From the NCBI GenBank assembly GCA_015067565.1, contig SVMF01000007.1, positions 1 through 64,000 of the forward strand: a stretch of DNA of 64,000 nucleotides, given 5' to 3'. Position numbers and translations under genes: made by a program. Shown here one piece after another: positions 1 through 64,000 of this stretch; the first letter of the stretch is position 1; every line of letters starts with the position of its first letter. The stretch comes from Oscillospiraceae bacterium. GTDB taxonomy: Bacteria > Bacillota > Clostridia > Oscillospirales > Oscillospiraceae. The notes below the pieces were generated by a model that worked only from the letters and a program-made list of their open reading frames with translations, ran no database searches and was not told where the DNA came from.

Positions 1-281
1 GCAATTTGCGGCGATGCCGCACGAATAAGTCGCTATGGCGACTTATTCAGCAGACATCAAATAAGCGATTGCGAACGTATCTCCGATACAGCAAAAAAGC
101 ACTTCAAATGCTTGCTGCGCAAGGCATATTGACTTACATCGCAAACCGAGCTCTACCGTACCATCGTACGCCGACGCGCTCGGTTTGCTCGTCTTGCCGA
201 CTTTTTGAACTCTGTCAGTCTGTCGAAAATCAAGTTTTTCGACAGACTGAACGCAAGAGCTCCGCAGAGCTCTTGCGTTCT
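1..281 (-). repeat. Family-1 structured intergenic repeat, copy 1 (core ~60-272)
   Basis: Reverse complement of the core of the copies at 5346-5667 and 6185-6491; ends in a GAACGCAAGAGCTC hairpin (249-280) next to the metallophosphoesterase stop. Confidence 0.85.
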
Positions 282-282
282 T

Positions 283-1377
283 TTAGTTTTGCTGAATATC
301 AATGATGACGAACTCGGAGATGGCACCGGTCTTGAACGGAACACCCCAGCCGCAGATGCCCGAGGTGACGATGAAGTCCGTCTGCCCGCGACGCGTGTGG
401 CCGTAGACGAAGTCATTTGCACCGATGAGTTTTCCAAAGATGCCCAAGGGGAAAATGTGACCGCCGTGCGTGTGACCGGAAAGCACCAGATCGACACCTG
501 CGGCCACTTCGCTATCGTAGTCGTTAGGCTGATGATTCAGTACGATGGTGAATTTGTCTGGATCCAGATTTTGTGTCAAGCTGACGATTTCGGCTCGACT
601 TGCCTCGTGGCGATCCTGCCGGCCGACGAGCTGGATGCGCTCTGCGATCAGCGCGACCTCGTCCTGAAGGACGGTGATGCCGCTTTGTATCAGCGCATTG
701 TGCAGCTCAGACGCGTCAAAATCACGGCCGGTCATATAGCCTTTGTCGTGATTGCCGTAAACGAAATAGGTGCCGTAGGTGCTCTCGAGCTCTTGCAGTG
801 CAGCGCAGGCCTGATACAATTCCTCTCGGCTCGTGTCGTCATCCACAAAATCACCGCAAATGACCACAAGATCCGGCTTCGCGGCTTCGATCTTTTCTAG
901 CTCGAGCATAAAACGATCGGCATCGAGGATCTCACCGAGGTGACTGTCTGCGATCAGCGCAATGCGCAGGGACGGAGTTCCGATATCCTTTTGTGTGGAG
1001 ACGGTGTAGTCAGTGCGGTAGACATGGTGCGCAAAATGCCAGCCAAAAGCAAGATAGACGATGGTCAACACGATGGCAATTCCGCCCTCGTAATAGCGCC
1101 GGAAGGCCTTCTTGCGCAGCTTTTTGATCAGACCACCGATAAGCTCGCACAGCGCCCAGAAGATCAGCAGGTGCATAAGAATCGCAACTGCGACTACGGG
1201 CGTCAACAGCAGAAGCAGCGCCAGCGGCAGGCATAAAAGTGCCGAGACCCAACGCACCTTCTTGCGCTCATGCTTGCAGAGCTTCAGCACAAAGCCGAAG
1301 CGGCGAAAACGCGTCATCAGATAGTAAAGGCCGGCCAGACAGATCAGGAGGGCAAAGCCCAAAACGACAATGAACAT
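283..1377 (-). CDS. Membrane-anchored metallophosphoesterase
   Basis: 364-aa ORF; N-terminal TM helices then IADSHLGE...GDFVDDD...YGNHD...LSGHTHGGH calcineurin-like motifs. Confidence 0.9.
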   Translation of the reverse strand: MFIVVLGFALLICLAGLYYLMTRFRRFGFVLKLCKHERKKVRWVSALLCLPLALLLLLTPVVAVAILMHLLIFWALCELIGGLIKKLRKKAFRRYYEGGIAIVLTIVYLAFGWHFAHHVYRTDYTVSTQKDIGTPSLRIALIADSHLGEILDADRFMLELEKIEAAKPDLVVICGDFVDDDTSREELYQACAALQELESTYGTYFVYGNHDKGYMTGRDFDASELHNALIQSGITVLQDEVALIAERIQLVGRQDRHEASRAEIVSLTQNLDPDKFTIVLNHQPNDYDSEVAAGVDLVLSGHTHGGHIFPLGIFGKLIGANDFVYGHTRRGQTDFIVTSGICGWGVPFKTGAISEFVIIDIQQN

Positions 1378-1425
1378 ACGATTCTCCCAAAAAGCTCCGC
1401 CACGAGAGTGGCGGAGCCGATTTGC

Positions 1426-2349
1426 TTATGACAAATGGATACCGAGCTCCTCAGGCAGGAAACGCGGACAGACATTCTCGGAAGACGTGATGACGGAGGC
1501 CGCCAGCATCGAGCCCATATCGACGGACTCGCGCAGCGTCTTGTTGTAGGTCATGCCGATGGCAACACCGGCACAGAAGGCATCACCGGCACCGGTGGTG
1601 TCCTTCACGATGACCTTACGGGCAGGGCAGATACCCTTGTCACCGTTGCGATCGGCATAGACCGCACCAGCCTCGCCCATGGTGACGATCATGGAGGGGA
1701 TATTTGCGCGGACGACTCTCTCAGAGAGAATCTGGCACATATCCTCGGGGCTTTTGTCTTCGTAATTGTCCAGGAATAAGAGGCTTGCTTCCTTCAGGTT
1801 GCAGATGAAGCAGTCGAAACGCTGCATAAAGTCACGCCGCTCAACGGCAATGCTCATGTTGGAAACAACGGCAAACTTCTTGATGCCGTGCTTGTCGGCC
1901 AGCTCCAGGATCTTCTTGACGATATCCTTATCCAGGTCGACCTCCAGAATGACGGAATCGGCCTTTTCAAAAATTTCGTCGCCCTTTTCCTGCAGCAGCT
2001 CGAGGATGGGGGTCATGTCGGGGCGGACGGAGATGGAGCCTGCAACGTCGCCGTTGTTGTCAAACACGGCCAGCCACGTGCCCATACCGTTCGGACGGGA
2101 TAGGAGGTAATCCACGTTGACCTTGTGCTTGATCAGTTTCTGACGGACGTCAGTACCGATCGGCGTATCATCCACAATGCTTAGATAGGTGGGGCGAAGC
2201 TCAACATTGGCAATGTCCTCGACCACATTTCGAGAAACACCGCCGTGAATGTACTCCACGCGACCGACATTACGTCCGGTCGGAAGGTAAGTACTGTGTG
2301 GGAAACCCTTGATGTCCACAAATGCTGCACCGATGACCAAAATACCCAT
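1426..2349 (-). CDS. PfkB-family carbohydrate kinase
   Basis: ORF with C-terminal DTTGAGDAFCAG motif typical of PfkB kinases; RBS-like GGAGG before the ATG at 2349. Confidence 0.88.
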   Translation of the reverse strand: MGILVIGAAFVDIKGFPHSTYLPTGRNVGRVEYIHGGVSRNVVEDIANVELRPTYLSIVDDTPIGTDVRQKLIKHKVNVDYLLSRPNGMGTWLAVFDNNGDVAGSISVRPDMTPILELLQEKGDEIFEKADSVILEVDLDKDIVKKILELADKHGIKKFAVVSNMSIAVERRDFMQRFDCFICNLKEASLLFLDNYEDKSPEDMCQILSERVVRANIPSMIVTMGEAGAVYADRNGDKGICPARKVIVKDTTGAGDAFCAGVAIGMTYNKTLRESVDMGSMLAASVITSSENVCPRFLPEELGIHLS

Positions 2350-2549
2350 AAGCAACCTCCGATTATTTTTTTATATTAAAACATCCGTAGATATTTTAAT
2401 CAATTTTTTGTTATGGGAATTGTACCACAAGTGCATCTTGAACACAAGCCTTTTTTGAAAATTTTATTTTATAAAAATCAGAATTTTTTTCAAAAAAGGG
2501 CTTGACAAATTGGAGATAGACTGATATAATGAGCGAGCGCTGTTGAGGT

Positions 2550-2625
2550 GCCGGTATAGCTCAGTTGGTAGAGCAGCTGATTTGTAATCAGCAGGCCGGG
2601 GGTTCGAGTCCGTCTACCGGCTCCA
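2550..2625 (+). tRNA. tRNA-Thr (TGT anticodon)
   Basis: Cloverleaf: GCCGGTA/TACCGGC acceptor, anticodon loop in CTGATTTGTAATCAG, GGTTCGAGTCC T-arm, encoded CCA. Confidence 0.95.
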
Positions 2626-2647
2626 ATTCCTCAACAGAACTGAATAT

Positions 2648-2732
2648 GGGGGAATTCCCGAGTGGCCAAAGGGGGCAGACTGTAAATCTGTTAGCAATGC
2701 TTTCGGTGGTTCAAATCCACCTTCCCCCACCA
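2648..2732 (+). tRNA. tRNA-Tyr (GTA anticodon)
   Basis: Class II tRNA with long variable arm; GGGGGAA/TTCCCCC acceptor, anticodon loop CTGTAAA, encoded CCA. Confidence 0.93.
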
Positions 2733-2733
2733 A

Positions 2734-2772
2734 AAATCGCCGATCTTCGACAGAAGATTGGCGATTTTTACT
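2734..2772 (+). terminator. Rho-independent terminator after tRNA-Tyr
   Basis: AAAATCGCCgATCTTC-GACA-GAAGATtGGCGATTTTT stem-loop with T run. Confidence 0.75.
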
Positions 2773-3006
2773 TCTTCACTATTACCTATTCACTCTTCAC
2801 TAAATCCAGCCGGCGATTTTTGGAAAGTAATAAGTAATGTTCAGAAAATACTTTATATTATTATGTTTTTCGAACTTCTGCTCCAGCATATTAACACAAT
2901 AAATCTCAAGAGATTCATTTCGACCAAGCTTGCCAGGCGAAGGAAGACTTCTCATGGATGTATTATGGAATTTGAAAGGCGACCATCTGACGATGGCCGC
3001 CTCTTT

Positions 3007-3960
3007 TTATTCCACATGGCTGTGGTTATTGATATGATCTACGCAGTAGCAGAAATACCCCTTGCAGCGAGAGCAATAGCGGAACTCCAGATCGGGACAC
3101 TGCGTATCTGTGCGGCCGCAGACGGTGCATTTGTGACGATAGGGGCGCTGACCCTCGGCATTGCGGTAATTCTTTGCCCAGTCGGGATGGGGCTGCTGTT
3201 GCGGCTGCTGCGCACGGCGAAACTCGTACTGCCGCTTGTTCTGTTTGTACTTTTGCCTGAGTGACGGGAACAAATTTTTGCATTTTCTGCCAAAAAACAG
3301 GAAATAGTTCAAAATGGAAACCCACGGATAGAAGGCGATAAGACAGATGCCAATGATCGTCGTGGTTTCCAACAACGAGAAGAGCGGGGTAAATTCCACG
3401 AAGCTGGAAATTGTGTAGTAAACGCACAGTGCAAGATCCAGCCAGGCAAGCCACTTCATTTTAACCGGGATGATGAAATAGATATACACACGCTCATCCG
3501 GGATAAGGGTTGCAACGGCCAGGAACATGGATAGGTTCAGATAATTGGCATCGGCCACGCGGGGAATTCCGCAGATCCAGTAGATCAGCATAAAATAAAG
3601 ATCAATCAGGAGAATGCCGGAAAAATAGAATATGTTAAAGCGCAGACGCCCCATCACAGCCTCGAGCAGCTTTCCGATCCAATGGTAGAACAGAATGGAG
3701 ATGACAGCACCAAGAATGGGGCCAAAGATGGAGCCGGCCATGCAGGCAAAGGTGAAGATATAGCTGAACAATCTCCAGACTTCACCGTGCGCGATGCTGG
3801 AACTTTTAAAAATGAGCAGCTCCAACAGCGGCAGCTTGAAAAAGAAGTCCATCACAAAAACAACCGCATTGGATGCGCAGATCCAGAACATCAGATTTGG
3901 GATGCCTTTGTTGGCATTTTGATGCAAAAAGGTATTATAGTTTCGTCGCAGCTTACCCAT
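3007..3960 (-). CDS. Polytopic (rhomboid-like) membrane protein with C-terminal zinc-ribbon
   Basis: Multiple TM segments; C-term HKCTVCGRTDTQCPDLEFRYCSRCKGYFCYCVDH; RBS AAGGAGG before the ATG at 3960. Confidence 0.6.
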   Translation of the reverse strand: MGKLRRNYNTFLHQNANKGIPNLMFWICASNAVVFVMDFFFKLPLLELLIFKSSSIAHGEVWRLFSYIFTFACMAGSIFGPILGAVISILFYHWIGKLLEAVMGRLRFNIFYFSGILLIDLYFMLIYWICGIPRVADANYLNLSMFLAVATLIPDERVYIYFIIPVKMKWLAWLDLALCVYYTISSFVEFTPLFSLLETTTIIGICLIAFYPWVSILNYFLFFGRKCKNLFPSLRQKYKQNKRQYEFRRAQQPQQQPHPDWAKNYRNAEGQRPYRHKCTVCGRTDTQCPDLEFRYCSRCKGYFCYCVDHINNHSHVE

Positions 3961-4103
3961 GATATGCCTCCTTTGGAAATTCAATCTATATTGTATCGGA
4001 TTTTTGCAGCAATGTCTACAAACATTTCATGAATTTTGTCATGTGCTTGAAATTTTTTTCCTTCTGTGTTATCATACAAGCAGAATTTTTTGGAGGTAAT
4101 GTT

Positions 4104-5345
4104 ATGAGCAATGTCAGAGATATGTCCCTTGCTGAGTACGGCAGAATGAAGATCGAGTGGGTGCGTGATTTCATGCCTGCACTGGTGGCGATTCGTGAGC
4201 GCTTCGAGCGTGAGAAGCCGTTTGCCGGCAAGAAGATCACCATCTCCATCCATATGGAAGCCAAGACCGCATTTTTGGCGCTGTGTCTGGCGGCAGGTGG
4301 CGCAGAGGTGCACGCAACGGGCTGCAATCCTCTTTCAACACAGGATGATGTGGCGGCCGGCCTGGCTTCGCTGGGCGTTGAGACCTATGCAAAGCATGGT
4401 GTCGATGCGCAGGAATACAAGCAGCTTTTGGTTGAGGCACTGTCCTGCAAGCCCGATCTGGTCATTGACGACGGTGGCGACATCCTCGATACGCTGAACG
4501 AGCATCCGGAGCTGGCGGTCAATATCATTGGCGGCGCAGAGGAGACCACCACGGGCATCCATCGTCTGTATGCCAGAGCGAAGGCAGGTGTGCTGCCCTT
4601 CCCGATGATGAACGTCAATGATGCCAAGTGCAAGCACTATTACGACAACAAGTATGGCACGGGTCAGTCCGTGTGGGATGCCATCATGCACACGACAAAC
4701 CTGCTCGTAGCAGGCAAGACCGTTGTGATCGCGGGCTATGGCTACTGCGGCCGTGGTATTGCGATGCGTGCAAAGGGCATGGGCGCCGATGTGATCGTCA
4801 CCGAGATCGATCCCATCAAGGCTTTGGAGGCCTCCATGGACGGCTGCCGAGTCATGCCGATGGATGAGGCTGCTCCGCAGGGCGACATCTTCATCACCAC
4901 CACCGGCTGTAAGGATGTCATCGTTGGCCGCCATTTCAAGGTCATGAAGCACAATGCTTTCTTGTCCAATGCGGGACACTTCAACGTGGAGGTCAATGCC
5001 GAGGAGCTCGAGGCCATGGCAGTGCGCGTGTTCAAGCGTCGCAACGAGATCGTCGGCTACGAGATGGCCGACGGCCGTGTGCTGAATCTGTTGGCCGAGG
5101 GTCGGTTGGTCAACCTCGCCTCCGGCAACGGACATCCGGCAGAGATCATGGATACGAGCTTCTCTGTGCAGGCTCTTTCGTTGGAGTATATGCTCAAGAA
5201 TGGCGCAAACCTTGATAAGAAGGTCTATGAGGTGCCGCAGGCGATTGATGATGAGGTCTCCCACTTAAAGCTCAATGGTGCAGGTCTGAAGATCGATGCT
5301 TTGACTCCTGTCCAGGAAGCCTACATGGCAGGTTATATCGTATAA
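4104..5345 (+). CDS. ahcY: Adenosylhomocysteinase
   Basis: 413 aa; YGYCGRGIAMRAKGMGADVIVTEIDP NAD-binding, SNAGHFNVE and LASGNGHPAEIMDTSFSVQA motifs; RBS TGGAGG. Confidence 0.93.
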   Translation: MSNVRDMSLAEYGRMKIEWVRDFMPALVAIRERFEREKPFAGKKITISIHMEAKTAFLALCLAAGGAEVHATGCNPLSTQDDVAAGLASLGVETYAKHGVDAQEYKQLLVEALSCKPDLVIDDGGDILDTLNEHPELAVNIIGGAEETTTGIHRLYARAKAGVLPFPMMNVNDAKCKHYYDNKYGTGQSVWDAIMHTTNLLVAGKTVVIAGYGYCGRGIAMRAKGMGADVIVTEIDPIKALEASMDGCRVMPMDEAAPQGDIFITTTGCKDVIVGRHFKVMKHNAFLSNAGHFNVEVNAEELEAMAVRVFKRRNEIVGYEMADGRVLNLLAEGRLVNLASGNGHPAEIMDTSFSVQALSLEYMLKNGANLDKKVYEVPQAIDDEVSHLKLNGAGLKIDALTPVQEAYMAGYIV

Positions 5346-5667
5346 GAATTGACAACAGCCGCATCGTAAGATGCGGCTGTTGTCTGTCGAAAAACTTGAT
5401 TTTCGACAGACTGACAGAGTTCAAAAAGTCGTCAAGACGAGCAAACCGAGCGCGTCGGCGTACGATGGTACGGTAGAGCTCGGTTTGCGATGTAAGTCAA
5501 AATGCCTTGCGCAGCAAGCATTTGAAGTGCTTTTTTGCTGTATCGGAGATACGTTCGCAATCGCTTATTTGAACACAGATCGCCAACCGCCAAAAATTTG
5601 CATTTTGACGATTGGCGACTTTTTTGACACTCTGAGCCGCATCGTAAGATGCGGCTGTTGTCAATTC
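5346..5667 (+). repeat. Family-1 structured intergenic repeat, copy 2
   Basis: Perfect 20-bp terminal inverted repeats GAATTGACAACAGCCGCATC / GATGCGGCTGTTGTCAATTC; internal hairpins; core nearly identical to copies 1 and 3. Confidence 0.9.
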
Positions 5668-5816
5668 TCTTGCTCGTTGCTTGGGCATGACTTTGCGGCA
5701 TACCAGCCGGCCAAAAATGCGGCACGTGCCAATTGATAGATGGCTTCTTCCGCGTGGTCGTAGTTTTTGCCCTGTAAAAATTCATCCAGAGCCTTCTCGA
5801 AAATGTCAGTTTGCAT
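5661..5816 (-). CDS. Small 51-aa protein of unknown function
   Basis: MQTDIFEKALDEFLQGKNYDHAEEAIYQLARAAFLAGWYAAKSCPSNEQEN; RBS GAGGTGAT upstream of the ATG at 5816; divergent from XRE regulator. Confidence 0.65.
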   Translation of the reverse strand: MQTDIFEKALDEFLQGKNYDHAEEAIYQLARAAFLAGWYAAKSCPSNEQEN

Positions 5817-5954
5817 TTTGATCACCTCGAAACACAGATTGTATTGTATTTTAACACATTTCTTTGAAAAATACAATACAGTATGCGTAAATACGCACAA
5901 TGCGTTGTTAAATATTTGCGTGATTTTGACTACAATAGATACGAGGTGGTCAAA

Positions 5955-6179
5955 GTGGACAAACATCATGACGATTATGTACAAATCGGTTTGAATATTA
6001 TGCGTTTTCGCAAGGAAAGAGGATTGACGCAGGAGCAGCTTGCAGATATGGTTGGTTACACGCAGAATCACATTCAGCGTGTGGAGACGGCAGTTTCAAA
6101 ACCCACGGTTGGTCTGCTGCTTGACCTGTCAAGGACATTGAACATTCCGATCGAACGATTGATGGAAATACGCAAATAA
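5955..6179 (+). CDS. XRE-family HTH transcriptional regulator (GTG start)
   Basis: IGLNIMRFRKERGLTQEQLADMVGYTQNHIQRVETAVSKPTVGLLLDLSRTLNI is a canonical HTH_3; GAGGTGG before the GTG. Confidence 0.87.
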   Translation: MDKHHDDYVQIGLNIMRFRKERGLTQEQLADMVGYTQNHIQRVETAVSKPTVGLLLDLSRTLNIPIERLMEIRK

Positions 6180-6184
6180 AAATG

Positions 6185-6491
6185 AACAGCCGCATCGTAA
6201 GATGCGGCTGCAGTCTGTCGAAAAACTTGTTTTTCGGCAGACTGTCAGAGTTCAAAAAGTCGTCAAGACGAGCAAACCGAGCGCGTCGGCGTACGATGGT
6301 ACGGTAGAGCTCGGTTTGCGATGTAAGTCAAAATGCCTTGCGCAGCAAGCATTTGAAGTGCTTTTTTGCTGTATCGGAGATACGTTCGCAATCGCTTAAT
6401 TGAACACAGATCGCCAACCGCCAAAAAATTGCATTTTGACGATTGGCGACTTTTTTGACACTCTGCAGCCGCATCGTAAGATGCGGCTGTT
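6185..6491 (+). repeat. Family-1 structured intergenic repeat, copy 3
   Basis: Near-identical to copy 2, bounded by AACAGCCGCATC...GATGCGGCTGTT hairpins. Confidence 0.9.
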
Positions 6492-6492
6492 G

Positions 6493-7473
6493 TTATTTTC
6501 CGAGGAGCTTTTTGATCCTGAAAATGGCATTGACCGTGCGGTAGCGCTTCTTGAGCAGGAGCTTGTAGATCAATCGCTTGTTCTTATCGAGCAGGGGCAG
6601 ATGCTTGTTTTCGCGGAAGTCGGGGAATTTTTTCTCCATATACTGCCTGAAATCGTTTACGAGATGGTGCTTGCGGTCAATCTGCAAAACACGCACCGTT
6701 GCAGCAATCAGCAGGTGCTCAATGGCCAGGAAGGTCAGCTCGTTGCGGTAAGTATCATAGAGCTTTTGCTCACGGAACCACGAGAGAATGTCGTCGAAAG
6801 CGTAGAGGATCTCTACATTGCGCTCTGAATTCTTGTTGTTCATGGCGCTGCCTTCCCGCTGCAGATAGTGGTAATACGGCTGCGGCAGGCGGATGACGGT
6901 CTTGGCCATAGCGTTGACCTTCGTCACGACACGAATATCCTCGTACCAGACGCGGCTGGCAAATTCGATGTTTTCGAACAGAGACTTTTTATATGCACGG
7001 TTCCACGGAGCCATGATGCCGAAAAACAGCTCGGGTGTGGATGCGGCATTGCAAGGCTTTCTGACCTCGACCAGCTCGTGCAGCTCACCATTTTTGACAC
7101 CGTCCTTTTCTACGTGTGCACCGAAAAGATACAGATCTGCGTGCGTTTTTTCAATCTCGGTAGCCAGATCGGACAAGAGCGTGTCATCGAGGTAATCGTC
7201 TCCGTCGACGAAGAGCAGATATTCGCCCTTGGCCAGCGCGATGCCGTGGTTTCTTGCGGCACCTGCACCGCCGTTGGGTTGATGGATCGCACGGATGAGC
7301 GCAGGATGGCGCGTGGCATAATCATCAATGAGCTTGCCGCTGCCGTCAGGGGAGCCGTCATCGATCAGAAGCAGCTCGAAATCCCGGCACTTCTGTGCCA
7401 GCACGGACTCGATGCATTTGGGAAGGTATTGCTCGATCTTGTAGATCGGAACGATCAGACTAAAGGTAGGCAT
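6493..7473 (-). CDS. Glycosyltransferase family 2
   Basis: MPTFSLIVPIYKIEQYLPKCIESVLAQ...LLIDDGSPDGSG...GGAGAARNHGI...FVDGDDYLD. Confidence 0.93.
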   Translation of the reverse strand: MPTFSLIVPIYKIEQYLPKCIESVLAQKCRDFELLLIDDGSPDGSGKLIDDYATRHPALIRAIHQPNGGAGAARNHGIALAKGEYLLFVDGDDYLDDTLLSDLATEIEKTHADLYLFGAHVEKDGVKNGELHELVEVRKPCNAASTPELFFGIMAPWNRAYKKSLFENIEFASRVWYEDIRVVTKVNAMAKTVIRLPQPYYHYLQREGSAMNNKNSERNVEILYAFDDILSWFREQKLYDTYRNELTFLAIEHLLIAATVRVLQIDRKHHLVNDFRQYMEKKFPDFRENKHLPLLDKNKRLIYKLLLKKRYRTVNAIFRIKKLLGK

Positions 7474-7534
7474 ATGCTGTCCTCCTGTGTGCTTGATGCT
7501 TCTATTATACCTTCCCGAACGGAAAAATGCAAGC

Positions 7535-8101
7535 CTATGCCAAAATCGGCTGCAATTGCTGTTTCATCATAGCAAAGGAGACCGTCTGTGGCAGAAGCTC
7601 GAAGTGCGCAACCAGGCTGAACGGCTTTCCGGTGGGATCATCCTGCGAGAAGGGGACGAAGTAATAGTGTCTGCGATTGAGCAGCCTTCCGATGTTTTCG
7701 GCGCTTCCGGAGAGTCCGTCATTCGTCGAGAGCGCCAAGACTACGGGTTTGGCATTGCGCAGATGGGCCTTGACGGCAAAGCTGACGGGGGAGTCAGCAA
7801 TCCCGTTGGCGAGTTTCCCTATGGTATTTCCGGTGCATGGAGCGACAATGAGAAGCTCCAGCATTTTTTTAGGGCCAAAAGGCTCCACATCCTGCAAAGT
7901 GTGCAGGCATTGGTGCGAGCAAATGTCCTCGATGCGTCGGATGAAGTCCTCACTGCTGCCGAACCTCGTGTCAGTTTGAAAACTCGTTTGAGAGAGGATT
8001 GGGACGATCTCATAGCTGTGCGTCAGTTCTTGCATGGCGCAAATGGCCTTTTCAAAGGTGCAAAAGGAGCCGCTCAGGGCAAAACCAATGGTGGGTTTCA
8101 A
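7535..8101 (-). CDS. dpaB: Dipicolinate synthase subunit B
   Basis: Flavoprotein-like IGFALSGSFCTFEKA...LLIVAPCTGNTIGKLANGIADSPV; overlaps upstream dpaA. Confidence 0.88.
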   Translation of the reverse strand: MKPTIGFALSGSFCTFEKAICAMQELTHSYEIVPILSQTSFQTDTRFGSSEDFIRRIEDICSHQCLHTLQDVEPFGPKKMLELLIVAPCTGNTIGKLANGIADSPVSFAVKAHLRNAKPVVLALSTNDGLSGSAENIGRLLNRRHYYFVPFSQDDPTGKPFSLVAHFELLPQTVSFAMMKQQLQPILA

Positions 8102-8904
8102 GACAATTTCTCCTTTTCCAAAATGCCGAGTATGCTCTTTGCGTACAAAATTCCCGCACTTTTCGGGCAGAAACGACCCGGCAGAGCCGGCGCGTACAAA
8201 TAGTGCAGGAAGCGTTGGTGCTCACTTAAAATGCCACCGTTGGACAGCTCCATGACAAGACAATCCGGGCGGATCTGCCCGAGCTGCTCAGAGGAAAACA
8301 CGGCGGTGGGGACGGTGTTGAAAACAAAGTCGTAGTCGGACAGCTCGTAGTGCCAAAGACCTGTGGTGTCCGTTCTGAAGCCTTGCGCGTGGGCCATGGC
8401 GGCATCCTTTGCACTTCGCAGTCCCACGGTCACATGGGCGTGGAGGGCTTGCAGCCGTTCGGCAAGCACCTTTCCGCAGCGGCCGAAGCCGACAACGAGG
8501 CAGCTTGCGCCGTGCAGTGTGATCTCGCTGTTTTCGATGGCAAGGCAGATAGCGCCCTCGGCGGTGGGAACAGCGTTGGCGGTAGTCAGCGGCTCTGAGC
8601 CGTAGAGGTCATAGACGGTCGCGCCCCGTGCGCAAAAAACCTCCTGCCACGCGCCGAACAAACCACCGAACAGCTTGGTGTGCTCGTGGGTGCGTTGCAA
8701 AAGCTCCTCTGCGGCAAGACTACTGTTTCGGATGTGGTAGCCGTCAAAAGAGGGAAACGGCAAAATGACATAGCTTAGCTGCTCGGCAAGGGGTGCATCT
8801 GTGCATTCGGGGACACCGCAGGTCTGCACGGCATAGCCCTGCTTTGACAAATACTGCGCGGCATAGCGGCTTCTGGCATCGCCGCCCAAAAACCAAAGCG
8901 TCAT
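8098..8904 (-). CDS. dpaA: Dipicolinate synthase subunit A
   Basis: MTLWFLGGDARSRYAAQYLSKQGY...VVGFGRCGKVLAERL; RBS GGAGGCATTTT before the ATG at 8904. Confidence 0.88.
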   Translation of the reverse strand: MTLWFLGGDARSRYAAQYLSKQGYAVQTCGVPECTDAPLAEQLSYVILPFPSFDGYHIRNSSLAAEELLQRTHEHTKLFGGLFGAWQEVFCARGATVYDLYGSEPLTTANAVPTAEGAICLAIENSEITLHGASCLVVGFGRCGKVLAERLQALHAHVTVGLRSAKDAAMAHAQGFRTDTTGLWHYELSDYDFVFNTVPTAVFSSEQLGQIRPDCLVMELSNGGILSEHQRFLHYLYAPALPGRFCPKSAGILYAKSILGILEKEKLS

Positions 8905-9013
8905 GAAAATGCCTCCTTCCTGCCACATCTTATGCAAAATTTTCGGAATCGGTGAAAAGATGGTTGTCATTTTGACTCGAATCCGATATAATATAGATGA
9001 AAGGAGAGATGAC

Positions 9014-9550
9014 ATGGAAAAGGGCTTTATTCAGGACATGCTCGATGTAAAAGTTCTGGTGCTTTACATCATGGCACGGGTTATGTACCCGGTGGACCTG
9101 CAGAAGATTTACGAGCTGTCCTATCAGGATGACCGCCTGAGCTATTTTGACCTGGCGCAGGCTGTGCCGCAGATGGTCGAGACGGGCCATCTGGAGCAGA
9201 TTGAGGGAGAACGCTTTGTCATTACCGAGAAGGGCCGTGAGACCTGCGAGGTAACAGAGGATGCCATTGCATATCCCGTGATGAAGAGGGCGGAGGCGGC
9301 TGTTGATCGCTTCAACCGTGCGGTTCGCCGCAGCAGTTATGTCAAGACGAACATCGAGCAGCGTGAGTCGGGCGACTTTTCGGTGCTCATGACGCTCAAC
9401 GATGAGGTGAGCGATCTGCTCCGTCTGGAGCTGATGGCGCCGACTCAGAAGCAGGCCTATCGCCTGGCAAATGCCTTTACGGAGCATGCAGAGATTATTT
9501 ATCGAAATATTATGGACAGACTTTTGTCTGAACCGAAGGAAGATACTTGA
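9014..9550 (+). CDS. DUF4364-family protein
   Basis: MEKGFIQDMLDVKVLVLYIMARV...ITEKGRETCE winged-helix-like; RBS AAGGAGAG. Confidence 0.75.
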   Translation: MEKGFIQDMLDVKVLVLYIMARVMYPVDLQKIYELSYQDDRLSYFDLAQAVPQMVETGHLEQIEGERFVITEKGRETCEVTEDAIAYPVMKRAEAAVDRFNRAVRRSSYVKTNIEQRESGDFSVLMTLNDEVSDLLRLELMAPTQKQAYRLANAFTEHAEIIYRNIMDRLLSEPKEDT

Positions 9551-9612
9551 AATTTCCGAAAAATGTGTTATAATAAAGATGGCAAAACCAATTCACGAAA
9601 GGAGCGCTACTT

Positions 9613-10152
9613 ATGAAATTCCAATTCACAGAGAAGAAAGTCAGCCTGCCCGCAAATGTCCATGCTTATGCCGAGAAGAAGGTTATGAAGCTGGAACGCT
9701 TTTTCCGTGACGACGCGGAAGCGTTGGTGACGTTTTCCGTCGAAAAAGACCGCAACAAGGTCGAGATCACCATTCACGCAGCGAACACGTACTTCCGTGC
9801 CAGCGAGTCCACGAGCGATATGTTCGCTTCGATCGATGCCGCAGTAGCAACGATGGAGCGCCAGATCCGCAAGAACAAGACTCGTTTGGCTCGCCGTCTG
9901 CGCCAGGATGCCTTCGTGCGCAGCGCAGAGGTCACCTCCTTTGCCCCTGAGACCGAGGAGGAGAGCAAGTTCGAGATCGTCCGTGTGAAGGAATTCCCGA
10001 TGAAGCCGATGACCAGAGAGGAAGCTATCTTGCAGATGAACCTCCTGGAGCACAACTTCTTCGCCTTCAAGGATGAGGAAAACGGCGGCGCTTTTGCAGT
10101 GGTCTATAAGAGAAACGACGGCGGCTACGGTCTGATTGAAAATATTGAATAA
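9613..10152 (+). CDS. hpf: Ribosome hibernation promoting factor (long form)
   Basis: N-term beta/alpha HPF domain and C-term IVRVKEFPMKPMTREEAILQMNLLEHNFFAFKDEENG. Confidence 0.93.
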   Translation: MKFQFTEKKVSLPANVHAYAEKKVMKLERFFRDDAEALVTFSVEKDRNKVEITIHAANTYFRASESTSDMFASIDAAVATMERQIRKNKTRLARRLRQDAFVRSAEVTSFAPETEEESKFEIVRVKEFPMKPMTREEAILQMNLLEHNFFAFKDEENGGAFAVVYKRNDGGYGLIENIE

Positions 10153-10158
10153 GTAAAA

Positions 10159-10196
10159 ATAAAATCGCTCGGGAGCAATCCCGAGCGATTTTTTGC
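10159..10196 (+). terminator. Rho-independent terminator after hpf
   Basis: AAAATCGCTCGGGA...TCCCGAGCGATTTTTT. Confidence 0.85.
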
Positions 10197-10221
10197 GCTT
10201 AAAATGCAATCATTTGGACTG

Positions 10222-10449
10222 TTATTCTCTAAAATCAAAGAGATGCATGGGAGTAATATGAAGATTATCGCATATATCGAAAACAACATCCAACGAAACG
10301 GCACAGTCTGCCGTTTCGATACGGCTCATATGCGTCCGACTAATATTAATTAACTCAGCAAGTGCACTCTGCGACAAACCGCACTTTTTCCGATAGTATG
10401 CAATATTTAATCCTAATAATTTATATTTCTGAAGCTGATTGTTCCGCAT
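10222..10449 (-). CDS. XRE-family HTH regulator
   Basis: LGLNIAYYRKKCGLSQSALAELINISRTHMSRIETADCAVSLDVVFDICDNLHITPMHLF. Confidence 0.82.
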   Translation of the reverse strand: MRNNQLQKYKLLGLNIAYYRKKCGLSQSALAELINISRTHMSRIETADCAVSLDVVFDICDNLHITPMHLFDFRE

Positions 10450-10589
10450 AAATACACCCTTATATAGTATATCTCTAAAACACGATTTCTGCGACAACGT
10501 TAAAAGTGTTTTTTGCAACTTGACAAGTTTCAAAAATATGCTATTATATTATCAGTGTATAGTTGAAAATAAGGAGATGTGAGAATGAA

Positions 10590-11486
10590 ATGAGATTTCA
10601 ACGTGATTTTTTGGTTCCGTATCTGCAGAATGTATGTTCAATGGAATTGCTGCGAGAGAAGATTGATGCCATCGAGAGTAAATACAGTGTGCAGGTCACG
10701 CAAAAGCAACTGATTCCAAAGCCAACAGCACCGGCTAAACCGCAGTTGAAATTTCCGCCGATAACGGCATATATATTTATGTTTATCCTCTCGGTGGGAA
10801 TTCTTGCCTGTGTTCTTTTTATAGCGCTAATGATATTTATGGTTGATGACAAAGGCTTCTTTAGTTATGTGTTGCTAATAGCGGCTGCGATTGGACTTTT
10901 AATGCTTATTGGTATGGCCGAAGATCCACTCTATGATATTCAATCTACATGGAGGCACAATAAGAGTGAGAGACGGCGCTATAAATATGAAACGGAAACG
11001 CTGGATAACCGGGTGCATCAGTGGAAACACAGAATGGATACCATAGCACCTATTCGCAAAAAAGCTAACTTCTGGTATGGCGAATTAAGAAAGGCTGAGA
11101 ATTTACTCGATGAACTATATTCTGTGAATATCATTCCCGGACAATATAGAAACAAATACGCAGCGCTATATTTGTATCAATATTTTTCTGAAAGCCAATT
11201 TGATGATTTGGCAATGGCGCTTAACACATTTGTGCTGGAAGAAATAAAGGAAAAGTTAGATAAAATCATCAGAAATCAGTCGGAAATCTTGATAAATCAG
11301 AGATTGCAGATTGCGATGCAGAGAGAATCGAATGAGTTGCAGAAAAAACATACGAAGATGATGAAAGCAAAACTCGACAATATGCAGACAACATTAGAGG
11401 AGCACAATTCTTACTTAAGAATGATTGAGAGCGACACTGCTACAACGGCATTCCTTACAAAGGTGAACTATATTCGTAATATTTGA
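10590..11486 (+). CDS. Uncharacterised membrane protein with coiled-coil C-terminus
   Basis: Two TM segments and a long C-terminal coiled coil; AAGGAG upstream. Confidence 0.6.
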   Translation: MRFQRDFLVPYLQNVCSMELLREKIDAIESKYSVQVTQKQLIPKPTAPAKPQLKFPPITAYIFMFILSVGILACVLFIALMIFMVDDKGFFSYVLLIAAAIGLLMLIGMAEDPLYDIQSTWRHNKSERRRYKYETETLDNRVHQWKHRMDTIAPIRKKANFWYGELRKAENLLDELYSVNIIPGQYRNKYAALYLYQYFSESQFDDLAMALNTFVLEEIKEKLDKIIRNQSEILINQRLQIAMQRESNELQKKHTKMMKAKLDNMQTTLEEHNSYLRMIESDTATTAFLTKVNYIRNI

Positions 11487-11527
11487 TCTGTAGACTTGCT
11501 AAAAAATGGATAAGGGGGAGAGAAAGT

Positions 11528-12292
11528 ATGACATGTGCGAATTGCGGCAGAACCATTCCGCAGGGGAAGCAAATTTGTCCGCACTGTGATGATTCAGCGA
11601 AGGATTATAGCCAGGAAATTAAAAGCGTAAAGCCCAGAATCAATAAGGATATGTTGGAGTGTCCGATTTGTTCTATGAAGGGTATTTCGCCGAAGGAGAG
11701 ATCGTGCCCTCAGTGTAAGATTAAGTTTATTCAGGAGCAATGGGTGTGTGATTCCTGCAAAGCGCAGAATCGGTATCAGACTGTGAAATGTGTCCATTGT
11801 GCAAAAGTCAGGAACAGCAGCGGAAAATTGGAACAAGCGAAGGCGAGAAAAGGCATGGCATTCTATCAGTATCTGATATATTTTGGGCTTTTTGCCAGTG
11901 CTGCGCTCTCTTTCTACTCAGGCTGTATGACAATAGTTGAGAACGGCTTGCTTGGTTTCTACTATTTACTCTATGGTGTATTTGCACTGGTAGCACGCTT
12001 TTTGCTTGCCTCTCGCAAGAGAGACGGTTTAAAACTCTATATTGGTATGCTATGGGTCGATTGTGCTGTAACTTTGCTATCGATCGATTATTTTCAGGAT
12101 ATGATTTCTTCCGAAACGTCGAAAGTGATTGATACATACGGAGAATATGCATCACAGGCGGCAGTGAGTGGGGTCAATGCAATCAGTGCCGGTGGTCAAA
12201 TCGGTGTTTTGATTGGAAGCTTAATTGCAATTGGAATAAATGGTGTGATCAGTAAATACTTTACAAACAGAGAGGACTATTTTAATCAATAA
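11528..12292 (+). CDS. Zinc-ribbon membrane protein
   Basis: MTCANCGRTIPQGKQICPHCD...CPICSMKGISPKERSCPQCK...CDSCKAQNRYQTVKCVHC, then TM helices. Confidence 0.7.
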   Translation: MTCANCGRTIPQGKQICPHCDDSAKDYSQEIKSVKPRINKDMLECPICSMKGISPKERSCPQCKIKFIQEQWVCDSCKAQNRYQTVKCVHCAKVRNSSGKLEQAKARKGMAFYQYLIYFGLFASAALSFYSGCMTIVENGLLGFYYLLYGVFALVARFLLASRKRDGLKLYIGMLWVDCAVTLLSIDYFQDMISSETSKVIDTYGEYASQAAVSGVNAISAGGQIGVLIGSLIAIGINGVISKYFTNREDYFNQ

Positions 12293-12318
12293 GATTGAAT
12301 TTGGAAGGAGAACAGGAA

Positions 12319-12699
12319 ATGAAGAAAATAATTGTAGTATTCATTGCGTTCATGATCATTTTAGGCTTGGTTGCCTGCAATCTGACGCCGGAAGACAAGG
12401 TTGCATCTTATGTAGATGATGCAGAAGAAAAACTGGAAGAAATGTTTCGCGGCAGTGGCATAGCTGTCAATGTTGAGGCGGAAGGCTGCGGCATTATTGT
12501 CGATCTCAAGATCAGTGCTTTAAACGATATCTCTTCGAGCCAAAAGAGTGAGCTGCAGAGCTATTATAATTCGATGGATGGCACATTTGAGATGCTGTTG
12601 GAAGAGATGCAGGAAGAGGTTTCGGAATTGGAATACATGGTTGTAAATGTTTGCGAGAGTGATGGCGACCTTGCTGCAAAGGTCGAGATTGGAAAATAA
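12319..12699 (+). CDS. Putative lipoprotein
   Basis: Signal peptide with lipobox LVAC (MKKIIVVFIAFMIILGLVACNLT). Confidence 0.7.
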   Translation: MKKIIVVFIAFMIILGLVACNLTPEDKVASYVDDAEEKLEEMFRGSGIAVNVEAEGCGIIVDLKISALNDISSSQKSELQSYYNSMDGTFEMLLEEMQEEVSELEYMVVNVCESDGDLAAKVEIGK

Positions 12700-12832
12700 T
12701 GTTAACGGGAAGGTGAGAGCCTTCCCGTTTTTTATATAATATCATATCATGGAATATGGGAGAATTCTCGTATTAGACTTCTTCCTGCTAAGGGTAGAAA
12801 ATATATCAGAGTTGCGATTACAACAGGCCAAT

Positions 12833-12897
12833 TGAACGCAAATCGCCAATCGTCAAAAATTTGCATTTTGACGATTAGCGATTTTTTGACGCTCTGA
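12833..12897 (+). repeat. Partial family-1 repeat (distal hairpin module)
   Basis: TTGAACGCAAATCGCCAATCGTCAAAAATTTGCATTTTGACGATTAGCGATTTTTTGACGCTCTG matches the distal module of copy 2 (5569-5634). Confidence 0.75.
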
Positions 12898-12962
12898 AAA
12901 GAAATCTGATTTATCTGGAGCGCTTTCTCTCTATACCCCAACTATTGTGTAGAGCCAAAATG

Positions 12963-14075
12963 TTACTGGAACACGCTGCCGGCGGTGTTGAGCATGGTCG
13001 TGCTGTAAAGGAAGAGTACATCCGCGCCGGCAAAGTCCACATACTGATCCAATGTCATTGAGGAGATATAACGAATGTCGATCATGGTGATCTTCTGATA
13101 GCTGTCGATCAGCAGGGGCGTGATGGAGCTGCCGTAGCTGTCTCGGAAGAGGATCAGATGCTTGTCGCTTGTGGCATTGGGATTGTCGATCGTGATGAGC
13201 ATCTCCGCCCCGTCCAGGAACACATCGTACGAGTCGGTGTTCTCTGCACCGAAATGCTTCTCGTTGTAGACCTTGATCGGCATCCACTGCTTGCGCTCGT
13301 TCATACGCTTGACTCTGGCATTGTCGATGGCCGTATTGGTCAGGTAGGTCAGTGTGTCGGGTGTCGGGGTTCCGTCGGCCAGAGCGTAATACACACCCTT
13401 GAAACCCTCCAGACGATGCTCGGTGTAGCTGTCACGATCGGCCGCTATGGTTCCCATGGCTTGGCAGAGCGCTTGCGCCACGGGCAGAATATTCTCCTGC
13501 TTCCAATGGCTGTCGGTGCGGTAGTAATCATCGATCGTCAGAAGCTCGCGCAGGTCGATGGCCTCGGCTTGGACGGCCTCCATGAGCTCGTAGAGCCTGT
13601 CGTAGTTCATGGTGGGCTGGTTGGAATCCGTCTTGTAGTACAGATAATAATTCTTGTCGGGAATGATCGAATAATAGGCATTTGCGATCTGTGGATGCGA
13701 TTGCAGGATCTGATTGAAGATACTCACAGCCTTGTTGACACTCGCTTCGTTGAGGGTCGGATCGAGCTTCGTCAGATGCTCGCCCGCACCGGCATAACCG
13801 CTGCTGCTCTTGACGCGGAAGATGTTCTTTTCGATCCATTTTTTGGCATCAAGGAAGGTGGAGCGAGCGGGGAACTGATCCAAAAGATAGGCCTCACCAT
13901 CCTTGAAGAACGAGGCGTCAAATACGGCTTCTGCCGAGAGTGTAGGGGCCTGCGCAAGCTCCTTGCGTTCTGCTGCAGAGATGTCTTGATCCGGCAAAAG
14001 GAAATGCGCTGTGGTCAAGCCGAAGATCACGAGGAAAAAGACAGCAACAACTGCGATTTGTTTCATTTTTTCCAT
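12963..14075 (-). CDS. DHHW/AlgX-like SGNH-type protein
   Basis: N-term signal/TM, FDASFFKDGEAYLLDQFPARSTFLDAKKW, YRTDSHWKQE, adjacent to an MBOAT acyltransferase. Confidence 0.78.
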   Translation of the reverse strand: MEKMKQIAVVAVFFLVIFGLTTAHFLLPDQDISAAERKELAQAPTLSAEAVFDASFFKDGEAYLLDQFPARSTFLDAKKWIEKNIFRVKSSSGYAGAGEHLTKLDPTLNEASVNKAVSIFNQILQSHPQIANAYYSIIPDKNYYLYYKTDSNQPTMNYDRLYELMEAVQAEAIDLRELLTIDDYYRTDSHWKQENILPVAQALCQAMGTIAADRDSYTEHRLEGFKGVYYALADGTPTPDTLTYLTNTAIDNARVKRMNERKQWMPIKVYNEKHFGAENTDSYDVFLDGAEMLITIDNPNATSDKHLILFRDSYGSSITPLLIDSYQKITMIDIRYISSMTLDQYVDFAGADVLFLYSTTMLNTAGSVFQ

Positions 14076-14087
14076 GACAGCACCTCC

Positions 14088-15482
14088 TTAGAAGCGGAAA
14101 TAGAGGAACGGACTGAAGCTGCCCGCCACGAGATAGGCGGTCACGGCCAAAAACAGCACACCGACGGCGAGCGGCTCTGCAAATGTTGCGAGCTTCTTGC
14201 CGAGGCTCCTATCCTCAAAGCGGCGATACAGCCGCTTGCAAAGCGGAGTTGCACCGATGACAGCAACGACCAGAAGCAGGCCGTAGCTTGCAAGGTAGTA
14301 GCCGGTATCCGAGCTCCAAAGCGGCACACCGCCGAACAGACCTTTGAAGTCTGAGATGAGCTGTGACATATCTGCCGCATTGAAGAGCACAAAGCTGAAG
14401 GCAACCAGAACGATGACATAAAGATGGCGGATCAGCGCACCGGCCTTCTTCAAAAGCTTCAGCAGGAACAGCTTTTCCAGAATCAGGACGACACCAAACA
14501 GAACGCCCCACAGCACGAAATTCCACGCTGCGCCATGCCACAGACCTGTGGTTGCCCAGACGATGCCGATGTTGACAAACCAGCGAAGCTTCTTGACACG
14601 GTTGCCGCCGAGCGGAATGTACAAATAGTCACGGAACCATGTGCCCAGGGTCATATGCCAGCGGCGCCAGAACTCGGTGATACTGCCGGAAATGAAGGGA
14701 TAATCGAAATTTTCGGGGAAGGAGAAGCCGAAAATTCTGCCCAGACCGATGGCCATATCCGAATAGCCGGAGAAATCAAAATAGATCTGCAGGCTGATCG
14801 CAATGGCATAGAGCCAGTAGAACACCACAGAACTCTCTGCGGTGCGGAAAACATCGCACAGCCGTCCCATCGCATCAGCGATGAGAACCTTTTTGGCAAG
14901 GCCAAAGGTGAAGCGGCGGATGCCCAGATACAGACCGCTCAGATCATGCTTTCTGTCGTGCAGCTCCCGTGAAATATCCGTATAGCGCACGATGGGACCT
15001 GCGATGAGCTGTGGGAACAAACACACAAAGGTGGCAAAGGTGCCCAAATTGCGGTTTGCCTTTGCATTTCCGAGGTAGACATCGATGGTGTAGCTCATTG
15101 TCTGGAAGGTGAAGAAGCTAATGCCAATCGGAAGCTTGACACCGAGCAGAGGGATTGCTGTGCCAAACAGATCGTTGAAGCTGCCGATGAAGAAGTCGGC
15201 ATACTTGAAGAAACCCAGCAAGGTCAGATTGATGATAATCGACGAAATCAGGGCGATTTTTGCACCCGTGGTGCCACGGTGCGATTCGATGTAGAGACTG
15301 TGCAGGAAGTCGGAGACCGAAGAAATGACCAATAGTATGACATAGATGGGTTCCCCGACGAAGTAGAAAAACACACTGCTTGCCAGCAGAACATAATTCT
15401 TCCATGATTTCGGCACTGCGAAGTATAAGAGCAAAACCACGGGGAGAAACAGGTACAGAAAGCTGATGCTTGAAAATACCAT
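14088..15482 (-). CDS. MBOAT family O-acyltransferase (AlgI/DltB-like)
   Basis: MVFSSISFLYLFLPVVLLLYF...QLIAGPIVRY...SITEFWRRWHMTLGTWFRDYLYIPLGGN...GLWHGAAWNFVLWG. Confidence 0.94.
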   Translation of the reverse strand: MVFSSISFLYLFLPVVLLLYFAVPKSWKNYVLLASSVFFYFVGEPIYVILLVISSVSDFLHSLYIESHRGTTGAKIALISSIIINLTLLGFFKYADFFIGSFNDLFGTAIPLLGVKLPIGISFFTFQTMSYTIDVYLGNAKANRNLGTFATFVCLFPQLIAGPIVRYTDISRELHDRKHDLSGLYLGIRRFTFGLAKKVLIADAMGRLCDVFRTAESSVVFYWLYAIAISLQIYFDFSGYSDMAIGLGRIFGFSFPENFDYPFISGSITEFWRRWHMTLGTWFRDYLYIPLGGNRVKKLRWFVNIGIVWATTGLWHGAAWNFVLWGVLFGVVLILEKLFLLKLLKKAGALIRHLYVIVLVAFSFVLFNAADMSQLISDFKGLFGGVPLWSSDTGYYLASYGLLLVVAVIGATPLCKRLYRRFEDRSLGKKLATFAEPLAVGVLFLAVTAYLVAGSFSPFLYFRF

Positions 15483-15550
15483 AGCGGATCCTCCGATTGA
15501 ATGATTGATGCATTCTATTGACGCGGCAAGAAGGAAACAGTTCCGTAAAA

Positions 15551-16276
15551 TCAGAGCAATTCCTTCCAAACGGCGAAAATTTCACGAATGAACATATTGC
15601 AGAAAAACAGCTTGTTTTTCGTTTCTGCGGGATAGCCGAGGGATTTGACCTCCAGTTCCTTGGCAATCAGCTCTGCTCGCAGCAGATGATACTCCGAGGA
15701 GATGACTGCGACGCTTTGCGGCTTGCTGCCGCTCTCAGCTTCGATGATTGCGAGGCTGTGCTGCAGATTTTCCTGCGTGTTGGCAGAATGCTCCTCCAGA
15801 CGCAGACGATCAGGGCTGATACCATGATCGAGCAGCCAGGTGAACATACAGCTCGCCTCGGAGATAGACTCGTTTTCCCCCTTTGCGCCGCTGAGGATCA
15901 GGGTCGCATTCGGATAGGTTTCGGCATATTCCAATGCGGCCTCCAGACGCTCACGCAGAGAAGCGCTTGGTTGCGTATCGTTGACTGCCGCACCCAAAAC
16001 GATGGCATAGTCGGCTTCGGGATCTTCGGCACCGCCCATATTCGTGCCGATCCATATGCCGGTTGCGATCATGGCCACGATGCCGACGCAAAGCGCAATG
16101 GAAAAGGCGAGCTTCAAAATGGTTGAGGTGCACATATTGAGCACACCGAAGACCAGCCGCAGCACGCCCAGTGCACAAAACATGATGCCCGTAAATTGGT
16201 AGGCATAGACAAAAAAGTAGAAAAATCCGCCAATGGCAAAGAGAATCAGCGCAGAGAGCCAGTATCTTTTCTTCAT
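15551..16276 (-). CDS. YdcF/SanA-like DUF218 protein
   Basis: TM region then YAIVLGAAVNDTQPSASLRERLEAALEY...LILSGAKGENE...VISSEYHLLRA. Confidence 0.87.
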   Translation of the reverse strand: MKKRYWLSALILFAIGGFFYFFVYAYQFTGIMFCALGVLRLVFGVLNMCTSTILKLAFSIALCVGIVAMIATGIWIGTNMGGAEDPEADYAIVLGAAVNDTQPSASLRERLEAALEYAETYPNATLILSGAKGENESISEASCMFTWLLDHGISPDRLRLEEHSANTQENLQHSLAIIEAESGSKPQSVAVISSEYHLLRAELIAKELEVKSLGYPAETKNKLFFCNMFIREIFAVWKELL

Positions 16277-17307
16277 TCGAATACATACCCCCTCAGGACA
16301 CGCAGCGTGTTGAGCACACCGTCCTTGTGGCTGCGCTCGTAGCCGTGGGAGGCATATACACCCGGTCCGATCAGACCGTGACGGATGTCATACCCTGCTG
16401 AAAGTGTAGCCTCGACGTCCGAGCCGTAGTGCGGATAGATATCGACGGCATAGTCGGCCTTTTCTTTTTGAGCAGCGGCGATGAGCTTCTTGACGACCTC
16501 ATAGCTGTATGGGCCACCGGAGTCCTTGGCGCAGATGGAGACCTGACGCTCGGTGCACTGCAGGCCGTCACCGACACAGCCCATGTCTACGGAGATGGCT
16601 TCGGTCACGCCGGTTGGGACGCTGGCGGCACCGCCGTGGCCGACTTCTTCATACACCGTGATGTGGGCATAGATCCGACGCTCGGGGGTCAGACCGCTTT
16701 CCTTCAGATACTTGGCAAATCCCAAAAGAATGCCGACCGAGAGCTTGTCGTCCAGAAAACGGCTCTTGATATAGCCGGACTTCGTGACGCGTGTGCGTGG
16801 CTCGAAGCAGACATAATCACCGACGCTGATGCCAAGTTTCTTGACGTCGTCGGCAGTTTCCACACATTCATCGAGCACGACCTCGGTGGTATCGAAGTCA
16901 CGCTTGACGGTTGCGTAGTCGGAATTGACGTGGATGGAAGCGTTGCAAAGCTGAAGAGTGCCTTCATAGACACCGCTGAACTTCGTCACGACGCGACAGT
17001 TTTCAGCCTCGGCATTGTTGGCATTCATGCCGCCGACCCGGACGATGCGCAGACGGCCGTTTCCCTTGATTTCGGCCACCATACCGCCCAGGGTGTCTGC
17101 GTGCGCTTCCAACAAGAGGGCATTGCTTTCGTCTTTGCCGCCGAGATCGACCAGAATGCCGCCCTTGACCGTGCGCTTGGCAGAAAAGCCGAGGTCGCTA
17201 AACTTGCGAAGAACAAATTCCTCTGCATCGTGCGTGTAACCCGTGGGGCTGTCGATGGCCAGGAGCTCCACGGCCTTATCTACTGCAAAATTTACGTAGT
17301 TTTCCAT
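16273..17307 (-). CDS. M42-family metallopeptidase
   Basis: AIDSPTGYTHDAEEFV...EAHADTLGGMV...LDDKLSVGILL...VYEEVGHGGA; RBS AAGGAG. Confidence 0.88.
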   Translation of the reverse strand: MENYVNFAVDKAVELLAIDSPTGYTHDAEEFVLRKFSDLGFSAKRTVKGGILVDLGGKDESNALLLEAHADTLGGMVAEIKGNGRLRIVRVGGMNANNAEAENCRVVTKFSGVYEGTLQLCNASIHVNSDYATVKRDFDTTEVVLDECVETADDVKKLGISVGDYVCFEPRTRVTKSGYIKSRFLDDKLSVGILLGFAKYLKESGLTPERRIYAHITVYEEVGHGGAASVPTGVTEAISVDMGCVGDGLQCTERQVSICAKDSGGPYSYEVVKKLIAAAQKEKADYAVDIYPHYGSDVEATLSAGYDIRHGLIGPGVYASHGYERSHKDGVLNTLRVLRGYVFE

Positions 17308-17343
17308 AGTTTTGTCTCCTTTTTGGGAAGTTTTTGCGTTGTT

Positions 17344-17520
17344 CAAATTTCGATTTATCGCCCTGATTATCGTATCTCGTTGTAGGGTAGGGGCATGCCC
17401 CTACCGGCGGCAACCGCTACGATTTTGCCGGAAGCTGTTGCGAATACGGATCCCTTTCTGACGGTTGAGGCATGCCTCAACCCTACCGTGGCTGTGCAAT
17501 AACGGACAGCGAATTCGGAA
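17344..17520 (+). repeat. Family-2 palindromic repeat, copy A
   Basis: TTCAAATTTCGATTTATCG end; GGTAGGGGCATGCCCCTACC and GGTTGAGGCATGCCTCAACC palindromes; shared with 28228-28403 (inverted) and 31430-31601. Confidence 0.88.
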
Positions 17521-17566
17521 TTCGTTACCGGACATTTTTACATCATATCACATATTTTCAAAAAAG

Positions 17567-17616
17567 TATAGTAAAAACCACGAATCGAGGAATATCGACT
17601 CGTGGTTTTTACTATA
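17567..17616 (-). terminator. thrS terminator
   Basis: 17-bp perfect stem TATAGTAAAAACCACGA / TCGTGGTTTTTACTATA downstream of thrS. Confidence 0.85.
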
Positions 17617-17622
17617 GTGATA

Positions 17623-19416
17623 TCAGTCCTTCTTCTTGGTGGCGATTTCAAGCAGGCACTTTGCCATGAACTCGTCGGGAGTCATTGCGCCCAGATCCTC
17701 GCCGCTGCGGGTACGGACGGAAACGGTGCCGTTTTCGATGTCACGGTCGCCGACGACGAGCATATAGGGGATCTTCTGAAGCTGTGCTTCACGGATCTTG
17801 TAGCCGAGCTTTTCAGAGCGATAGTCTCCTTCGCTGCGGATACCTGCCTCCTCGAGCTTTTCGACCAGACCCTTGGTGTACTCATGTGCACGGTCAGTGA
17901 TGGGCAGAACTCTGACCTGCGTGGGCATCATCCACAAAGGAAGTGCGCCGGCGAAACGTTCGATAAGGTAAGCCAGGGTACGCTCGTAGCAGCCCAAGGA
18001 GGTGCGGTGGATGATATACGGGATCTTCTTCTGGCCGTCGGTGTCGGTGTATTCCATGCCGAACTTCTCGGCCAGGAGCATGTCGACCTGAATGGTGACG
18101 ATGGTATCTTCCTTGCCGAATACATTCTTATACTGAATGTCGAGTTTCGGGCCGTAGAAGGCAGCCTCGTCAATGCCGATGGTGTAGTCCACACCCAGCT
18201 TATCCAGAATGTCGCCCATGACACGCTGTGCCTCTTCCCACTGCTCAGCCGTGCCTTCGTACTTGATGCCTGCACGGGCCGGATCCCACTGCGAGAAGCG
18301 GAAGGTGCAGTTTTCCAGCATGCCGACGGTCTCAAGGAAGTACTTGGCAAGCTCCAAGCAGCCCTTGAACTCTTCTTCGAGCTGCTCGGGACGCAGGATC
18401 AGGTGGCCTTCGGAGATGGTGAACTGGCGCACGCGGATCAGGCCGTGCATTTCGCCGGAGTCCTCATTGCGGAAGAGGGTAGAAGTCTCGCCCAGACGCA
18501 TCGGCAGATCACGATAGGAGCGGGCGCGGTTCAGGAAGACCTGATACTGGAACGGGCAGGTCATCGGGCGCATGGCGAAGCATTCCTTGCTCTCATCCTC
18601 TGCGTCGCCCATGATGAACATGCCGTCGCGGTAGTGATCCCAGTGGCCGGAGATCTTGTAAAGATCGCGCTTGGCCATCAGAGGTGTCTTGGTCAGCAGA
18701 TAGCCGTTTTTTTGCTCAACATCCTCGACCCAGCGCTGCAGGAGCTGAATGACTCTTGCGCCCTTCGGCAGCAGGATGGGCAAGCCTTGACCGATGACAT
18801 CGACGGTGGTGAAGAACTCCAGCTCACGGCCGATCTTGTTGTGGTCACGCTTTCTGGCCTCTTCCTGCTGCTGCAGGTAGCTCTCCAGCTCATCCTTGCT
18901 CGGGAAGGCAACGCCGTAGATACGCTGCAGCATCTTGCGGTTGGAATCGCCTCTCCAATATGCGCCGCAGCATTGCGTCAGCTTAAAGCCGTTGTGCTTG
19001 ATGCGGCCGGTAGTGTCAACGTGAGGGCCGGCGCACAGGTCGGTGAACTCGCCCTGCGTGTAGAACGAAATAATTGCATCCTCGGGCAGATCGTTGATGA
19101 GCTCGACCTTGTACGGCTCACCAAGGCTTTCCATGTAAGCAATGGCTTCTTCGCGGGGTTTCTCACTGCGCTCTAAACGCAGACGCTCCTTGCAGATCTT
19201 CTTCATTTCGGCCTCGATGGCATCCAGATGCTCCTGGGTGAAGGAGAAGTCGGAATCGAAGTCATAGTAGAAGCCGTTGTCGATGGACGGGCCGATGGCC
19301 AGCTTTACCTGCGGATACAGGCGCTTGACAGCCTGCGCCATGATGTGCGAACAGGTGTGCCAATAGGTCTTGCGGTAAGACTCGTTTTCAAAAGTGTACA
19401 GATTTTCTTCGGACAT
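17623..19416 (-). CDS. thrS: Threonyl-tRNA synthetase
   Basis: Class II motifs (NEDSGEMHGLIRVRQFTISEGH; GGDS-like core; MTCPFQYQVFLNRARSYRDLP), HTCSHIMAQAVKRLYP editing domain. Confidence 0.97.
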   Translation of the reverse strand: MSEENLYTFENESYRKTYWHTCSHIMAQAVKRLYPQVKLAIGPSIDNGFYYDFDSDFSFTQEHLDAIEAEMKKICKERLRLERSEKPREEAIAYMESLGEPYKVELINDLPEDAIISFYTQGEFTDLCAGPHVDTTGRIKHNGFKLTQCCGAYWRGDSNRKMLQRIYGVAFPSKDELESYLQQQEEARKRDHNKIGRELEFFTTVDVIGQGLPILLPKGARVIQLLQRWVEDVEQKNGYLLTKTPLMAKRDLYKISGHWDHYRDGMFIMGDAEDESKECFAMRPMTCPFQYQVFLNRARSYRDLPMRLGETSTLFRNEDSGEMHGLIRVRQFTISEGHLILRPEQLEEEFKGCLELAKYFLETVGMLENCTFRFSQWDPARAGIKYEGTAEQWEEAQRVMGDILDKLGVDYTIGIDEAAFYGPKLDIQYKNVFGKEDTIVTIQVDMLLAEKFGMEYTDTDGQKKIPYIIHRTSLGCYERTLAYLIERFAGALPLWMMPTQVRVLPITDRAHEYTKGLVEKLEEAGIRSEGDYRSEKLGYKIREAQLQKIPYMLVVGDRDIENGTVSVRTRSGEDLGAMTPDEFMAKCLLEIATKKKD

Positions 19417-19439
19417 GGTTGTTCCTCCTTTTAAGATGA

Positions 19440-19675
19440 GGGGTAATAAAAAACTCACCCCTGATAAATTCAGGGGTGAGAATAATCCCACGGTTCCACC
19501 CTGCTTGCAGTGCATGGCACTGCCGCTCGTTGGCGCGATAACGGGCGCACCCGTTCCTCCTTACTGCCTTCGGGAGGACAGCTCAAAAGTGGTGTTCTGA
19601 CGATTGATTGCAGGAGCTTTCACCGGCCGCTCCCTCTCTGAGCCATCATAAATTCGTCAAAAATCTTTCTCACAG
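19440..19675 (-). promoter_or_regulatory. T-box riboswitch leader of thrS
   Basis: Minus strand AGGGTGGAACCGTGGG antiterminator core and terminator CTCACCCCTGAATTTATCAGGGGTGAGTTTTTTA; candidate ACC specifier in GAACACCACTT. Confidence 0.88.
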
Positions 19676-19874
19676 CCATTTTTATATGCCCAATATATCA
19701 CTTTTTTTGCGATTTGTCAAATGGTTTCTTTTTTACACAATTATGTTAACCGCTTTGTAACCACTATACAAGATGTTGTGATGAAATACCTGATATCACC
19801 AATGATGTTGTTAGGTTTACATAACAGCATAATCTGCAAAAAGTTCGGGAATGAACAAAAATAAATAAAAAAGC

Positions 19875-19902
19875 TTGACATTTAACTAAAAAATGTTATA
19901 AT
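19875..19902 (+). promoter_or_regulatory. Putative sigma-A-type promoter
   Basis: TTGACA-16 bp-TATAAT followed by TGTTAC-N6-GTAACA palindrome (19911-19928). Confidence 0.65.
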
Positions 19903-19974
19903 TATTACACTGTTACAGTTAGGTAACAAGAATGTCAAATACGAAACCGAGTTTTAAGGAAAGGAGATATTCCG

Positions 19975-21060
19975 ATGCGCAGAATTCAAAAACAGTTGAA
20001 AAAATCCTGGAAGCACCGTCTGGTTGCGATCCTTGTGATCGTTTCCGTTCTGGCGATTTTGCTTTCGCAGGCTGTTTTTGCACAAAACAGCTATGTTATC
20101 ACCGACGGCGATAACGTGACTGTCTACCAGTCCTACAGCTCAGATCCTGAGCAGGTTTTGCAGGAGGTTGGTATCACGCTGAGCAACGAGGATACCTACA
20201 CCACAACCTATAATGATGGCGTGAGCAACATCACCATTCAGAGAATGCAGATTGTTACCCTGATCAACCGTGGCCAGACCAGCCAGATCGGCAGCTACGG
20301 CGAGACAGTCGCGGAGCTTCTTGACCGTCTCGGTATCACCCTCAGCGCAAATGACTCCGTGTCTTATGAGCTCGACTCCATCACCCACGATGGGATGGTC
20401 GTCGAGGTCATACATAAGGAGATCGAGGTTTTTGAGTACGATGCGATCGTCCCCTTTGAGACCAAGTACTTCGATGATCCTGAGTTGGCTCCCGGTGAGG
20501 AGATCGTCCTGATCGAGGGGGTCAACGGTGTTGTGGACTACAAGATGCAGGTCACCCGTGAAAACGGCATCGAGATCGCTCGTGAGATTCTGGACGAGAC
20601 CGTTCGTGTCGAGAAGGTAAATCAGCTTGTCATCCGTGGCCCACAGACGGCCATCAAAGAACAGCCGACCGACCCGGAGTATAAGGTGCGTGAAAATGAT
20701 GCGCCCCGTTATTCCATCACCGACAATGTCATTACCACCTCCAACGGCACGCAGTATACCTTCACTGATACCATTCAGGTTTCTGCTACAGCCTATTCCT
20801 GCGAGGGGCACACCGGCATTTGCTATGCAGGTACGCTGGCTCGCGTCGGTGCGATTGCCGTTGACCCAAAGGTCATTCCGCTCGGGACGAAGATGTATGT
20901 CGTGTCTAACGACGGCGAATATGTCTACGGCTACTGCATCGCTGAGGATATCGGCGGCGGTATCAAGGGCCGCAGAATCGACCTGTACTTCGACACCTTT
21001 GCCGATTGCTACGAGTTCGGTGTCAGAAACTGCACGGTTTATATTCTGAAAGAGAATTGA
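19975..21060 (+). CDS. DUF348/G5/3D-domain cell-wall protein (YabE/RpfB-like)
   Basis: Signal/TM, VTVYQSYSSDPEQVLQEVGITL repeats, G5 region, C-term 3D domain VSATAYSCEGHTGICYAGT...VDPKVIPLGTKMYV...AEDIGGGIKGRRIDLYF. Confidence 0.9.
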   Translation: MRRIQKQLKKSWKHRLVAILVIVSVLAILLSQAVFAQNSYVITDGDNVTVYQSYSSDPEQVLQEVGITLSNEDTYTTTYNDGVSNITIQRMQIVTLINRGQTSQIGSYGETVAELLDRLGITLSANDSVSYELDSITHDGMVVEVIHKEIEVFEYDAIVPFETKYFDDPELAPGEEIVLIEGVNGVVDYKMQVTRENGIEIAREILDETVRVEKVNQLVIRGPQTAIKEQPTDPEYKVRENDAPRYSITDNVITTSNGTQYTFTDTIQVSATAYSCEGHTGICYAGTLARVGAIAVDPKVIPLGTKMYVVSNDGEYVYGYCIAEDIGGGIKGRRIDLYFDTFADCYEFGVRNCTVYILKEN

Positions 21061-21066
21061 TGATTG

Positions 21067-21112
21067 CAAAAAAACTGCTTCTCTGTTACAATAACGGAGA
21101 AGCAGTTTTTTT
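21067..21112 (+). terminator. Rho-independent terminator
   Basis: AAAAACTGCTTCTCTGTTACAATAACGGAGAAGCAGTTTTTTT. Confidence 0.85.
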
Positions 21113-21125
21113 CGGAGGGATACCG

Positions 21126-21983
21126 ATGATCGATGTTTGCAATATACAGCAAATTAAGGCGCTGTTGGAAAAATATAATTTTCATTTTTCAAAATCCAAG
21201 GGGCAGAATTTTCTGAACCAGCGTTGGGTTCCTGAGCGGATCGCTTCTGAAAGCGGGATCGATCGGGAGTGCTGCGCATTGGAGGTCGGCCCGGGCTTTG
21301 GCCCTTTGACGCAGGAGCTGTGCAAGCGCGCAGGGAAGGTTATTGCCCTGGAACTGGACACGACGTTGGAGCCGGTACTCAGGGAGACGGTGGGGGAGTT
21401 TGACAACCTGCAGATCCGCTTTACCGATGCGATGAAGGTCGATCTGCCGAAGCTGATCGAGCAGGAGGCACAGGGACTGCGTCCGGTTGCTTGCGCAAAT
21501 CTGCCGTACTATATCACCTCACCGATCCTGAGTAAGCTGCTCGAGAGCAAGTGCTTTTCCTCCGTGACCGTCATGGTACAGAAGGAGGTTGCCCAGCGCA
21601 TCTGCGCAAAGGCCGGAACGGCAGATTATTCGGCCTTTACGGTCATGTGCAATTACTATGCCGAGCCGGAGCTGCTGTTTGACGTGCCACCGCATTGCTT
21701 CATTCCTCAGCCGAAGGTCACCAGTGCGGTCGTGTGCCTGCGCACGCGTCCCGTTCAGGCGCAGATCGATGATGAGGCGATGTTCTTCCGTACGGTGCGT
21801 GCGGCCTTTTCCATGCGCAGAAAGACGTTGCTCAACTGCTTGAGTGGCAGCTTCAGTGAGTTTAACAAGCAGGAGCTGACCGGGATTCTTACGAGCTGTG
21901 GATTTGCACCCAACGTGCGCGGAGAGACGCTGGACATTCCTGCCTTTGCCAAGCTCTCCAATGCCCTCGGACAAAGAAGATAG
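21126..21983 (+). CDS. rsmA: 16S rRNA (adenine(1518)-N6/adenine(1519)-N6)-dimethyltransferase
   Basis: SKGQNFLNQRWVPERIA...LEVGPGFGPLTQEL...NLPYYITSPIL...FIPQPKVTSAVV. Confidence 0.95.
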   Translation: MIDVCNIQQIKALLEKYNFHFSKSKGQNFLNQRWVPERIASESGIDRECCALEVGPGFGPLTQELCKRAGKVIALELDTTLEPVLRETVGEFDNLQIRFTDAMKVDLPKLIEQEAQGLRPVACANLPYYITSPILSKLLESKCFSSVTVMVQKEVAQRICAKAGTADYSAFTVMCNYYAEPELLFDVPPHCFIPQPKVTSAVVCLRTRPVQAQIDDEAMFFRTVRAAFSMRRKTLLNCLSGSFSEFNKQELTGILTSCGFAPNVRGETLDIPAFAKLSNALGQRR

Positions 21984-21991
21984 GAGGCACC

Positions 21992-22669
21992 ATGTTTCAA
22001 ACGATTTTGTTGGATTTGGATGATACCATCCTGGACTTTGGCGCAGCCGAGCGTGTGGCGATTGCCAAAGCCTTCCGTGATGTCGGCCTGGAGCCGACAG
22101 AGGAATTGCTGTGCCGTTACAGCCAGATCAATATCAGTCAGTGGGAGGCCTTTGAGCGCGGAGAGATCGACCGAGAGGAGGTCCTGACCAGACGCTTTGT
22201 CCTGCTGTTTGAAGAGCTTGGGGTGCAGATCGACGCGCAGCACTGCGAGAATATTTACCGTGGCTATTTGGGCATCGGACATTATTTCATCGATGGTGCG
22301 GTGGAGCTTTTGGAGTACCTTGCGCCCAAGTATGATCTGTATATTGCCTCGAACGGTGTGGCTTTCACGCAAAACAGCCGCCTGGCCAGTGCAGGCATCT
22401 GCCATTATTTCAAGGATATTTTCATCTCTGAGACAACGGGAAGTCACAAACCGGAGAAGGCCTATTTTGACTATTGCTTTGCGCACATCGAGAATTTTGA
22501 CCCAACAAAGACGATCATTATCGGAGATAGCCTCACAAGCGACATCAAGGGCGGCTTGAATGCAGGTATCCACACCTGCTGGTTTAATCCGAAGCATAAA
22601 AAGGGCAGAACGGATATCGTCGCTGAGTATGAGATCCACAGTCTGCAGGAGCTGAAACGCCTGCTGTAA
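21992..22669 (+). CDS. YjjG-family HAD pyrimidine nucleotidase
   Basis: MFQTILLDLDDTILDFGAAE...IASNG...ETTGSHKPEKAYFD...IIGDSLTSDIKGG. Confidence 0.88.
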   Translation: MFQTILLDLDDTILDFGAAERVAIAKAFRDVGLEPTEELLCRYSQINISQWEAFERGEIDREEVLTRRFVLLFEELGVQIDAQHCENIYRGYLGIGHYFIDGAVELLEYLAPKYDLYIASNGVAFTQNSRLASAGICHYFKDIFISETTGSHKPEKAYFDYCFAHIENFDPTKTIIIGDSLTSDIKGGLNAGIHTCWFNPKHKKGRTDIVAEYEIHSLQELKRLL

Positions 22670-22754
22670 AAAATTTTGAAAATATCGAAAATAGTACTTG
22701 ACTTTTTCAAAATTCTGCATATAATTATATATGCGCTTCGGCGTGGGCATAAAT

Positions 22755-22828
22755 AGCGGGTTTGTGTAACGGTAGCACACCGGACTCTGACTCCGTTTGT
22801 GAGGGTTCGAATCCTTCACCCGCTGCCA
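22755..22828 (+). tRNA. tRNA-Gln (CTG anticodon)
   Basis: AGCGGGT/ACCCGCT acceptor, anticodon loop CTCTGAC, GGTTCGAATCC T-arm, encoded CCA. Confidence 0.93.
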
Positions 22829-22833
22829 GAAAA

Positions 22834-22866
22834 ACCACACTTGTTTTTGACAAGTGTGGTTTTTTT
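22834..22866 (+). terminator. Terminator after tRNA-Gln
   Basis: ACCACACTTGTTTTTGACAAGTGTGGTTTTTTT. Confidence 0.85.
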
Positions 22867-23189
22867 AATATCATTTGCAGCGAAGGCTAAATAATTCATT
22901 CGCAATGCTATAATGCCCACAAATGCGAGGACAAGGAGAATGTGAAATGAAAAGATGTAGACAATGGAACTGTGGTTCTTGACATAATGCCGCAAAAACT
23001 CTTTGAAATGGCAGAAGTCGACGAAAATGTGATTGCTATCATCGCCGACTTCCAAGAGGAAATGCCCTTGGTGGATCATAGGATAGCCGAGGATGTTAAA
23101 CTGCAGCTTTTTTGTTGCGCATCGTTATACAGTTTTGGGTATAAAAGAGGCTGCATTTGTCTGACGGACAGATGCAGCCTTTTGGTGTA

Positions 23190-23813
23190 TTATTCGGGAA
23201 TCGTGACCTCGGGGTATGTGAAGGTTAATCTTTGGCCGTTCGGGTGCGTGAAGTGCAGACGGACGGAGGTCAGACCAATGGCTCCGCTGCTTTTGGAACC
23301 GTATTTTTTATCGCCGCACAACGGAAAACCTCGGGAGGCAAACTGCACGCGGATCTGATGCGTTCTTCCGGTGAAGAGCCGAACCAAGACTTTTGCCGTG
23401 TCTTGCGTCTGCTCGAGCACCCGAAAGGCAAGCCTTGCCTCCTTGACACCGTTTCGCTTGCGCTTGACGACATAGGTTTTGTTTTTGATGCGATCGTGAT
23501 ACAGCAGGTCGGTCCACTCGCCCTCGTTGGGTGGCATCCCTGCACATTCGGCAAGATATTCCTTCACAAGGCCGCTCTCGTTCGACAAAAACGCAGCGGC
23601 TTGGCTTGTTTTTGCAAAGAGCATCAGACCGCTGACTTCGCGATCCAGACGGTGTACGGGATAGACCTTGCGAGGCAGGAGAAGGTCGTTCATGCTCGTT
23701 TTGCCGGAGGCATCAGCGCAGGACAGAATGCCCGACGGTTTGAGGCACACGAGTAGCGACTCGTCCTCAAAGATCACATCCGCTGTTCGAGCTTCGAGAG
23801 AATTTCCTCGCAT
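23190..23813 (-). CDS. RluA-family pseudouridine synthase
   Basis: YPVHRLDREVSGLMLFAKTSQAA...GRTHQIRVQFASRGFPLCGDKKYG. Confidence 0.92.
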   Translation of the reverse strand: MRGNSLEARTADVIFEDESLLVCLKPSGILSCADASGKTSMNDLLLPRKVYPVHRLDREVSGLMLFAKTSQAAAFLSNESGLVKEYLAECAGMPPNEGEWTDLLYHDRIKNKTYVVKRKRNGVKEARLAFRVLEQTQDTAKVLVRLFTGRTHQIRVQFASRGFPLCGDKKYGSKSSGAIGLTSVRLHFTHPNGQRLTFTYPEVTIPE

Positions 23814-25075
23814 TTTTCCAAAACCTTTCCAATGTCGTGGTGCAGGAAGCTGCCGTTTTCAAGCACACAATTTCCTGCGACATAGACCGTGTCGATCTGA
23901 TGGCCGCTTCCGGCATACAGTAAATTGGTCAGGATCCTGCGGTGGTTGGTGGTGCAGATGTCGTCAGTCTTCACGAGAGAGAAATCTGCCTGATAGCCGA
24001 CGGCAATTTTGCCCAGATCCTTGTAGCCCAAGGCTTCCATGCCGATTTGCGTAAGCATTGGATAGCACTGACTTGCGGGCATCACGGTTGCATCGAGGGT
24101 TAGAACTTTTTGCAGATAGCTGCCGTGACGCGCCTCGCGCAGCAGGTCGCGGTTGGCGCTGGAGGCCTCGCCGTCGCAGCCGAAGCCAACACGAACGCCT
24201 TGCGCGAGCATCTGCGCGATGCGAGGTGCACCGTCAGAGAGCTTCATATTCGTCGACGGACAGTGGGCGACCACGGCCTTGCTCTCGGACAGCAGACGGA
24301 TCTCATCGTCGCTGAGCCAGATGCTATGTGCCAAAATAGTGTTTTCATCCAGAACGCCCAGATGTGCCAGTTCCTCGGCCTCGCCCCGACCCGTCATCGC
24401 GCGGATACGATCGGTCTCGTATTTGCCTTCTGCCAGATGGGTGTGGTAGACCAGCTTCCGCTCACGGGCGAACTGCTTCAGCTCCGTCATCAGCTCGGCG
24501 GTGCAGGCAGGACGACCCTGTGGCACAGCAGCCGTGCGCAGAAGGCCCTTTCCGTGCCACTTGTGGTACAGAAGCTCTGCCTGACGCAGACATTCATCGA
24601 TGGAGGTGAGCTTGATCTGGTCATTTTCTGCAAAATCGGTTGCACCGATGCCGAAGGTAGCGCGGATGCCGGCATCCTGATAGGCCTGCACGACGGCATC
24701 GATGTGGGGAAAGTAGGTCATTTCGTTGACGGCCGTCACACCGAAGCGCAGGCTCTGCAGACAGCCCAGAAGCACACCGTAGTACCATTCTTCGGCGCTC
24801 AGCGACCACTGCGCCGAGAGCATCTTGGTCAGCCAATGGGTGATATTGAGATCGTCCAGCGGCCCCTTGGTCAGACTTTGCACCATGTGGGTGTGGATGT
24901 CTGCCATCCCGGGCAGGATCAGCTTTTCCTTGGCATCGATGGTTTTGCAATCCGCGCGGAGGAATGGCACGATCTTGGAAAAACGTCCGTTTTCAATCAA
25001 GATATCCTGTTTATTGGTGGTGAGTTCTTCGAAATTTGGAACAAGCGCGTTTTTAATCAGCAATGTTTCGGACAT
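23774..25075 (-). CDS. Amidohydrolase (MTA/SAH deaminase-like)
   Basis: LILPGMADIHTHMVQSLTKG...HTHLAEGKYE...LAHSIWLSDDEI...VAHCPSTNMKLSDG...GFGCDGEASSANRDLL. Confidence 0.85.
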   Translation of the reverse strand: MSETLLIKNALVPNFEELTTNKQDILIENGRFSKIVPFLRADCKTIDAKEKLILPGMADIHTHMVQSLTKGPLDDLNITHWLTKMLSAQWSLSAEEWYYGVLLGCLQSLRFGVTAVNEMTYFPHIDAVVQAYQDAGIRATFGIGATDFAENDQIKLTSIDECLRQAELLYHKWHGKGLLRTAAVPQGRPACTAELMTELKQFARERKLVYHTHLAEGKYETDRIRAMTGRGEAEELAHLGVLDENTILAHSIWLSDDEIRLLSESKAVVAHCPSTNMKLSDGAPRIAQMLAQGVRVGFGCDGEASSANRDLLREARHGSYLQKVLTLDATVMPASQCYPMLTQIGMEALGYKDLGKIAVGYQADFSLVKTDDICTTNHRRILTNLLYAGSGHQIDTVYVAGNCVLENGSFLHHDIGKVLEKCEEILSKLEQRM

Positions 25076-25090
25076 AGCTTCCTCCCTTGC

Positions 25091-25825
25091 TTATTCACTT
25101 ATAAGTGCATCGGCAGCGGTCAGGAAGAGCTGTTTTTTCAGCTCGCCGAGTGCTGCAAGCTTACTGCCGTTACAGTAGTTTTCACCGATCAGCGCCAGTG
25201 AAGCGGTTTTGAACTTCAGAATGGAAGAGATGACAAACATTGAGCTGGTCTCGCTGTCAATGACATCGACACCCAGCTTTGTCCATTTTTCTATGCGTTC
25301 CTTTCCACCCAAGGCCCACGGGGTCTCCAGACTCACGCAATCGTGGCTGCGGAAGATGCCGACTTGACGGACACCGACCTTCAGCATACGACGCAGCAGA
25401 TCCATATCCGCCACGGCGGGATAGGAGATGTCGATGTACTCACGGCTGGCACCCTCACCGCGGACAGCGCCTGAAGCAGCGATGAGGCTGCCGACTTCGA
25501 GATCGGGCGAGATGGCGGGGCAGCAGTCGATCTTGATGACTTCCTTGGCACCGATGTGGTTGAGCTCCTCGACGGCAATGGCTACGGGCATACAACCCGT
25601 GCCGCAGCTCATGACGCTCATTTTTTCGCCCTTGTAAGTGCCGGTGTAGGTCACATATTCGCGGTATTCTCCGACCTTCTGCGCATCATCCAGGAGCGCT
25701 GCATAAAACGGAATTTCCAAGGGATCGGGGGTGATGATGACCTTCGGAGCGATCATGGTTTCATCCACACCCAGATGGTGCATCGTGCCGTCGTTGTGGG
25801 TTAGTTTGACGCTCTGGAAGCTCAT
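25091..25825 (-). CDS. Nucleoside phosphorylase (PNP/UDP family)
   Basis: VMSCGTGCMPVAIAVEELNHIGAKEVIKID...GAVRGEGASREY...DVIDSETSSMFVISSIL. Confidence 0.83.
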   Translation of the reverse strand: MSFQSVKLTHNDGTMHHLGVDETMIAPKVIITPDPLEIPFYAALLDDAQKVGEYREYVTYTGTYKGEKMSVMSCGTGCMPVAIAVEELNHIGAKEVIKIDCCPAISPDLEVGSLIAASGAVRGEGASREYIDISYPAVADMDLLRRMLKVGVRQVGIFRSHDCVSLETPWALGGKERIEKWTKLGVDVIDSETSSMFVISSILKFKTASLALIGENYCNGSKLAALGELKKQLFLTAADALISE

Positions 25826-26634
25826 GGCTGCACCTCCTCAAGAATTTCTGCCGCGCGAATGGCGATGCGGGAAGCGACCTCGATTCGTTTTGCGAGGAAA
25901 TCGGGGTCGGAATAGGCACCGTAGACCGAGGTCTTCGGTGCGTTGGGATCAGCGAACATCGAACCCAATGCGACACAAATGCAACCGGCTCTCAGACCGA
26001 GCAGATGGGAATAGGTGAAGAGCGTGCCGCTCTCGTTTTCAACGACAAGAACGCCGGTGTCAATCCATTTCTGCATTCTCTCGCGCAGGCCGGGATGCGC
26101 TGCTTTGGATTCCATGTAGAACGCATCGTGACTGCGATACAGGCCGACGAGGGCATCCTCGCCCATCTCACGGGCGGCCTGTTGCAGGGCAGCAACGACG
26201 AACGGATTTGCAACCGCCGGGAATTCGGGAGGAACGAGCTCATAGCTTGCACCTTCGCCGCGTACGCATCCGCTTGCGATGACGAGCCGGCCGGGCTGCA
26301 TCCACGGCTGCACACCGCCGCAGGTGCCGACACGAATGACGGTTTTTGCTCCGGCATCAGCGAGCTCTTCGAGGACGGTTGCAACACAGGCCGGACCCAT
26401 GCCACTGCTGGTTACGGCGATACTTGTGCCGTTGTTCGTGTGGCCGGTGTAGGTTGCGAAGGTGCCTCTGTGGGCGGTGAATTCCGCGTCACGGAAGAAG
26501 GTGGAGATCTTCTTGCTCCGGTGTGGATCGCCGGGGATCAGTACGTGAGGGGCGCTCTGCCCAACACCAAGGCCGGTGCGCGGAAGAAGACCATCTGCAC
26601 CAAGGGGGACGGGTGAGTGAATGTGACGTTTCAT
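25822..26634 (-). CDS. Nucleoside phosphorylase (PNP/UDP family)
   Basis: VLIPGDPHRSKKISTFF...SSGMGPACVATVLEELADAGAKTVIRVGTCGG...VVENESGTLFTYSHLLGLRAG. Confidence 0.88.
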   Translation of the reverse strand: MKRHIHSPVPLGADGLLPRTGLGVGQSAPHVLIPGDPHRSKKISTFFRDAEFTAHRGTFATYTGHTNNGTSIAVTSSGMGPACVATVLEELADAGAKTVIRVGTCGGVQPWMQPGRLVIASGCVRGEGASYELVPPEFPAVANPFVVAALQQAAREMGEDALVGLYRSHDAFYMESKAAHPGLRERMQKWIDTGVLVVENESGTLFTYSHLLGLRAGCICVALGSMFADPNAPKTSVYGAYSDPDFLAKRIEVASRIAIRAAEILEEVQP

Positions 26635-26831
26635 AGAAACCCTCCTTTTTCCATATGATAACGGAAAGTGCATCAAAATGCAAGACGACAAAGAATTTAC
26701 AGCATTTTGTACAGAAATAAAAGTATAACTGCCAATCAAAAAACCGAAATTTGTCGATTGTGTCTATGGCAATTATTGCAAAAAATGGTATAATATAATT
26801 AGGAATTATTGTGGGCAAAGGGGGCCGTCGT

Positions 26832-27338
26832 ATGTTTGAGATCGGACAAGCTGTGCTTTATGGCATGGAGGGTGTATGCACCATTGAAGAACGCAAAAAA
26901 ATGAAGGTCGGGCATACGAGAAGCATCTACTATGTCCTGCGCCCGGTATTCCGCCCAAACTCTACGATTTTTGTGCCGGAGGACAAGCCGGAGCTGCTGG
27001 AGAAGATTCGTCCTCTCCTTTCAGCTGAGGAGATCACCGCGATTTTGCAGGAACTTCCGAACGGCGAGGTTGCTTGGATCGAGGAACCGAATGAGCGAAA
27101 GAACGAGTATCAAAAAACTCTGCTCGGCGGCGAACGGCTGAGCCTGTTGCGGATGCTCAAGACACTTTACTTGCGCCGCCAGATGTTGCGGAAACAAGGA
27201 AAGCATCTGCGCACGGCGGATGAACAACTGCTGCGTGATGCGGAAAAGGTTTTAAAGGATGAATTTGCCCTTGTGCTGGAGATTCCGCAGACCGAGGTTC
27301 TCGGATATATCCGCGAGCAGATTGGTCTGAATGTCTGA
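26832..27338 (+). CDS. CarD-family transcriptional regulator
   Basis: MFEIGQAVLYGMEGVCTIEERKKM...YYVLRPVFRPNSTIFVPED...LLRDAEKVLKDEFALVL. Confidence 0.87.
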   Translation: MFEIGQAVLYGMEGVCTIEERKKMKVGHTRSIYYVLRPVFRPNSTIFVPEDKPELLEKIRPLLSAEEITAILQELPNGEVAWIEEPNERKNEYQKTLLGGERLSLLRMLKTLYLRRQMLRKQGKHLRTADEQLLRDAEKVLKDEFALVLEIPQTEVLGYIREQIGLNV

Positions 27339-27523
27339 AGACAAGACAAGCGCTCTCGTGTCCATTGCGACATGAGAGTGTTTTTATGATTTGTGTTTGT
27401 CCTGCTGCATATGTTACGGACAGAATCATGTGAGCATAGAATTCGAGCAGGTTTTCAAGTTGACATTTTACGGATTGTTTGTTATCATAAAAGCATCTAA
27501 AACTAAGAAACGGAGAATTGACT

Positions 27524-27895
27524 ATGGAAAAGATCTTCACGGAACATGCACCGGCGGCCATTGGCCCGTATAGCCAGGCAATGAAAATCGGCAATCTGGT
27601 ATTCACCTCTGGCCAGATTCCCATCGATCCCAAGACCGGAAATGTTGAGGCGCAGGACATCACCGGACAGACCGAGCAGGTCATGCAGAACCTGAAGGCT
27701 GTTTTGGAAGCTGCCGGCTCGTCGCCTGCAAAGACGATCAAGACGTTGTGCTTCCTGACTGATATGGGCAACTTTGCTGCCTTCAATGAGGTCTATGCCA
27801 AGTATTTCACCGAGAAGCCTGCAAGAAGCTGCGTTGCTGTCTGTGCGCTGCCGAAGGGCGTTTTGGTCGAGGTCGAGGCAGTGGCGGAGATTTAA
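27524..27895 (+). CDS. RidA-family reactive intermediate deaminase
   Basis: APAAIGPYSQAMKIGNLVFTSGQIPIDPKTG...ARSCVAVCALPKGVLVEVEAVA. Confidence 0.95.
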   Translation: MEKIFTEHAPAAIGPYSQAMKIGNLVFTSGQIPIDPKTGNVEAQDITGQTEQVMQNLKAVLEAAGSSPAKTIKTLCFLTDMGNFAAFNEVYAKYFTEKPARSCVAVCALPKGVLVEVEAVAEI

Positions 27896-27989
27896 TGTAA
27901 GAGGAGTGCCGAAAATTGGCACTCCTTTTTTGCAAAAACCGTTGACAAATGTGCATTTTGTTGTTAAAATATTACCGCAATATGCGAAA

Positions 27990-28204
27990 TATGCATTGAG
28001 GAAGCTAATTTATGCAGACGGCATCAGCGAGCAGGGGAGGGTGTAAGCCCTGCGGCCACGAAGCATGAACCGCCACTTCCGAGCAGCTCACGATGAGTGA
28101 GACGCCTCACCCCCGTTATAGGGTGACTAAGATGCCGTAAGGCGAATTAGGGTGGTACCGCGAGCTTCCTCGCCCCTATCAACGGGGCGGGGTTTCTTTT
28201 TTGT
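27990..28204 (+). promoter_or_regulatory. T-box riboswitch (probably alanine; upstream of mazG-like/alaS)
   Basis: AGGGTGGTACCGCGAGC antiterminator core and terminator GCCCCTATCAACGGGGCGGGGTTTCTTTTTT. Confidence 0.92.
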
Positions 28205-28227
28205 AAGGCGTAATGTCGCAAACCAAT

Positions 28228-28403
28228 TTCGATTTTACTGTCTGTTGTTGCACAGCCACAGTAGGGTTGAGGCATGCCTCAACCGGCAGAAACAGATCCG
28301 TATTCGCAGTAGCTTCCGGCGAAATCGTAGCGGTTGCCGCCGGTAGGGGCATGCCCCTACCCTACAACGAAATACGGTAATCAGGGCGATAAATCGGAAT
28401 TTG
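28228..28403 (-). repeat. Family-2 palindromic repeat, copy B
   Basis: Reverse-complement of copy A with the same two palindromes and the AATTCCGATTTATCG end. Confidence 0.88.
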
Positions 28404-28437
28404 AAATTCTTTGCTGTTCATAAAAATGGAGGTTCTT

Positions 28438-28758
28438 ATGGTGCACTTCAGCATCCAAGAAATGCAGGAAATGCAAAATGCTTTGCAGGAGCGTTATAAG
28501 GGCAAATGGGAGCCGATTTGTCCCGAAATCGGTCAAAACAAACTGCTTTGGATGATCGGAGAGATCGGAGAAGTGATCGACCTGATCAAGAAAAACGGCC
28601 ACGAAAAGGTTATGGCGGAAAAACGAGCGGAATTTGTCGAAGAAATGGCAGATGTTTTGATGTATTTTAATGACATTATGCTCTGTTACGGCATCACCGA
28701 AGAAGAACTCAAGCAAACCTATATCAATAAATTTGAAAAAAATATGAATCGTTGGTAG
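28438..28758 (+). CDS. MazG-like nucleotide pyrophosphohydrolase-type protein
   Basis: NKLLWMIGEIGEVIDLIKKNGH...FVEEMADVLMYFNDIMLCYGI. Confidence 0.78.
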   Translation: MVHFSIQEMQEMQNALQERYKGKWEPICPEIGQNKLLWMIGEIGEVIDLIKKNGHEKVMAEKRAEFVEEMADVLMYFNDIMLCYGITEEELKQTYINKFEKNMNRW

Positions 28759-28781
28759 ATTCAATAGGAGGATATGATTTT

Positions 28782-31421
28782 ATGGCAACGAAAAAGTACG
28801 GCGTAAACGAACTGCGCGAGATGTTCCTGTCCTATTTTGAGGAAAAGGGTCATCTGCGCCTTCCGAGCTTCTCGCTCATTCCGCAGAACGATGCTTCGCT
28901 TCTGCTCATCAACTCCGGCATGGCACCGATGAAGCCCTATTTCAAGGGCGAAGTCACACCGCCTCGCCGCAGAGTTTGCACCTGCCAGAAGTGCATCCGT
29001 ACGGGCGACATCGACAACATTGGCCATACCGCGCGCCACGGCACCTATTTTGAAATGCTGGGCAACTTCTCCTTCGGCGACTATTTCAAGCACGAAGCGA
29101 TTGCATGGTGCTGGGAATTTTTGACCAAGGTTTGCGGCCTGGAAGAGGACAGACTCTATCCGTCCGTCTATGAAAATGACGATGAGGCATTTGAGATCTG
29201 GAACAAGGAAATCGGCATCGCCGCTGACCGCATCTACCGTTTCGGTAAGGAAGATAACTTCTGGGAGCATGGCTCCGGTCCGTGTGGCCCCTGCTCCGAG
29301 GTTTACTATGACCGCGGCGAAAAGTATGGATGCGGCAAGCCTGATTGCGTCGTCGGCTGCGATTGCGACCGCTACATGGAAGTCTGGAACAACGTTTTCT
29401 CCCAGTTTGATAACGACGGTCAGGGCAACTACACCGATTTGGCACAGAAGAATATCGACACCGGTATGGGTTTGGAGCGTCTGGCAGTTGCTTGTCAGGA
29501 TGTTCCCAGCTTGTTCGATGTTGACACCGTTATGAACATTACCAACAAGGTTACTCAGATCACCGGCGCAAGCTACGGCATGAGCAAGGAAAAGGACGTT
29601 TCCCTACGTGTCATCACCGACCACATCCGTGCATCGACCTTTATGATCTGCGACGGCGTTCTGCCTTCGAACGAAGGCCGTGGCTATGTTCTTCGCAGAC
29701 TGCTTCGCCGTGCAGCTCGTCACGGAAAGCTTTTGGGTGTAAACAAGCCCTTCCTGTGCGATGTCGTTCCGACCGTCATTCAGGAGAACGAAGGTCACTA
29801 TTCAGACCTCCGTGAGCGTGCGGATTATATCATCCGTGTTGTGCGTGTCGAGGAAGAGAACTTTGCCAAGACGATCGACGGCGGTATGCGTATTTTTGCG
29901 GAGATGCTCGCTTCTCATAAGGAAAAAGGCGAGAAGATCTTTGCAGGCGCAGACGCATTTAAGCTCTATGACACCTATGGCTTCCCGATCGACCTGACCA
30001 TCGAGATGGCCAAGGAAGAGGGCATGGAAGTCGACGAAGCAGGCTTCAAGGCCTTCATGCAGGAGCAGAAGGTTCGCGCTCGTGAGGCTCGCAAGGCTTT
30101 GGGCGACCTCGGCTGGGCAGGCATTGACTTCGGTCAGGACATGCCGTCGACCGAATTTGTCGGTTATGATAATGACAAGTGCGACGGCAAGATCCTTGCC
30201 ATCGTTGCTGACGAAGAATTCCGCGAGGAGATCGGTGAGGGCGTCGAAGCCATCGTCGTTCTCGACCAGACCACGATGTACGCTGAGATGGGTGGCCAGG
30301 TCGCCGACCATGGCGTGATTGAAAACAATGAAGGCCGCTTTGAGGTGCATGACGTGCAGAAGAACAAGGGCGGCAAGTATATGCACTACGGCAAGGTCAT
30401 GAGCGGCTGCCTGAAGGTCGGCCAGAGCTACAATGTCTCTTATGACAACGACCGCCGTAAGGCCATCCGCCGAGCACACACTGCAACCCATCTGCTGCAA
30501 ACGGCGCTGAGTCGTGTTCTGGGCGAGCATTGCCATCAGGCAGGCTCCCTGGTCGAGCCTGACCACCTGCGTTTTGACTTCACTCATTTCTCCGCTGTGA
30601 CTCCTAGGGAAATGCTCGAGATCAACGGCGAAGTTATGGATATGATCCTGAACGGTGCCGAGGTCGAGACTCTGGTTTTGCCTGTGGAAGAGGCGAAGAA
30701 GCTTGGTGCAACCGCTTTGTTTGGCGAGAAGTACGGCGATACCGTCCGAGTGGTCAAGATGGGAGACGATTCCATGGAATTCTGTGGCGGTACGCATCTG
30801 GATAACACGGCAAAGGTCGGCCCGTTCCGTATTTTGAGCGAGGCTTCGGTCGCATCGGGTGTGCGTCGTATCGATGCTTACACCGGCAAGACTGTCCTCA
30901 ACCAGTTTGAGAACACCAACCGCATGCTCGTTGAGACGGCAGAAGAGCTCAAAACCACCCCGAGAGAACTCATCAACCGTGCGCACAGCGTCATGGCTGA
31001 GATGAAGGAACTCAAGCAGGATATCGACAAGATGAAGGATAAGCTCTTTACCGGCGATATCGAGCGCTGCCTGTTTGCGGCCAAGGAAGTCGGTGGACTG
31101 AAGGTTCTGACCGTTCTGAGAAACGATATTGCGGCAAACGATCTGCGCAAGATGGGCGACTTCATTCGTGACCGTGAGCCGAAGGCGGTTGCGGTTTTGG
31201 CAACCACGCAGGGCGAGAAGATCACCCTTCTGGCTGTTTGCGGCAAGGATGCCATCGCAGCCGGCATCAAGGCAGGTATGCTCATCAAGGAGGTTTCTGC
31301 AGTTTGCGGAGGCTCCGGTGGTGGCAAGCCTGACAGTGCTATGGGCGGTGGCAAGGATTTGATGAAGCTCGATGATGCGCTGGCAATCGTTGACAACTTT
31401 GTCGAAACCCATATTGCGTAA
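28782..31421 (+). CDS. alaS: Alanyl-tRNA synthetase
   Basis: FLSYFEEKGHLRLPSFSLIPQNDASLLLINSGMAPMKPYF...HTATHLLQTAL...MEFCGGTHLDNTA...GGSGGGKPDSAMGGG. Confidence 0.98.
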   Translation: MATKKYGVNELREMFLSYFEEKGHLRLPSFSLIPQNDASLLLINSGMAPMKPYFKGEVTPPRRRVCTCQKCIRTGDIDNIGHTARHGTYFEMLGNFSFGDYFKHEAIAWCWEFLTKVCGLEEDRLYPSVYENDDEAFEIWNKEIGIAADRIYRFGKEDNFWEHGSGPCGPCSEVYYDRGEKYGCGKPDCVVGCDCDRYMEVWNNVFSQFDNDGQGNYTDLAQKNIDTGMGLERLAVACQDVPSLFDVDTVMNITNKVTQITGASYGMSKEKDVSLRVITDHIRASTFMICDGVLPSNEGRGYVLRRLLRRAARHGKLLGVNKPFLCDVVPTVIQENEGHYSDLRERADYIIRVVRVEEENFAKTIDGGMRIFAEMLASHKEKGEKIFAGADAFKLYDTYGFPIDLTIEMAKEEGMEVDEAGFKAFMQEQKVRAREARKALGDLGWAGIDFGQDMPSTEFVGYDNDKCDGKILAIVADEEFREEIGEGVEAIVVLDQTTMYAEMGGQVADHGVIENNEGRFEVHDVQKNKGGKYMHYGKVMSGCLKVGQSYNVSYDNDRRKAIRRAHTATHLLQTALSRVLGEHCHQAGSLVEPDHLRFDFTHFSAVTPREMLEINGEVMDMILNGAEVETLVLPVEEAKKLGATALFGEKYGDTVRVVKMGDDSMEFCGGTHLDNTAKVGPFRILSEASVASGVRRIDAYTGKTVLNQFENTNRMLVETAEELKTTPRELINRAHSVMAEMKELKQDIDKMKDKLFTGDIERCLFAAKEVGGLKVLTVLRNDIAANDLRKMGDFIRDREPKAVAVLATTQGEKITLLAVCGKDAIAAGIKAGMLIKEVSAVCGGSGGGKPDSAMGGGKDLMKLDDALAIVDNFVETHIA

Positions 31422-31429
31422 AATAAATA

Positions 31430-31980
<551 letters not shown>

Positions 31981-31986
31981 AAACAA

Positions 31987-32016
31987 AAGGTGGGATGCTG
32001 TTCATCCCACCTTTCA
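31987..32016 (+). terminator. Terminator-like hairpin after HIT gene
   Basis: AAGGTGGGATGCTGTTCATCCCACCTTT. Confidence 0.65.
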
Positions 32017-32183
32017 AGCTATGATGCGAAAAAAACGATTTGTTGAGTGCTAAGGCATTCTTCGGACCTCATTGCGACTGACAAAGCCAGTGATAGTGAA
32101 AGTCAGACCGGGATCTTTCGGAGCCGCAACCAGACCGAGGAAATTTGTTTGCAAATATAAATCATTTAGTGGGGAGGAAGACG

Positions 32184-34397
32184 ATGCGGAAGCTGGCGAT
32201 CTTTTCGAGCAGCTTTGCGTTGGCTGCGGCAGCATATGTATGGCTGCTTTCGGCCGAAACAGCGCTGCTGTGCGCAATTGTGCTGATTGTCGGCATGCTC
32301 ATACTGCTTCCTTGTCACACGGACCCCGCCAAACGGACACGGATTGCTTGTGGTGCTTTGGCCTTCGGTCTTCTTTGGAGCTATGGATACGAAATGCTCC
32401 ACATTGCGCCCATGCGCAAGCTCTGCGGTGAGAATGTTCTGCTCCGGGCTACGGTCTGCGCCCATCCTGAGAAAACGAAGTATGGTTGCCGCGTGGAGGC
32501 AGAAGCTGCAGGCGGAACGGTACTTATTTACCTCAACGAGGATCGCTCTGTCAGGCCGGGAGACGAGCTTACCTTGCGAGCCGAGGTTTGCGATGTGTCA
32601 AGAGGTGGCGAGAGCGAAAACTTGTATTTTCAGTCGAAAGATATTTCCCTCTTGGCGTTTCAGAATGAGGAAGCTGTGATCCGCGTGGCAGATGGTGTCC
32701 CTGCAAAATACTTGCCGACCTTTTGGGTGCAATGTATTCGTGAGCAGATCTCAAAGACCTTCCCCGAGGATACCGGAGGCTTCATGCGTGCGCTCCTCAC
32801 GGGCGATAAGAGCGGCATGGACTATCAGGTGCAGACGCAGATGTCCGTTACAGGCCTTGCGCATGTTTTCTCTGTGTCCGGAATGCACGTGTCGCTGCTG
32901 GTAGGCTTCTTTATGATGCTGATCCGAAACAAACATTTGGCGGCAACGCTGTCTGTCGTGGCGATGCTGATCTTTGCGGCCATGCTCGGATTTTCTCCGT
33001 CGGTCACGAGAGCAGTGATCATGAATGCGATTGTGTTGCTTGCGCCGATCCTTCAACGCGAAAACGATGCTGCGACTACGCTGAGCTTTGCGCTGTTTGT
33101 CATTCTGATCTTCAATCCATGGGCAATCGCAAGCATCAGCCTGCAACTGTCGTTCCTTGCAATGGCAGGAATCTTTCTGTTTGCGCGGCGAATTTATGTG
33201 CGCACGGAGAAATTCTTGCCTGAGAGCTTCGGAAAGAGGCTGCTCAGCACGCTCTGTCTGAGTGTGGCGACCTCTTTGAGCGCAACGAGCCTGACCATTC
33301 CGCTGATGGCGGTAAGCTTCGGCTCGATCTCACTCATTGCTCCGTTTTCCAATCTTCTGCTTTTGAATCTGGTTGCTGTGATCTTTACGGCAGGCTTTGC
33401 CATTCTGCCTCTGAGCCTGATCCCGGGGGTGGGGACGGTTGCGGCATGGCTTCTGTCATGGCCGATCCGCTTCGTGCTGTATATGATCGGCGTGTTGGCG
33501 GGGATTCCGTTTGCTGCAGTGTATACAAACTCTGATTTTGTCATAGCCTGGCTGGTGATTGCTTACTTCATGTTCGCGGTATTTCTTCTGCTGCGCCAGC
33601 AGCGCAGACTGCGGCACTTGGCGGCTGCGGTGGCGGCGACGCTGCTGTGCGCTGTCGGCTTCGGTTTCTTAAGCGTTCCGGAGAGCAGTTTCCTGATGTT
33701 CGACGTCGGGCAGGGACAGATGACCTTGCTGCAAAGCGGCAATTTTACTGTCATGGTCGATTGTGGCGGCGAAAATGGGGATGTCGATGGAGAAACGGCG
33801 GCAAGATGCCTGCTTACCCGAGGGCAAAGCCGCCTCGATGCGCTGATTTTGACACATTATGACGACGACCATACCGGCGGTGTGGAGCAGTTGTTGAGCC
33901 GCATAAATGTTCAAACGCTCTTCCTACCGGATATTTCCGATGATTCCGGGCGCCGAGAGGAGATTCTGCTTGCGGCAGAACGCTATCAGACACCCGTTTA
34001 CTTTGTTACGAGGGATATTTCGCTCGAGGGATACGGAGCAAGTGTGCAAATCTGGACACCGATGGCAGAATCTTCGGATAACGAAGGTATTTGTGCATTG
34101 ATGTCTCTGGGAGAATATGATATACTGATTACGGGCGATATGAGCAAGGACTCGGAATATCGCCTGCTTGAGAGCCACAGCATCCCGCCTTTGGAGGTGC
34201 TTGTGGCCGGTCATCACGGCTCGAAACATTCCACGAGCGAAATTTTGCTCGAGCGGACGAGACCTGCTGTGGTGCTGATCTCTGTGGGAGAGAACCGTTA
34301 CGGACATCCTGCCGCAGAGGTGTTGTCAAGAATTGAACAGGTCGGTGCGGCGGTGTTTCGCACCGATGAAAACGGGGATATTTTTATTGTGAGGTAA
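32184..34397 (+). CDS. comEC: ComEC/Rec2 DNA uptake channel
   Basis: Multi-TM competence domain (LTGDKSGMDYQVQTQMSVTGLAHVFSVSGMHVSLLV) and MBL domain (LTHYDDDHTGGV; LVAGHHGSKHSTS). Confidence 0.93.
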   Translation: MRKLAIFSSSFALAAAAYVWLLSAETALLCAIVLIVGMLILLPCHTDPAKRTRIACGALAFGLLWSYGYEMLHIAPMRKLCGENVLLRATVCAHPEKTKYGCRVEAEAAGGTVLIYLNEDRSVRPGDELTLRAEVCDVSRGGESENLYFQSKDISLLAFQNEEAVIRVADGVPAKYLPTFWVQCIREQISKTFPEDTGGFMRALLTGDKSGMDYQVQTQMSVTGLAHVFSVSGMHVSLLVGFFMMLIRNKHLAATLSVVAMLIFAAMLGFSPSVTRAVIMNAIVLLAPILQRENDAATTLSFALFVILIFNPWAIASISLQLSFLAMAGIFLFARRIYVRTEKFLPESFGKRLLSTLCLSVATSLSATSLTIPLMAVSFGSISLIAPFSNLLLLNLVAVIFTAGFAILPLSLIPGVGTVAAWLLSWPIRFVLYMIGVLAGIPFAAVYTNSDFVIAWLVIAYFMFAVFLLLRQQRRLRHLAAAVAATLLCAVGFGFLSVPESSFLMFDVGQGQMTLLQSGNFTVMVDCGGENGDVDGETAARCLLTRGQSRLDALILTHYDDDHTGGVEQLLSRINVQTLFLPDISDDSGRREEILLAAERYQTPVYFVTRDISLEGYGASVQIWTPMAESSDNEGICALMSLGEYDILITGDMSKDSEYRLLESHSIPPLEVLVAGHHGSKHSTSEILLERTRPAVVLISVGENRYGHPAAEVLSRIEQVGAAVFRTDENGDIFIVR

Positions 34398-34400
34398 ACT

Positions 34401-35429
34401 ATGGCGAAGAAACCCAGCGGCGATACAGCCGGCGGCCTTCAACTGAAAAGCGATCTGAAGAATAAATCCCCCGGGCGTTTTTACATCATTTACGGCTCGG
34501 AGGATTATCTGTGCCGTTACTATCATGACCAGCTGTCGAAGCTGCTGCTCGATGATCTGACGGCGGATTTCAACTATCACCGTCTGACGACGGAGAATTT
34601 TTCTCTGCAGCTGCTCAGCGACAGCATGGAGGCGCTTCCGATGATGTCGGAGCGTTCGCTCGTGCACATGGACGAGATCGATTTGTTTGCGCTCAATGAA
34701 GACGAGTCTGAGCGCCTTGCGCAGATGCTTGCTGATGTGCCTGACTACTGTTGCCTTGTGATGACTTATTCGGAATTCAAGCCGGATAAACGGAAGAAAC
34801 TGTGGAAAACCGTCGAAAGAAATGCGGTCTTGGCAGAATTCAATTTTCAAGACGAGACGATGCTCCGCCCGTGGATCACGAAGCATTTCAAGGATGCAGG
34901 GAAATTTGTCACACCCGATCTGTGCAACTATTTGATGAGTCTGAGCGGAACCTCCATGACCCGACTGCTGGGTGAGATCGAGAAGATCTGCGGCTACAGC
35001 GACGCAGAAGCGATCGTCAAAAGCGACATCGATGCCGTGGTCGAGCCGACGCCGGAGGCGGTGGTGTTCCAGATCACCGATGCACTGGCCGACCGCCGCT
35101 TTGACGATGCGGTGGAGCGGCTTCATGTGATGTTCAAGCTGCAGGGTGAGGCGATCCCGATCGTTGCGATGATTGGCACGCAAATGCGCAGACTCCGCGC
35201 GGCAAAGATTCTCAAAAATGCCGACGAGCTGGCAAGCGTCTGTTCCTTGCAGAGCTTTGCGGCCAACAAGACAATGACGCAGGCACGCAGATTTTCTGAA
35301 CGCTTTTGCAATCGTGCGGTGCTTTTGTGCGCCGATACGGACTACAAGCTCAAAACTTCCTATGACGAGCCGGAGCGACTGACGCAGATGCTCGTTCTGG
35401 AGCTGGCGCAGGAGGCACGTAATGATTAA
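34401..35429 (+). CDS. holA: DNA polymerase III subunit delta
   Basis: FYIIYGSEDYLCRYYHDQL...SLSGTSMTRLLGEIEKICGY...FQITDALADRRFDDAVE; follows comEC. Confidence 0.9.
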   Translation: MAKKPSGDTAGGLQLKSDLKNKSPGRFYIIYGSEDYLCRYYHDQLSKLLLDDLTADFNYHRLTTENFSLQLLSDSMEALPMMSERSLVHMDEIDLFALNEDESERLAQMLADVPDYCCLVMTYSEFKPDKRKKLWKTVERNAVLAEFNFQDETMLRPWITKHFKDAGKFVTPDLCNYLMSLSGTSMTRLLGEIEKICGYSDAEAIVKSDIDAVVEPTPEAVVFQITDALADRRFDDAVERLHVMFKLQGEAIPIVAMIGTQMRRLRAAKILKNADELASVCSLQSFAANKTMTQARRFSERFCNRAVLLCADTDYKLKTSYDEPERLTQMLVLELAQEARND

Positions 35430-36009
35430 GCTGCAGCAGGCCATCGTGGTCGAAGGGCGATATGACAAAAATACGCTGTCGCAGCTTGTCGATGCGCCGA
35501 TCTTTGAGACCAACGGCTTCGGTGTGATGCGTGATAAGCGGCTGCTGGAGTTTTTGCGCCGTGTGGCGCAGGAACGCGGCTTGATTATCCTGACGGATTC
35601 GGATGGTGCGGGATTTGTCATCCGCAATTATCTGAAGGGTGCATTGCCGAAGGGAAAGGTGCTGCAGGCTTACATCCCCGATGTGTATGGCAAGGAGCGT
35701 CGCAAGGCGCATCCCGGCAAGGAGGGCAAGCTCGGCGTGGAGGGCATGAGCAAGGAGGTTTTACTGCAGGCTCTGCAAAATGCAGGTGCGCAGACCGACG
35801 AGACACTTCAGCCGACACGACGCATCACGCGCACGGATCTGTTCTTTGCAGGACTTTCGGGCACGGCAGACAGTGCCTCGCGCAGAAGGATACTGCAGGC
35901 GGAGCTCAGCCTGCCCGAGCATTTGGGTGCCAACGCGTTTCTGGATGCGCTGAATCTTCTGATGAGCTATGAGGAATTTGACAGACGATATGGAGTAAAC
36001 AATGATTGA
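35422..36009 (+). CDS. Toprim-domain protein, ribonuclease M5-like
   Basis: AIVVEGRYDKNTLSQLVDAPIFETNGFGV...LIILTDSDGAGFVIRNYL. Confidence 0.83.
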   Translation: MIKLQQAIVVEGRYDKNTLSQLVDAPIFETNGFGVMRDKRLLEFLRRVAQERGLIILTDSDGAGFVIRNYLKGALPKGKVLQAYIPDVYGKERRKAHPGKEGKLGVEGMSKEVLLQALQNAGAQTDETLQPTRRITRTDLFFAGLSGTADSASRRRILQAELSLPEHLGANAFLDALNLLMSYEEFDRRYGVNND

Positions 36010-37870
36010 TATTTCAGTAAAAAATCTGGTCAAATCGTTTGAGGTCGGAGACAATTTGCTCGACGATCTGAGTTTTGATATTCATGAGGGTGAGTGCGTC
36101 GGCATCATGGGACGAAACGGCTGTGGCAAGACGACGCTGTTTCGACTTCTGACCGGGGAACTTGCCGTTGACGAGGGCGAAATTATGATCGCCGCAGGCA
36201 AAAAGCTCGGCCTGATCTCGCAGATTCCCAAATATCCGGCCGGGTATACGGTGGAAATGGTGCTCAGGACGGCATTTGCCGAGCTGGAGGCACTGCACCG
36301 CAAGATCGAGGCTTTGGAGCACAAGCTGACGGCATCTGCGCCGAAGATACTCCTGGATGAGTACGATCGCCTGAGCAATGCCTATCTGACGGGCGGCGGC
36401 TACGAGCAGGATACCGAGGTCGATAAGATCTGCAATGGCCTTGGCATCGGCCGAAAGATGAGAAATCAGGAGTTCGATCGTTTGTCCGGCGGAGAAAAGA
36501 CTCGCGTGAATCTGGGCAGACTTCTTTTGGAAAAGACCGACATTCTGCTGCTCGACGAGCCGACCAACCACTTGGATCTCAAAAGTGTGGAATGGCTGGA
36601 GGAATATATCTTAAAATTCAAGGGTACGGTATTGACGATCTCTCACGACCGATTCTTCCTGGATCGTGTGGTCGACCGCATCATTGAAATTTCAGCAGGA
36701 AAGGCAGAGTTTTACAGCGGAAACTACACCTTCTACCTGCAGGAGAAGCAGGAACGCTTCAACCGCCAGCTCAAGCAATATGAGCAGGAGCAGGCCAAGC
36801 TCAAACAGCTCGGCTATACCTTCGAGCGCATGAAGGGCTGGGGCATCAACAACCGCGTGCTCTACCGCAGGGCGATGTCGATCCGCCACCGCATGGACCG
36901 AATCGAAAAGACCGAGCGCCCACGCACGGAAAAGACCATGCGCGCACGTTTCGGGGAGAAGGAATTTCACGGCGATGAGGTTTTGAGCGTGAAAAATCTG
37001 TCGAAGGCTTTTGGCGACAGAATGCTGTTTTCCGATGTGGAGTTAAAGGTTGCAGGTGGGGAGCGCATTGCACTTCTGGGCGACAACGGCACGGGAAAGA
37101 CGACCTTCCTGCGTGTGCTTCTTGGCGAGCTGGCAGGGGAGGGGAAGATCAAATTCGGTCCCACGGTCAAGACGGCCTACCTGCCGCAGGTGATGCACTT
37201 TGCGCATCCGGAGAGAACGCTGTACGACACGATGCTCTACGAGAAAAAATGCACACCGCAGTCGGCGCGTGACCGACTTGGCGCATTCCTGTTCTCGGGC
37301 GAGGATGTGTTCAAGACCGTCGGCACGCTTTCGGGTGGAGAACAGTCGCGACTTCGACTTTGTATGCTGATGGACGAGAAGATCAACCTTCTGATCCTCG
37401 ATGAGCCGACCAACCACTTGGATGTGGCCAGCCGTGAATGGGTGGAATGTGCCATCGATGAGTACGAAGGAGCGCTGATTTTCGTCTCACACGACCGCTA
37501 CTTTGTCGATAAGTTTGCAACGCGCATTTGGGAGCTCGAGGATGGAAAAATTCGGGATTTCCCGTGCGGCTATGCCAAATACCGATCCATCAAGGAGCAT
37601 GAAACGCTTCCGCGCTATCAGCCTCCGAAGAAAAAGGAAAAGCCTGCCAAACCAACAGGCAGCAAGGAGCTTGAGAAGCTCGTACGTCGCCTGGAGCGCG
37701 AAATTGCGGCGCAGGAGCAGGTGCTGGCCGAGCTGGATGCGGCCTTGGAGGCAGCGTCGTCGGATTATCAGGAGCTGATGCGCCTGACTGAGGAGCGCCA
37801 AGCGCAGGAGGAAGAACTCAACCGCCTGATGCAGCAGTGGGAAGACGCTGCTGCAGAGCTGTATGAGTGA
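36002..37870 (+). CDS. ABC-F family ATPase
   Basis: Two ABC domains (GRNGCGKTTLF; GDNGTGKTTFL), two LSGGE signatures, LLLDEPTNHLD twice, coiled-coil C-term. Confidence 0.95.
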   Translation: MIDISVKNLVKSFEVGDNLLDDLSFDIHEGECVGIMGRNGCGKTTLFRLLTGELAVDEGEIMIAAGKKLGLISQIPKYPAGYTVEMVLRTAFAELEALHRKIEALEHKLTASAPKILLDEYDRLSNAYLTGGGYEQDTEVDKICNGLGIGRKMRNQEFDRLSGGEKTRVNLGRLLLEKTDILLLDEPTNHLDLKSVEWLEEYILKFKGTVLTISHDRFFLDRVVDRIIEISAGKAEFYSGNYTFYLQEKQERFNRQLKQYEQEQAKLKQLGYTFERMKGWGINNRVLYRRAMSIRHRMDRIEKTERPRTEKTMRARFGEKEFHGDEVLSVKNLSKAFGDRMLFSDVELKVAGGERIALLGDNGTGKTTFLRVLLGELAGEGKIKFGPTVKTAYLPQVMHFAHPERTLYDTMLYEKKCTPQSARDRLGAFLFSGEDVFKTVGTLSGGEQSRLRLCMLMDEKINLLILDEPTNHLDVASREWVECAIDEYEGALIFVSHDRYFVDKFATRIWELEDGKIRDFPCGYAKYRSIKEHETLPRYQPPKKKEKPAKPTGSKELEKLVRRLEREIAAQEQVLAELDAALEAASSDYQELMRLTEERQAQEEELNRLMQQWEDAAAELYE

Positions 37871-38026
37871 TATACAAGGTCGGATTTGTCGAACACTTCG
37901 TTTTTATGAGGAATTTTTGCCAATACGGTGGTTCCTGCACAGACAACGACTGTAGCCGTTTCCCACGATGGCCTGCCCGACAGATCGGACGCAATATGGG
38001 ATACTATCAGAAAAGGAGTTTATATT

Positions 38027-38845
38027 ATGAGTGAAAAATGCAGCGGAAATTGCAGTTCTTGCGGAGAGAGCTGCGGTGAGCGCAAGGCAGAGAGTCTGCT
38101 TGCCGAGCTTCACGCAAGATCGTCTGTAAAGAAGGTTTTTGCGGTCGTGTCGGGCAAGGGCGGTGTCGGCAAGAGCACCGTGACAAGTATGCTCGCAACA
38201 GCCATGCACAGATCCGGCAAGCGCACAGCGATACTGGACGCAGATATCACCGGTCCGTCGATTCCGAAGGCCTTCGGTGTTTCGGTATGCGAAGCCGATG
38301 ACGAGGGTATTTATCCTGCACGCAGCAAGGGCGGCATCCAGATCATGTCCATCAACCTGATGCTTGAGAACGATTCTGATCCCGTGCTGTGGCGCGGCCC
38401 GATTATTGCAGGCGCAGTCAAACAGTTCTGGACGGACGTTATTTGGGACGATGTGGAGTATATGTTTGTTGATATGCCTCCCGGAACGGGCGATGTCCCT
38501 CTGACAGTGTTTCAGTCGTTGCCGATTGACGGGGTGATCATCGTGACCTCTCCGCAGGAGCTGGTAGGCATGATCGTCTCCAAGGCGGTCAAGATGGCCA
38601 ACGCGATGAACATTCCCATCCTGGGACTGGTGGAAAACTACAGCTACTTCCGTTGTCCTGATTGCGGCCAAAAGCACGAGCTGTTCGGCGCGAGCCATCT
38701 GGACAAGATTGCGGCGGAGTATGCTCTGCCGATTTTGGCAAGACTTCCGATTGATCCTTCTGTGGCCGACAAGTGCGACAAGGGTCTGGCAGAGGAATTG
38801 GAGCTCGGCGAGCTTTCGGCTGCCATCGAAGCCATTTCACGATAA
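38027..38845 (+). CDS. Mrp/NBP35-family P-loop ATPase (Fe-S carrier)
   Basis: VVSGKGGVGKSTVTSMLA...DADITGPSIPKAFG...VDMPPGTGDVPLT; CPDCG pair. Confidence 0.93.
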   Translation: MSEKCSGNCSSCGESCGERKAESLLAELHARSSVKKVFAVVSGKGGVGKSTVTSMLATAMHRSGKRTAILDADITGPSIPKAFGVSVCEADDEGIYPARSKGGIQIMSINLMLENDSDPVLWRGPIIAGAVKQFWTDVIWDDVEYMFVDMPPGTGDVPLTVFQSLPIDGVIIVTSPQELVGMIVSKAVKMANAMNIPILGLVENYSYFRCPDCGQKHELFGASHLDKIAAEYALPILARLPIDPSVADKCDKGLAEELELGELSAAIEAISR

Positions 38846-38941
38846 AAGCAGAGATTCTACGCAAGCTTGTTGACATTTCGGCAAGCTTGCGTTGTATAAA
38901 GAGAGCAAGAAAAATATGCACAGAGAAAGGAATAGGGCGAT

Positions 38942-41008
38942 ATGAATCAAACGGATAAAAAGTACGAGGCTTTATTCACCCCGTGGAAGATCGGAAATGT
39001 GGAGATCAAAAATCGAATTGTCATGTGCCCGATGGGGGGCACTTCACTGTTTGGTTGGTTTGAGCTGACGGGGTGCCATTTTGATAAGGAAGCGGCCGGG
39101 CTGTTTTTGGAAAGAGCGAAGAACAATGTCGGCCTGATCATTTCGGGCATTGCACCTGTGCGCGATACCTTCTGGGGAAAGTGGCTGTGGAAGAATGAAA
39201 AGATGTTCGATGAGCTTAAGGAGTTCATGGATGAGCTGCACAAGACCGGCGCAAAGCTGTTCATCCAGCTCACGGCCGGCATGGGCAGATCTTGGGCGAT
39301 CACCGACCTGATCGCACCTCTGCATAAGAATAGATTTACTCGTGCACTGCTCAAGCCGGTGCTCGATACATCGCATGAACTGGCTTCTCCGTCGCCGCAG
39401 CGCTCCCGCTGGGCACACGACATCGAATGTCCGGAGATGACCAAAGAGCAGATCCATGAGATCATTGATGCCTTTGCGAAGACGGCAAAGCTCTGCAAGG
39501 CGGCCGGAGTCGACGGTGTGGAGGTCCATGCGGTGCATGAGGGCTACCTGCTGGATCAGTTTGCCATGGAATTCTTCAATAAGCGCACTGACGAATACGG
39601 TGGAAGCTTTGAAAACCGCTATCGCTTTGCTGCTGAGGTCGTCAAGGCAATCAAGGAGAGCTGCGGAAAGGATTATCCCGTGTCGCTGCGCTATTCCGTG
39701 GAGTCAAAGATGAAGGGCTTCTGCGAGGGCGCAATGCCCGGCGAGGATTATGTCGAGGTCGGCCGCAATATGGCAGAATCCGAACGCGCAGCGAAATATC
39801 TGCAGGATGCCGGCTATGATATGCTCAATGCCGACAACGGCACCTATGACTCGTGGTACTGGGCGCATCCGCCGATGTATATGCCCGAAAACTGCAACCT
39901 TGAGGACGTGGCACATATCAAGAAATTTGTCGATATTCCCGTGGTTTGTGCAGGCAGAATGGATGCTGAGATCGGCGCGAAGGCGGTGGCTGAGGGCAAA
40001 ATCGATGCCGTAGGTGTTGCCCGTCAGTTCCTCGTCGATCCCGAGTGGGTCACGAAGCTGATCGAAGACCGTCTGCAGGACATCAAGCCTTGCATTTGCT
40101 GTCACAGCGGATGCTTCAACTTCTCCTCCTCGAAGGGTCATGCCAACACGCAGGATCTGAGCGACACGATGGGTCTGGCACGCTGTGCGCTGAATCCGCA
40201 GACCATGCAGTCGAAGAAGTTCTACATCGAGCGTGCGAAAAAGCAGAAAGAGATCGCCGTGATCGGCGGCGGCATCGGCGGCATGGAGGCGGCGCTTGTG
40301 TGTGCAAAGCGTGGGCACAAGGTGACGCTGTATGAAAAGTCCGACAAGCTTGGCGGTGTGTTCATCGCAGCAGCGGCACCCAGCTTCAAGGAAAAGGACA
40401 GAGCGCTGATCGCATGGTACCTGCGTGAGATCGCCAAGTATCCGATCCGTGTGAAGTTGAACACGGAGATCAAGGATATCAAGTCACTCCAAGCCGATGA
40501 GATCATCGTGGCAACCGGCGCTAAGGCGAAAAAAATCCCTGTCAAGGGTGCTCAGAGTGCAATTGAGGCGATCGATTATCTGCTTGGCAGGGAAGTGGGC
40601 GAGAATGTTGTCGTGATCGGCGGTGGCCTGACGGGTTGTGAAATTGCCTATGATCTGTATCTGAAGGGCAAGAAGCCTGTGATCGTGGAAATGCAGGATG
40701 ACCTGATCACGACCAAGGGTGTCTGCCTTGCCAACACCAGCTATCTGCGTGATTTTTTCAAGACCAACAAGGTTCCTGTACATCTTGAAACCTCCCTCTG
40801 CGAAATCGGAAACGGAGATGTGACCCTCAAGGATAAGAACGGAAAGATCTTTACCGTGCAGGCAGATTCTGTGATTCTGTCCGTCGGCTACAATCCCGCA
40901 CCGGTCATCCCCAAGGGAAGACACATCCATGTCATCGGAGATGCCGATAAGGTCGGCAATCTGCGCAGTGTGATCTGGGGTGCGTGGAAGACCTGCATGA
41001 AGCTTTGA
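38942..41008 (+). CDS. Fe-S/FAD/FMN oxidoreductase, NADH:flavin oxidoreductase / 2-enoate reductase-like
   Basis: OYE-type N-term barrel (LFTPWKIGNVEIKNRIVMCPMGG; GVDGVEVHAVHEGYLLDQF), CICCHSGC...C cluster motif, C-term GGGIGGMEAAL Rossmann fold. Confidence 0.92.
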   Translation: MNQTDKKYEALFTPWKIGNVEIKNRIVMCPMGGTSLFGWFELTGCHFDKEAAGLFLERAKNNVGLIISGIAPVRDTFWGKWLWKNEKMFDELKEFMDELHKTGAKLFIQLTAGMGRSWAITDLIAPLHKNRFTRALLKPVLDTSHELASPSPQRSRWAHDIECPEMTKEQIHEIIDAFAKTAKLCKAAGVDGVEVHAVHEGYLLDQFAMEFFNKRTDEYGGSFENRYRFAAEVVKAIKESCGKDYPVSLRYSVESKMKGFCEGAMPGEDYVEVGRNMAESERAAKYLQDAGYDMLNADNGTYDSWYWAHPPMYMPENCNLEDVAHIKKFVDIPVVCAGRMDAEIGAKAVAEGKIDAVGVARQFLVDPEWVTKLIEDRLQDIKPCICCHSGCFNFSSSKGHANTQDLSDTMGLARCALNPQTMQSKKFYIERAKKQKEIAVIGGGIGGMEAALVCAKRGHKVTLYEKSDKLGGVFIAAAAPSFKEKDRALIAWYLREIAKYPIRVKLNTEIKDIKSLQADEIIVATGAKAKKIPVKGAQSAIEAIDYLLGREVGENVVVIGGGLTGCEIAYDLYLKGKKPVIVEMQDDLITTKGVCLANTSYLRDFFKTNKVPVHLETSLCEIGNGDVTLKDKNGKIFTVQADSVILSVGYNPAPVIPKGRHIHVIGDADKVGNLRSVIWGAWKTCMKL

Positions 41009-41022
41009 TAAGGAGAAAAACC

Positions 41023-42300
41023 ATGATTTTGACAAAAGAACAGCAAGCGATCCTCGACGGTAAAAAGGGGGAAACGCTTGCCAAGGTTATGAAAACCCTC
41101 GTGATGTACGGCGAGGCCTTCGAGGCCGAAAAGCTCGTGCCGATTACCTCAAAGTACAATCATCTTGTGACCTCCTTCGGCCTGAAGGTCATGTCGCCTG
41201 TTTACGATCTGATGCAGCAGCTCCTCGATGCGGATGTTGCCTCGGAGCAGAAGTTTTCCGTCGACCCCCGTCCGTTGGATAAGAAGGTGCCCGCAAACTT
41301 CCTGCAGAAGCTGATCTTTCACAAGTTCATGTACACCAAGCAGGATTTTTACGAGGAACAGCTGGAAAAGCTCGGCCTCATGGATGAAAATGCCTTCACC
41401 TGCACCTGCTACATGGACGAGGTCGGCAACAAGCCGAAAAAGGGAGAAGTCCTGTCGTGGGCAGAGTCGAGTGCGGTCGTTTATGCAAACTCAGTTCTCG
41501 GTGCACGCTGCAACCGAAATTCCGGCATCATCGATATCATGGGCTCGATCGTCGGCTATGTTCCGTACTTCGGCCTGCTGACTGACGAGGGCAGAAAGGC
41601 GACTTGGATCGTCAAGGTGCGCACGACCAAACGGCCCGAGGCGCAGCTTCTCGGCTCTGCTATCGGCATGAAGGTCATGGAGGATGTGCCCTATGTCACC
41701 GGACTTGACAAGTGGCTTGGAGAGAAGCTCGACGATGCCGCCTGTGCCTATCTCAAGGATTTCGGCGCAGCGACCGCGTCAAACGGCGCAGTCGGTCTTT
41801 ACCATATTGAAAATCTGACACCGGAAGCGGTAGAGCTTGGCAAGAGCCTGATCGCTGAGGGAGCCAGAGAATATATCATTGACGATGCCGAGCTCGAGAG
41901 AGTGCAGAAGAACTATCCTGTCATCTGGAAAAATCCCGATGCAACCCCCAAGCTCTGCTTCGTGGGCTGTCCCCATCTTTCGCTGCAGCAGCTCAAGGAT
42001 TGGACAGAAAAACTCGAGACGGAGCTGAAGAAAAACGGCAGGAAGAAGGTCACGATCAAGACAGTCTTCACCGCAGCGCCGGCGGTTTTGAAGGCATTTG
42101 AGGCCACCGAATATGCCGCAAGACTCAAAACGACGGGTGTCATCACATCCTATATCTGCCCTCTGATGTACATGAACAATCCTCTTTGCAAGAAGATGCC
42201 TGTCATCACATCGTCCAACAAACTCCGCACCTATACGAGCGCAAGATATTACACCGATGCGGAGATTCTCAAGGCAATCACGGGAGGAAAAACGAAATGA
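41023..42300 (+). CDS. Aconitase X catalytic subunit (DUF521-like)
   Basis: MILTKEQQAILDGKKGETLAKVMKTLVMYGEAFEAEKLVPI; ESSAVVYANSVLGARCNRNSG; FVGCPHLSLQQL. Confidence 0.88.
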   Translation: MILTKEQQAILDGKKGETLAKVMKTLVMYGEAFEAEKLVPITSKYNHLVTSFGLKVMSPVYDLMQQLLDADVASEQKFSVDPRPLDKKVPANFLQKLIFHKFMYTKQDFYEEQLEKLGLMDENAFTCTCYMDEVGNKPKKGEVLSWAESSAVVYANSVLGARCNRNSGIIDIMGSIVGYVPYFGLLTDEGRKATWIVKVRTTKRPEAQLLGSAIGMKVMEDVPYVTGLDKWLGEKLDDAACAYLKDFGAATASNGAVGLYHIENLTPEAVELGKSLIAEGAREYIIDDAELERVQKNYPVIWKNPDATPKLCFVGCPHLSLQQLKDWTEKLETELKKNGRKKVTIKTVFTAAPAVLKAFEATEYAARLKTTGVITSYICPLMYMNNPLCKKMPVITSSNKLRTYTSARYYTDAEILKAITGGKTK

Positions 42301-42743
42301 AACAGTTTAAGGGAAGAGTGATCACCCCCGGAGAGGTTACGGCAGAGGCTGTGGTGACGAAAGAGGGCTTCAATACGCTTGCTTCGCTCCAAATGGCCCT
42401 GCAGTTTGGTGATAAAGAGGTCAAATGCGGCGATCAGAGCAATACCGAGCTCTATGGAAAGCCTCTGCTTGGCAAGGCTCTTTGCTTGCCGCAGACCATC
42501 GGCTCGACCACAGGTGGCTTGGTGCTCTACTGCGCCTGCGCCATGGAGAAGAACCCTGCCTGTATGCTCTTTGCAAACCATATCGACTCTCTGGCTGCGG
42601 CAGGTGCGGTTTTGGCTGAGGTCTGGATCGACAATGTAACGATGCCCGTGATCGACTCGCTCGGCGAGGAATTCCTGCGCTATGTAAAAGATGGCATGAA
42701 GATTACGGTCAAGGCTGGCGGCATCGTCGAGGTGGAAGCATAA
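42297..42743 (+). CDS. Aconitase X swivel-domain subunit (DUF126-like)
   Basis: KGRVITPGEVTAEAVVTKEGFNTL...LPQTIGSTTGGLVLYCAC; ATGA overlap with upstream subunit. Confidence 0.88.
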   Translation: MKQFKGRVITPGEVTAEAVVTKEGFNTLASLQMALQFGDKEVKCGDQSNTELYGKPLLGKALCLPQTIGSTTGGLVLYCACAMEKNPACMLFANHIDSLAAAGAVLAEVWIDNVTMPVIDSLGEEFLRYVKDGMKITVKAGGIVEVEA

Positions 42744-42749
42744 ACAATG

Positions 42750-42787
42750 AAAGCACTGTAGCATATCACTTTGCTACAGTGCTTTTT
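42750..42787. terminator. Bidirectional terminator between convergent genes
   Basis: AAGCACTGTAGCA...TGCTACAGTGCTTTTT. Confidence 0.8.
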
Positions 42788-43771
42788 CTATTTTTCATCA
42801 ATGGCTGCGGTGACAGCCTGACAGAAATTGCGATATTCGTCAACGGCTTTTTTGGGTGAGAGAATGGTTGCCCGACCGCCGAACCCTGCAAGCCAACCCA
42901 AGAAATTGGGAGACAAGGACAACTGCACGGTGAATACAAAGTGTTTTTCGCCGCTCGGTACGAGTACGAGATCTCTGCCGAAGCGATCGAGAACCACGCC
43001 TGCAAGCGAATTTTCAAAGCGGAGCTTGACCTGCATTCGTTTGCCGCGGTACATTCCAAAGATCTCTTTGGAATAGGCGGAAGGATCAAAATCTTTTGTT
43101 TCCTCGGTCACGATGCAGGTGTTTTCTGTGATCAGAACATCCTCCATCTTGTCCACGCGGTAGTGCGTCAGGCCGTGGCGCTCGCTATGGGCGATCAGAT
43201 AATAATTCTCGTCGTCCCACAAAAGCGCATAGGGACTGGCTGTATAACGGTTCGGGCGGAAATGCTTTTGGCGATCGATCCCCCAATCAAAATAGCGGAA
43301 GCTTACCTGGCGGCTCTGCGCAATTGCCTCGTGCAGGGTGTCGATGTTCTCAAAGGCATCTACGCTGGAGGATTTGACACGGCCCGACAGGACGATCTGT
43401 CGTCTTAAAAGGGCGGCCTGATGCTCGCTGGACAGACTTGCCAGCTTGCGGATGAGGCTTGCCGACTGTGTGGGGGTCAGGAAACGAGACGACAGCACGG
43501 CGTCGATCAGGAACTTGATCTCCGAGAGCTCGAAATCACGCTCGGCAACATAGTAGCCCGACGGCTTGCTGCGTCGATAGAAAACCTCCATACCGTACTC
43601 GTAGAGCGAGAGGAAATCGTCGTAAATACTCTTGCGCTCGGCACGGATGCCCTTCGAGGCCAGATGATCGATCAATTCGGAGATCGATGCGGGATGGGCT
43701 TCGTCGGTGTTGCGGCGCAGATAATCTCTTAAATACAGAAGCTTCAGTTTTTGCTGCTTGCTCTTTGGCAT
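42788..43771 (-). CDS. WYL-domain (YafY-like) transcriptional regulator
   Basis: N-term wHTH (KSIYDDFLSLYEYGMEV) and WYL region (ASPYALLWDDENYYLIAHSERHGLTHYRVDKME); GAGGTGAT RBS upstream of the ATG at 43771. Confidence 0.87.
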   Translation of the reverse strand: MPKSKQQKLKLLYLRDYLRRNTDEAHPASISELIDHLASKGIRAERKSIYDDFLSLYEYGMEVFYRRSKPSGYYVAERDFELSEIKFLIDAVLSSRFLTPTQSASLIRKLASLSSEHQAALLRRQIVLSGRVKSSSVDAFENIDTLHEAIAQSRQVSFRYFDWGIDRQKHFRPNRYTASPYALLWDDENYYLIAHSERHGLTHYRVDKMEDVLITENTCIVTEETKDFDPSAYSKEIFGMYRGKRMQVKLRFENSLAGVVLDRFGRDLVLVPSGEKHFVFTVQLSLSPNFLGWLAGFGGRATILSPKKAVDEYRNFCQAVTAAIDEK

Positions 43772-43891
43772 AACCATCACCTCTCTATTACGATACCATA
43801 AATCGGACAGTAAATGCAAGTGTTTTTCTGCACTTGCACTTTTTGTAACTTCGTGGTATACTAAAAAGAAACAAACGAAAGGAGAATGCGT

Positions 43892-45193
43892 ATGAAATTG
43901 CGTCATAACGATAAATTTTTCAAATGGGGCATCACGGCCTTTCTGGTCTTTGTGGCAGGTGCGCTGTTTTGGATCATTTTTTCCAATTTCGGTGGGTTTT
44001 ATGAGCTGATCCTGGACCTGATCGCCATTCTCTCTCCGATTCTCTACGGCTGTTTCTTTGCATATCTGATGAATCCTGTGATGGAATTTACCATCCGTAT
44101 GGTCGATAAACTCCTGGGAAAAACGAAGCTCAAGGAAAGAACTGTGCACAAAATCAGCAAGCCTTGCGGTGTGCTGGTTGCGGTGATTGTGCTGCTCGGG
44201 GCGATGTATGCCCTCATTGCGCTGATCGTGCCAAACATCATTGCAAGCCTGGAGGAGCTTCTGACGAAGGAACGCCTGCAGGGCTACTATGACACCATTC
44301 TCGGCTGGGTGAACAATGTGTTTGCCGGTACGGCCTTTGCGCAGTGGGTCAAGGAAAATTTGCAGAGCGTCTTCACTTTGGCGCAGGATATCATCGGAAA
44401 GATCAATCTGTCGGGTGTTGTTTCGGACATCTTTAGTGCGGGTGTGAGTGTGGTCAGCGGCCTGTTCAGCTTCCTCATTGGCATCGTGGCAGCTGTGTAT
44501 ATCCTCATTTACAAAAAGCAGCTGTGCTCCCAGTCGAAGAAGCTCGTCACATCCTTCCTGAGAAACGACCATGCAGACCGCGTCTTTGAGATTGCACGCC
44601 GCACCAATCGCATTTTCAGCGGCTATGTGATTGGCAAGATCCTTGATGCGCTCCTGGTTGGTGTGATCACCTATGTTGTCCTTTTGATTATGGGAATGCC
44701 TTTTGCGGTGCTGATTGCCACGATTGTCGGCATCACGAACATCATTCCGTATTTCGGCCCGTTTATCGGTGCGGCGCCGTCGGCGTTGTTGCTGCTGATC
44801 GAGAATCCGATTGATGCGCTGTATTTCATCATTTTCATCGTCATTTTGCAGATGATTGACGGCAATATCATCGAAAACCGTATCATGGGTCTTCAGCTCG
44901 GCATTTCCGACTTCTGGGTATTGGTCTCTATTTTGCTCTTTGGCGGTGTGTTCGGATTTGCCGGAATGCTGCTGGGTGTGCCGATCTTTGCGGTGATCTA
45001 TTCTCTGATTTCCGACGCAGTCAACAAGCGCCTGCGTCGCAAGAGATTCCCCGTCGAGACGGAATTGTATTACACGATGCACAGTGTCAACGACCTGCCG
45101 ATTACCAAACCTACCTCCGTTTCCTATATCACGATGGAACCAAGCTACGATCTGAACGTTGAACCGGAGGATGAGTTTGAGGATTTTGACTGA
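43892..45193 (+). CDS. AI-2E family transporter-like permease
   Basis: Multi-TM protein with GMPFAVLIATIVGITNIIPYFGPFIGAAPSALLLL. Confidence 0.9.
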   Translation: MKLRHNDKFFKWGITAFLVFVAGALFWIIFSNFGGFYELILDLIAILSPILYGCFFAYLMNPVMEFTIRMVDKLLGKTKLKERTVHKISKPCGVLVAVIVLLGAMYALIALIVPNIIASLEELLTKERLQGYYDTILGWVNNVFAGTAFAQWVKENLQSVFTLAQDIIGKINLSGVVSDIFSAGVSVVSGLFSFLIGIVAAVYILIYKKQLCSQSKKLVTSFLRNDHADRVFEIARRTNRIFSGYVIGKILDALLVGVITYVVLLIMGMPFAVLIATIVGITNIIPYFGPFIGAAPSALLLLIENPIDALYFIIFIVILQMIDGNIIENRIMGLQLGISDFWVLVSILLFGGVFGFAGMLLGVPIFAVIYSLISDAVNKRLRRKRFPVETELYYTMHSVNDLPITKPTSVSYITMEPSYDLNVEPEDEFEDFD

Positions 45194-45210
45194 CTGAAAG
45201 GAGAACGCAT

Positions 45211-45480
45211 ATGATCACGGTATTCAACAGAACCCGATTGCTGACCGAGCAGAATCCGGAAAAGCTGGCCATCCTGCGCAGCAAGCTGAAAGCACAAAAT
45301 ATTCCTTTTTATCTGAAAACGACCTGCTCGGAGGGCTATTTCGGCAGAGCGGCCAATGCCAAGGCGGCCATGCAGTCATCGAACTGCGTGTCCTATAACG
45401 ATGTTTCCGCACGGAGCTATGTCTACTATATCTACGTGCGCAAGAAGGATCTGGCCCGTGCAAAACGGGCGATCACATAA
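45211..45480 (+). CDS. Small conserved-looking hypothetical protein (89 aa)
   Basis: ORF with RBS AAAGGAG upstream of the ATG; between transporter and SEDS gene. Confidence 0.55.
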   Translation: MITVFNRTRLLTEQNPEKLAILRSKLKAQNIPFYLKTTCSEGYFGRAANAKAAMQSSNCVSYNDVSARSYVYYIYVRKKDLARAKRAIT

Positions 45481-45546
45481 GATGAGATTTTTTTCGAACA
45501 CACAGAGCTTTCTGTGTGTTCGGTGCATTGACAAGGAGGTGGGAAG

Positions 45547-47289
45547 ATGCAATTTTTTGAAGCAGTCGGGGAGTATTTGCAGACCGATGGAAGTGCCCTG
45601 GCGCAAACCTTTTGCTCCATTTGGCGTTTTGTCGCGCCGGCGCTTGCTGCGCTGATCCTCTACCGATGCATCAAGCCTTTGTTGCGTTTTCGCCGGGAAC
45701 CAGAGCTGTGGGCATGGCTTTTGACACCCGATGGTGAGCAGCTCCCCGTGACGCATTGGGAGAGTATCATCGGACGAGCCAAAAGCAGTGATATCGTGAT
45801 GAAATTTCCCACGGTGTCGAGAAGCCACGCGGTTCTGACGCGCTATGATGACGGCAGTTGGTCCATTACGGACATCGGCGGCCGCGGCGCGGTGACGGTT
45901 AACGGCAAAAAGGTTGTTGTCAGTGCTGTGCAATACGGCGATATCATCTCTCTGGGGGGCTTGGAAATGAAGCTGATGCCCTTGAGTGCCGAAGAGATCG
46001 AAGATCAGAATTACTACCGTACCCGCCCTAACGATGTTTCGATGCCCGGCTTGACGCTGTTGCTTTTGACCATATTCCAGCTTCTGTCTGTGCTGCAGCT
46101 GTGGACTGCGTGCGAGGCTAAGGCTCTGCTTGATATTACGATCGCCTTCGGCACACTCATTGGGCTGCAGTGGGTGCTGTATTTCACACTGAGGCTGATG
46201 CGGCGAAGCGGATTTGAGGTCGAGACGATCGCACTGTTCTTGTCCACGATCGGCCTTGCGGTGATCGCCTCGTCGGCACCGCACGACATGATGAAGCAGA
46301 TCGTCTGCATTTTTGGTGGCATCGTGATCTACTTTGTGATCTCTTGGTCGCTGCGCGATCTGTCGAGAGCCAAAACGGTGCGCTATATTGCTGCCGTGGC
46401 TGGCATTTTGTTGCTTTTGATCAACCTCGTCATCGGTCAGGAGATCAATGGAGCAAGAAACTGGATCGCTATCGGCCCGATGAGCTTCCAGCCTTCTGAG
46501 ATCGTCAAGCTGTGCTTCATCCTGGTGGGCGCGTCGACGATGGACCGTGTGGTCAGCAAGCGAAATGTGCTGAGCTTTTTGATCTATTCCGTGCTGATGT
46601 GCGGTTGCCTTGCGCTGATGAAGGATTTTGGTGCGGCGCTGATCTTCTTTGTGACCTTCCTTGTGATTGCATTTATGCGCTCAGGCAGCTTCTCGACCGT
46701 GACGCTTGCCATTGCGGCGGTCGTGTTTGCGGTGCTAATCCTTTTGCTCTATTTTGAGGACTACAGCGGTTATATCCAACGGCGCTTCTCTGTCTGGGGC
46801 AACGTCTGGGATGATCCGTACAACATGGGCTACCAACAGGTCAGAGCGATGATGTGCCTGGCTTCGGGCGGCCTGCTCGGACTCGGTGCGGGCAACGGAT
46901 GGCTGCACCATGTTGCGGCGGCCGATACAGACCTCGTCTTTGCCTTCGTTGGCGAGGAATGGGGCTTCCTGATTGCTGTGATGTGCGTTCTTGCCATCGT
47001 TGCACTTGCGGTGTTTGTGTTCCGCTCCTGTGTGGTTGCACGCAGCAGCTTTTATACCATTGCGGCCTGCGCAGCGGCAACTGTTCTGATCATGCAGACG
47101 ATTCTGAATGTGTTCGGCACGATGGACCTGCTGCCTCTGACGGGTGTCACATTCCCGTTTGTTTCCCACGGCGGCTCGAGTATGCTATGCTGTTGGGGCC
47201 TCTTGGCCTTTATCAAATGCGTCGATACCCGGCAGAATGCTTCTGTGGCGGTCAAGACGATCAAGATGCCGGAGGTGGAGTATGAATAA
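45547..47289 (+). CDS. FHA-domain fused FtsW/RodA/SpoVE (SEDS) protein
   Basis: N-term TM + FHA (IIGRAKSSDIVMKFPTVSRSHAVLTRYDDGSWSITDIGGRGAVTVNGKKV), then SEDS core (GARNWIAIGPMSFQPSEIVKL; FVSHGGSSML). Confidence 0.92.
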   Translation: MQFFEAVGEYLQTDGSALAQTFCSIWRFVAPALAALILYRCIKPLLRFRREPELWAWLLTPDGEQLPVTHWESIIGRAKSSDIVMKFPTVSRSHAVLTRYDDGSWSITDIGGRGAVTVNGKKVVVSAVQYGDIISLGGLEMKLMPLSAEEIEDQNYYRTRPNDVSMPGLTLLLLTIFQLLSVLQLWTACEAKALLDITIAFGTLIGLQWVLYFTLRLMRRSGFEVETIALFLSTIGLAVIASSAPHDMMKQIVCIFGGIVIYFVISWSLRDLSRAKTVRYIAAVAGILLLLINLVIGQEINGARNWIAIGPMSFQPSEIVKLCFILVGASTMDRVVSKRNVLSFLIYSVLMCGCLALMKDFGAALIFFVTFLVIAFMRSGSFSTVTLAIAAVVFAVLILLLYFEDYSGYIQRRFSVWGNVWDDPYNMGYQQVRAMMCLASGGLLGLGAGNGWLHHVAAADTDLVFAFVGEEWGFLIAVMCVLAIVALAVFVFRSCVVARSSFYTIAACAAATVLIMQTILNVFGTMDLLPLTGVTFPFVSHGGSSMLCCWGLLAFIKCVDTRQNASVAVKTIKMPEVEYE

Positions 47290-48664
47290 GCTTGCAAAGC
47301 GCGCATGGTTTTCCCTTGTGCTTGCCGGAGTTCTTCTCTTTGGCCTTGGCGTCATCATCTTCCGTTATGGGACCGATGCAGCAATGTGGGTTGGCTTCCG
47401 AAGCAATCCGTCCGTACAGATGGGCGGCGCACTCAACAGCTATTCGGTTTGTCTGCGTGACGGAACGACAGTCCTGGATACCGCCGATTCGATTCATTAT
47501 GCTGACGATGCGGCGCTGCGTGCATCTATGCTGCACCTTCTGGGGGACGGGGGCAATGTTTCTTCCTATGTGACCGATGCCTACGGCGACGAGCTGGCAG
47601 GCTTTGACCACTTTGGCGGTGTATATAGCTCGGAGGAGGAACAGGGGAAAATGACCCTCACCATCAGTCCCATGGTACAAAAAACAGCCTATCATGCCAT
47701 GCAGGGCAGGAAGGGCGTTGTGGGCGTGTACAATTATCAGACGGGTGAGGTCTTGTGTCTGCTCTCTACACCGACCTACGACCCGGCCAATCCGCCCCAG
47801 ACGATCTATGCCTCTGACGGTAGTGTGCTTCCTGAGTATGACGGTGTGTATTTTAACCGCTTCATTCGCTCGACTTACATTCCTGGCTCGACCTTCAAAC
47901 TCGTGACGGCTGCGGCTGCAATTGAGCGCATGGACGACATCGAAACGCGCACCTTTGAATGCAATGGCTCAATCTATATCGGTGGACGGCAGATCGAATG
48001 TGCCGGTGGCAAGGCACATGGCACGATCGGCTTCCGCGATGCGTTGGCAAAGTCTTGCAATGTCGCTTTCGCTCAGATATCCGACGAGCTCGGCAAGGAG
48101 ATTCTGGCCGAGTTCGCAGAAAAGTCGCGCATTGGCGAGCGTTTGGAATTTGATGGTCTGAAAACCACACCGGGTGGTGTACGATGGGATGGGGCTGACT
48201 CTCATGCGGTGGCCTGGGCCGGCATCGGGCAGGGCAGTGACCTGATCAATCCGTGTCAGTTTATGACATTCGTTGGCGCCATCGCAAATGGTGGCCGCGC
48301 GGCGGTTCCCTATGTTGTCGAGCGGATCATTTATGGTGGTGATGAGAAATACAAGGCAGAAACGCAGATGCGATCCTTCCTGAATAAGCAGACGGCTGAC
48401 CGCACAGCAGACCTGATGTGCTATGCTGTGGATACGAACTATAGCTGGTCGGGCGTGTTTGCGGGACTGAGATCGGGCGGCAAGTCCGGTACGGCAGAGC
48501 GTGATGGCAGCACACACGATGCGCTGTATGTCGGTTTCAGCCGTGATCCCGACTATCCGCTGGCCTATATTGTCGTTGTGGAGGGGGGCGGCTCGGGCAG
48601 CGCGACCTGCCTTCCCATTGTGCAGCAGGTACTCAATGCTTGTGTCGCAGCTATGGATGAATAA
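47282..48664 (+). CDS. Penicillin-binding protein transpeptidase (PbpA-like)
   Basis: STFKLVTAAAAIE (SxxK), KSCN, KSGTAE motifs; overlaps SEDS gene. Confidence 0.93.
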   Translation: MNKLAKRAWFSLVLAGVLLFGLGVIIFRYGTDAAMWVGFRSNPSVQMGGALNSYSVCLRDGTTVLDTADSIHYADDAALRASMLHLLGDGGNVSSYVTDAYGDELAGFDHFGGVYSSEEEQGKMTLTISPMVQKTAYHAMQGRKGVVGVYNYQTGEVLCLLSTPTYDPANPPQTIYASDGSVLPEYDGVYFNRFIRSTYIPGSTFKLVTAAAAIERMDDIETRTFECNGSIYIGGRQIECAGGKAHGTIGFRDALAKSCNVAFAQISDELGKEILAEFAEKSRIGERLEFDGLKTTPGGVRWDGADSHAVAWAGIGQGSDLINPCQFMTFVGAIANGGRAAVPYVVERIIYGGDEKYKAETQMRSFLNKQTADRTADLMCYAVDTNYSWSGVFAGLRSGGKSGTAERDGSTHDALYVGFSRDPDYPLAYIVVVEGGGSGSATCLPIVQQVLNACVAAMDE

Positions 48665-48719
48665 GCAAAAGAAATCCTTCGCCAAAGCGGCGAAGGATTT
48701 CTTGCATCATGAATGAAAA

Positions 48720-48754
48720 ACCTCTCTGCAGTTCTTGCAGAGAGGTTTTTGTCG
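48720..48754. terminator. Terminator hairpin downstream of PBP and rpsR
   Basis: AACCTCTCTGCAGTTCTTGCAGAGAGGTTTTT. Confidence 0.75.
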
Positions 48755-48758
48755 AAAA

Positions 48759-48995
48759 TTAGTCGGCGACGTAGGGCAGCAGGGCGATCATGCGAGCACG
48801 CTTGATAGCGATGGTCAGCTGACGCTGATGAGCTGCACAGGTACCGGTGGTACGGCGAGGCAGAATCTTACCGCGCTCGGAAGTGTAGCGGCGGAGCTTG
48901 CCTGCGTCCTTGAAGTCGATGCTCGTAACCTTATCGACGCAGAAGTTACATACCTTCTTGCGCTTGCGCGGGCGAGCGACCTTCTCGTTAGCCAT
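48759..48995 (-). CDS. rpsR: 30S ribosomal protein S18
   Basis: [61 protein letters not shown]. Confidence 0.97.
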
Positions 48996-49037
48996 GAACG
49001 AAATCCTCCTTCTTACATACTCAAGCAGAAAAGTTAC

Positions 49038-49499
49038 TTAGAACGGCAGCTGGCTGTCGTCGTCCTCGATCATCGAGAAACCTGCATCAGCCATGGGAGC
49101 AGCGGGAGCGGCATAGCCATAGTTGTTGGTCGGAGCTGCGTAGCTCTGTGGAGCACTGTAGCCGCTGTCACTACCTTCGCGCTTGGAATCACCGAAATAG
49201 ACATTGTCGGCGATGACTTCGGCGCTGCGGCGCTTGTTACCGTCCTTGTCGTTCCAGTTACGAATCTGGAGACGACCGGAAACCACTGCCATACGACCCT
49301 TGGCAAAATACTTGCTGACGAACTCAGCAGTATTTCTCCATGCGACGATGTCAATGAAATCCGTCTCGCGTTCGCCGGTGGTGTTCGCAAAATCACGATC
49401 CACTGCGAGCGAGAACGTGGCCACGGCGATGCCGGAGCTGGTCCGACGGAGCTCGGGGTCACGGGTAAGACGACCCATGAGAACGATATGGTTCAACAT
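49038..49499 (-). CDS. ssb: Single-stranded DNA-binding protein
   Basis: MLNHIVLMGRLTRDPELRRTSSGIAVATFSLAVDR...C-term DDDSQLPF acidic tip. Confidence 0.97.
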   Translation of the reverse strand: MLNHIVLMGRLTRDPELRRTSSGIAVATFSLAVDRDFANTTGERETDFIDIVAWRNTAEFVSKYFAKGRMAVVSGRLQIRNWNDKDGNKRRSAEVIADNVYFGDSKREGSDSGYSAPQSYAAPTNNYGYAAPAAPMADAGFSMIEDDDSQLPF

Positions 49500-49511
49500 G
49501 ATTTGGCCTCC

Positions 49512-49808
49512 TTACGCTTCGACTGCGACGATGATGGAACGCAGGATGCCATCAGTGATCTTGAACACACGGTCCAGCTCTGCGGGGAGCTCGGGCTTGC
49601 ATTCGCAGGTCATGAGGACATAGTAGCCTTCGGGCAGATCGTTGATGGGATAAGCAAGACGGCGCTTGCCCCACTCCTCGATACCGGTCAGAGTACCTTC
49701 TGCCTCAACCATCGCCTTGAACTTTTCCACGAGAGCAGCAATACCCTCTTCACCCTTCGCGGGATCGATGATATAGATGATCTCATACTTTGCGGAAATC
49801 TTAGCCAT
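49512..49808 (-). CDS. rpsF: 30S ribosomal protein S6
   Basis: MAKISAKYEIIYIIDP...WGKRRLAYPINDLPEGYYVLMTCE. Confidence 0.96.
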   Translation of the reverse strand: MAKISAKYEIIYIIDPAKGEEGIAALVEKFKAMVEAEGTLTGIEEWGKRRLAYPINDLPEGYYVLMTCECKPELPAELDRVFKITDGILRSIIVAVEA

Positions 49809-49928
49809 TGTTGTTTGCACCTCCTTTTGGACTGTTGGCCGACAATCTCGTTGCCGGCAAGGATTGCTTGTTTTCGCAAGCTCATATATTCTACTTGCAA
49901 AATAAAGATTTGTCAACAGTTTTTTACA

Positions 49929-52892
49929 TTATTTCATCATATTTTCGATGAATCGCATCAAAATTGTGGCAACTTGTGCACGTGTGGCGTTGCCCTGCGG
50001 GTCGAGATAGGTCTGATTGCCGATCTTGGTGCCTGCCAGCAGGCCGACGGAGACGGCCCAGGAGATGGCATCTTCGGCATAGGAGCTGACCTTTCTGCCG
50101 TCGGGGAAGGAACTCAGAGGCGCTCTTGCGGTGGTGTCGATGCCGTTTGCGTTGCAGTAGCGGAAGAGGATGGTCGCAAGCTGCTCGCGGGTGATATTGC
50201 CGTTCGGGGCGAAGCGGCCGTTGCCGACACCACCGACGATGCCGTTATGAGCGGCCCAGGCGACCGCGTTGGTGTACCATTGCCCGCTTACGACATCGAC
50301 GAAGCTGTTTTCACCCTCGGCAGGCTCGCCGCAGTAGCGCCACAGCACAGTCACGAGCATGGCTCTGTTCATGGCGGTATCAGGCTCGAAGGTCGTTTCG
50401 CTCATGCCCTTCATCAGACCGTTTTCGAGCGCGTAATCGACCGCGTTATGATACCACACAGAGAGGCTGACATCCGCCAGATGTGCAGACGGGCAGTGGG
50501 CTGGCAGGATCTCGCTGTAGCAATCACCGCAGAAGGAACAGATGTGATCGATCCGACCGTCCGTGGTGCAGGTCGGCTTTGTGATGTGCGGCAGGTAGTT
50601 GTGGGCACTCGGCTCGGTGTGATCAGAGACATACGAATCTCCGCAGACGGTGCAGGTGTATTCGGTGTAGCCGCCGTCTATGCAGGTCGGCTTGATGACA
50701 TTTGTGATGTAATCGTGGCCCTTGGGGTTGGTATGATCGGCAATGTAGAAATCACCGCAGACGGTGCAGGTGTATTCGGTGTAGCCGCCGTTTATGCAGG
50801 TCGGCTCGATGACATTTGCGATGTAATCATGACCCTTGGGGTCGGTATGATCGGCAAAGTAGAAATCGCTGCAGACGGTGCAGGTGTATTCGGTGTAGCC
50901 GCCGTTTATGCAGGTCGGCTCGATGACATTTGCGATGTAATCGTGACCCTTGGGGTCAGTATGATCGTCAATGTAGGAATCACCGCAGACGGAGCAGGTA
51001 TACTCGGTAAAGCCGCCCTCTGTGCAGCTCGGCTGGGTGACCTTTGTGCGATACTTGTGTCCCTTGGCTTCGGTATAATCATCAATGTAGGAATCACCGC
51101 AGACGGAGCAGGTATACTCGGTAAAACCGCCTTCTGTGCAGGTTGGGGGAGTCGTTTTTGCGGTATAAGGATGGCCGAATGCCTCCATCACTTTATCGAC
51201 ATAGCTGTGGCCGCAGTCGATGCAGGTGTAGGTGGTAAAGCCTTCCGTTGTGCAGGTCGGTTCAGTGATTTCGCTTTGATATTTGTGGTCAAGAGGCTTG
51301 CCAACGGTGCTGTAGGTGTCCTCGCAGCGGTTGCAGACGTGGGTCGTTACGCTGCCTTGCGTGCAGGTTGGTTCGGTCGAGGAGCTTGTGTAGTCATGAC
51401 CGAGTGCGGCAACCGACTCAGTGTAAGAATGCTTGCACACAGAGCAGTGATGCAAACGCTCACCGGACTCGGTGCAGGTCGGCTCGGAAAGCACCGTGAT
51501 GCTTTCATTATGGGTGGTGAAGGTATAGCCGTAAGTTTCTGCATAGGTCTGCAGGGTGGAGTCGCGCCAGCCGTGCAGGACGGTTTTCTTGACGGTTCCC
51601 ATTTGCGAGGTGCTCTGGGGGTTGGCGATCTCACAGTTGGGGTCCAAAACGACGATCCGCTCCAGATTGTAACATCCGCTAAACTCTGTCCAGCCGATTT
51701 TGTGAACATTTGGAGGCAAAACAACGGTTTTCAGGCACGACATATTATCAAATGTGCTGCCGTTAAGCATTGTGACATCCTCGGGGATGACCAGATGCTC
51801 CACCAGAATACCATCGAGGTAGAGATTTCTTGCATAATAGAGGGGAGAGCCGCCATACATGTAGAAATCCGAATGGCACCACACAGAAAGATCGCTGATA
51901 TACACACCCTCGAGCGCGTTGCAGTTATCAAAGGCATGCTGATCGGTTGTCACAGGACGGTTTCCCATCGTGATCTTTTTCAGGCCGGTGCAATACATAA
52001 ATGCAAAATCATCGATCAGGGTGAGGCTGTTCGGGAACTTTACCTCCGCCAAGGCGGTGTCTCCGTTAAATGCATATTTGCCGATAGTGCTTACACGTCC
52101 GCCGATGGTGAGCTTCTTGAGCGCAGTGCAATTACGGAACGCGTAATCGCTGATCGTTGTCACGCTGTCACCGATATAGACCTCTTCCAGATGCCGGCAA
52201 TCATCGAAGGCATACTTGCCGAGGGTGATATCCTTTGCGCCCTCGGCACGGTCGGGGATGGTCAGCTTGACAAGGCCGCTGTCCTTGAAGGCAGAGCCGC
52301 CGACATTCATGCCCTGCAGAAGTGTCAGCTCCCTGACCGATTCGCAGCCTTCAAATGCACTGGCGCCAATGGTTTTAAGGTTGCTGCCAAAGTGCAGTGT
52401 GGTTGCTTTTGTGCAATAATAAAAGGCCTTAGCGCTCAGCTCTGTGAGTGTTTCGGGGAGGATGATCTCCTTCAGGGCGCAAAAGGCAAACGCGTTTTCT
52501 CCGATGTGGGAAAGGTAAGGGGGCAAGGGCGCATCGGCCAGCAGATCACAGAACAGAAAGGCCTTTTCTCCGATGCTGCGGACGCTTACGGGAATATTGA
52601 TCGAGGGAACCAATTCATAGTTGTAAAAAGCATTTGCGCCAATGGAGGTGACACCGTTTTTGATAATGATGGTGTCCACCAGGGTGTTGTAATTGTACCA
52701 TGGCGCACGGGTGTTAGCGTAGGTCGTGTCAAAATCGGGCATTGGGCCGTAGCCGGAGATCGTCAAGGTTCCGCTGTCATATGTCCATGTCAGGTTGCCG
52801 CAGGTGCCGGTGGTAGCAGCATGAACGGGCGCGATAGGCAGTGCGTGCAGGAACAAAATTGCGACCAAAAGCAGGGAAACCAATCGCTTCAT
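49929..52892 (-). CDS. Secreted S-layer-anchored surface protein (BspA-like LRR_5 + Cys-rich repeats + SLH domains)
   Basis: Signal peptide, LRR_5-like repeats (IGANAF, IGEKAF, IGASAF), about nine 38-aa PTC...CxxC repeats, three C-terminal SLH-like modules. Confidence 0.92.
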   Translation of the reverse strand: MKRLVSLLLVAILFLHALPIAPVHAATTGTCGNLTWTYDSGTLTISGYGPMPDFDTTYANTRAPWYNYNTLVDTIIIKNGVTSIGANAFYNYELVPSINIPVSVRSIGEKAFLFCDLLADAPLPPYLSHIGENAFAFCALKEIILPETLTELSAKAFYYCTKATTLHFGSNLKTIGASAFEGCESVRELTLLQGMNVGGSAFKDSGLVKLTIPDRAEGAKDITLGKYAFDDCRHLEEVYIGDSVTTISDYAFRNCTALKKLTIGGRVSTIGKYAFNGDTALAEVKFPNSLTLIDDFAFMYCTGLKKITMGNRPVTTDQHAFDNCNALEGVYISDLSVWCHSDFYMYGGSPLYYARNLYLDGILVEHLVIPEDVTMLNGSTFDNMSCLKTVVLPPNVHKIGWTEFSGCYNLERIVVLDPNCEIANPQSTSQMGTVKKTVLHGWRDSTLQTYAETYGYTFTTHNESITVLSEPTCTESGERLHHCSVCKHSYTESVAALGHDYTSSSTEPTCTQGSVTTHVCNRCEDTYSTVGKPLDHKYQSEITEPTCTTEGFTTYTCIDCGHSYVDKVMEAFGHPYTAKTTPPTCTEGGFTEYTCSVCGDSYIDDYTEAKGHKYRTKVTQPSCTEGGFTEYTCSVCGDSYIDDHTDPKGHDYIANVIEPTCINGGYTEYTCTVCSDFYFADHTDPKGHDYIANVIEPTCINGGYTEYTCTVCGDFYIADHTNPKGHDYITNVIKPTCIDGGYTEYTCTVCGDSYVSDHTEPSAHNYLPHITKPTCTTDGRIDHICSFCGDCYSEILPAHCPSAHLADVSLSVWYHNAVDYALENGLMKGMSETTFEPDTAMNRAMLVTVLWRYCGEPAEGENSFVDVVSGQWYTNAVAWAAHNGIVGGVGNGRFAPNGNITREQLATILFRYCNANGIDTTARAPLSSFPDGRKVSSYAEDAISWAVSVGLLAGTKIGNQTYLDPQGNATRAQVATILMRFIENMMK
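50510..51490 (-). repeat. Coding tandem repeats of 114 bp (38 aa)
   Basis: EPTCINGGYTEYTCTVCGDFYIADHTNPKGHDYITNVI-type units; identical blocks at 50791 and 50905 are 114 bp apart. Confidence 0.88.
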
Positions 52893-53083
52893 TGTGCATC
52901 CTCCTTAAAATAAATATGGGGTATAATTGTTTGATAAAACCATTATAGTATATCGCCTGAGGTGTGTCAACTGCCGACAGATGCGAAATTCGGCATAAAG
53001 TGCTTGCATTTCGGACAAAAAAATGGTATTGTATATGAGTAAGAAAGTCGGCTTGTTTTGGATATGAACAAGGAGGTTTTTGT

Positions 53084-53980
53084 ATGAAGAAAATTCAAGG
53101 CTCTGTGGTTGCTCTGGTGACGCCCTTCAACGCAGACGGCTCTGTCGATCTGGGCAGATTGCGTGCGCTGGTGGATTGGCACATTGAGAATCAGACCGAT
53201 GCCATCCTGGTACTCGGTACAACGGGCGAGACCGCCTCGACCACGCTGGAGGAGGACATCGTTACCGTCCGCACCGTCATCGATCAGGCCGGCGGCCGCA
53301 TCCCCGTGATCGCGGGCAGCGGCTCGAACTCCAGCCAGATGCAGCAGCATAAGAGCGTTTTGTATTCCGAAATGGGCGCAGATGCGCTGCTTTGCATCAG
53401 CCCTTACTATGTCAAGAGCAATGAAGAGGGGATGTATCGTCATTTCCTGATGTCTGCCGATGTGGCGACCGCTCCGATTATTTTGTACAATGTCCCCGGC
53501 AGAACCGGTTGCAGGATCTCACCCGAGGTCGTCAAGAGATTGTCTGTTCACCCGAATGTCATGGGCATCAAGGAAGCCAGCGGTGACATGGCCTATGCGA
53601 TGAAGGTTGCTCGCTATCTGTCCGACGATTTCGTGATGTTCTCGGGCAATGATGATATTACCGTTCCCCTGATGTCGGTCGGTGCGGTCGGCACGATCTC
53701 TGTTTGGGCGAATATCATGCCCAAGACCGTGCATCAGATGTGCAAGGACTTCCTGGAGGGCCGCCACGAGCAGGCCAGACAGACCCAGCTGCGCTATCTG
53801 GATCTCATCAACGCGCTGTTCATGGAGGTCAACCCGATCCCCGTGAAGGAAGCCATGAACCTGATGGGACTCAAGGTGGGCCATTTCCGTATGCCGATGT
53901 TCCCGATGGCTGATGAGAACCGCAAGAAGCTTGCCAAGATCATGCGTGAAGCGGGACTGACACCGGAGGATGGCGCATGA
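53084..53980 (+). CDS. dapA: 4-hydroxy-tetrahydrodipicolinate synthase
   Basis: GSVVALVTPFNADGSVDLGRLRALVDWHIENQTDAILVLGTTGETAST...YNVPGRTGCRI...GIKEASGD. Confidence 0.95.
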   Translation: MKKIQGSVVALVTPFNADGSVDLGRLRALVDWHIENQTDAILVLGTTGETASTTLEEDIVTVRTVIDQAGGRIPVIAGSGSNSSQMQQHKSVLYSEMGADALLCISPYYVKSNEEGMYRHFLMSADVATAPIILYNVPGRTGCRISPEVVKRLSVHPNVMGIKEASGDMAYAMKVARYLSDDFVMFSGNDDITVPLMSVGAVGTISVWANIMPKTVHQMCKDFLEGRHEQARQTQLRYLDLINALFMEVNPIPVKEAMNLMGLKVGHFRMPMFPMADENRKKLAKIMREAGLTPEDGA

Positions 53981-54684
53981 GGATATTTTTAAGCGGCTAC
54001 GGCCGCATGGGTAAGATGATCGAGGAGCTTGCCAAGGCAAAGGATTGGCAGGTCGTCGGCTATGCCGATATCGACTGCCCGGAGAACTATGACACGGCTG
54101 AAAAAGCCGATGTGTGCATCGACTTTTCGGGCGTCGGAGCTCTCGGGAAGGTCGTTTCTTATGCCGAGCGCACCAAGACTCCCTTGGTGTGCGGCACGAC
54201 CGGTCTGACAGAGCCTGATTTTGCGCTGCTTTCCGATTTGAGCAAAACGGTGCCCGTCATCTGGGCAGCGAATTATTCCACCGGCATTGCGGTTTTGCGC
54301 AGGATGCTTCGGGACTATGCCCCGGTGCTTGCCGATTGGGACAAGGAGCTTGTTGAGAAGCATCACAATCAGAAGATCGATGCCCCGAGCGGTACGGCCA
54401 AGGTGCTTTTGCAGGAGTTGGACCCCGGGGCGCAGGCTGATGTTATCAGCGGTCGTGAGGGCCTTTGCGGAAAGCGCAAGAAAAATGAGATCGGTGTTTT
54501 TGCGCTGAGAGGCGGCACGGTCGCAGGCGAGCACAGCGTCTTTTTCTTCGGTGAGGATGAGAGCTTGAGCCTGACCCACACGGCAAACAGCCGTCGGATC
54601 TTTGCTGCAGGTGCCCTGCGTGCGGCGGAGGCTTTGGCGAACAGAGCACCGAAGCTTTACACCCTGGAGGAGTTAATTTTTTAA
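53977..54684 (+). CDS. dapB: 4-hydroxy-tetrahydrodipicolinate reductase
   Basis: MRIFLSGYGRMGKMIEELA...CGTTGLTE...NYSTGIAVLRRML...EKHHNQKIDAPSGTA. Confidence 0.94.
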   Translation: MRIFLSGYGRMGKMIEELAKAKDWQVVGYADIDCPENYDTAEKADVCIDFSGVGALGKVVSYAERTKTPLVCGTTGLTEPDFALLSDLSKTVPVIWAANYSTGIAVLRRMLRDYAPVLADWDKELVEKHHNQKIDAPSGTAKVLLQELDPGAQADVISGREGLCGKRKKNEIGVFALRGGTVAGEHSVFFFGEDESLSLTHTANSRRIFAAGALRAAEALANRAPKLYTLEELIF

Positions 54685-54703
54685 GTAAGAAAGAAGTAGA
54701 AAT

Positions 54704-56059
54704 ATGGAAAAGATCAGACCGCGGACTTTGTCCGGTTTTATGGAACTGATGCCTGCGCCGCAGGTACAGCTCGAGCGTATGATGCAGATCCTGCGTGAAA
54801 CCTACGAATTGTACGGTTTTACGCCGCTGGATACGCCAGTGATGGAATCATCAGAGATCCTTTTGGCTAAGGGTGGCGGCGAGACGGAGAAGCAGATCTA
54901 CCGTTTTCAGAAGGGCGACAGCGACCTTGCGCTGCGCTTTGATTTGACTGTGCCGTTGGCAAAATATGTTGCCCTGCATGCAGGTGAGCTCGCCTTCCCG
55001 TTCCGCCGTTATCAGATCGGCAAGGTTTACCGTGGCGAGCGTGCGCAGCGCGGGCGCTTCCGCGAATTTTACCAGGCAGATATCGACATCATCGGCGACG
55101 GCAAGCTCGACATCCTCAACGAGGCCGAGATCCCGTCCATCATCCACACGATCTTCAAGCGCTTTGGCCTGAAACGCTTCGTCATTCGTGTCAACAACCG
55201 CAAGCTCTTAAACGGCTTCTATGCGCTGCTGGGTCTGAGCGAGCGCTCGGGTGACATCATGCGCACGGTGGATAAGCTCGATAAGATCGGTGTGGAGAAT
55301 GTGCAGAAGATCCTGCTGGATGAAGGCTTCGAATCCGAAAAGGTCTCCGAGATCCTGCGCTTCATGCAGATTAAGGGCACCAATGCAGAGGTTCTTGCCG
55401 CACTCGATGCATGGAAGGGCCAAAATGAGACCTTTGACCTTGGACTGGCAGAGCTGACGACGGTCGCTACACATCTGACGGCCTTCGGCGTTCCGGAGGA
55501 GAATTTCGCTGTGGACCTGACCATTGCAAGAGGCCTGGATTATTACACCGGCACGGTGTATGAAACGACCCTTCTGGACTATCCCGAGATCGGCTCGGTC
55601 TGCTCCGGCGGCCGCTACGACAATTTGGCAGAATACTACACCGACCGTCAGCTGCCCGGTGTGGGCATCTCCATCGGTCTGACCCGTCTGTTCTATGTTT
55701 TGGGCGAGCAGGGTCTTCTCAACGACAAGCTCGTGACGGCTCCGGCGGATTGTATGCTTATCCCGATGACGGAGGACTTAGGTGCAGCAGTCGGACTTGC
55801 CACCCTTCTCAGAAACAGCGGTGTGCGCACACAGATCTATTCCGAGCAGCGCAAGTTCAAGGCCAAGATCCAGTATGCTGACAAGCTCGGCATCCCCTAT
55901 GTCATCTTCCTGGGTGACGATGAGATCGTGCAGGGTGTGTGCGCTGTCAAGTGCCTTGCCACGGGCGAGCAGGTCAGTCTTTCTCCTGAGGAAGCTGCAA
56001 AATTGATTTTGAGCGGTATCGCAAACGAGGGTACCGTGATCATAGAAAAAGAGAGGTAA
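54704..56059 (+). CDS. hisS: Histidyl-tRNA synthetase
   Basis: Class II motifs; LRFDLTVPLAKYVA...FRRYQIGKVYRGERAQRGRFREFYQADIDIIG; ARGLDYYTGTVYE. Confidence 0.92.
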   Translation: MEKIRPRTLSGFMELMPAPQVQLERMMQILRETYELYGFTPLDTPVMESSEILLAKGGGETEKQIYRFQKGDSDLALRFDLTVPLAKYVALHAGELAFPFRRYQIGKVYRGERAQRGRFREFYQADIDIIGDGKLDILNEAEIPSIIHTIFKRFGLKRFVIRVNNRKLLNGFYALLGLSERSGDIMRTVDKLDKIGVENVQKILLDEGFESEKVSEILRFMQIKGTNAEVLAALDAWKGQNETFDLGLAELTTVATHLTAFGVPEENFAVDLTIARGLDYYTGTVYETTLLDYPEIGSVCSGGRYDNLAEYYTDRQLPGVGISIGLTRLFYVLGEQGLLNDKLVTAPADCMLIPMTEDLGAAVGLATLLRNSGVRTQIYSEQRKFKAKIQYADKLGIPYVIFLGDDEIVQGVCAVKCLATGEQVSLSPEEAAKLILSGIANEGTVIIEKER

Positions 56060-56065
56060 TGAAAA

Positions 56066-57841
56066 ATGGTCCAATCCCGTACTCATAACTGCGGTGAGCT
56101 CCGCATCGAAAGTGTTGGCCAGAAGGTCAAAATCGTCGGCTGGATGGAAAATGTCCGTGAGGTCGGCAACAACTTCGCATTCGTAATCCTGCGTGACTTC
56201 TACGGCACGACGCAAGTCGTTATCGAGAACGAAGAAATGATGCAGATTATCAAGCCGCTCAACAAGGAATCCACGATTTCGGTTGAGGGTACTGTCCGTG
56301 AGCGTGCCAGCAAGAACGGCAAGATCGCAACAGGCGACATCGAGGTCGTTCCCGAGAAGATCGAGGTTCTCGGTCGCTGCCGCTACAACGAGCTGCCCTT
56401 CGAGATCAACCGCAGCCGTGACGCAGACGAGGCGGTGCGTCTGAAGTACCGTTACCTCGACCTGCGCAACCCCGCGGTCAAGGACAATATTGTCTTGCGC
56501 TGCAACGTTGTTGCCGCCCTGCGTAAGGCCATGACCGAGCATGATTTCCTTGAAATCACTACCCCGATCCTGACGGTCTCATCTCCCGAGGGCGCAAGAG
56601 ACTATCTTGTTCCGTCGAGAAAGCATCCGGGTAAGTTCTATGCTTTGCCGCAGGCTCCGCAGCAGTTCAAGCAGCTGCTGATGACCTCCGGCTTCGACCG
56701 CTATTTCCAGATCGCTCCGTGCTTCCGAGATGAGGATGCCAGAGGCGACCGCAGCCCCGGCGAGTTCTACCAGCTCGATATGGAGATGGCATTTGCAGGC
56801 CAGGATGATGTCTTTGCGATTCTGGAGGAAGTGCTGCCTCCGATCTTTGCCAAGTACGGCAAGTATAACATCGCGTCTTCTGCTCCGTTCAAGCGCATCG
56901 GCTTCCTCGAGGCTATGGACAAGTATGGCTCGGACAAGCCCGACCTTCGTATCGATCTTGTCCTGCAGGATATGACAGAGTTGGTCAAGGGCATTGACTT
57001 TGCCCCATTTGCAGAGGGCAACACCGTCAAGGCGATCGTTGTGGAAAACTGCAACCTTGCGCGCAAGGCTGTGGATAAGATCGTTGCTGAGGTCGAGATG
57101 GTTTCGGGCAACAAGCCTATGTGGTTCAAGCTCGACGAGAACGGAGAGATCGCCGGTGGCATCGCCAAGTTCCTGGCCGACCGCAAGGACGAGGTCGTTG
57201 CGGCTCTGGGCCTGAAGCCCGGCTGCTTCGTCGGTGTGACGGCAGGCAAGAAGCTTGCTGCACAGAAGACCGCAGGCGTTCTGCGCAAGATCCTGGGCAA
57301 TACCGTCGAGAGTCATATGGATAAGGAACGCTATGAGTTCTGCTGGATCGTCGACTTCCCGATGTATGAGATCGGCGAGGAGTCCGGCGAGCTGGAATTC
57401 TGCCACAACCCGTTCTCCATGCCCAACGGTGGCCTCGAGATCCTCGAGAAGGCCAAGAACGGCGAGGTCGATCCGCTGACCATCACTGCATTCCAGTACG
57501 ACCTGGTCTGTAACGGTGTTGAGTTGTCCTCCGGCGCAGTGCGTAACCACGATCCGGAGATCATGATCAAGGCCTTCGAGATGGTTCGCCTTGGCGAAGA
57601 GGATGTTAAGGCCAAGTTCCCGGCTATGTACAATGCCTTCTGCTATGGTGCACCTCCCCATGCAGGTATTGCTCCCGGTGTGGACCGCATGGTCATGCTC
57701 CTGGCAGGCGAGGAGTCCATTCGTGAGATCATCCCGTTCCCGATGAATAAGAACGCACAGGACGTCATGATGGGCGCACCCTCTGTCGTTGAGCAGAAGC
57801 AGCTGGACGATGTGCATATCGCCATCGTGAGTGAGGAATAA
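56066..57841 (+). CDS. aspS: Aspartyl-tRNA synthetase
   Basis: SPEGARDYLVPSRKHPGKFYALPQAPQQFKQLLM...CFRDEDARGDRSPGEFYQLDMEM...APGVDRMVMLLAGEESIREIIPFP. Confidence 0.97.
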   Translation: MVQSRTHNCGELRIESVGQKVKIVGWMENVREVGNNFAFVILRDFYGTTQVVIENEEMMQIIKPLNKESTISVEGTVRERASKNGKIATGDIEVVPEKIEVLGRCRYNELPFEINRSRDADEAVRLKYRYLDLRNPAVKDNIVLRCNVVAALRKAMTEHDFLEITTPILTVSSPEGARDYLVPSRKHPGKFYALPQAPQQFKQLLMTSGFDRYFQIAPCFRDEDARGDRSPGEFYQLDMEMAFAGQDDVFAILEEVLPPIFAKYGKYNIASSAPFKRIGFLEAMDKYGSDKPDLRIDLVLQDMTELVKGIDFAPFAEGNTVKAIVVENCNLARKAVDKIVAEVEMVSGNKPMWFKLDENGEIAGGIAKFLADRKDEVVAALGLKPGCFVGVTAGKKLAAQKTAGVLRKILGNTVESHMDKERYEFCWIVDFPMYEIGEESGELEFCHNPFSMPNGGLEILEKAKNGEVDPLTITAFQYDLVCNGVELSSGAVRNHDPEIMIKAFEMVRLGEEDVKAKFPAMYNAFCYGAPPHAGIAPGVDRMVMLLAGEESIREIIPFPMNKNAQDVMMGAPSVVEQKQLDDVHIAIVSEE

Positions 57842-57842
57842 T

Positions 57843-58163
57843 ATGTCTCGTGCCCGGGGAGGTTCTCGACAGCCGTCTTTGATGCGAATTTTGATGCTAC
57901 TGGTCCTGTTCGGCATGGGAGTTCACAAATTGATCAATGGGGTTGACGATAAACAAACGGCAAGTGTCATCTCCACTATCGTCTGGTGTGTGTTAGTGTT
58001 GTACTACTTTACCAATGAAACGAAAGCGTACTGGAAGAAACACAAAGGTTTGGAGGATGAGGATTTCCCTCCCGCAAGTAGCCGCTGCGACTGCCCATAC
58101 TGTGGTGCAGACAACCCGTCTGGCCATGAATTTTGTAATTGCTGCGGTCGGCGCTTGCGATAG
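57843..58163 (+). CDS. Small TM protein with C-terminal zinc ribbon
   Basis: TM helices then CDCPYCGADNPSGHEFCNCCGRRLR. Confidence 0.65.
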   Translation: MSRARGGSRQPSLMRILMLLVLFGMGVHKLINGVDDKQTASVISTIVWCVLVLYYFTNETKAYWKKHKGLEDEDFPPASSRCDCPYCGADNPSGHEFCNCCGRRLR

Positions 58164-58171
58164 CATCGCAT

Positions 58172-58316
58172 AAAAGGGGCTGTAAAAAAGGCCCAAACTA
58201 AAAAATTCAGCATAACAATTCCCCGCAAAGCCAGTGTGTTTTTCTGGTTTTGCGGGGAATTTATAACTTTTTATGGAAGCTGTTTTTTTATAAAAGGAGT
58301 TTTTACAGTCCCTTTT
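58172..58316. repeat. Candidate MITE-like element
   Basis: 17-bp ends AAAAGGGGCTGTAAAAA / TTTTTACAGTCCCTTTT (1 mismatch) around an internal ATTCCCCGCAAAGCC...TTTTGCGGGGAAT hairpin. Confidence 0.65.
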
Positions 58317-58768
58317 TATAGCGGATGCTCTTGAATATACTGCTCCAGAATTTCAGCAGCGGTGGCGCACAGCTCGGCGCAGGGACGTTTTGCGTAATAG
58401 GCTTCGGTTCTTGCCTCGGGCGCGTGGCCCGCGGTGGTGGGAGTGCCGTCCAGAAGCTCACGGCAAATGATGGAACCGTTCATTTCCTTGAATTTTGCGG
58501 CAAGCTCCTGCACACGCTGGTAGTGTGCAGCCTTCTGCTTTGCATCGGTTGTCTCATCGCTTGCGTACAGAAGACCCAGCGCCATGACCATGCCGCTGAC
58601 AGCGCCGCAGACCTCGCGCAGTCGACCGAAGCCGCCTCCAAAGGAGGCTGTGAGCCTCAAAGCGGTGGACTTTTCGAGCTTGGTCAGATCGGAAAACGCC
58701 AGAAAGACGGCTTGGGCGCAGTTGCAGCCGCCGGTGAAATTGTTCTTTGCGAGCTCAGCACGATTCAT
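58316..58768 (-). CDS. C_GCAxxG_C_C-family protein
   Basis: NNFTGGCNCAQAVFLAF...ASFGGGFGRLREVCGAVSGMVMALG. Confidence 0.88.
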   Translation of the reverse strand: MNRAELAKNNFTGGCNCAQAVFLAFSDLTKLEKSTALRLTASFGGGFGRLREVCGAVSGMVMALGLLYASDETTDAKQKAAHYQRVQELAAKFKEMNGSIICRELLDGTPTTAGHAPEARTEAYYAKRPCAELCATAAEILEQYIQEHPL

Positions 58769-59531
58769 GCTGTACCTCCGTCGGGAAAGAAATTTTGTTG
58801 AATTTCAGCATATAGCGAATGGGATAAAGCTTGGACAGATAGTTTCGCTCGAACCACTCAAAGGTGGCCTCGGGCAGATGCACCAGCTCGGGTGCCTCAC
58901 AACGGAAAAGCTCAAAGGTCGTCCGATCTCCGCTGATAAGGGCGGCGATCAGCTCGGTTTGTCTTTCGACAGCCAGACGATCCAGGCAGGCATCCATAAT
59001 TGTGACGCAGATCATTTCCTCCTGCTCAGCACGATCCTGCAGGGTTGCAAACCAGTAAAGGAAGTCGTGGATCGTGAAAGCCTTGCGTGCGGTGACAAGG
59101 GCGAGCTTTTGGAATTCGAGCTCATCGTTGCGTTTCAATGTGTCGATGAAGTAATATAACAGCTTTTCGTCCAGACAGCAGCAATCGAGCAGAACCTCAT
59201 AAGCATTGCGGGGGCCGTCCGGCTCATCGATTTTGGGCGGTGCGGACTCGTCGGTCTCCTTCTCGGGCGCGTCTTGTGCACTCAAAGCACTGAGCGTTGC
59301 CAAAAGATCCTCGGGCTTGAAATCGTCATAAAGCTCCTGAGGCAGGACCTTGCCGTCCTGCGCTGCGCAGCGACGGACGAACTCGGCAATGCCCATTTGG
59401 GAGATCTGCTGCTGCAGCTGCGTTGCGCGCTGCATTGGCTCGGTTTCGGTCAGCTCGATGCCCTCGGGTGCCTGACGGGTACCGTCTGCAATTTCCTGAA
59501 TATCACGCAAATAATGCTCAATCAATGTCAA
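58755..59531 (-). CDS. Hypothetical protein
   Basis: 258-aa ORF, overlaps the downstream gene by 14 nt; acidic, no recognisable domain. Confidence 0.55.
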   Translation of the reverse strand: MTLIEHYLRDIQEIADGTRQAPEGIELTETEPMQRATQLQQQISQMGIAEFVRRCAAQDGKVLPQELYDDFKPEDLLATLSALSAQDAPEKETDESAPPKIDEPDGPRNAYEVLLDCCCLDEKLLYYFIDTLKRNDELEFQKLALVTARKAFTIHDFLYWFATLQDRAEQEEMICVTIMDACLDRLAVERQTELIAALISGDRTTFELFRCEAPELVHLPEATFEWFERNYLSKLYPIRYMLKFNKISFPTEVQHESC

Positions 59532-59647
59532 AGCATATCACCTCATCATAATTATATCTCATTGGGCAGCAAAAATCAACTGACATTTGACAAGATTTTG
59601 TCATAAAGTTATAATGAAACAAAATGAACAAGAATGGAAGGAATGCT

Positions 59648-60508
59648 ATGAAAATCAGAATTTCTGCCGACAGCACTTGCGATCTTTCGCCGCAGCAGAT
59701 CCGCGAGAAAAATATCGCCATCAAGGCCATGATCGTCAATATGGGCGATAACAGCTACTACGATGGTGTGGACATTGTGCCGGAGACGATCTTTGCCTAT
59801 GTTGCTGCGGGCAATCCGCTCTGCACGACCTCGGCAGTTCCCATCGGAGAGTACGAGGAGCACTTCGCAGAGCTTTTGAGGGATGCCGATGCGGTCATCC
59901 ATATCAACATCGGCTCGGGCTTCTCATCAACCCACCGCAATGCCGTTCTGGCTGCGCAGGAGATGGAGAATGTCTATGTCGTCGATTCGCGCAACCTTTC
60001 GACCGGTCACGGTTTGGTGGTTCTGGAGGCTTGCCGCCTGGCAGAGACTTGCGACGATCCGGAGAAGATCGTGGAGAAGCTCAATGCGTATGCACCGCTG
60101 GTCGATGCCAGTTTCCTGCTCGACCGTCTGGACTACATGAAGAAGGGCGGCCGCTGCTCTACGGTTGCGGCTCTGGGTGCGAATCTTTTGAAGCTCAAGC
60201 CCTGTATCGAGGTCATTGACAATAAGATGGTTGTCGGAAAGAAGTACCGTGGCAACTATGCCAAGTGCATGGACAACTATGTCCGCGAGCGCTTGACGGA
60301 TTCCGATGCACTGAATCTGCGTGAGATCTTTATTACCCACACGCCCGTGTCGGACGAGGTTTTGCAGACGGTGAAAACTGCGGTACGAGAATCGGCCTCT
60401 TTTGAGAATACTTATGAGACGACCGCCGGCTGCACTATCTCCTGCCATTGCGGCGAGGGTTGCCTCGGTGTTCTCTATGTCCGCAAGAGTCCCAAGATCA
60501 AAGAGTGA
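59648..60508 (+). CDS. DegV-family fatty-acid binding protein
   Basis: ISADSTCDLSPQQIREKNI...TTSAVPIGEYEEHF...SGFSSTHRNAVLAAQE...GGRCSTVAALGANLLKLKP. Confidence 0.94.
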   Translation: MKIRISADSTCDLSPQQIREKNIAIKAMIVNMGDNSYYDGVDIVPETIFAYVAAGNPLCTTSAVPIGEYEEHFAELLRDADAVIHINIGSGFSSTHRNAVLAAQEMENVYVVDSRNLSTGHGLVVLEACRLAETCDDPEKIVEKLNAYAPLVDASFLLDRLDYMKKGGRCSTVAALGANLLKLKPCIEVIDNKMVVGKKYRGNYAKCMDNYVRERLTDSDALNLREIFITHTPVSDEVLQTVKTAVRESASFENTYETTAGCTISCHCGEGCLGVLYVRKSPKIKE

Positions 60509-60555
60509 TAAAACAGCCAATCGACAATTGTCGATTGGCTGTTTTGGTTTGATTC

Positions 60556-61303
60556 ATCAAAGTCAACCACCGGCTATGCCGGTGGTAAAAAAATAGCTTA
60601 TAGCGAGAAGTAAAGTAGACAAGAAAAAAACTCCCGATTATATTAGAAGTGGTTTGCCGACCACACAACTAAAATAATCAGGAGGTCTTAATCGTGAAAG
60701 AAAAAGACATAAGTAGTTTAAACCATACCACATGGAGATGTCAATACCATATCGTATTTGCACCGAAATACAGACGGATGTCAATATACGGAGAAATAAA
60801 GGTAGACATCGGGAAAATATTGCGGCAATTATGTCAGCAAAAGGGCATCGAGATAATAGAAGCAGAGTTGTGTAAAGACCATATCCACATGCTAATAAGC
60901 ATCCCACCGAAATATAGTGTATCACAAATAATGGGATACCTAAAAGGGAAAAGTAGTTTGATGATATTTGATAGGCATGCAAATCTGAAATATAAATATG
61001 GAAATAGACATTTCTGGGCATGCGGATACTATGTAGATACGGTAGGAAGGAATAAGAAGCAAATAGCAGAGTACATCAAGAACCAGCTAACCGAAGATCA
61101 AATAGCAGATCAGATGAGCATAAAAGAATTCATAGACCCGTTTACGGGTAGCGTGAACAAGAAGGCATAAAAGAAGCCCCTTCAGGGGCCGCCGGAAAAG
61201 GTAATGCGGTCGGCAAACCTTTCGGCGCCCCTTTAGGGGTTTCGTCCGTATAATGCCCTTATAGGGCTTACTCAAGCCGCCGGCTTAGCCGGCGGTTTTG
61301 ACT
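60556..61303 (+). mobile_element. IS200-type insertion sequence (tnpA only)
   Basis: tnpA flanked by hairpins ACCACCGGCTATGCCGGTGGT (60566-60586) and GCCGCCGGCTTAGCCGGCGGT; matching AAAGTCAA outer flanks. Confidence 0.8.
60694..61170 (+). CDS. tnpA: IS200/IS605-family transposase TnpA (Y1 HUH)
   Basis: HIVFAPKYRRMSIYGEIK...CKDHIHMLISIPPKYSVSQIMGYLKGKSS...FWACGYYVDTVG. Confidence 0.95.
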   Translation: MKEKDISSLNHTTWRCQYHIVFAPKYRRMSIYGEIKVDIGKILRQLCQQKGIEIIEAELCKDHIHMLISIPPKYSVSQIMGYLKGKSSLMIFDRHANLKYKYGNRHFWACGYYVDTVGRNKKQIAEYIKNQLTEDQIADQMSIKEFIDPFTGSVNKKA

Positions 61304-61726
61304 TTACTGGATCTCGATGCGGCGAGGTGCATTTTGCGGTGCGGCGAGCTTTGGAAGGGTCAGCTTCAGCACACCGTTGTGGTAGCTGGCACTGATATTG
61401 TCGGCATCGATGCCATCGAGGCCGAAACTGCGGCTGTAGCTGCCGCAGATGCGTTCGCAGCGCAGATAGTTCTTTTCCTTCTGCTCGGTTTCTGTGTGAT
61501 GCTCGGCACGGATCGTCAGACGATCGGAACTCAGGTCGATGTGAATGTCTTCCTTTTCAAAGCCGGGCAGGTCTGCGCTGAGCAGCAGGGCACCGCCCTC
61601 GTCTTCGATGTCGATGCGGAAGCTTGCACGGTCACCACCGAAAAAGCTGCGCTCAAAGGCATCCATTGCGCGCCACGGGTTAGCAAACAAATCGTTGCTT
61701 CTGCGATAAGGTGTGATTCCAAACAT
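61304..61726 (-). CDS. Hsp20/alpha-crystallin small heat shock protein
   Basis: FRIDIEDEGGALLLSADLPGFEKEDIHIDLSSDRLTIRAEH...YHNGVLKLTLPKL; RBS GGAGG before the ATG at 61726. Confidence 0.95.
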   Translation of the reverse strand: MFGITPYRRSNDLFANPWRAMDAFERSFFGGDRASFRIDIEDEGGALLLSADLPGFEKEDIHIDLSSDRLTIRAEHHTETEQKEKNYLRCERICGSYSRSFGLDGIDADNISASYHNGVLKLTLPKLAAPQNAPRRIEIQ

Positions 61727-61824
61727 AATCGTTTCCTCCATTCATGATGTGTTTTGTTTTCTATCCACATTATCGCTGAATAGTATGAACAAATAAACAG
61801 CATTCTATGAATGAATTGTAAATT

Positions 61825-61851
61825 TTAGCACTCTCAATGTGAGAGTGCTAA
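61825..61851. promoter_or_regulatory. CIRCE operator (HrcA binding site)
   Basis: TTAGCACTC-TCAATGTGA-GAGTGCTAA, exact canonical CIRCE arms with N9 spacer, ~100 bp upstream of hsp20. Confidence 0.95.
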
Positions 61852-61857
61852 AAAGTA

Positions 61858-63516
61858 TTATGCAGGCTTATAGCTGTCCTTCAGGCTGACGGAGCGGTTG
61901 AAAACCGGATGATCTGCGGTTGAATCCTTGTCGGGGCAGAAGTAACCCAGACGCATGAATTGGAATGCATCGCCGGGTTTTGCGTTTGTCAGGCAGGCCT
62001 CGACCTTGCAGCCGCTGAGGATCTCGAGAGAATCGGGATTCAGGCAATCCAGGAAATTCTTGTCGGCGGCATCGGGGTCGGGATCGGTGAAGAGGTTGGA
62101 GTACAGGCGAACCTCAGCATCGGCACAGGTATGTGCATCGACCCAGTGGATTGTGGATTTGACCTTTCTTCCGTCGGCAGGATCACCGCCACGGGAATCG
62201 GGGTCGTATTCACACAGAACCTCGGTGATATTGCCGTCTGCGTCCTTGTTAAAGCCGGTGCATTTGACCACATAGGCACCCTTCAGGCGAACCTCGTTGC
62301 CGGGGAAGAGGCGGAAGAACTTGCCGACCTTTTCTTCCATAAAATCATCGGCCTCGATCCACAGGTTACGGGAGAAGGTGATCTCACGGGTGCCCATTTC
62401 GGGATAATTCGGGTGATTTTCAACCTCAAAGACCTCGCTCCGACCCTCAGGATAGTTGGTCACGGTCAGACGGATGGGCCTAAGAACGGCCATGACACGG
62501 CTGGCGGACTCGTTCATATCCTCGCGCAGGCAGTGCTCCAAAAATGCGTATTCCACAGTAGAAGCGGCCTTGGCGACGCCGATGCGCTCGCAGAAATTGC
62601 GGATGGATTTGGGTGTGTAGCCGCGGCGGCGCAGACCGCACAACGTGGGCATACGGGGGTCGTCCCAACCGCTGACACGGCCTTCCTCGACCAGCAGGCG
62701 CAGCTTGCGCTTGGACATGACGGTGTAGTTGATGCCGAGTCTTGCAAACTCAATCTGACGGGGCTTGCTCGGAAGATCGCAATGCTCCACGACCCAGTTA
62801 TAAAGCGGACGGTGTGCCTCAAACTCCAACGAGCACAGAGAGTGTGTGATGCACTCCATGGCATCTTCGATCGGATGGGCAAAGTCATACATCGGGTAGA
62901 TGCACCACTTGTCACCCGTGGTGTGGTGATGCATATGATTGATGCGGTAGATGGCGGGGTCGCGCATATTGAAGTTGCCGGAGGCAAGGTCAATCTTTGC
63001 ACGAAGGGTCATGGCACCGTTGGGGAACTCGCCTGCACGCATACGGCGGAACAGATCCAGTGATTCCTCCATCGGACGATCACGGAACGGGCTTCTGGCC
63101 GGCGTGGTCAGGTCACCGCGGTACTCACGCATCTGCTCGGGGGTCAGCTCGCAGACATAGGCCAGACCCTTCCTGATGAGCTCCTCAGCGCATTCGTACA
63201 TCTTGTCGAAATACTGCGAAGCATAGAAGAAACGGTCATCCCAGTCAAAGCCGAGCCAATGGATGTCTTCCTTGATGGCCTCGACATATTCTACATCTTC
63301 CTTGGTGGGGTTGGTGTCATCCATGCGCAGGTTGCAGATGCCACCGAACTTTTCGGCTGTGCCGAAGTCGATGCACAGCGCCTTGCAGTGGCCGATGTGC
63401 AGATAGCCGTTTGGCTCCGGAGGGAAACGAGTGTGAACGGTCATTCCCTCAAACTGGCCGCCTGCGGAGATGTCCTCTTCCACAAAGGCTTCGATAAAAT
63501 TCTTGATCTCAGGCAT
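61858..63516 (-). CDS. glnS: Glutaminyl-tRNA synthetase
   Basis: [23 protein letters not shown] (HIGH), [16 protein letters not shown] (KMSKS-like), GlnRS anticodon-binding C-term. Confidence 0.95.
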
Positions 63517-63730
63517 ATCTATTTCATCCTCTCGGTAAAATTCAACCCATATTATATATCATTTTGTCCAAAACTGCAAGACGGATTCCGTACAAATTGC
63601 CAAAAAAATCTTCGTATAAAAAAATTTTTGCTTTCGGGACAGGTTTTTCATAAGTTTTGCTTGTCAAGTGGACAGAATTATTATAGAATAGAATAGTAGA
63701 AGACAAATTAAAACAAAGGAGTGGTTCGGT

Positions 63731-64000
63731 ATGAACGAGCCGAAATATCGTCGTATCTTGCTCAAGATCAGCGGCGAGGCACTGGCGGGCGATAAGCATC
63801 GTGGTTTGGACTTTGATGTGATCGGCCAGGTTTGTGATGTGGTCAAGCGCTGCGTCGAGGCAGGTGTCCAGGTTGGCATCGTCGTTGGCGGCGGCAACTT
63901 CTGGCGTGGTATCAAGGACGGTGGAGACCGTATGGAGCGCACCCGTGCGGATCATATGGGTATGCTCGCAACGGTGATCAACTGCTTGGCGGTTGCTGAC
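63731..64000 (+). CDS. pyrH: UMP kinase (5' part, truncated by window edge)
   Basis: MNEPKYRRILLKISGEALAGDKHRGLDFDVIGQVCDVV...GIVVGGGNFWRG...DRTRADHMGMLATVINCLA-like sequence; open at window end. Confidence 0.93.
   Translation, partial: MNEPKYRRILLKISGEALAGDKHRGLDFDVIGQVCDVVKRCVEAGVQVGIVVGGGNFWRGIKDGGDRMERTRADHMGMLATVINCLAVAD

Follow-up and report, generated by a model that had tools for sequence, protein, structure and literature searches.

A Small Mobile Element of Clostridia That Inserts into Terminator Hairpins, Duplicates Them and Carries a Conserved Structure

We describe a small jumping DNA element of ~255 nt that inserts into the terminator hairpins at the ends of bacterial genes, the whole hairpin being copied to both sides of it. 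The element was found in the window, i.e., the whole stretch of DNA that was analysed, which comprises 64,000 nt of a contig of an Oscillospiraceae bacterium. In our judgement it is likely to be a non-autonomous MITE for which an IS1182-type transposase acts in trans, inserting it into terminator hairpins with their duplication; it carries a conserved structure that most likely acts as RNA.

Element Copies in the Window and the Genome

The preliminary description of the window had delimited a structured repeat at 5346-5667 with perfect 20-bp terminal inverted repeats (TIRs). Both repeats were confirmed: GAATTGACAACAGCCGCATC occupies 5346-5365, and 5648-5667 is its exact reverse complement. The hairpins named for this unit were all in place. 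The 20-bp repeat is not the element end: it is common only to the neighbouring copy at 6185, and elsewhere other sequences stand at its position because it is part of the duplicated host terminator. The unit that is actually repeated extends from ~5380 to 5634, i.e., a 255-nt core between hairpin copies. Of the near-identical cores reported nearby, one was recovered at 6185-6493 with 97% identity; the other, in inverted orientation at 57-249, was 99% identical over 191 nt but truncated.

With the unit thus delimited, the window contains two complete copies on the plus strand, at 5380-5634 (255 nt; copy 2) and 6211-6465 (255 nt; copy 3, 97–98% identical to copy 2). Copy 1, on the minus strand at 57-249, has kept its left two-thirds and lacks the right end, and a right-end remnant lies on the plus strand at 12832-12897 (89.6% identity over 67 nt). 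A genome-wide search, proposed in the preliminary description, returned ~45 copies of near-full length (above 230 nt), with 87–100% identity, in the 2.10 Mb, 31-contig source genome, far beyond chance, and partial copies besides. The repeat is short and multi-copy and has no transposase gene, for which 255 nt would be too short; on every feature that the sequence allows to be tested, the label of a MITE is supported.

Other repeats were noticed in the window: an interspersed family of ~145–185 nt with GGGGCATGCCCC-type palindromes (17342-17526, 28221-28405 and 31429-31573) and a tandem array of 114-nt units (50517-51260).

Duplicated Terminator Hairpins at the Insertion Sites

Outside the 255-nt core, nearly every copy had its own GC-rich hairpin, usually identical left and right, and these flanking hairpins differed at nearly every site. 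In a direct-repeat test on the source genome, 35 of the 45 near-full-length copies were flanked by direct repeats of 19–41 nt (mean 26) that correspond to complete terminator hairpins, the palindrome spanning the direct repeat end to end in 16 copies. A 12-mer was common to both flanks of one copy in 37/45 cases, versus 4/1980 comparisons between flanks of different copies. Asymmetric loops agreed in direct orientation, and the repeats are therefore target-site duplications of the whole stem-loop. The ~10 copies (of 45) without a matching hairpin pair are assumed to reflect recombination or decay.

At copy 2, the element separates two copies of the host hairpin (GAATTGACAACAGCCGCATC-GTAA-GATGCGGCTGTTGTCAATTC), and the 20-bp inverted repeat seen earlier represents the outer arms of this duplicated hairpin. 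The left hairpin copy at 5357-5379 (AGCCGCATCGTAAGATGCGGCTG; full palindrome ~5346-5384) is an exact direct repeat of the right copy at 5635-5657, which is followed by TTGTCAATTC. As originally reported, an ahcY-like ORF ends at 5345, directly before the 5346 unit, and the minus-strand gene has its stop codon (TGA, 5661-5663) within the right hairpin copy and its extension. The element at 6211 lies between terminator copies at 6187-6210 and 6466-6489, which form a 24-nt exact direct repeat. Element-free orthologous junctions, a comparison that had also been suggested, were found after ahcY in three related species, each with a single terminator hairpin and no element; a further related species had its own separate insertion at this junction.

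Gene Neighbourhood and Termination

In the source genome, 42 copies had two called neighbours: 26 stood in convergent and 16 in tandem gaps, and none in a divergent gap; three more were at contig edges. Among gaps of 40 nt or more, the background comprised 168 convergent, 436 tandem and 173 divergent gaps (777). Convergent junctions, where the preliminary description had placed the family members with both neighbours visible, were enriched (26/42 vs 168/777, P = 6e-8). The convergent count is a minimum, as our simple gene caller misses short genes such as the 98-aa HTH ORF to the left of the copy at 6211. Divergent gaps were avoided (0/42, P = 4.5e-5). Counts in other species were 27 convergent, 13 tandem and one divergent. 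The use of terminator hairpins as targets appears to be the cause of both the convergent enrichment and the divergent avoidance.

Runs of at least 4 T followed distal hairpin copies in 15 and 15 of 35 cases; after proximal copies, where element sequence stands instead, they were present in 0 and 1 of 35. Judging from this arrangement, transcription would run into the element and end at the distal hairpin copy. No convincing internal promoter was detected in the element. In 13 of the 16 tandem pairs of the source genome, its plus strand ran antisense to the genes on either side (P = 0.02); the same orientation bias was absent from other genomes (6 vs 7).

Element Ends and the Autonomous IS Partner

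The element starts with CAGTCTGTCGAAAAA and ends with TTTTTTGACACTCTG. Its true TIRs, of ~15 nt (CAGnnTGTCnAAAAA), are imperfect, as is evident from CAGTCTGTCGAAAAA vs CAGAGTGTCAAAAAA. The left end forms a hairpin from the TIR and its own inverted copy (plus strand, 5382-5411; GTCTGTCGAAAAACTTGATTTTCGACAGAC), a feature shared by the source-genome copies and most of the elements in other genomes. The right end with its TIR (plus strand, 5614-5634; ...TTTTTTGACACTCTG) and the inner left TIR would form a closing stem by pairing.

A scan of the source genome for such ends yielded eight contig ends with an IS terminus A and eight with a terminus B. The assembly breaks inside this IS, only ~127 nt of which is left on each side. 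Each A end could be matched to a B end by an identical flanking terminator hairpin, giving 8/8 autonomous IS copies with duplicated hairpins. The first 15 nt of end A are those of the element's left end, neither IS end has the structured motif, and at three sites MITE and IS are adjacent and share one hairpin.

In congeners, ISs that have TIRs of this kind are hairpin-flanked, too, and the transposase behind these TIRs belongs to the IS1182 family (NF033551, E = 2.6e-108; Pfam DUF772 + DDE_Tnp_1_6). Another genus of the same family (L348) provided an intact IS of ~1.5 kb with an IS1182 transposase between two hairpin copies. Over 46 nt, the right end of this IS and end B in the source genome share 85% identity, and a 32-aa peptide of the source-genome IS, the interior of which is unassembled, resembles the C-terminus of the L348 transposase (15/28). 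The assignment of the partner to the IS1182 family appears well supported by the relatives and, in the source genome, rests on the 32-aa peptide and the 46-nt end. The shared ends, the shared target rule and the adjacency at one hairpin suggest that the element is mobilised in trans by this autonomous IS.

Other candidates were considered in the source genome. On contig C18, a terminal IS1182-like gene was ruled out as partner by its different end (GGGGCTGTCTC), and no real homologue of the L053-type transposase was present in the assembly. BLASTP of the C-terminal peptide of the source-genome IS against the end of the L054 transposase gave no match. Across genomes, IS1182 genes were not detectably enriched in those bearing the motif.

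Several further observations concern related ends. The hairpin loops flanking the intact IS in L348 (G074, ~1341-1406 and 2898-2963) are mutually inverted (GAAGATTC vs GAATCTTC), unlike the direct copies elsewhere. At a contig end of the source genome (C16:111429-111706), the left 152 nt of the element run straight into part of the gene for a different IS1182-like transposase. The source genome also contains a second MITE family of 175 bp with related TIRs (CAGACTGTCGAAAAACGATAG...TTTTTTGACACGCTC) and flanking terminator-like hairpins (e.g., C12:90774-90949, C30:31511-31685, C19:48513-48687 and C3:7690-7864); the whole hairpin was exactly duplicated in three of 13 copies, and the others had different hairpins left and right. 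A 59-nt perfect foldback, which combines IS end B with the inverse of that end and appears to be a minimal element, occurs at C4:102008-102066 and C29:73778-73836 and lacks matching flanking hairpins.

Conserved Structure inside the Element

Covariance folding, which had been proposed as a check, revealed two covarying helices, P1 and P3. Helix P1 (plus strand, 5441-5488) has a conserved apex and reached a covariation score of 0.666 vs 0.169 in shuffles, with 91% of cells paired. Both-side changes numbered 235, compared to 77 in shuffles, compensatory changes were observed at 15/15 pairs, and the signal collapsed on sliding by one column. The apex motif GTCGGCGTAC-N4-GTACGGTAG (plus strand, 5454-5476) consists of an internal loop GUCGGC/GGUA and a stem GUAC:GUAC.

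Helix P3 is long-range: its two strands come from the stretch that follows P1 and the stretch that precedes the right end. In copy 2, its 5' strand GTCAAAATGC (plus strand, 5496-5505) pairs with its 3' strand GCATTTTGAC (plus strand, 5600-5609). Pairings such as GTCAAAAT:ATTTTGAC, GCAAGC:GCTTGC, GCAGAAA:TTTCTGC and ACAGAGAAA:TTTCTCTGT were seen among the elements. Pairing of P3 was observed in 97% of cells in class A and in 80% in class B, vs 36–53% when slid, the two classes being split by a sequence feature (GTAAG) and not by pairing. Single-sequence folds agreed with the helices, the TIRs forming the closing stem.

In a deduplicated, model-fitted alignment, G.T pairs outnumbered A.C pairs 46 to 6, and 33 sequences favoured G.T against two; an unfitted MAFFT alignment, loose outer pairs included, gave 46 vs 18. 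G.T is far above A.C, and the plus strand is therefore the structured single strand. From these sequence comparisons, the structure most likely acts as RNA. Searches with the Rfam 15 covariance models returned no family match to the element, only the flanking terminator hairpins and chance-level hits.

Distribution

A search with the apex motif retrieved >100 loci in the genomes of many Clostridia. Elements with both ends definable measured ~220–370 nt, apart from one of 508 nt and one truncated to 143 nt, and were flanked by locus-specific duplicated hairpins. With the covariance model, the motif was detected in 34 of 392 sampled genomes of the class (Clostridia), representing at least 13 families. 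The same model added no further genomes in a 250-genome sample of the phylum; stricter filters can lose weak matches. The distribution was patchy, with many near-identical copies per genome. No match to the element was found in phages and plasmids, and viral contigs contained neither an element copy nor the IS, with one motif hit. In the main texts of the open-access literature, we found no report of this element.

The apex motif also occurs in other intergenic repeats that lack MITE ends (L190, L202, L269, L285; L198, L210, L221, L239, L277). Some of these repeats have it within a GGGG...CCCC stem, several are located 50–90 nt after a stop codon, and two surround a pyrE-like gene in L277.

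Proposed Mechanism and Alternatives

Under the reading that we favour, the IS1182-type transposase would have as its target the palindrome in an intrinsic terminator, which it would recognise probably in cruciform form. The element would be joined at the two feet of the stem, and repair would duplicate the entire hairpin, so that each flank would gain a hairpin copy and a T-tract would remain only beyond the distal one. The transcript of the upstream gene would then read through the element as a 3'UTR and stop at the distal copy, which would make the site nearly harmless. The plus strand carries a conserved multi-helix structure made up of the TIR closing stem, hairpin P1 with the apex GUCGGC-GUAC-N4-GUAC-GGUA and the long-range P3. 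A wider conjecture, on which we are evenly divided, is that these are class-wide transposable structured RNAs of ~230–310 nt, TIR-closed, spread by IS1182-type transposases into terminators and appended to transcripts without loss of termination, the RNA (P1, P3 and the GUCGGC/GGUA loop) having a selected function for the element or the host.

The TIRs, target-site duplications, copy number, ends shared with the IS and lack of a long conserved ORF fit an ordinary MITE, i.e., an IS1182-like deletion derivative with no function of its own and only incidental folding. We regard this as improbable: incidental folding cannot account for the compensatory changes throughout P1, for a second covarying helix at long range or for the strand asymmetry of G.T and A.C, and the loop motif is fixed across at least 13 families and absent from the IS ends. 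The covariation by itself already argues strongly against a plain MITE. The conserved structure, the terminator hairpins on both sides and the convergent enrichment agree with a host-encoded RNA or double-terminator module that is kept for termination at convergent junctions and is not mobile. Such a module is nevertheless scarcely credible, as the flanking hairpins are site-specific, exact direct duplicates, a transposase-bearing IS obeys the same rule, and orthologous junctions of relatives are without the element. The patchy distribution with many near-identical copies per genome also speaks against it, and the proximal hairpins lose their T-tract, with no gain in termination. The preliminary description had offered a mobile element or a conserved RNA or double-terminator module as alternatives; mobility and a conserved RNA appear to hold together, and the resemblance to a double terminator is a side effect of the terminator having been duplicated.

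A different question is whether the motif works as DNA and not as RNA, its hairpin, in single-stranded or cruciform form, being bound by the transposase or by a host factor while the element transposes. Its location in a DNA transposon with a palindrome target, the failure to find a promoter and the antisense position of the plus strand in the source-genome tandem pairs (13/16) would all be compatible with this, which we consider possible but doubtful: the ends of the autonomous IS lack the motif yet were transposed, and a large excess of G.T over A.C on one strand is not expected of a cruciform, although a strand-specific ssDNA form is still compatible with it. The findings suggest a way in which a gene-dense genome can be colonised at low harm, through splitting and duplicating terminators. 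The structure conserved inside the element, present in at least 13 clostridial families, is a candidate for a new RNA family.

Comparison with Known Systems

HEARO is an Rfam structured RNA carried by a mobile element. The element described here likewise combines a structured RNA, as we read it, with a mobile element, and differs in matching no Rfam model.

IS1272 and TnSha1 of staphylococci, which belong to the IS1182 family, transpose into stem-loops without a primary sequence consensus, including several terminators confirmed by RNA-seq, and delete or replace the stem-loop with no target duplication (PMC5678879, PMC4923244). Our element resembles them in its stem-loop/terminator target and in the IS1182-family transposase, here found in relatives of the IS partner. 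Unlike them, it duplicates the whole stem-loop and removes none, is non-autonomous and has a conserved structure. Whole-stem-loop duplication was sketched as a theoretical alternative, pathway b, in PMC5678879, and the elements described here fit that pathway; they provide dozens of natural cases of an outcome that this paper presents as no more than a hypothetical route. A review cited in PMC4923244 and PMC5678879 is given there as the source for palindromes being the target of some IS1182 members, in less detail than is seen here. The TIRs and the target rule of our element are those of IS1182-type ISs (NF033551) of congeners and of the same family, the element itself being without a transposase.

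The pneumococcal MITEs BOX, RUP and SPRITE, as described in a review (PMC10969869), are likewise short, multi-copy, intergenic and foldable, and some are terminator-like. In a comparison by description and not by sequence, the main text of that review mentions no IS1182 partner, terminator duplication or class-wide covariation for them. ISs inserting into REP sequences (e.g., ISPpu9, PMC8450116) also have a palindromic intergenic target. These REP-targeting ISs use a repeated sequence family (PMC8450116), whereas the element described here uses any terminator palindrome, with no shared target sequence.
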